21,137 nucleotides of DNA, from positions 1 to 21,137 of the IMG/VR virus record IMGVR_UViG_3300032296_000297. One strand, 5' to 3'. Positions 1 through 21,137 of this stretch are shown here, piece by piece. Source of the DNA: a virus. The position numbers and the translations under genes were made by a program. The notes beneath the pieces are model-generated. The model saw only the letters and a program-made list of their open reading frames with translations, was not told where the DNA came from and did no database searches. The number at the start of each line of letters is the position of its first letter. The first letter of the stretch is position 1.

Positions 1-1285
1 CAGGTCTTCTGCTTACTAGTTTCATTGTATACTGACCTTGAGGATTCCTTCCTCCAGGCTTAAACTCATAACCTTTATCTCTAAGGTTAGCATTCAATGT
101 GTTAATACTTCCTGGACCTCCAGACCATGCTTCAACTAATATATCTCTAAGCGTAGTATCTACTTCTTTAGGTGTTCCATCTCCACCTCCTCTTACTATA
201 TTAGGCATATCCTTCTGAACCTTCTCAGCTAACTGAATATCTACAGAAGAACGAACTCTTTCTTTAGCAGCTTTCTTTTGTTCGTCCGTTAGAACAGGCA
301 TAAATAATCCATTTCTGTCTTGTACTTTTCTTACTAGACTTAATTCTATTTCAGCAAGTTCTTCTTTAGTTGGTTCAGTATCTTTAACACCAGCATCAAC
401 TTTTAATTGTCTAAGACTGTTTATCTGCTGTTCTTTTTTAGCTTTATATTCTTGATCTGTTTTATAGTAGTAAGGAGTAATAACACCATTGTCAGCAAGC
501 ACACTTATCTGTGCTCTAGGATTATTATCAGGAGCAACAGTGTTTACAACATTCTCTACCATTATTTTATATGAGTCTTGTCGTTTTGCACTTTCAATAT
601 TTAACTCTCCTTCTTTTCCAAGATTCTGAAATATATTTTTCGTTTCCCAGTTCTTAACTATATCATTTACAGACTCATCAACATAAACTCTATTAGCAAT
701 AATGTTATCAGGAAGATTTACTGTCCTTACGTCATATATATTGCCTTTTATCTTACCATTATTTGGATCAGTATTAGCCATATATAAACGTCCATCATTA
801 TCCCATTGTGTTGCACTTTTACTTAAGTCAGACATCTGAGCAAGATCATCAAACATATCAATCTCAAAAGATGAAGCTTGTATCTTACCATTCTCATCTG
901 GAGTCTGACGCTTAACTATTTCTAAATATCTATCATCGTATGTCTTAGCTGTCTGAGCAAGAATTCCCCAATACTCTTTCATATTGTTCATCTTGTTCTT
1001 GTAGTCAGTGGGAGATATAAGACCAGCTTTCAAATCATCATTCCATTTCTTAATCAATACTCTTCCCTGATCAGCGCCACGAAGAACAGCTTGATTAAAT
1101 GTCTGATTCTTTCCTGGCTGCCAGGCATTAAGCATAGCTTGATTATCAGCAGCTATCTTATCAAGCTCCTCACGTTTCTTCTGACGTTCCTCACCTATCT
1201 GGTATACCTTTCCAGCTAAGTCTTCAGAAAGCTCAGCCCAGTTAATTGCCTGTGTAGGTACAAATCCTGCGTATTCTATTGCCAT
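1..1285 (-). CDS. Internal virion / cargo (ejection) protein, N-terminal part, cut by the left edge
   Basis: An open frame runs from an ATG at 1285 to the left edge without a stop, giving 428 codons of a longer protein. It starts MAIEYAGFVPTQAINW, followed by a Lys/Glu-rich helical stretch (residues about 25-50), and remains mostly hydrophilic and helical with repeated QKKAAKE/EELAEIE-type segments. No signal peptide or membrane helix is visible. This N-terminus and composition recall proteins encoded after the tail genes of crAss-like and other environmental podophages, which are thought to be packaged in the capsid and ejected with the DNA. It lies 13 nt after the small internal virion gene, so the two are probably co-transcribed. 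The frame and start are seen directly; the cargo role is inferred from position and composition. No enzymatic motif is visible in the part present. Confidence 0.75.
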   Translation of the reverse strand, partial: MAIEYAGFVPTQAINWAELSEDLAGKVYQIGEERQKKREELDKIAADNQAMLNAWQPGKNQTFNQAVLRGADQGRVLIKKWNDDLKAGLISPTDYKNKMNNMKEYWGILAQTAKTYDDRYLEIVKRQTPDENGKIQASSFEIDMFDDLAQMSDLSKSATQWDNDGRLYMANTDPNNGKIKGNIYDVRTVNLPDNIIANRVYVDESVNDIVKNWETKNIFQNLGKEGELNIESAKRQDSYKIMVENVVNTVAPDNNPRAQISVLADNGVITPYYYKTDQEYKAKKEQQINSLRQLKVDAGVKDTEPTKEELAEIELSLVRKVQDRNGLFMPVLTDEQKKAAKERVRSSVDIQLAEKVQKDMPNIVRGGGDGTPKEVDTTLRDILVEAWSGGPGSINTLNANLRDKGYEFKPGGRNPQGQYTMKLVSRRP

Positions 1286-1298
1286 GGTTTAAAAATAT

Positions 1299-2006
1299 CT
1301 AAAATCTAAAAGATGATAAGTACTTCATTTGTTCAGGTGTTAACCCAGATTGTTGCATTTGAGGATTTGACTCAACTGTTCCTCTATTCTGCGTTAACCC
1401 ACCTAATTGAGAAGCTGTTCCTGCTGTCATAGCAGCAGCTTTATTTTGCTGATACAATGGAACTGCTTCACCTGCATATCCTACTGCTGATCCTAATCCT
1501 TGAACTGCACCACTAATACCTGCATATATATTTTCTTGAGCCTGAGCCGCTGCTCCTTGAGCACCTTGCAATTGAGCATAAGTAAATTCTCTTTCGCCTA
1601 AAGTATTACGCATATTAGCTCCTTGCTGTGCTTCAGCTTTAGCCATCGCAAGTCCCATCTGTGCTTCGTTAGCCTGAGATGCCAATTGAAGCTGCTGCTC
1701 AGAACCTACTTGCATCATTCCAGGAAGCGCACCGATAACTGCCTCTGCCCCTGCTCCTTGTACAGACTGTACGCCTGACATCATTGCACGATCTGCTGAT
1801 TGCTGTGCTAGTTCAAAACCTAGAGTAGGCATTTCAATATCTTTGAATGCGTTCTCTTCCTTAATATTTTTCATTCGATTAGCCGCAGCTGTTGCTGCTG
1901 ATTGAGCTTTTTTCTTATCTTTATTAGCTTGTACCGCTTGATTGACGCTTAGTCCAACACCAGCTAAGGCTACCCCTGCTGATATTACTGCTGTTGCTGC
2001 TGCCAT
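1299..2006 (-). CDS. Small Ala/Gln-rich internal virion protein (T7 gp14-like type)
   Basis: This 235-aa protein has a short hydrophobic N-terminus (AVISAGVALAGVGLSV, residues 6-21) that could insert in a membrane. A basic stretch follows (NKDKKKAQ), then a long Ala/Gln/Met-rich helical region (residues about 65-175) and a flexible Gln/Thr/Asn-rich tail ending SGLTPEQMKYLSSFRF. The composition and the place between tail genes and a larger internal protein resemble small core/ejection proteins such as T7 gp14, which help carry DNA across the cell envelope. Similarity is in character rather than in a diagnostic motif. The ATG at 2006 lies inside the end of the oxygenase gene (22-nt overlap), which suggests coupled translation. 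It could instead be a scaffold-like or tail-associated helical protein. Confidence 0.65.
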   Translation of the reverse strand: MAAATAVISAGVALAGVGLSVNQAVQANKDKKKAQSAATAAANRMKNIKEENAFKDIEMPTLGFELAQQSADRAMMSGVQSVQGAGAEAVIGALPGMMQVGSEQQLQLASQANEAQMGLAMAKAEAQQGANMRNTLGEREFTYAQLQGAQGAAAQAQENIYAGISGAVQGLGSAVGYAGEAVPLYQQNKAAAMTAGTASQLGGLTQNRGTVESNPQMQQSGLTPEQMKYLSSFRF

Positions 2007-2488
2007 TTCTTTCTGTTTAAAAATAAAACCTGAATAAGTCTAGACGACTTACCAACCCCAAAGTTACTGAAAATATTTCGACTGTGTAACAGCTCTGAAT
2101 CAAAAATGATCATCCTATTGAAATCAGAGAAAAACCTAACCTTCAGGCTTTTGTCATCGTTGTATACCGTAGTTCCATCATTGGGAATATTTTCACTGCT
2201 TAAGTACAGTATCGCAGTCAGGTCACCCATCATCTCATCGCTATGTATGAAGTTAGGTTCTAGCTGTCCTTCAGGTGATATACGCACAAAGTTATGTGCT
2301 ACCTCGTACTCGTTACGAAGGAACCAAAGAAGCCTCTTCTGTACCTCGTCATCTAGGCGTGGCTGTATTCCTTTGAATACACCTACCTCTGTATCTACAT
2401 CGTAGAACTCTTTACTGAATATGTCTTCAAGATGCTTCTCTGGGTTATCCAAGAAATCATCTATTACATTGAACTGTCTTAGCTTCAT
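1985..2488 (-). CDS. 2OG-Fe(II) oxygenase, prolyl 4-hydroxylase-like
   Basis: The protein fits the small double-stranded beta-helix dioxygenases that use Fe(II), O2 and 2-oxoglutarate to hydroxylate side chains. The facial triad is visible: HSD at residues 82-84 (His82, Asp84) and a distal His135 in FDSELLHSR. Arg150 in KSSRLIQVLFL is placed to bind 2-oxoglutarate. I chose the ATG at 2488 because it forms an ATGA overlap with the stop of the upstream acetyltransferase gene and gives a natural MKLRQFNVIDDFL start (167 aa). The longer frame from 2539 would add 17 residues that only read through the upstream gene. The final QQQQQ is a by-product of overlapping the Ala-rich start of the next gene. 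Candidate substrates are Pro residues of phage tail proteins, but a host target is also possible. The fold assignment is firm; the substrate is unknown. Confidence 0.8.
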   Translation of the reverse strand: MKLRQFNVIDDFLDNPEKHLEDIFSKEFYDVDTEVGVFKGIQPRLDDEVQKRLLWFLRNEYEVAHNFVRISPEGQLEPNFIHSDEMMGDLTAILYLSSENIPNDGTTVYNDDKSLKVRFFSDFNRMIIFDSELLHSRNIFSNFGVGKSSRLIQVLFLNRKKWQQQQQ

Positions 2489-2892
2489 AGTAACTTTATC
2501 ATCTCTTGGCATCCGCTGCTGCCTAACTGATATCCACATGCTTCATACCTATCTATCAGAGGCTTGCTCTTAAGCGATGTGTATGCAAACTTATATCCTT
2601 TGTCCTTTGCTATGTCTGTAAGCGTATATATAAGAGTATCTAACGCAATTACTCTACTGTCTCTATCCTTGAACTCTGGATTAGATACGATGTACTCGAT
2701 CCACACGGTCTTAGAGTTAGTGAAGTATATAAACCCAGCACATACATCAACCTTATCTATAGATACAATTAAACCTCCAGCCCCATCTTGTGGGAGCATA
2801 TCCTTAGCAGGAGGTGTCCACCTCCAACCTTTCCACCATCCAACTAGTATATTGTCGTAGTCTTCTGGCTGTAAGAATCTAATGTCTATCAT
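2485..2892 (-). CDS. GNAT-family N-acetyltransferase
   Basis: This 135-aa protein has the layout of a minimal GNAT domain. An N-terminal strand-helix (IRFLQPEDYDNIL) is followed by WWKGWRWTPP, then central strands (GGLIVSID, VCAGFIYFTNSKTVWIEYIVS, with the acetyl-CoA-binding region expected just after IEYIVSNPEF). A long helix (residues about 79-98) follows, and the C-terminal RYEACGYQ is the usual GNAT closing motif. The canonical Q/R-x-x-G-x-G/A pyrophosphate loop is degenerate here (NPEFKDRDSR), so activity should not be assumed. Closely similar proteins with the WWKxWRW segment occur, as I recall, near tail genes of environmental phages. It overlaps the preceding and following genes by 4 nt (ATGA) on both sides, which ties it to a tail gene and to the oxygenase. 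Its substrate is unknown. Confidence 0.75.
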   Translation of the reverse strand: MIDIRFLQPEDYDNILVGWWKGWRWTPPAKDMLPQDGAGGLIVSIDKVDVCAGFIYFTNSKTVWIEYIVSNPEFKDRDSRVIALDTLIYTLTDIAKDKGYKFAYTSLKSKPLIDRYEACGYQLGSSGCQEMIKLL

Positions 2893-3677
2893 GGGAAACT
2901 CTTAAACGCTGATGTCTCTACATCGAATAGTTCAACCTCTCCAAATGAGTTATTTATAAGTTGAACCTCCATGTAATATCCACGAATACCGTAAGACTCA
3001 GCTACGTTATTCTTAACTATAAATATCATATCCCCAACCGCAGGTGGTGGTGGTGAAGTAGATGGGTCAGGTATGTAATCCATTGCGTCTCCTGAGAAAG
3101 AAGATATATAACCTAAGTAAGTCATTGTATTACTTAAGGTATTAAACTTATATACTCTATCTCCAACACTTACATTTGAAGGTATATTGAATGGAAAGAA
3201 TATTGTAGGGCCAGCAGGATTTACAAAGTTTGTTCTTCCAATGCCTTGCGTAGATATTGAGTTAGGATCTATTATTGATACAGAGTTGTTACGTATGTAT
3301 GCAAACCATCCTCCTTCTTTTAAATCGTAGTAGCTCTCAAGAACAGATGCGTACCCAAGGTCTGTAGTTATGTTAGCCTCCCAAGTATCTGTAGATTCAA
3401 GAGCTATAGTCTTGAACATCTTATTTGTTGTAGGATCTTGGTTAAATATAGTTGTTATTGTAGAGTTGTAGTGATAGTACTGATTACCTGGAAGATCGAA
3501 GTTACGATAAAAATCATTCCTATACAAAGCAGCTGATGAGTCATGCTCATAAAGATTACCATTCTTCCACGTATAAAAAGTGCTGTTTAATCCCAACATC
3601 CAGTCTGGGTAAAAGCTCCAGAATGAAGTCCATCCCTTAGATCGTGGTGAATATGTTACTGTAATCTCTCCTGCCAT
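2889..3677 (-). CDS. Tail protein resembling the detached C-terminal part of a crAss-like stabilisation/muzzle protein
   Basis: This 262-aa protein opens with ITVTYSPRSKGWTSFWSF and continues PDWMLGLNSTFYTWKNG NLYEHDS (residues about 24-47). I associate the KGWTSF...FYTxKNGxLYxH signature with the C-terminal portion of crAss-like stabilisation proteins, where it normally sits in the same chain as the NKDLDERL N-terminus. Here those parts are separate genes, with the fibre and glycosyltransferase genes between them. The rest is beta-rich. A proline run, PDPSTSPPPPAVGD, lies at residues 204-216. The start at 3677 follows two TAnnTTTG motifs, and the stop overlaps the acetyltransferase start by 4 nt. 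A tail or muzzle role is likely; the exact structural position is not known. Confidence 0.65.
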   Translation of the reverse strand: MAGEITVTYSPRSKGWTSFWSFYPDWMLGLNSTFYTWKNGNLYEHDSSAALYRNDFYRNFDLPGNQYYHYNSTITTIFNQDPTTNKMFKTIALESTDTWEANITTDLGYASVLESYYDLKEGGWFAYIRNNSVSIIDPNSISTQGIGRTNFVNPAGPTIFFPFNIPSNVSVGDRVYKFNTLSNTMTYLGYISSFSGDAMDYIPDPSTSPPPPAVGDMIFIVKNNVAESYGIRGYYMEVQLINNSFGEVELFDVETSAFKSFP

Positions 3678-3695
3678 ACAGCAAAGATAGCAAAT

Positions 3696-4610
3696 TTAGA
3701 CCAAACAGCTACTTACAGACTTCATAAAGTTGTAGTAGTTGTAAGAACACCTGCTGTCACTTATGTCTAAGTCAACGTTAAAAGGGTAGCTATCTATGTA
3801 GTCAGCTTTAAAGAACATACCCTGATTTGCGTCTGGCACTCCTGCGTTATGGAAGAACGACAGTTCGTACCACCTCTCTATTGAACATGTAGCCCAGCAG
3901 AAGTCAAACTCTTTAGGCACAACAACCTGATGACCTAGCTTCCATCCTACCCACAGCTCTGCCCACATGGACGCAGTCCACACCTGTATACCGTATGGAT
4001 CACCTTCTTGTTTTAGATGACTAACTGAGTTAAGGTACTTATAAAGTTCGTTAGATGTCTTGTATACTTGTCGCCAGTAGTCTCCATCTATATTCTTCAT
4101 AAGCTTCTGAGCACCACCACTGTTAGCTTGGTTTGCTTCAACTATAAATCTATCTATATCTACAACAGCACACATGCCTTCAAGTATCTCGTGACTCTTA
4201 CTCTTAATGTAGTCAGCACCTATGTAGCTCACAGTATCACTGAAGTACCACCTGTCGTCTTGTAAGAATGGTGTGAAGTCGAAGTACTTAGTAAATAAGA
4301 AGTCGCAGTCGTGGAAGAATATAGCGTCATCCTTTAAGTACGGATGCTCGTCAAAGTGCTTCGCTAGTATATACGCCTGAACAGATGGAGGATAAAAGTC
4401 CTCCTCCCTATCGTCCTCGTAGAAGAAGAACCTTACGTATGGAAACTTAGCCTGCACCTTGCGCCATGACTCAGGTATATCACCGTAGTATCCTGCAACC
4501 ACATCGATATAGTTGCCGTTGTACCCCAACTCTAAGAAGTTGTGAAGGTATACCTCAACCTGCCACGCATAGTAATCGTTAGCAGGTTGAGCTGATAATA
4601 GTCTTAGCAT
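3696..4610 (-). CDS. GT-A-type glycosyltransferase (hydroxyproline O-arabinosyltransferase-like character)
   Basis: This 304-aa protein would transfer a sugar from a nucleotide-sugar donor to an acceptor. The metal/donor-binding DxD motif is DCD at residues 101-103, at the end of a hydrophobic strand (AIFFHDCDFLF) as GT-A folds require. Further conserved-looking blocks are NSGGAQ (163-168), DPYGIQVWTASMWAELW (204-220) and FFHNAGV (252-258). The ATG at 4610 overlaps the fibre stop by 7 nt and gives a natural MLRLLSAQPAN start. The frame extends 36 codons further upstream (to 4718), but only through the fibre gene in another frame, so I reject that. The overall pattern recalls Hyp-O-arabinosyltransferase-like proteins found in environmental phages. 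The enzyme class is well supported; sugar and acceptor are unknown. Its position next to the Thr-rich fibre makes that protein the first candidate acceptor. Confidence 0.75.
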   Translation of the reverse strand: MLRLLSAQPANDYYAWQVEVYLHNFLELGYNGNYIDVVAGYYGDIPESWRKVQAKFPYVRFFFYEDDREEDFYPPSVQAYILAKHFDEHPYLKDDAIFFHDCDFLFTKYFDFTPFLQDDRWYFSDTVSYIGADYIKSKSHEILEGMCAVVDIDRFIVEANQANSGGAQKLMKNIDGDYWRQVYKTSNELYKYLNSVSHLKQEGDPYGIQVWTASMWAELWVGWKLGHQVVVPKEFDFCWATCSIERWYELSFFHNAGVPDANQGMFFKADYIDSYPFNVDLDISDSRCSYNYYNFMKSVSSCLV

Positions 4611-7480
4611 ATAATTGAATTTCCAGTCCAATCGTTTCCGTCCCACTCGTAGGCTACTGACCCAGTAACTAACATGTACCAAGCTGCTGGAACTAGTACG
4701 TATATAGAACCAGTCCACTCGTACAGCTTGTTACCTATCGTACCTAACGGCCCGTCTGCGTAACGCTGTATGATAATACCGCTACATACATTCTCCTCTG
4801 TTTCCTTCCTTACAAATACAGCAGTAAGTGGAGGAAGTGATGTTGTTGTAGTAGTTGATGTAGATGTTGTTGACGTACTTGTAGTCGTAGTAGTTGACGT
4901 GGTTGTTGTGGTTGTAGTAATCCCTGTACAGTCAGAACACTTCTCGTATGTGAAAAGTATATAGGCTAACGGAGTAGTTGGCATCTTTGTGTTAGCTAGT
5001 TTATAACAGTTACCATCGTCAGCCTTAACAATTGTGTCGTTAGGTAAAACTGAAAATGATATCTGTGCTAACGTAACTATTGCCCCACCTGAACATAGCC
5101 TAGCGTCGTAGTACTGAGTAGGTATAGTCGTTGTAGTCGTAGTAGTCGTAACTCCTGCGCATGCTATAACATTCAATACCTGTCCTGTTGACGCAATTTG
5201 TATAGAATAATCTGCACCATCGTAGAAATAGTACCAGCTTGATCCACCATTAAAAGGTGAAGCTCCTAACGAGTCAGAGTAAACAAAGTTTCCTACAACT
5301 GGGTATGCGCCTCCTCCGTTATGATACAGCGTAAGGTTAAGCGGAAGATTGTTCATACATGCATTAAAGCTGCTAGCGTATGGATCGCTTGTGATCATAA
5401 ACGAAGTAAGCACTGGCGCTGTAGTCGTTGTAGTAGTCGTCGTTGTAGTCGTAATACCTAGACAAGATGTACAGTCTACGAATGGACCTTCTGTGTGATC
5501 TATTATTATATAAGGATAAGATGGAGTAGTTGTGTTAACTATCTCCCAACAGTTTCCATCTATAGTCTTAACGATATCTCCAACTATAAACCCAGTAGAA
5601 GTTGTATCAACTAATATACCTATAACTAATCCGTCAGGACAAAGCGTAGCTTCGAACCAATCTCCTGTAGGAAGGGTAGTCGTTGTAGTCGTTGTGGTTG
5701 TTGATGTAGTTGTAGTAGTAACAGTAGGACATTCGTTCTTGTCGCACACGTTACCAGTCTCACATACCTTAATAGAGTATGTTGAGTGGTCTATCTTGTA
5801 CCATACACCTCCACCCATGAACTTCTCTTGGGCCTTGTAGTCAATGTAAATTGTATCATTTACTGTAGGTACTCTTCCGTTACCGTTGTGGTAAAGAAGT
5901 GTATACACTGGGTCTACAACGCAAGCTGCGTCACCAGTGTCACCTATGTTCTCAACGTCAATAGCGAAAGGTGTTAGTCTTATGCCTGTGTCAACATTGA
6001 TAGATAAATTACTTTGTAAACTAATGCCTACACAATTACCTGCCTCTACAATTATATCGTATTTACATGCTTCATTAGCTGTGCCTGACAGAATTCCTGA
6101 TGTTACATCAAACGAAAGACCTTCAGGAAGTAGGTAAGACTGACATGCATTAGTTTCTGTAGATGTACCATCACCACTAATCAGATTCATAGTTCCAGTC
6201 TGCCCACAAACTGTAGTGTTTCCATTTATGTTTAACGTCACATTCACAGTGTTTCCATCACAGTCTGTATACTGGAATAATGAACCTCTAGTGCCTCCAG
6301 TTAATTCAAAAGTTGCACAGTTAGATATTAGTTTCCAAGACGTAGGGTTATTTGTTGCTGCAAATGATATGTTTACTGCGTTACCCTGAGTTATGTATAT
6401 ATCGTCTTGGAAGATAAAAGGAACGGTGTACTCTAAGCAGTCACATCCACCAGACGAAGTGACAACTCCTTCAGTACTAACACCTACATAAACACCACCT
6501 GATGATGGCGAAACCATAAGTGGTGTGGTGCTCATTAAGTGAAGAGCATTATTACCATTATAAACTGTTGATCCTGCTGCCTCACTGTAGATAGTGTTGT
6601 TATTATCTGGAAGCGCATTAATGCCATCGTGCCAGTACTGCGTTGCAGGAACTTGTGTACATACGTTAGATACATCTCCGTCTGTAGGATCTAGATAAAA
6701 AGTTGTAAGTGATGGATTAACCTTAGTAAGTGTCCATGAAGAAGATACCAATGGAGAGTATGCGTACACGTACCCTTTATCTATAGCTGAAGAGAACTTA
6801 CTGAAGTCCATACTTCCAACACCATTATCAACCAATCCATCGTATGGTGATACGAGTTTAATGTCATCTGGGTCAATACCTAATGCAATAAGCGCATTGT
6901 AGTTTGCAGATGAGTTAAGACCTACGTACCCAGTGTCTGCAACTACAGCATTATTGTAAGCCAATATAAACCTAGTTGGAGCACCAGTAATATTATACTG
7001 AACAGAAGCTCTTCCTACATCAAATCCAAAATCAGACTCTATATATCTAGTCGTTTGATCCCCTACATAAGATACTACGCCTCCAGTCATAGTGTCTGTA
7101 TAGTCCCATATAAGGTATAAGTTTTCGAAGTTGTTTGGGTTGCTAAACACAAACGTTCCCTCATACCTACCTCCAACTAAAGTTACAGGTACTTGTGTAG
7201 CTAACGAAATAATAATATCTCTGTCCTTGTCAGTGTAATTCTCATTAGTAACTAGGTAGTATACTTTGTTATTTAATGTAGGCTGTAGATCCCTAACTTC
7301 TGTACTAGTTCCAATGATACCAGTCTTAACAGTTACTGTAGACCCATTATATGGCATGTAGTCTATACCTCCAATACCAGTAGCCACATCGAAAAGAGCT
7401 ACCTGATTTTCATTAAGTACTACATTATCAAATTCATAATTTAAACTACCTGTATAACTAAATCCTTGATCTGTTCTCAT
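4604..7480 (-). CDS. Modular tail fibre / receptor-binding protein with Thr-only linkers
   Basis: This 958-aa protein has a beta-rich N-terminal region (about 1-330) and a Cys-containing middle with an Ig-like motif LLPEGLSFDVTSGILSGT (about 447-464), similar to the He_PIG type. A C-terminal string of modules follows, joined by Thr/Ser tracts. Module B occurs twice (about 500-583 and 688-776), sharing LYHNGxG, a GG-x-WY core, YSI and a closing Cys. Module A occurs twice (about 606-676 and 788-854), sharing DGNC(W/Y) and a closing (D/K)C-x-x-C-x-G. A last Trp/Tyr-rich module (882-958) ends YEWDGNDWTGNSIIC. Its place directly after the muzzle-like gene (3-nt gap) and its modularity suggest host-surface binding. 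The N-terminus presumably attaches to the tail, but I see no known attachment motif. Confidence 0.7.
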   Translation of the reverse strand: MRTDQGFSYTGSLNYEFDNVVLNENQVALFDVATGIGGIDYMPYNGSTVTVKTGIIGTSTEVRDLQPTLNNKVYYLVTNENYTDKDRDIIISLATQVPVTLVGGRYEGTFVFSNPNNFENLYLIWDYTDTMTGGVVSYVGDQTTRYIESDFGFDVGRASVQYNITGAPTRFILAYNNAVVADTGYVGLNSSANYNALIALGIDPDDIKLVSPYDGLVDNGVGSMDFSKFSSAIDKGYVYAYSPLVSSSWTLTKVNPSLTTFYLDPTDGDVSNVCTQVPATQYWHDGINALPDNNNTIYSEAAGSTVYNGNNALHLMSTTPLMVSPSSGGVYVGVSTEGVVTSSGGCDCLEYTVPFIFQDDIYITQGNAVNISFAATNNPTSWKLISNCATFELTGGTRGSLFQYTDCDGNTVNVTLNINGNTTVCGQTGTMNLISGDGTSTETNACQSYLLPEGLSFDVTSGILSGTANEACKYDIIVEAGNCVGISLQSNLSINVDTGIRLTPFAIDVENIGDTGDAACVVDPVYTLLYHNGNGRVPTVNDTIYIDYKAQEKFMGGGVWYKIDHSTYSIKVCETGNVCDKNECPTVTTTTTSTTTTTTTTTLPTGDWFEATLCPDGLVIGILVDTTSTGFIVGDIVKTIDGNCWEIVNTTTPSYPYIIIDHTEGPFVDCTSCLGITTTTTTTTTTTAPVLTSFMITSDPYASSFNACMNNLPLNLTLYHNGGGAYPVVGNFVYSDSLGASPFNGGSSWYYFYDGADYSIQIASTGQVLNVIACAGVTTTTTTTTIPTQYYDARLCSGGAIVTLAQISFSVLPNDTIVKADDGNCYKLANTKMPTTPLAYILFTYEKCSDCTGITTTTTTTSTTTTTSTSTTSTSTTTTTSLPPLTAVFVRKETEENVCSGIIIQRYADGPLGTIGNKLYEWTGSIYVLVPAAWYMLVTGSVAYEWDGNDWTGNSIIC
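4838..4918 (-). repeat. Thr/Ser linker 4 of the fibre (27 codons)
   Basis: Residues 855-881 are 19 Thr or more broken by scattered Ser, bounded by CTGI before and LPP after. On the plus strand it reads as imperfect GTN/TGA triplets. All changes are in frame, and Thr codons are mixed rather than one repeated unit. It joins the second Cys module to the terminal Trp/Tyr-rich module and is the longest of the four tracts. Confidence 0.95.
5126..5149 (-). repeat. Thr linker 3 of the fibre (8 codons)
   Basis: Residues 778-785 are eight consecutive Thr, preceded by CAGV and followed by IPT. The codons are mixed ACA/ACG/ACT. It separates the second LYHNG module from the second DGNC module. Confidence 0.95.
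5420..5452 (-). repeat. Thr linker 2 of the fibre (11 codons)
   Basis: Residues 677-687 are eleven consecutive Thr, preceded by CLGI and followed by APV. ACG, ACA and ACT alternate irregularly. It separates the first DGNC module from the second LYHNG module. Confidence 0.95.
5675..5719 (-). repeat. Thr/Ser linker 1 of the fibre (15 codons)
   Basis: Residues 588-602 are Thr with one Ser, preceded by ECPTV and followed by LPTG. It separates the first LYHNG module from the first DGNC module. All four Thr codons appear. Confidence 0.95.
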
Positions 7481-7483
7481 TTC

Positions 7484-10400
7484 TTATTTAAATTTTCCTG
7501 GAACTGGTTTAATAGGATTATTAATAACAACGCTTATTACGTTTCCAACTTTACCAACTCCTTGCGTAAGTATAAACTCAAGAGTCTTGCCTCCACAGTA
7601 TGTAACCACAAATTTAACACTTCTATTTGAACCTGTGTTGTTTACACTTATAATTGAAGTGATAGGAGTAGTTCCAAATCCAAACGTCTGGTAGTTAGAA
7701 ACCCAGTTAGTACCTGATCCTAAGCTAACTACAGATATAGTCCAAGAAACATCTCCTATGATTGTGAACAGAGAGTTAGCAAGGTTAGATGTATTAGATG
7801 GTACATTTTTAGAATACCTATTAAGCCTAACGTTACAGTTAAGAATTGTTGTATCGTTATTAGCTAACACATAAGCTTGGTTATGAGGATCGTAACATCC
7901 TAACTTCTGTGTGTTAGGGTAGTCACGCATAAGCTCTATAAAGTAGTCCTGCATACCAGTGTTAGATATCTCATCCATCTGGTTGCCATAAAGACCCATA
8001 ACAACACCTCTCCTTACATCTGTGAAGTATATATCTGTACCCCACACTGCAAATGATTCAGGGTTTAAGCTGATACCATACTCACCAGGGAATGCAATCT
8101 GTGTACCTAATACCTCTGGCACAGAGACTACTGAACCCCCACCAACTGAGTCAGATAGCAAGTTCTTTCCGTAAAGAACTGAACTTACTTTATTCTCTTG
8201 GAATACTAACAAGTCAGTATCTCTTGCGTGAAGCTTCTGAATAGATCCAAACTCGCTATCTAGGTACTTGAAGTTTGCTTTAGATAAGTTAAACTCATTA
8301 AGTGCGTTAAAGTCAGTATTCTCACCATACACACCACTATAGGATATAGCGTTTCTACTTACCTTCTGCTGATACTCATCAATAATAGTAGTAACCCTTG
8401 GGCTGTACTGTAAAGTAGCAGCAGCGTAGTCATCACGTATCCTAAACGTCTCTAGCGCATTAGTATAACTCCATGCGTTAAAGTCAGAGTTTACTGTACT
8501 ATTAGGATTGTTTATTTTAATAACCGCACCACTATTTGTAGATGTCTGATCTTGCTCAATTAAATCATATGCAACTGATCCAGGGCTTAATGGTCCTGCT
8601 ACAAAACCTAAATCGATAACAATGTTGTACGGATTTGGAACAAAAAGTATTTCGTACATACCTGAGAACCAACCACCATCTATATATACAGTCTCTCCTG
8701 CAACATAGTTATGCATCTCATCTGTAGATGTTGGAGTTGCGGATGGGTTTACTTGACCTAAGTTTGTTTTACCTGCATGTGGACCAGTTGATACAAAAGT
8801 TGAGTCCTTATATTTCCAACGAACCCTATGCTTACCATTCTCTATCTTGAATGTTCTTGATAATTCATGAAACACATCTATATCTACATCTTTAGGTGTT
8901 GTCTCAGCTATAATCTGATTGCTTATTCTTCTGATAGTCATATTACCAGTAAGAACATTAGCTTGCGGAGGATTTCCAACACCTGCATCATTATGTCCAT
9001 AACCCATTATTATCATAAATACAGGTCTACTTAACTGGTTATTTATTCCTTGCGAAAAAAGATCAGCTGGTTGTATTTGACTAAATGATGGAGCACTTGT
9101 TCCACTGGATTCCAATGTTGGACCATTTCCTCTTCTAAATGATACAGCTTGTTTATCTTTAGAATTACCATTTATATCTATAGCTTGAAAATTTAAATAT
9201 TCACCACTTTCAACAAACCACTCTTCTATATTTTCATATGTAGCTGGACTTGGCGGAAATACTTGTAGAGTTGTGTATGCTGAAGGATTATATAAATCTT
9301 GAGTTACTTCTATAGAAATAATATCACCTTCATTTATTGTTTGTAGATTAGCATTACTCTCACCTAATACAAGATATCCACCTACGTTATTAGACCATAG
9401 AACATTTGATGAACTATTAGAAGCAGATGGCCCTAATATACCCTTTCCTCCAAAATAATTATCAATAAAAAATCCTTCTTGAGACCTAACATTTATTTTC
9501 CATATATCACCAACGGTAGGAGTATAATTCCATTTTATCTGACATAAAGGAATACCTCCATTATATAGTATTTGATTTAAAAGAGTTATATTCAATACTG
9601 TACCTCCTGCCCCAGTTAAATCTGTACTATATCTAAATTGGTTATTTCCTATAGCCTCTACAGTTATTCTGTAATCCTTATCAACTACACCTGCTACGGG
9701 AGGGATATTGTTATTAGTTACAGACAATGCTCCTGACGATCCATTACCATAATGAATAGGATTTTCAATATATTCATATATATTCAACGGGTTAACAGGA
9801 TATGGTATTACTCCAGGATTGCTAGAACCTGGGCCTCCAAATACATTTGCACTTGCGTTGTCTGTTCCTGTGGAAGTAAAATATGCAGTAGTTATACCAG
9901 TAAGTAAATCTAATTCATTTGGTGAGTCTACCTTTATTTTAATATAAAGACCAGGAAAAGCTCCTGTAACAAAACCAGATGCTTTATCTTTTATCTCAAG
10001 TATTTTATATTTCTTGTTGAAAAATGTTGGTCCAGCTGGAGTTGATTTAAAAATCAAATAATCTCCAGTACTTACTTTTTCTCTATCTGATTCGTTAATC
10101 ATAAAGTACCTATAACTGCCACTAACCCTAGCGTCAATAGGAAATATGTTATAGTACTGATCTCTAGATTGTTTAATTATAACTCTATAGTTTGTAGCCC
10201 AAGAAGGAGGGTTATTACTAATCCTAAGCTTTAAACTATTCCCTTTGTCTGACTGAGTTGGAGGTATGTATGTAGTGTTTCCTTGAGATGTAAGCGCAGT
10301 AGTAGACCTACCATACTTATCCAAGTAAATAAGTCCAAGCTCGTAGTCTCTATCTGATCTAAATGTCTGAGTAGGCGTATTGCCTGATCCGTCAATAGAA

Positions 10401-11497
10401 ACATACTTAACATCTAATTTTACAGGAAAGTCTATATCGTAGAACTGTGTGTAGTTACCGTACATAATACGGTTACCAACATAGTCCTGTGCTTTTGCAA
10501 GTAATGGTACATTATCAAAAAGCCTTGTCACTTGACCTTCAGGAAGAAGTGTGTAAGTCTTATTATTATTAAATGTAAAACTATAAAATACATCATTAGA
10601 TAAAGCAAGTTCTTGTTTATCTATTGTCTCAACAATTAAACAGTTTATACTTCTTGCGTCGCGCATTATGACTTGAACTTCTTTAACAAATTGATTTCCA
10701 GTAAATACTGTAATTCCAACTTCGTTAAATCTATTCACCATAGATTTATTGTTACCAGCCCTAAAATCTAACTGATAGTCTTTAGGCCTGAATGCAACTG
10801 CTGAGAAAGGTGACAACGCACTGTATTGATCATCAACGTACTTATACCTATAAGAGAAGTATAAGAACTTCTCCTCCATGTTGTTGGACTGAGTACTTGT
10901 ATTATTAACTAATGATATCTTTGGTGCGTTTAATGGTGGAGCTAGAATAACATTTATATCCTCATCAATACGAGGGTCATCTATAGAGTACCCAGAAGTA
11001 CCAAGTGAGTTACTCTTTACACGAGCGATATTAATACGTCTAGGTGGATTAAGATTGTCAGTCCAGTAAAGGAATCCATCGATAAAGTTAACACCTGTAA
11101 TAAGGTATTCCTTATTGAAGTTAAGCTTGCTTACGGTTGATGGTGTAAGCTTGTTAGACTGCAATACACGTACAGTTGTACCTATTGTCGTGTCGTACTC
11201 ATATATCCCATCAAACTTATCTGAAGTAACGAACCAGTAAATAAATCCATCTCTCTCGTTAGCTACAGCACCAATCGTCTTAGCGTCAGCAGCTAAAGGA
11301 TAAGGAAATCCAGCAACGTTCCAAACATTAGAAACTAAAAGGTTACCCTTCTTGTTCTTTACAGCACCGATATTACCACCGTCAGCAGTGTCTATATCAA
11401 CGTTAAGTGCATCACGGTACACACCATCAGGTACAAGCCTCTCATCGAGGTCTTTGTTCATTATACCTGCTAGAAAACTATTCTTTAATTCTGGCAT
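7484..11497 (-). CDS. crAss-like stabilisation / muzzle-type tail protein with C-terminal BACON-like domain
   Basis: This 1337-aa protein begins MPELKNSFLAGIMNKDLDER, the typical N-terminus of the crAss-like 'stabilisation' family (named after P22 gp10 similarity). Structural work on a crAss-like phage describes a large muzzle protein that closes the tail, and I infer this is its counterpart. The N-terminal half reads as a beta-propeller-like fold (repeats such as RDGFIYWFVTSD and FIDGFLYWTDNLNPPR). The middle is beta-rich and Gly/Asn-rich, and residues about 1040-1200 contain LLVFQENKVSSVLYGKN and GCYDPHNQAYVLAN. Where I would expect the KGWTSF segment there is instead a BACON-like domain (about 1250-1312). 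The gene follows the 300-aa ring-type gene and precedes the fibre with 2-3 nt gaps. Confidence 0.75.
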   Translation of the reverse strand: MPELKNSFLAGIMNKDLDERLVPDGVYRDALNVDIDTADGGNIGAVKNKKGNLLVSNVWNVAGFPYPLAADAKTIGAVANERDGFIYWFVTSDKFDGIYEYDTTIGTTVRVLQSNKLTPSTVSKLNFNKEYLITGVNFIDGFLYWTDNLNPPRRINIARVKSNSLGTSGYSIDDPRIDEDINVILAPPLNAPKISLVNNTSTQSNNMEEKFLYFSYRYKYVDDQYSALSPFSAVAFRPKDYQLDFRAGNNKSMVNRFNEVGITVFTGNQFVKEVQVIMRDARSINCLIVETIDKQELALSNDVFYSFTFNNNKTYTLLPEGQVTRLFDNVPLLAKAQDYVGNRIMYGNYTQFYDIDFPVKLDVKYVSIDGSGNTPTQTFRSDRDYELGLIYLDKYGRSTTALTSQGNTTYIPPTQSDKGNSLKLRISNNPPSWATNYRVIIKQSRDQYYNIFPIDARVSGSYRYFMINESDREKVSTGDYLIFKSTPAGPTFFNKKYKILEIKDKASGFVTGAFPGLYIKIKVDSPNELDLLTGITTAYFTSTGTDNASANVFGGPGSSNPGVIPYPVNPLNIYEYIENPIHYGNGSSGALSVTNNNIPPVAGVVDKDYRITVEAIGNNQFRYSTDLTGAGGTVLNITLLNQILYNGGIPLCQIKWNYTPTVGDIWKINVRSQEGFFIDNYFGGKGILGPSASNSSSNVLWSNNVGGYLVLGESNANLQTINEGDIISIEVTQDLYNPSAYTTLQVFPPSPATYENIEEWFVESGEYLNFQAIDINGNSKDKQAVSFRRGNGPTLESSGTSAPSFSQIQPADLFSQGINNQLSRPVFMIIMGYGHNDAGVGNPPQANVLTGNMTIRRISNQIIAETTPKDVDIDVFHELSRTFKIENGKHRVRWKYKDSTFVSTGPHAGKTNLGQVNPSATPTSTDEMHNYVAGETVYIDGGWFSGMYEILFVPNPYNIVIDLGFVAGPLSPGSVAYDLIEQDQTSTNSGAVIKINNPNSTVNSDFNAWSYTNALETFRIRDDYAAATLQYSPRVTTIIDEYQQKVSRNAISYSGVYGENTDFNALNEFNLSKANFKYLDSEFGSIQKLHARDTDLLVFQENKVSSVLYGKNLLSDSVGGGSVVSVPEVLGTQIAFPGEYGISLNPESFAVWGTDIYFTDVRRGVVMGLYGNQMDEISNTGMQDYFIELMRDYPNTQKLGCYDPHNQAYVLANNDTTILNCNVRLNRYSKNVPSNTSNLANSLFTIIGDVSWTISVVSLGSGTNWVSNYQTFGFGTTPITSIISVNNTGSNRSVKFVVTYCGGKTLEFILTQGVGKVGNVISVVINNPIKPVPGKFK

Positions 11498-11499
11498 TT

Positions 11500-12402
11500 T
11501 TACTTAAGTTGTTGTGCTCTACCTCTCATTGTCATAATGAGTCTAGATGGGTGAAGGTTGCTTAGTCGAAGTTTAGCGTTCCTAAACTCAGCCTGCTTCT
11601 CATCACGAGCCATCTTACGCTCATACATAGGGATGCCATACTTAGCGTTAAGTAGACACCACTTTATATATCTGTAAACGAATTCCTCTGCAAACTTATG
11701 TACGTTAACTTCTGCGTCGTTACCGTTCGCCATACCGTCAGATATGTACTCAAGAACGATACGATGTCCTGAGACACCTGAAGAGAAGTCGATAACTCCG
11801 TTATTCACCCTGAAAGATGGGCCTGCATGTAATCTAGATGGATCAACTAACCACTTAGCGCCTACCTCGTAACCGAAGTACCATGATCCATCAACACACC
11901 AACCATAGCATCCGTTGTACATGCCTGGACCATCGTACAACTTAGCCTCAAGTCTATCAATATCAAGCTGTGAGTCACCTATAAGTATCTCTCCGTTCTG
12001 ATCGAAAAGGATATTATAGTTGTTGTCCTGAAGGTAACCCTTCGCAGTGTTTACCTGCTTGTTCTCATACAGCGGACGTAGTACGCCATTAACAAGTATA
12101 GATATACGAACGTAGTTAACGTAGTCTGAAGGAAGGATAAACTTAAGGTTGTCACCTACCTCCATCTCAATACTCTTAATAGACCTAAGAGCATCGAAGT
12201 TCAGCTGCTTAATTGCTTGCTTTGCATGAAACAATACCTCGTAACGTTTCACGTTACTAATCAGCTTATCATTTCCGACATACATCAACATGAAGTTGTT
12301 GACTATATCAGCAAGTGTAGTGTACTGGTAAGAACCCCAGTTCTGATCCTCTGGGATGTTACCGTTATTTGTGTAGTACTGATATGGTGTTATGTATGCC
12401 AT
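11500..12402 (-). CDS. Neck/tail ring-type structural protein (300 aa)
   Basis: The protein has an N-terminal helical region (LADIVNNFMLMYVGNDKLI) followed by YEVLFHAKQAIKQLNFDALR, SIEMEVGDNLKFILPSDYVN and YVRISILVNGVLRPLYENKQ. It ends in a basic helical tail (RKMARDEKQAEFRNAKLRLS). The alternation of helix bundle and beta insert fits head-tail connector or tail-tube ring proteins, annotated in crAss-like genomes as tail tubular or ring proteins. It is 3 nt after the 240-aa gene and 2 nt before the muzzle-like gene, which places it in the neck-to-tail stack. Which ring it forms cannot be told from sequence alone. Confidence 0.65.
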   Translation of the reverse strand: MAYITPYQYYTNNGNIPEDQNWGSYQYTTLADIVNNFMLMYVGNDKLISNVKRYEVLFHAKQAIKQLNFDALRSIKSIEMEVGDNLKFILPSDYVNYVRISILVNGVLRPLYENKQVNTAKGYLQDNNYNILFDQNGEILIGDSQLDIDRLEAKLYDGPGMYNGCYGWCVDGSWYFGYEVGAKWLVDPSRLHAGPSFRVNNGVIDFSSGVSGHRIVLEYISDGMANGNDAEVNVHKFAEEFVYRYIKWCLLNAKYGIPMYERKMARDEKQAEFRNAKLRLSNLHPSRLIMTMRGRAQQLK

Positions 12403-12405
12403 CTA

Positions 12406-13128
12406 TTAAATCTTTTGTGCGTTTTGTCCTTCCTCTGCTTTCGCTGCGCTTGTTATCTCAGTCTCACGGATAGATAGACCTGCGTACTGAAGTATCTTGA
12501 TAACTAAGTCTGTCTCATAGCTAAGAGGCAACTCAAAGTCTTGGTAGTCAAGCTGAGTCGGATCAAATATTGGTGTACCAGAAATGATAGTGTTATAAGT
12601 CCACTTAGGGTCTCTTGGATACCTAACATACTGAGCTGTAACAAGACCTGTCTGAGCGATGCTGTCTGGATACACAGTGATAGTTGAGTTTAGAGTAGAA
12701 GTCAAAGTTCCTTCTTGTGTATATGCTGGATAAGAAACCGTAGGTGTTGTCAGATTAGAGCTTAGTAGGTTATATATCTTATTGTATGGAACCTTCTCAA
12801 TCTCTACTGTACCATTGTAAATAACAGTGTTCAGTACATAAGCATCGTCAGGAACGTTATACTTCCCAGTAATACCATTATAAGTTAATATGTCATAATC
12901 AGAAAACGTATCAATAGCCTCCTCTATCTGTTTAGGAATATCAGTATATCCACTGTTATGCATGTGAGCGTTCTGCTTGTTAACAGAGTTGCTGTACGTG
13001 TAGAACATACCCTCGAAGATCTCAAGCTGCGCCTGCTTCGCAAACAAGTTAAACTCAAATGGGGTTATATATCCACGGTTATCCTTACTGATGATAGATA
13101 ACACTGTGCTTCTTACGCTGTCAATCAT
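12406..13128 (-). CDS. Neck/tail ring-type structural protein (240 aa)
   Basis: The protein starts MIDSVRSTVLSIISKDNRGY, with TPFEFNLFAKQAQLEIFEGM next, a helical opening typical of crAss-like and environmental phage connector proteins. A beta-rich central part (IVYNGTVEIEKVPYN-like strands, AQYVRYPRDPKWTYN) follows, and an Ala/Glu-rich helical end (ETDLVIKILQYAGLSIRETE). It is the first gene after the third terminator, so it heads the tail transcription unit. TATATTTG lies only 4 nt before its ATG. A ring or adaptor role between portal and muzzle is inferred from position and fold character. Confidence 0.65.
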   Translation of the reverse strand: MIDSVRSTVLSIISKDNRGYITPFEFNLFAKQAQLEIFEGMFYTYSNSVNKQNAHMHNSGYTDIPKQIEEAIDTFSDYDILTYNGITGKYNVPDDAYVLNTVIYNGTVEIEKVPYNKIYNLLSSNLTTPTVSYPAYTQEGTLTSTLNSTITVYPDSIAQTGLVTAQYVRYPRDPKWTYNTIISGTPIFDPTQLDYQDFELPLSYETDLVIKILQYAGLSIRETEITSAAKAEEGQNAQKI

Positions 13129-13132
13129 AGTG

Positions 13133-13140
13133 CAAATATA
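13133..13140 (-). promoter_or_regulatory. TATATTTG, candidate Bacteroidota-type -7 element before the 240-aa gene
   Basis: It matches the TAnnTTTG -7 consensus of Bacteroidota promoters and sits between the terminator and the gene. Only 4 nt separate it from the ATG, so a transcript would be leaderless or start inside the gene. I see no TTG -33 element at the usual distance. Confidence 0.3.
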
Positions 13141-13142
13141 AT

Positions 13143-13169
13143 AAAAAAGGCACTAATAAATAGTGCCTT
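13143..13169 (-). terminator. Intrinsic terminator after the 96-aa gene
   Basis: On the minus strand AAGGCACT pairs with AGTGCCTT over a 7-nt loop, an 8-bp perfect stem, followed by a run of six T (two of them within the stem). It lies between the 96-aa gene stop and the tail operon, so it should end transcription from the head side. Confidence 0.85.
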
Positions 13170-13206
13170 CTTTATGTGTCAATTACAAAGTGTTAATTAC
13201 AACAAA

Positions 13207-13497
13207 CTATGCAGGAAGAGCATTACTAATTTCAGTAAATTCTAAATTTATAGAAACTGTTACTGGAGCAACATTCGTCCAAGATGTTTGAAGTGCTGCT
13301 TTGATTGCATCTTGAATAGCATTCATTACAATGTATGATGAATCAGCCTCGTGTGTAAGCACGACAGTACCTCCATTAACATAATAAATAACTGTTTGAG
13401 TAGCACCTATGCCATCTTCATAAATAAACATAACATTTGTTGCAGAAACCATTTGATTTCCATGTACAGCAACTGGGATATAGATAAACTTTTCCAT
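13207..13497 (-). CDS. Small conserved phage protein of unknown function (96 aa)
   Basis: I start at the ATG at 13497 (MEKFIYIPVAVHGNQM). The frame extends to an ATG at 13530, but those 11 residues fall against a terminator and a TAnnTTTG motif and look untranslated. The product appears to be a compact alpha/beta domain: strands VSATNVMFIYED, TQTVIYYVNGGTVVLTHE, a helix YIVMNAIQDAIKAALQT and a last strand PVTVSINLEF. It has no signal peptide or membrane segment. It stands alone between two intrinsic terminators, just after the head genes, so an abundant head accessory or decoration protein is possible. I do not recognise a named family. Confidence 0.7.
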   Translation of the reverse strand: MEKFIYIPVAVHGNQMVSATNVMFIYEDGIGATQTVIYYVNGGTVVLTHEADSSYIVMNAIQDAIKAALQTSWTNVAPVTVSINLEFTEISNALPA

Positions 13498-13527
13498 TTT
13501 GTAAAAAATTAATGGGTTAATAAAGTA

Positions 13528-13535
13528 CAAAGATA
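13528..13535 (-). promoter_or_regulatory. TATCTTTG, candidate -7 element before the 96-aa gene
   Basis: It matches TAnnTTTG directly downstream of a terminator and would give a leader of roughly 20-25 nt before the ATG at 13497. No -33 element is evident. Confidence 0.35.
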
Positions 13536-13538
13536 AGT

Positions 13539-13571
13539 AAAAAAAGGCAGACGCTTAGCGACTACCTTTTT
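13539..13571 (-). terminator. Intrinsic terminator after the 254-aa gene
   Basis: On the minus strand AAAAAGGTAG pairs with CTGCCTTTTT (one G-U pair). An inner CGC/GCG closes the loop, and T residues follow. The G-U pair becomes a C-A mismatch on the plus strand, so the structure is oriented for minus-strand transcripts. Confidence 0.8.
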
Positions 13572-13608
13572 CTTTACCTAAACAACTATGTGAATACTTT
13601 ATGCTGTG

Positions 13609-13616
13609 CAAATATA
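13609..13616 (-). promoter_or_regulatory. TATATTTG motif just past the 254-aa gene stop
   Basis: This is a second copy of TATATTTGCAC, which also precedes the 240-aa gene. It lies about 38 nt before the terminator at 13571. If active it would make only a short RNA unless the terminator is read through. Confidence 0.25.
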
Positions 13617-14381
13617 TTAATTTTCAGAGAACTCTTTCTCTAAAAACTTATAAAATTCAATTCCTTCGTTAGATTTTAACCAAGTCATGAACACATCTTC
13701 TTTTCGTTCACCAAAAGGAACTGTAAGAATCTTCTTCTTGTTGTTACTTAAGTTATAGTGTATATCCTTTCCAGCCCTAAATGTGATGTACCCTTCTTTA
13801 AATGCTCTTGACGAAAAGTCATTTACACTAATATCTGGATCATCAATAGCATCTAAGAAGTCCTGTGGATAGTTTTTAGCAAATAATAAGATATCGTGCT
13901 TAATCTCAGATGATGTCATGTTATCTGAATTTAATCCTAAATGTATGCGAGCAATTGCTTTCATAACTTCTAGATCTAGACCTCTTGCAGCAATTAATGC
14001 ATCAACCTCAAGATTCAAATCTTTAACTCTATCCTCGGCTATCTTCTGTGGATCAAATTCATAGAATAATGTACCTCCATTGGCAATATTATCAGGATGA
14101 ATATCCATAAAATTTTGAAGTAATGGATTTTTTTTAGGTACAGTAATTTTACCATCCTCCATTACAATTGGCTCAAGTATAGCAGTTCCATCCTGCTCAT
14201 CCTCAAAAATTGATCGTTGATTTTTTGAATAACGAAGTGCTCGGTTAATCCCTTTTTCTTCGTCAAAGTGAAGCAACTGTCGTCGCTTATTGCTTCTTGA
14301 TTGAATAAAGAAGCTTACTGGTGTCTTTGATTGTTTAAGGATATATATCTTATCCTTAGAGGTTCTCTCTTGTGTTTTCAT
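13617..14381 (-). CDS. Conserved phage virion-region protein of unknown function (254 aa)
   Basis: The protein has a basic N-terminus (residues 1-35) and then RALRYSKNQRSIFEDEQDGT followed by AILEPIVMEDGKITVPKKNP. A helical middle follows (EVDALIAARGLDLEVMKAIARIHLGL) and IKHDILLFAKNYPQDFLDAI. The C-terminal part is FKEGYITFRAGKDIHYNLSN and VPFGERKEDVFMTWLKSNEG. I recognise this pattern as a protein widespread next to capsid genes of crAss-like and some larger tailed phages, without a settled function. It is flanked by two strong terminators, so it appears to be transcribed as its own unit or by read-through from the capsid gene. No catalytic motif is visible; a head-completion or DNA-associated structural role is possible. 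Confidence 0.65.
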   Translation of the reverse strand: MKTQERTSKDKIYILKQSKTPVSFFIQSRSNKRRQLLHFDEEKGINRALRYSKNQRSIFEDEQDGTAILEPIVMEDGKITVPKKNPLLQNFMDIHPDNIANGGTLFYEFDPQKIAEDRVKDLNLEVDALIAARGLDLEVMKAIARIHLGLNSDNMTSSEIKHDILLFAKNYPQDFLDAIDDPDISVNDFSSRAFKEGYITFRAGKDIHYNLSNNKKKILTVPFGERKEDVFMTWLKSNEGIEFYKFLEKEFSEN

Positions 14382-14405
14382 TATACTTAATTTAAATTTA
14401 AAAAT

Positions 14406-14440
14406 AAAAAAAAAGAGAGGGAGTATCTCATCCCTCTCTT
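14406..14440 (-). terminator. Strong intrinsic terminator after the major capsid gene
   Basis: On the minus strand AAGAGAGGGA pairs perfectly with TCCCTCTCTT (10 bp) over an 8-nt loop, followed by nine T. It starts about 8 nt after the capsid stop and is the clearest terminator in the window. Confidence 0.93.
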
Positions 14441-14447
14441 AAGTGTA

Positions 14448-15854
14448 TTAGTCTTTGAACAATACGAAGTTGTTTGCTCCAAGAGTACAAAGTGCACGCT
14501 CAGACAAGAAGTTTACTTGCATTGCATCCAAGTCGCTAGTAGCAGCTCCACCAGCAGAACCTGTAACCCAAGTTTTCATCTTACGGTTCTCAGCTTCACT
14601 TGCACGGTAACGAACGTGTAGGAATGGTCTCTTAGCGTTTTTACCTAATACTTGGTCATATACTGACATAGTACCAGCAGGGATAAGAACACCATTTACA
14701 GCACCACCTACGATACCTCCACGAAGAGCAGCATCGTTCAAGTACTTCCAGTCAGACTTGTAGAAGTCATAACCACGACGGAAAGAAGTGAATCCTAAGT
14801 TAAGAGCCATATCTTTATCGTTGTCAAATAGACCGTAAGAAGTACCACCAACTCCGTAAGAGTTTTGTGCAGCTAACATATCGTCGATGTCGAAAGAGAA
14901 CTCACGGTTAACGAACAATACGTTCTCAGCGATAGCACCTTGCTTGTCAAGACGAGAAACGATATCATCGAATTCACCTAATGTTCCTGGATTACCTCCT
15001 GACCATACGTTGCCACGAGTTTCGATAGCATCGAATAAACCTTGAGATCCAGAATTAGTTCCCAAGTCAGATCCAGCAACACCAGAAGAACCTTCAGTTG
15101 GTACATGCTCGATCATCATCATTTCAAGGTAATCTTCGAAACGTAGACGAGTCTCATGCTCAGCCTTAACATACCAAAGGTATCCTGTAGCACCATTCTC
15201 AGTAGTTACTTCAACCCATCCGATTTGAGCCATATCTGATCCAGATACTTCAAACTTATCTTTAATGATAACAGGCTTAACCTCAAAGATATCATCTACT
15301 GGGTCAAGTGATCCCTCCATTCCAAAAGATCCTTTTTGAAATTCAGAACCATACACAAATGCAGTAATACCAGTAGAAGCAGCAAATCCAGTTGGTTGAC
15401 CAGCATTTAAATAATACTTAACAGTAAACTCACCTGCACCACCAACACCAACAGTATCAATATATGCCTTAGCAGATACGTTTAATGTGTTGTCAGATAA
15501 GAATACAGTCTGTCCTACTCGGAAGTTACAAGATCCACCACCTACAACAAATGTTGTACTTGGATCTCCATCAGTTCCTGCATCAACTGTAACATCAGTA
15601 TACTTAGTATGTAGACGACCTTGTTCTGCCCACTTGATCAAGTCAGATGCAGAAGGAATTTCTGCACTTACGTTACGCAAGAAAGAAGCGATTGAACGGT
15701 TACCGTAACGCTCGAATTCAGCTTCGTAAGTGTCAGGAAGATATTGATTCAAGAAATTGAAATCAGAACTTCCTAAATAATTAGTAGGTAAAGTAGTCTT
15801 TACCGAGCTAGGGGTTAAACTTACCCCTGGTGTTGTTAATAATGAACCAGCCAT
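14448..15854 (-). CDS. Major capsid protein (crAss-like, HK97-fold type)
   Basis: This 468-aa protein follows the scaffold gene and is closed by the strongest terminator, as expected for the most abundant virion protein. It begins MAGSLLTTPGVSLTPSSVKT and continues YLPDTYEAEFERYGNRSIAS, a start I associate with crAss-like and environmental phage capsid proteins. Later landmarks are FEVSGSDMAQIGWVEVTTEN, RLRFEDYLEMMMIEHVPTEG and a C-terminal block RPFLHVRYRASEAENRKMKT. An HK97-type fold is expected for the family. The residues do not include an obvious N-terminal cleaved delta-domain, consistent with a separate scaffold gene 12 nt upstream. Family assignment is by recognition, not by alignment. 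Confidence 0.85.
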   Translation of the reverse strand: MAGSLLTTPGVSLTPSSVKTTLPTNYLGSSDFNFLNQYLPDTYEAEFERYGNRSIASFLRNVSAEIPSASDLIKWAEQGRLHTKYTDVTVDAGTDGDPSTTFVVGGGSCNFRVGQTVFLSDNTLNVSAKAYIDTVGVGGAGEFTVKYYLNAGQPTGFAASTGITAFVYGSEFQKGSFGMEGSLDPVDDIFEVKPVIIKDKFEVSGSDMAQIGWVEVTTENGATGYLWYVKAEHETRLRFEDYLEMMMIEHVPTEGSSGVAGSDLGTNSGSQGLFDAIETRGNVWSGGNPGTLGEFDDIVSRLDKQGAIAENVLFVNREFSFDIDDMLAAQNSYGVGGTSYGLFDNDKDMALNLGFTSFRRGYDFYKSDWKYLNDAALRGGIVGGAVNGVLIPAGTMSVYDQVLGKNAKRPFLHVRYRASEAENRKMKTWVTGSAGGAATSDLDAMQVNFLSERALCTLGANNFVLFKD

Positions 15855-15866
15855 TTTGTTTTAGTT

Positions 15867-16952
15867 TTAACGTTTTTTAATCCTTAATCTACCATCGTAG
15901 CCCTCCTCAATTACTCTGATCTGTAGACCCTCTTTCGGTGTTGCAGGGGCAGACTTTCGAACCATGTTAATGTTCTTAGACTCCTTCTCAAACTCCGTTA
16001 CAGCATCAGATTTTCCTTTTTCATAGAAAAACTTAGCTGTCTTGTCAGGGTCCATAGCCATTGCAATTGCTTTATGGAATCCTTCAGCGTCTTTGATATA
16101 TCCACTGTCATCTAAAAACTTACTAATGAAGTTATTTAGATTTGACTGTCTGGACTTAATCTCCTCAGCTTCTCCTGGCTTGTAGACAACTTTTGTGTTC
16201 TCATCTAAATTAAATCCGAAACCTTCGAACTTTGAGAACAACTCCTCTGTCTTTTGCTGGAAGAATTGAGACTTCTTCTGATTCTCCTCCATTAAAGCAG
16301 ACTCGGACTGCTTATATGCTTTGTAAGACTCGTAAGCATCTTTATCCTCTTGCGGAACAAAGCTTTCTCTTGACTCAAGAGGAACCTTGTACTGTTCCTT
16401 AAGACTGTTAAAGTACTCCTTCGCCTTCTTCAGCTCTTGTTTTTTCTGTAGCTTCTTCTGTTTGATTTCTTTGTCGTCATCAAGATCCTCGTCGTACTCG
16501 TACATACTCATCTTGTACTCGATGTCTTCATCGTCATCACCGTTCTCACGGTAGAAGTCAGCTAACAGTCGGTCAGGGTTTTCGGAATCTAAATCTCTGT
16601 TGATCTTTAGAAAGTCCTCTAGTCCTCGACCTGTTTCTTTTTTATATTTACGGAAGGCAGCAACGTCCTCTTCTAATTCTTCTTGAACAACTCGCTCTTG
16701 AAATAAATCATCGATAGAGTTAACTTCCTTTCCGTATTTTGTTCTGATGTGGTTTACAACCACTTCGTCGTCAATATTATATGCAGCTGTGTTCTCTTCT
16801 TGGCTAAGATCTATCTGTGGATTTTCATCTACTGATGTCTCGCTAGTCTGTTCAGCTACCTCTTTTTCATGCTGCTCTACTAACTGAGTTTCTAACTCAA
16901 CTAGTGACTTTTCTTCAAAGTCAACAGCTCGTACTTTAAATTCCCCTTCCAT
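15867..16952 (-). CDS. Head scaffolding protein
   Basis: This 361-aa protein is strongly charged and predicted helical, with acidic runs (ENGDDDEDIEY, YEYDEDLDDDKE) next to basic coiled-coil stretches (IKQKKLQKKQELKKAKEYF). It ends in a basic tail (DGRLRIKKR), the usual capsid-binding end of scaffolds. No enzymatic motif is visible. It lies directly before the major capsid gene, the classical position. A TAATTTTG motif 22 nt before the ATG may start the scaffold-capsid transcript. The role is inferred from composition and position, which together are convincing. Confidence 0.85.
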   Translation of the reverse strand: MEGEFKVRAVDFEEKSLVELETQLVEQHEKEVAEQTSETSVDENPQIDLSQEENTAAYNIDDEVVVNHIRTKYGKEVNSIDDLFQERVVQEELEEDVAAFRKYKKETGRGLEDFLKINRDLDSENPDRLLADFYRENGDDDEDIEYKMSMYEYDEDLDDDKEIKQKKLQKKQELKKAKEYFNSLKEQYKVPLESRESFVPQEDKDAYESYKAYKQSESALMEENQKKSQFFQQKTEELFSKFEGFGFNLDENTKVVYKPGEAEEIKSRQSNLNNFISKFLDDSGYIKDAEGFHKAIAMAMDPDKTAKFFYEKGKSDAVTEFEKESKNINMVRKSAPATPKEGLQIRVIEEGYDGRLRIKKR

Positions 16953-16974
16953 TATATTAGATTTTAATTGATTA

Positions 16975-16982
16975 CAAAATTA
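16975..16982 (-). promoter_or_regulatory. TAATTTTG, candidate -7 element before scaffold and capsid genes
   Basis: It matches TAnnTTTG in one of the few non-coding gaps of the head region, 22 nt before the scaffold start. A TTG -33 element is not visible at the expected spacing. Confidence 0.35.
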
Positions 16983-16991
16983 GTTAATTTT

Positions 16992-17108
16992 TTAATATAG
17001 ACTTTTAAGTCTTTTAATGATGCTTGGCATCTTAGGATTTGGTGCTTTTGGAACCCTAACTTTAGGAACCTTTGGCGACTTCGGTTTTGGTACTTTTATA
17101 CTTTTCAT
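16992..17108 (-). CDS. Small basic PK-repeat protein (38 aa)
   Basis: A 38-codon frame starts with an ATG at 17108 that overlaps the stop of the preceding 100-aa gene as ATGA, the same coupling seen elsewhere here. The protein reads MKSIKVPKPKSPKVPKV and continues RVPKAPNPKMPS, so Pro and Lys/Arg alternate almost regularly over residues 5-28, followed by a short basic tail (IIKRLKSLY). Such a sequence cannot fold as a globular domain and is likely extended and polycationic. It could bind DNA or the acidic scaffold next door. The coupling and biased composition argue that it is a true gene, but it resembles no family I can name. Confidence 0.6.
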   Translation of the reverse strand: MKSIKVPKPKSPKVPKVRVPKAPNPKMPSIIKRLKSLY

Positions 17109-17407
17109 GATCCTTTAATCCATTTCTTACTTGGTGATGCAGTCTTGCTTGGACTCCACTTAATTTTATTTGACCAGTACGCCGCTGACATCTTACCTTT
17201 TGATATATTCTTAGCGTGTCTGCTTTTAAAAGCCTCTCGCTGACCAGCAGTCTGATTAGTCTTTACGTTCTGCTGACCGAAACGTATCGTCTTAACTTGA
17301 TCTCCTTCTTTAGCCACAACAATGTGTGACTTAGTCGGATGACTAGGAGTTCTTTTAGGCTTGTTAAATCCTTGTACTCCAGCTCGTTCTAGTCTTGAGT
17401 CTTTCAT
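17105..17407 (-). CDS. Small basic conserved phage protein (100 aa)
   Basis: The product is rich in Lys, Ser and Arg. It contains RAGVQGFNKPKRTPSHPTKS, then VKTIRFGQQNVKTNQTAGQR, REAFKSRHAKNISKGKMSA and AYWSNKIKWSPSK. I recognise this KPKRTPxHPxKSH ... FKxRHAKNIxKGKMSAAYW pattern as a small protein common in environmental phages near head and packaging genes, without known function. It is very basic and lacks hydrophobic segments, so nucleic-acid binding or packaging inside the head is plausible. It is ATGA-coupled on both sides, to the 48-aa and the 38-aa genes. Confidence 0.75.
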   Translation of the reverse strand: MKDSRLERAGVQGFNKPKRTPSHPTKSHIVVAKEGDQVKTIRFGQQNVKTNQTAGQREAFKSRHAKNISKGKMSAAYWSNKIKWSPSKTASPSKKWIKGS

Positions 17408-17550
17408 TTCTTCTTAGCTGTTTTTGCTGACTTCTTAAACGCACTAGCTGTAGGAGCACCTTTAGTGCCTGGCTTACGCATAGTCTCACCTGAACCCTGC
17501 TCAATACGCTTTCTTTTAGCGTGAATGTTTGCATACAATCCTTTTGCCAT
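17404..17550 (-). CDS. Small basic conserved phage protein (48 aa)
   Basis: The frame starts at the ATG at 17550, 3 nt after the 210-aa gene, and its stop overlaps the next start as ATGA. It reads MAKGLYANIHAKRKRIEQGS, then GETMRKPGTKGAPTASAF and a Lys-rich end (KKSAKTAKKK). I recall this short MAKGLYANIHxKRxRI...GSGExMRKPGxKGAPTAxAF pattern in many environmental tailed phages, where its function is not established. It has a high positive charge and no membrane segment. The family pattern and tight coupling make a real gene very likely. Confidence 0.8.
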   Translation of the reverse strand: MAKGLYANIHAKRKRIEQGSGETMRKPGTKGAPTASAFKKSAKTAKKK

Positions 17551-17553
17551 AAC

Positions 17554-18186
17554 TTATTTATTATCGTAAAACATTAAGTAAGAGTCCTCTGTACTCCACT
17601 TCTCAAATCCTTCACAATTGAAGTATGTGTCATTCACCAAGTAGTCTGGCTTCTCAGGGAATGGCTTAGTAACAAACGACGGCTCAGACCATTTAACTCT
17701 GTTATTAGGCTGTAGTGCTATCTGACCGTTGTCAAGTAATATAATATGGTGTGACTTATGCTCTAGCGGATCTTCAGCTAAAGTAATGTCTGTATTTATG
17801 TCGTTAGACCCCCAGTTAATTGTAGCGTAGTAACTACCCTTGTACCAATTCCTATCTTTCATGTACACCTCAACAGGAGTATCATACACATAAGAAAGTT
17901 GAGTGATTGTGAATCTATAAGAGAAACAGTTCCATATCTGTAGGACGTGGAACGGTAGGTCTATTTCAGGTAATTTAGGCTCAGTCAACAACGCATGACT
18001 TGGTAACTTGTCACGCATAACTCCATTATCTAAAAGTACCTGAAACAATGCTGCTTGTCCAGGCATACACCTAACAGATATTACAACGCCTTCAGTAAAC
18101 TCTCCGAATCCTTTTTTAAATTGGTACATGTACTCGTTCCTAACGAATACTTTTAAAGGAAAGAAGTTATGCTCTATATAAGCCAT
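17554..18186 (-). CDS. Conserved phage protein of unknown function (210 aa)
   Basis: The protein starts MAYIEHNFFPLKVFVRNEYM and appears largely beta-stranded and rich in aromatic residues. Landmarks are ALFQVLLDNGVMRDKLPSHA, PFHVLQIWNCFSYRFTITQL, AEDPLEHKSHHIILLDNGQI and ALQPNNRVKWSEPSF. I recognise these blocks from proteins encoded beside portal genes in environmental and crAss-like phages; no function is assigned as far as I know. It overlaps the 71-aa gene stop by 1 nt (TAATG). No catalytic signature is obvious, although His-His (residues about 169-170) and conserved Asn/Trp might mark a binding site. Confidence 0.7.
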   Translation of the reverse strand: MAYIEHNFFPLKVFVRNEYMYQFKKGFGEFTEGVVISVRCMPGQAALFQVLLDNGVMRDKLPSHALLTEPKLPEIDLPFHVLQIWNCFSYRFTITQLSYVYDTPVEVYMKDRNWYKGSYYATINWGSNDINTDITLAEDPLEHKSHHIILLDNGQIALQPNNRVKWSEPSFVTKPFPEKPDYLVNDTYFNCEGFEKWSTEDSYLMFYDNK

Positions 18187-18401
18187 TACAATTTTTTACG
18201 CTTGTCCTTTACTCTTTTTGTAATAGGAATAGAAACTGATAAATTAATATCTGTCTCAGGTAAATATCCAGTCCCTGCACTCTGACTAACATCTAAAGTT
18301 ACAGGACCTTTGCTTACTGATACACCATAGTTAACATCAAATCCAGACTTTCCAGCAGTACCAGATAAGTAAGGATTTATTTTTGCTTTATTCTTTCTCA
18401 T
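18186..18401 (-). CDS. Small beta-rich protein of unknown function (71 aa)
   Basis: I start at the ATG at 18401, 1 nt after the portal stop, giving MRKNKAKINPYLSGTAGKSG. The frame continues upstream to 18566 only through the portal gene in another frame, so that extension is rejected. After a basic N-terminus come alternating polar/hydrophobic stretches (GFDVNYGVSVSKG, PVTLDVSQSAG, DINLSVSIPIT) like strands of a beta-hairpin sheet, and a basic tail (KRVKDKRKKL). It is translationally linked to portal and the 210-aa gene. The strand pattern recalls beta-barrel hairpins, but the protein is too short for a barrel by itself. Function unknown. Confidence 0.6.
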   Translation of the reverse strand: MRKNKAKINPYLSGTAGKSGFDVNYGVSVSKGPVTLDVSQSAGTGYLPETDINLSVSIPITKRVKDKRKKL

Positions 18402-18402
18402 T

Positions 18403-20838
18403 TTATCTAGGTTCAAATGATTCCATATCAAAGTCGCCAAGTGAGTCTTCTGTGCTCTCGAACTTAACTGGAGGAAGATTGTTCTTACGCTGATTAATAA
18501 GCTCTGACTGACGTTCTGCCTGTAGATCCACACGCTTGTCCTTAGCCTTTTCCTTCTCCTTCTCACGCTTCATTAATCCATCAGTCTCAATGCCTTTAAG
18601 CTGCATGTTGTACTCGAACTCAAGAGCCATAAGCTCTTTCTTCTTGTCAACCTCAAACTGCATTCTTTGCATATCTAGCTGCGCTTCGTTCTGCTTAATA
18701 GCAATCTTAGACTGAGCCTCAATCTGAGCAGTCTGCTGTTTCTGAGCTGCGGCTGCTTCTTGTGACTGCATGTTGATCTGCATCTGCATCTGCTGCTGCA
18801 TATCTTCACGCTCCTGCTGTTTCTGAACCTTGCGTCTGCGCTTAACCTTAAGCATCTCGTTAGCAAGCTTCAAGTTCTTAATCATTCGAATATCTATAGC
18901 GTCCTCAAGATCAATCTGATCTCTACCTAATGACACCTGGATGTTTGCCTCAAGCTGTTGTTTTTCTTCAGCATCTGGTGCGACATCTATAAATATTCCA
19001 AAGGAGTGAAGGTATAGGTTCTTAATATCATCTAGAATAGCAAGGTTATACTTACCAATCTGCATCGCGAACTCATCCTTAAAGTCAGCGTACTGTAAAA
19101 TATCTCCAATACGAAGTGACAAACACTCAGCAAGTCGTTTAGTAATCATTAACCCTCCTTGAAGGATATGACGTGTAGCAACGTTACTATTAAGAGCAGC
19201 CAACTTCTGAACACCTAACAATGCGTTAGGGTCAGGAGAAGATCCATCACGAGCCTCATTAAGACCTGTGACATCACGTATCATATTAAGGTTGTAGTTG
19301 TAGTTATTTATAAGAGCAGCCATCTTACTCTGACCGCTGTTACTGTTAAGTTCTTGGATAGGAACTCGTGCGTTGTTAAACTCACCGTCACCAGTGTAGC
19401 TTCTACCAATAACGGATCCTGTCTGGAAGTATAACTTAAGTGCATCCTCTGGGTTGTATGCTGCGCCAGTACCAAGATCTACCTCAGCGATACCATCTGC
19501 ATCAATAAATACCCCATCAGGAACTACTCGTGCCATTACCTGCTGTAGCTTCAAGTGTGTAAGCTGAATCTGATCAGCAAAAGGAATCATTCGCTTAACT
19601 AACGACTGAATCTGTCCCTTGTACATACTCGGTGCAAACATCACATAGTTAGGCAATGCCTTCTCTGTAGCTGCATCAGGACGAACCATATTCTCAAGCA
19701 TGTTCCACTTGATGACAGTGTTAGTACCTAACACAAGTACTCCCTCGTACCAAACTTCCTTAGTAACGTCAAGTCGTTCAAACATCTCGCTCTCTGACTC
19801 TGGGTTAAACGTCTCATCTCTACGGATTACTCGTTCGCCACCATTCTCAAGGTACTTCTTCTTATATACGAATCGTTTCTCTGTCTTGTAGTTAAAGTAC
19901 AACAACGTAACTACTTCATCGTCAAAAACATCATCTTGGAAAGTTCTAATGATTGGGTAGTAGTTGTACCACGCAGATCCAGAACTCTTAATATCCTTAA
20001 GTTCTTCATCTGTAATTGATGGGTTGATCTTACGAAGTTCAGTGTAGTGAACTTGCTTAACCTCACCAACATAATATATATCTGAGAAGTCAGGCTTCTC
20101 TGTGTAACTATAAATAAGTGCAGCAGGATCAACGTACTCAACTGCAACTCCAGATCCAACATTAAACGAGTGCTTAACAGATCCTATACCTATCTCAGTA
20201 AGATCTCTGTCTACTTGTGGCTTAACTACGTCACCGTAGTCATTCATCTCTAACAAAGTATTGATCGCAACCTCTTCAGCTATCTCAATAGCTGGCTTAT
20301 ACTTAAGCTGCATGTACAATGAAAGCTCCTCATCATTCTCAGGGAGCTCGTCCTCTGGAACGTTAAATGCATCTATTCCGAACTGATCCTTAGTCTGCTT
20401 CAAGAAGTCCTTAGCCAACATGTCAGCCTCAACCATTTCTTGGAATAAGTTCTTCTTTTCTGCTGACGAAATATCTTGTGACTCTACCTTCAAGGCATAC
20501 TCACGGTCAGCCATACCATTTACAACAATGTCAACAAACTTAGGTATAATTGGAACTGGCTTCCAGTCCAAGTTCATATAAGAAAGGTCACCATCAACAG
20601 CAAGCAGGTCCTTGTACATCTGTGTTGGCTGCATACCACGAGAGTAAAGTCTCAGTTTATGAAACTCTAAGTACTGATCGTAGTATCTACAGCTACCTGC
20701 GTTAACTCGCTTAAACCACTCACCCTCAATTGCCTTACCAACTCTAAGACCGTAGTCTTTAGTTTTTTTCTCTGCATCAGTTGCGTACTGGTTTGGGAAT
20801 GGAGAGTTACTTATAATTACCGATGGTTTGCTATCCAT
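18403..20838 (-). CDS. Portal protein
   Basis: This 811-aa protein should form the dodecameric ring at the DNA-entry vertex of the head. It begins MDSKPSVIISNSPFPNQYAT, with EWFKRVNAGSCRYYDQYLEF and PVPIIPKFVDIVVNGMADRE next, a pattern I associate with crAss-like and related large portals. The core (about 150-560) includes EIGIGSVKHSFNVGSGVAVE and DVTGLNEARDGSSPDPNALL, the latter in the region expected to line the tunnel. The C-terminal part (about 660-790) is a Gln/Met/Lys-rich coiled coil, possibly a barrel extending into the head, ending in an acidic tail (DSLGDFDMESFEPR). Its start overlaps the terminase stop by 1 nt (TAATG). Confidence 0.85.
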   Translation of the reverse strand: MDSKPSVIISNSPFPNQYATDAEKKTKDYGLRVGKAIEGEWFKRVNAGSCRYYDQYLEFHKLRLYSRGMQPTQMYKDLLAVDGDLSYMNLDWKPVPIIPKFVDIVVNGMADREYALKVESQDISSAEKKNLFQEMVEADMLAKDFLKQTKDQFGIDAFNVPEDELPENDEELSLYMQLKYKPAIEIAEEVAINTLLEMNDYGDVVKPQVDRDLTEIGIGSVKHSFNVGSGVAVEYVDPAALIYSYTEKPDFSDIYYVGEVKQVHYTELRKINPSITDEELKDIKSSGSAWYNYYPIIRTFQDDVFDDEVVTLLYFNYKTEKRFVYKKKYLENGGERVIRRDETFNPESESEMFERLDVTKEVWYEGVLVLGTNTVIKWNMLENMVRPDAATEKALPNYVMFAPSMYKGQIQSLVKRMIPFADQIQLTHLKLQQVMARVVPDGVFIDADGIAEVDLGTGAAYNPEDALKLYFQTGSVIGRSYTGDGEFNNARVPIQELNSNSGQSKMAALINNYNYNLNMIRDVTGLNEARDGSSPDPNALLGVQKLAALNSNVATRHILQGGLMITKRLAECLSLRIGDILQYADFKDEFAMQIGKYNLAILDDIKNLYLHSFGIFIDVAPDAEEKQQLEANIQVSLGRDQIDLEDAIDIRMIKNLKLANEMLKVKRRRKVQKQQEREDMQQQMQMQINMQSQEAAAAQKQQTAQIEAQSKIAIKQNEAQLDMQRMQFEVDKKKELMALEFEYNMQLKGIETDGLMKREKEKEKAKDKRVDLQAERQSELINQRKNNLPPVKFESTEDSLGDFDMESFEPR

Positions 20839-21137
20839 TATTTTCTTAATTGACTAATGTTGCCACTGTTGTTGTATCTGACAAAATTAATATTTATTTT
20901 TGACTTTTCCTCTTTGACTTGAAACATGTTCTTTCTAGTAGCCATAATAGCAAGTCCTGAACTAATTGAGGCATCATGTTTTGTTCGATTGTTTATATCA
21001 AACCTTGCCCAGTCCTCTAAAGTTTTGGTAAAGTACATGTTACCCATCTCGTCTGGTTCACGGTAAGTTCCCTCCTGATCAAAGCCTACGTACTGTTCAA
21101 TGTACGTGCCTATAGATGATGCGTGAGCTTGTTTAAC
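20838..21137 (-). CDS. Terminase large subunit, C-terminal end (cut by the right edge)
   Basis: The frame is open from the right edge (99 codons) to a stop that overlaps the portal start. Residues include VKQAHASSIGTYIEQYVGFD, MYFTKTLEDWARFDINNR and TKHDASISSGLAIMATRK. This matches, as I recall, the end of crAss-like large terminase nuclease domains, where an Asp before a small-residue helix (here KHDASISSG) is the last acidic catalytic residue of the RNase H-like fold. Position directly before the portal supports this. There is an internal ATG at 21047, but the frame continues beyond it, so that is not the gene start. The ATPase domain would lie outside the window. The terminase identity is inferred from short sequence and context. 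Confidence 0.7.
   Translation of the reverse strand, partial: VKQAHASSIGTYIEQYVGFDQEGTYREPDEMGNMYFTKTLEDWARFDINNRTKHDASISSGLAIMATRKNMFQVKEEKSKININFVRYNNSGNISQLRK

Follow-up and report, generated by a model that had tools for sequence, protein, structure and literature searches.

A glycosyltransferase-like protein encoded beside threonine-rich proteins very probably O-glycosylates poly-Thr tags on the virion proteins of many phages. The computed basis of this claim is the family of the enzyme, its fold, its pairing with the tracts, their conservation and their matched absence. The window analyzed is a stretch of 21,137 nucleotides (positions 1 to 21,137 of the IMG/VR record IMGVR_UViG_3300032296_000297), in which all genes of the structural block are located on the minus strand in the order muzzle protein, fibre-like protein, glycosyltransferase (GT), muzzle C-terminal-domain protein, GNAT-like protein and 2OG oxygenase. 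The profiles PF25731 and PF25729 both match above cut-off, which places the virus among the crAss-like phages (Crassvirales). Homologues of muzzle, ring, capsid and portal follow the same order in phi38:1, elemoF and phi18:3 (the phi18:3 stretch begins behind the portal), and the same muzzle C-terminal-domain gene or domain is present in crAss-like relatives lacking the GT. The fibre and GT genes form a two-gene module flanked by the muzzle gene on one side and the gene for the muzzle C-terminal domain on the other; the direction of change would be an insertion of this module.

Table 1. Features of the structural block and of the fibre tracts in the window.
Feature	Position	Strand	Remark
Muzzle protein (context), encoded upstream of fibre and GT	7484..11497	-	PF25731 crAss_MUZ, above cut-off
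Fibre-like protein, 958 aa, four Thr/Ser tracts between small domains	4604..7480	-	Proposed glycosylation acceptor; virion role suggested by position
Thr/Ser tract 1, 15 residues, aa 588-602	5675..5719	-	Fibre ORF translation
Thr tract 2, 11 residues, aa 677-687	5420..5452	-	Fibre ORF translation
Thr tract 3, 8 residues, aa 778-785	5126..5149	-	Fibre ORF translation
Thr/Ser tract 4, 27 residues, aa 855-881	4838..4918	-	Fibre ORF translation
GT-A-fold glycosyltransferase-like protein, 304 aa, phrog_4417	3696..4610	-	7-nt overlap with fibre stop
Muzzle C-terminal-domain protein, PPPP run (PSTSPPPP)	2889..3677	-	PF25729 above cut-off; outside the fibre-GT pair, marks the putative insertion site
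GNAT-like protein, assigned to the crAss-like cassette, no link to GT	2485..2892	-	phrog_17252; homologues in 5/6 GT-less relatives
2OG-Fe(II) oxygenase-like protein, 167 aa, from inner ATG	1985..2488	-	DUF6445 above cut-off; patchy accessory gene, no link to GT

The first-pass annotation had described four Thr/Ser-only tracts in the fibre, a GT with a DxD motif overlapping the fibre stop by 7 nt, and behind it a protein with a PPPP run followed by GNAT and oxygenase ORFs, each ATGA-coupled to the preceding gene. All of this is present in the window. Its oxygenase label was substantiated by a match to DUF6445, presumably a family of the 2OG type (28.6 bits, cut-off 24), and by the HxD...H...R signature (H82, D84, H135, R150), which is kept in 7/7 aligned sequences. 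PF13640 stayed below its cut-off (20.6 vs. 27 bits), a PDB sequence search with the oxygenase gave no match and its predicted model was discarded as too poor (pLDDT 52). The GNAT label is weaker: Acetyltransf_1 reaches E 0.16 (12.7 bits, cut-off 20.7) and phrog_17252 carries no function.

A six-frame scan of the window for runs of at least six residues with at least five Thr returned the four fibre tracts and no others. The fibre matches phrog_21885 in part and the Ig family He_PIG weakly, below cut-off, and the position of its gene suggests that it is present in the virion. Fibre homologues with tracts occur in relatives. For tract 2 we compared 30 homologues, picked from 69 fibres for having 11 Thr there, and found that on average 6.7 of the 11 third codon positions differ between pairs. 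Because codons are mixed within the tracts and change between relatives, slippage repeats were rejected as the whole explanation.

The listed GT ORF (3696-4718, GTG start) is too long; since homologues begin at a downstream ATG, we took the shorter frame given in Table 1 as the true gene. Residues 39-336 of the long ORF match positions 2-292 of the 293 in the profile of phrog_4417, a family of unknown function, with an E-value of 3.4e-64. The predicted model (pLDDT 96.8) has a GT-A fold. Among the matches listed it is nearest to glycogenin (Z 14.9, rmsd 3.5, 223 aligned), with LgtC at Z 14.6 and UGGT at Z 14.0; a Foldseek search with the model placed UGGT on top (E 1.3e-7). In the DxD motif (HDCD) D101 and D103 are invariant in 46/46 aligned sequences, and a late C-terminal histidine, H254, is kept in at least 90% of the 46. 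The window GT matched 0 families at E-values up to 1 in both Pfam and NCBIfam. When 46 members were searched against Pfam no family was matched by more than two of them (best E 0.017), and for five further members nothing in NCBIfam exceeded the cut-off, the matches below it resembling chance. A PDB search with the single GT sequence gave no match, and one with the GT profile gave nothing useful, its five weak matches including geminin four times. Judged by these sequence searches the GT family is new, lying outside any named family in Pfam and NCBIfam. We infer the catalytic activity, the sugar and the O-linkage.

The association between GT and tract was analyzed in 153 GT ORFs of at least 220 aa (E 1e-20) that were not chosen for tracts; they come from 154 loci (L002-L153, L321, L330), one of which, L152, holds no usable ORF. 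A Thr tract on the same strand within 4 kb was found for 151/153 ORFs, and in 145 of the 153 it lies between about 400 nt before and 120 nt after the GT start. Several contigs appear twice among the loci, and we therefore also give the figure for clusters at 90% identity, 73/75. At two loci, L029 and L153, the GT is present with no tract nearby. The viral relatives are the best 80 of about 309 found in 2.9 million contigs, so that this sample is weighted towards the clade of the window; here a tract just upstream was found for 76/80 GT ORFs vs. 10/836 other ORFs. In the loci from the genome collection the same comparison gave 35/38 vs. 65/786. Both comparisons were made by Fisher's test on rows that are not independent.

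We also carried out the reverse search. At least 120 viral stretches were found by their Thr tracts, of which 80 were used; 23 of these lacked any ORF containing a tract, leaving 57 loci selected solely for a Thr tract within an ORF. Among the matches listed, the GT was present in 9/57, to be compared with about 309 GT relatives in 2.9 million contigs. Two of the nine are contigs already known. None of the nine is among the 153 ORFs described above; a larger set of 161 ORFs includes eight ORFs from them.

The proteins bearing the tracts are unrelated to each other. They comprise head proteins (phrog_10, 840, 247 and 909), tail proteins (phrog_88, 117 and 6686) and crAss-like fibres, with several capsid and tail-tube families among the tagged acceptors. 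GT and tag occur together in crAss-like phages, in a Chryseobacterium phage and, among many Firmicutes, in both prophages and lytic phages. In the Firmicutes relatives it is the C-terminal end of capsid and tail-tube proteins that carries the poly-Thr tag, and some tags sit past the stop codon in another frame. Since the same GT is found beside coat and tail proteins with Thr runs in many unrelated phages, the runs are probably sugar-coated tags.

Where the GT is missing, the tract is usually missing as well. In 18 whole phage records, Thr6 codon runs occur in 4/4 that carry the GT and are missing from 13/14 that do not; the exception, Bassarid, has one site with the Thr6 pattern outside the region examined. 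Six crAss-like relatives without the GT, taken from 87 records with a muzzle match, show no tract in the stretches examined, and their whole records contain neither GT nor Thr6 codon pattern. Lacticaseibacillus phage R3.3 carries the GT together with tagged capsid and tail-tube proteins, whereas Bassarid, phiJL-1 and ATCC8014 of the same genus have no GT and untagged counterparts that are 67-78% identical. The GT is also found in PLE3, a phage of Lacticaseibacillus casei. Records with related tail-tube proteins came as lists of 62 and 194, from which 10 were examined, hand-picked for variety. At 30 loci around related tail-tube genes, 2/2 with the GT are tagged and 27/28 without it have no tract. 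One genome (G078) holds both states, with a tag at the locus that has the GT and none at the locus that lacks it. There are exceptions: at one locus (L163, genome G062) a small protein has a T10 tail and no GT was found in the genome. In phage 9183 no tag is present on the capsid protein that precedes the GT, and TTTSTT is all that its tail-tube protein has.

The first-pass annotation had gone further and proposed that the GT, a prolyl-hydroxylase-like oxygenase and the GNAT jointly modify Thr- and Pro-rich tail proteins, by arabinosylation of hydroxyproline together with acetylation. The adjacent genes with overlapping starts, which the window shares with its closest relatives, the conserved oxygenase signature, and the presence of the oxygenase at both other PPPP loci with enough downstream sequence are in line with this, as is a phage locus (L206) where, within 5 kb, a Thr-tract protein occurs together with a GlcNAc glycosyltransferase (PF11397) and a TauD dioxygenase. 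However, among 70 GT loci with over 2.5 kb of sequence following the GT the oxygenase was found in 6 and the GNAT in 53 (phmmer, E 1e-4; drawn from the 85 loci L025-L029 and L038-L117, of which L025 and L114 are one contig). The PPPP run is missing in 4/6 oxygenase-bearing loci, and a link between oxygenase and Pro run was rejected on this count. A GNAT homologue is present in 5/6 crAss-like relatives without GT or Thr tracts, in four of them directly behind the muzzle part; from this distribution the GNAT is taken to be a member of the ordinary crAss-like cassette with no link to the GT. No tie between this GT and either prolyl hydroxylation or arabinosylation was found; Hyp arabinosyltransferases are absent among the 50 structural matches listed for the model, which excludes nothing. 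The three-enzyme pathway was rejected on co-occurrence and we regard it as highly improbable. What stands of the proposed self-modification is an adjacent GT acting on a Thr-tract protein, given the pairing, the unrelated acceptors and the matched absence with its exceptions. The argument that such a neighborhood is more than chance holds for GT and tract, which recur together across unrelated phages, and is backed by the third-position differences in tract 2. The first-pass annotation had named as its refutation a survey finding the enzymes independent of Thr/Pro-rich fibres; this is borne out for oxygenase and GNAT and contradicted for the GT.

Two further readings of the GT-tract pairing were weighed. 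The GT could act on phage DNA or, for receptor masking or serotype conversion, on the surface of the host cell, with the Thr-tract neighbor being incidental; both DNA glucosylation and serotype conversion are phage GT roles listed in PMC12619734. We give this little credence, as the poly-Thr tract is the common trait of otherwise unrelated neighbors across unrelated phages, and the GT lies amid annotated head or tail genes in 5/8 cultured phages first examined (phiFL1A, 9183, TPWB06, bIL285 of Lactococcus lactis IL1403, and RQ1; in Iacchus it does not). Alternatively the tracts could be flexible linkers that stay unmodified, or slippage repeats, with the GT acting on a different residue in these proteins. 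In line with this, the longest fibre tract differs in length between relatives, and 48/57 tract-chosen viral loci, which are short stretches, hold no member of this GT family among the matches listed; Thr tracts thus exist without it. Against it stand the codons shuffled inside the tracts, the different families of the acceptor proteins and the 13/14 GT-less records without Thr6 pattern, and we consider it just as hard to sustain.

In the preferred reading, glycosylation of the tracts by the neighboring enzyme, the GT would act as a GT-A-fold protein O-glycosyltransferase that uses a nucleotide sugar supplied by the host to modify Thr (and Ser) of the fibre tracts encoded by the adjacent gene. 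This would result in dense glycosylation and mucin-like linkers between the small fibre domains. In many other phages the same family would glycosylate poly-Thr tags carried by capsid, tail-tube and further proteins. The timing of glycosylation and any benefit through shielding, stiffness or binding are likewise putative. Beyond this we lean towards a more general picture, in which poly-Thr is a portable phage glycosylation tag, defined by sequence only and served by a dedicated GT family, that is put on whichever protein covers the virion, be it capsid, tail tube or fibre. As part of this picture a mucin-like sugar coat would result, the tag would sometimes perhaps be present only on a minority frameshift or read-through form, and the coat would represent a general phage surface layer so far unrecognized in the literature searched.

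Glycogenin, LgtC and UGGT, which we take to be GT-A glycosyltransferases of the GT8/GT24 type, share with the window GT the fold over the chain and the DxD motif; glycogenin glucosylates a protein residue. Sequence identity to the three is about 8-12%, and unlike them the window GT has no Pfam or NCBIfam match. Ig-like domains are appended by frameshift to phage capsid and tail proteins. The tags resemble them as surface extensions at capsid and tail-tube C-termini, some in another frame past the stop, and differ from them in being of low complexity, with a dedicated enzyme and no folded domain. As a separate observation, Bassarid has, by eye, an unannotated Ig-like-looking frame behind its capsid gene, at the position of the GT in R3.3.

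Virion glycosylation as such is of a known kind; what is new here is the enzyme family and the tag. Phage GTs decorate virion proteins in the mycobacteriophages Che8, Corndog and Myrna (Freeman et al. 2023, as cited in PMC12619734 and PMC12363180), and PMC12619734 reports glycans on capsid and tail-tube subunits, at their C-termini. In the literature searched, virion glycosylation covers mycobacteriophages and, by the authors' inference, some other actinobacteriophages. The present system is similar in that a phage GT is associated with virion proteins, here by gene association only, and in that the tags of the Firmicutes relatives sit at the same termini as these reported glycans. In contrast, no homology to the Che8 enzymes gp108, gp109 and gp110 was found (HMM scores below zero, hhalign probability at most 0.2 on a scale of 0-100), and the C-termini of the Che8 capsid and tail-tube proteins have no poly-Thr tag. 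Also unlike the mycobacteriophages, the GT usually adjoins a gene for a proposed acceptor; the one in the window is a fibre whose tracts are internal. The literature searched, with few subscription papers and no preprints and hence weak evidence of absence, ties no GT to phage poly-Thr tags.

The finding provides a likely function for a phage protein family that is widespread and had none assigned. Sequence alone would predict which virion proteins bear sugars, and where. Virion glycosylation would be extended to easily grown phages of lactic acid bacteria and Enterococcus as well as to crAss-like phages known from metagenomes. With a short Thr tag and one enzyme, the purpose of phage self-glycosylation would become testable through a single gene, candidate benefits being antibody shielding, protease resistance, linker stiffness and receptor contact.

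The window record (G000) is a linear viral sequence of 21,137 bases with its main genes on the minus strand. Because it matches the profiles of the muzzle (PF25731) and the muzzle C-terminal domain (PF25729) as well as PHROG families of portal and virion proteins, and because its gene order is common to Cellulophaga phages phi38:1 and phi18:3, Flavobacterium phage elemoF, Maribacter phage Panino and the uncultured podovirus MW202828, we place it among the crAss-like phages. In phi38:1, elemoF and Gundel_1 a single ORF matches both the muzzle and its C-terminal domain. In the window the C-terminal domain is a gene of its own, and judged by gene order the pair of fibre and glycosyltransferase-like gene (GT) is a module between the two muzzle parts. 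At the place of this pair MW202828 carries a short gene annotated as putative glycosidase.

Coordinates and tags in the window and at related loci
Locus	Positions	Strand	Feature
Window	1985-2488	-	Oxygenase
Window	2485-2892	-	GNAT-like gene
Window	2889-3677	-	Muzzle C-terminal-domain gene with PPPP run
Window	3696-4610	-	GT
Window	4604-7480	-	Fibre, 958 aa, proposed acceptor
Window	7484-11497	-	Muzzle
Window	2889-11497		Split muzzle with fibre-GT pair
Window	5532-5840	+	Open frame with Val run, mere antisense mirror of Thr tract
L035 (bIL285)	7970-8015		Capsid frame past in-frame TAA
L121	10001-11095		Metabacillus GT
L121			Tags on capsid, small protein and tail tube
L144, L149			Tags on capsid and tail tube
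L153	6122-14800		Tract-less GT relative, Arachidicoccus MAG
L162	2112-2381		Stand-alone small protein
L165	2098-2454		Stand-alone small protein
L206	838-5668		Thr-tract protein with two enzymes
L322 (Bassarid)	3307-3630		Unannotated frame behind capsid gene

The sequence bears out the gene features described in the first-pass annotation: the fibre has four Thr/Ser tracts, the GT, which carries the DxD motif, overlaps the fibre stop by 7 nt, and both the PPPP run and the ATGA couplings can be confirmed. A longer GT ORF with a GTG start proved wrong; homologues start at ATG, giving 304 aa. Codons are mixed within the fibre tracts, and tract lengths are similar among the 60 fibres listed. Of 69 distinct fibres, 30 carry 11 Thr where the second tract is expected, and pairs among these 30 differ at a mean of 6.7 of 11 third codon positions. 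Since these sequences were selected for having Thr throughout, this shows codon turnover under a constant residue and says nothing on how fast Thr is lost.

The GT matches phrog_4417, and no family was matched in Pfam or NCBIfam. A model built from an alignment of 46 sequences (A2) reached a pLDDT of 96.8. Its best structural match was glycogenin (Z 14.9, rmsd 3.5, 223 aligned), followed by LgtC (Z 14.6) and UGGT (Z 14.0); the Foldseek top match was UGGT (E 1.3e-7). The Asp pair of the DxD motif is invariant (46/46) and a late His is kept in at least 90% of the 46 aligned sequences. By the structural matches of its model and these residues it is a GT-A-fold protein near the GT8 and GT24 enzymes.

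We then asked how regularly this gene adjoins a Thr tract. A single-sequence search returned 28 relatives, 27 with a Thr-tract gene just upstream (exception L029). Among 85 viral loci, mostly the best 80 of about 309 relatives and overlapping these 28, the tract lies immediately upstream in 81 and two or three genes upstream in L110-L112; none was found at L029. In the genome collection, where 34 of 36 GT loci are on records with Firmicutes names, 35 of 36 have a same-strand tract within 4 kb (exception L153). When the count is limited to GT ORFs collected without regard to tracts, 151 of 153, or 73 of 75 clusters at 90% identity, show a tract no more than 4 kb away, and 145 have one near where the GT begins. 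A tract just upstream was found for 35/38 GT ORFs versus 65/786 other ORFs of the same loci in the genome collection, and for 76/80 versus 10/836 in the viral set; the control rate is raised because further genes of the same operon are also tagged in the loci listed. The tract-less GT relative at L153 is near a small Cys-/Ser-rich peptide gene and a gene that, by eye, resembles an ABC transporter containing a peptidase; these genes may form a modified-peptide cluster.

In related phages and loci that lack the GT, tracts are mostly missing too. No tract was found in the stretches read of six GT-less crAss-like relatives, and the same six had neither GT nor Thr6 codon pattern across the whole record. 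Among 18 whole phage records Thr6 runs occur in 4/4 with GT and are absent from 13/14 without; the remaining one, Bassarid, has a single Thr6 site outside the region read. Among Coetzeevirus phages, R3.3 carries the GT and its capsid and tail-tube proteins are tagged, whereas Bassarid, phiJL-1 and ATCC8014 lack the GT and their untagged proteins are 67-78% identical to those of R3.3. Where R3.3 has the GT, the unannotated Bassarid frame looks Ig-like by eye. From 80 genomes belonging to the same family as one Metabacillus host, 30 loci of ~3.5 kb around related tail-tube genes were read: tags occur in 2/2 with GT, and 27/28 without GT have no tract. At L163, the exception, a small protein ends in T10, the tail tube is untagged and the genome has no GT. 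One tail-tube protein of this set, which shares 80% identity with a tagged one, is untagged and has TETTTPEGA at its end; the genome it comes from (G078) carries both GT and tag at a second locus.

The association was also examined from the side of the tract. Viral contigs were scanned blindly for nine consecutive Thr codons; of the 80 loci among the matches listed, 57 have the tract within an ORF. This GT lies at 9 of the 57, two being contigs already known; against about 309 occurrences in 2.9 million contigs the enrichment is large, although both counts depend on scan sensitivity. The other 48 have tracts without this GT nearby, so Thr tracts exist without it. Neighbours were checked in few loci: L254 has a family-4-type glycosyltransferase, and the proteins checked at L195, L231, L246 and L265 are not glycosyltransferases by Pfam. 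L206 has a PF11397 GlcNAc glycosyltransferase and a TauD dioxygenase near a Thr-tract protein, which resembles the mix imagined in the first-pass annotation but involves other families. L195, L205, L231 and L254 have poly-Thr tails on at least two proteins, with this GT absent from the stretch.

That annotation had joined GT, oxygenase and GNAT into one candidate system modifying the phage's own fibre or tail; in our survey the association holds for the GT, not for the other two. The oxygenase matches DUF6445 and keeps its likely active-site residues in 7/7, but occurs in only 6 of the 70 GT loci whose downstream sequence is long enough (a single contig is counted twice). Both PPPP loci among the 70 have it, and the run is missing in 4 of the 6 oxygenase-bearing loci. 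The GNAT-like gene occurs in 53 of the 70. Of six relatives that lack both GT and tract, five have it too: in four it directly follows the muzzle part, and in Gundel_1 it is located elsewhere, on the opposite strand. It was not detected in phi38:1. Its presence in these relatives marks it, by gene context, as part of the ordinary crAss-like cassette.

The presumed acceptors have the tag in common and little else. In Firmicutes phages the tag typically consists of about 6 to 20 Thr/Ser residues in a row, which end the major capsid protein, the tail tube protein and in some cases a third, small protein; tagged head proteins span phrog_10, phrog_840, phrog_247 and phrog_909, tagged tail proteins phrog_88, phrog_117 and phrog_6686. 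In the window clade the proposed acceptor is the fibre, with internal tracts, and in a Chryseobacterium phage and at L025 still other Thr-tract proteins adjoin the GT. Phage 9183 is a weak case, with the tail-tube protein alone tagged by a short TTTSTT, and in Iacchus the tract is on a small unannotated protein that lies apart from the genes annotated as head or tail. The C-terminal ~55 aa of the L121 GT match, at 50% identity, a stand-alone small protein (PHROG label Arc-like repressor) after the tail-tube gene of GT-less loci, so this GT appears to be fused to a resident gene.

Some tags lie beyond stop codons. They are in another frame behind the tail-tube gene in TPWB06 and RQ1, and behind a capsid gene, presumed by size and position, at L118 and L131; these two, L034 and L036 have other-frame poly-Thr tails upstream of the GT. 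In bIL285 the capsid frame continues into a short TTTTTTRHD tail resembling the end of its tail-tube protein. At the level of sequence such arrangements suggest frameshifting or read-through, and the other-frame tails suggest that programmed frameshifting may tag some subunits.

In our best reading of sequence and model, the GT would be a protein O-glycosyltransferase acting on poly-Thr tags of its own phage's virion proteins; what we infer about activity, sugar, linkage and benefit goes beyond sequence and fold. It would act like the virion glycosylation of mycobacteriophages, in which the C-termini of capsid and tail-tube subunits are reported to carry the glycans (PMC12619734). The GT does not belong to the enzyme family of Che8, a phage whose capsid and tail-tube proteins lack a Thr tag.
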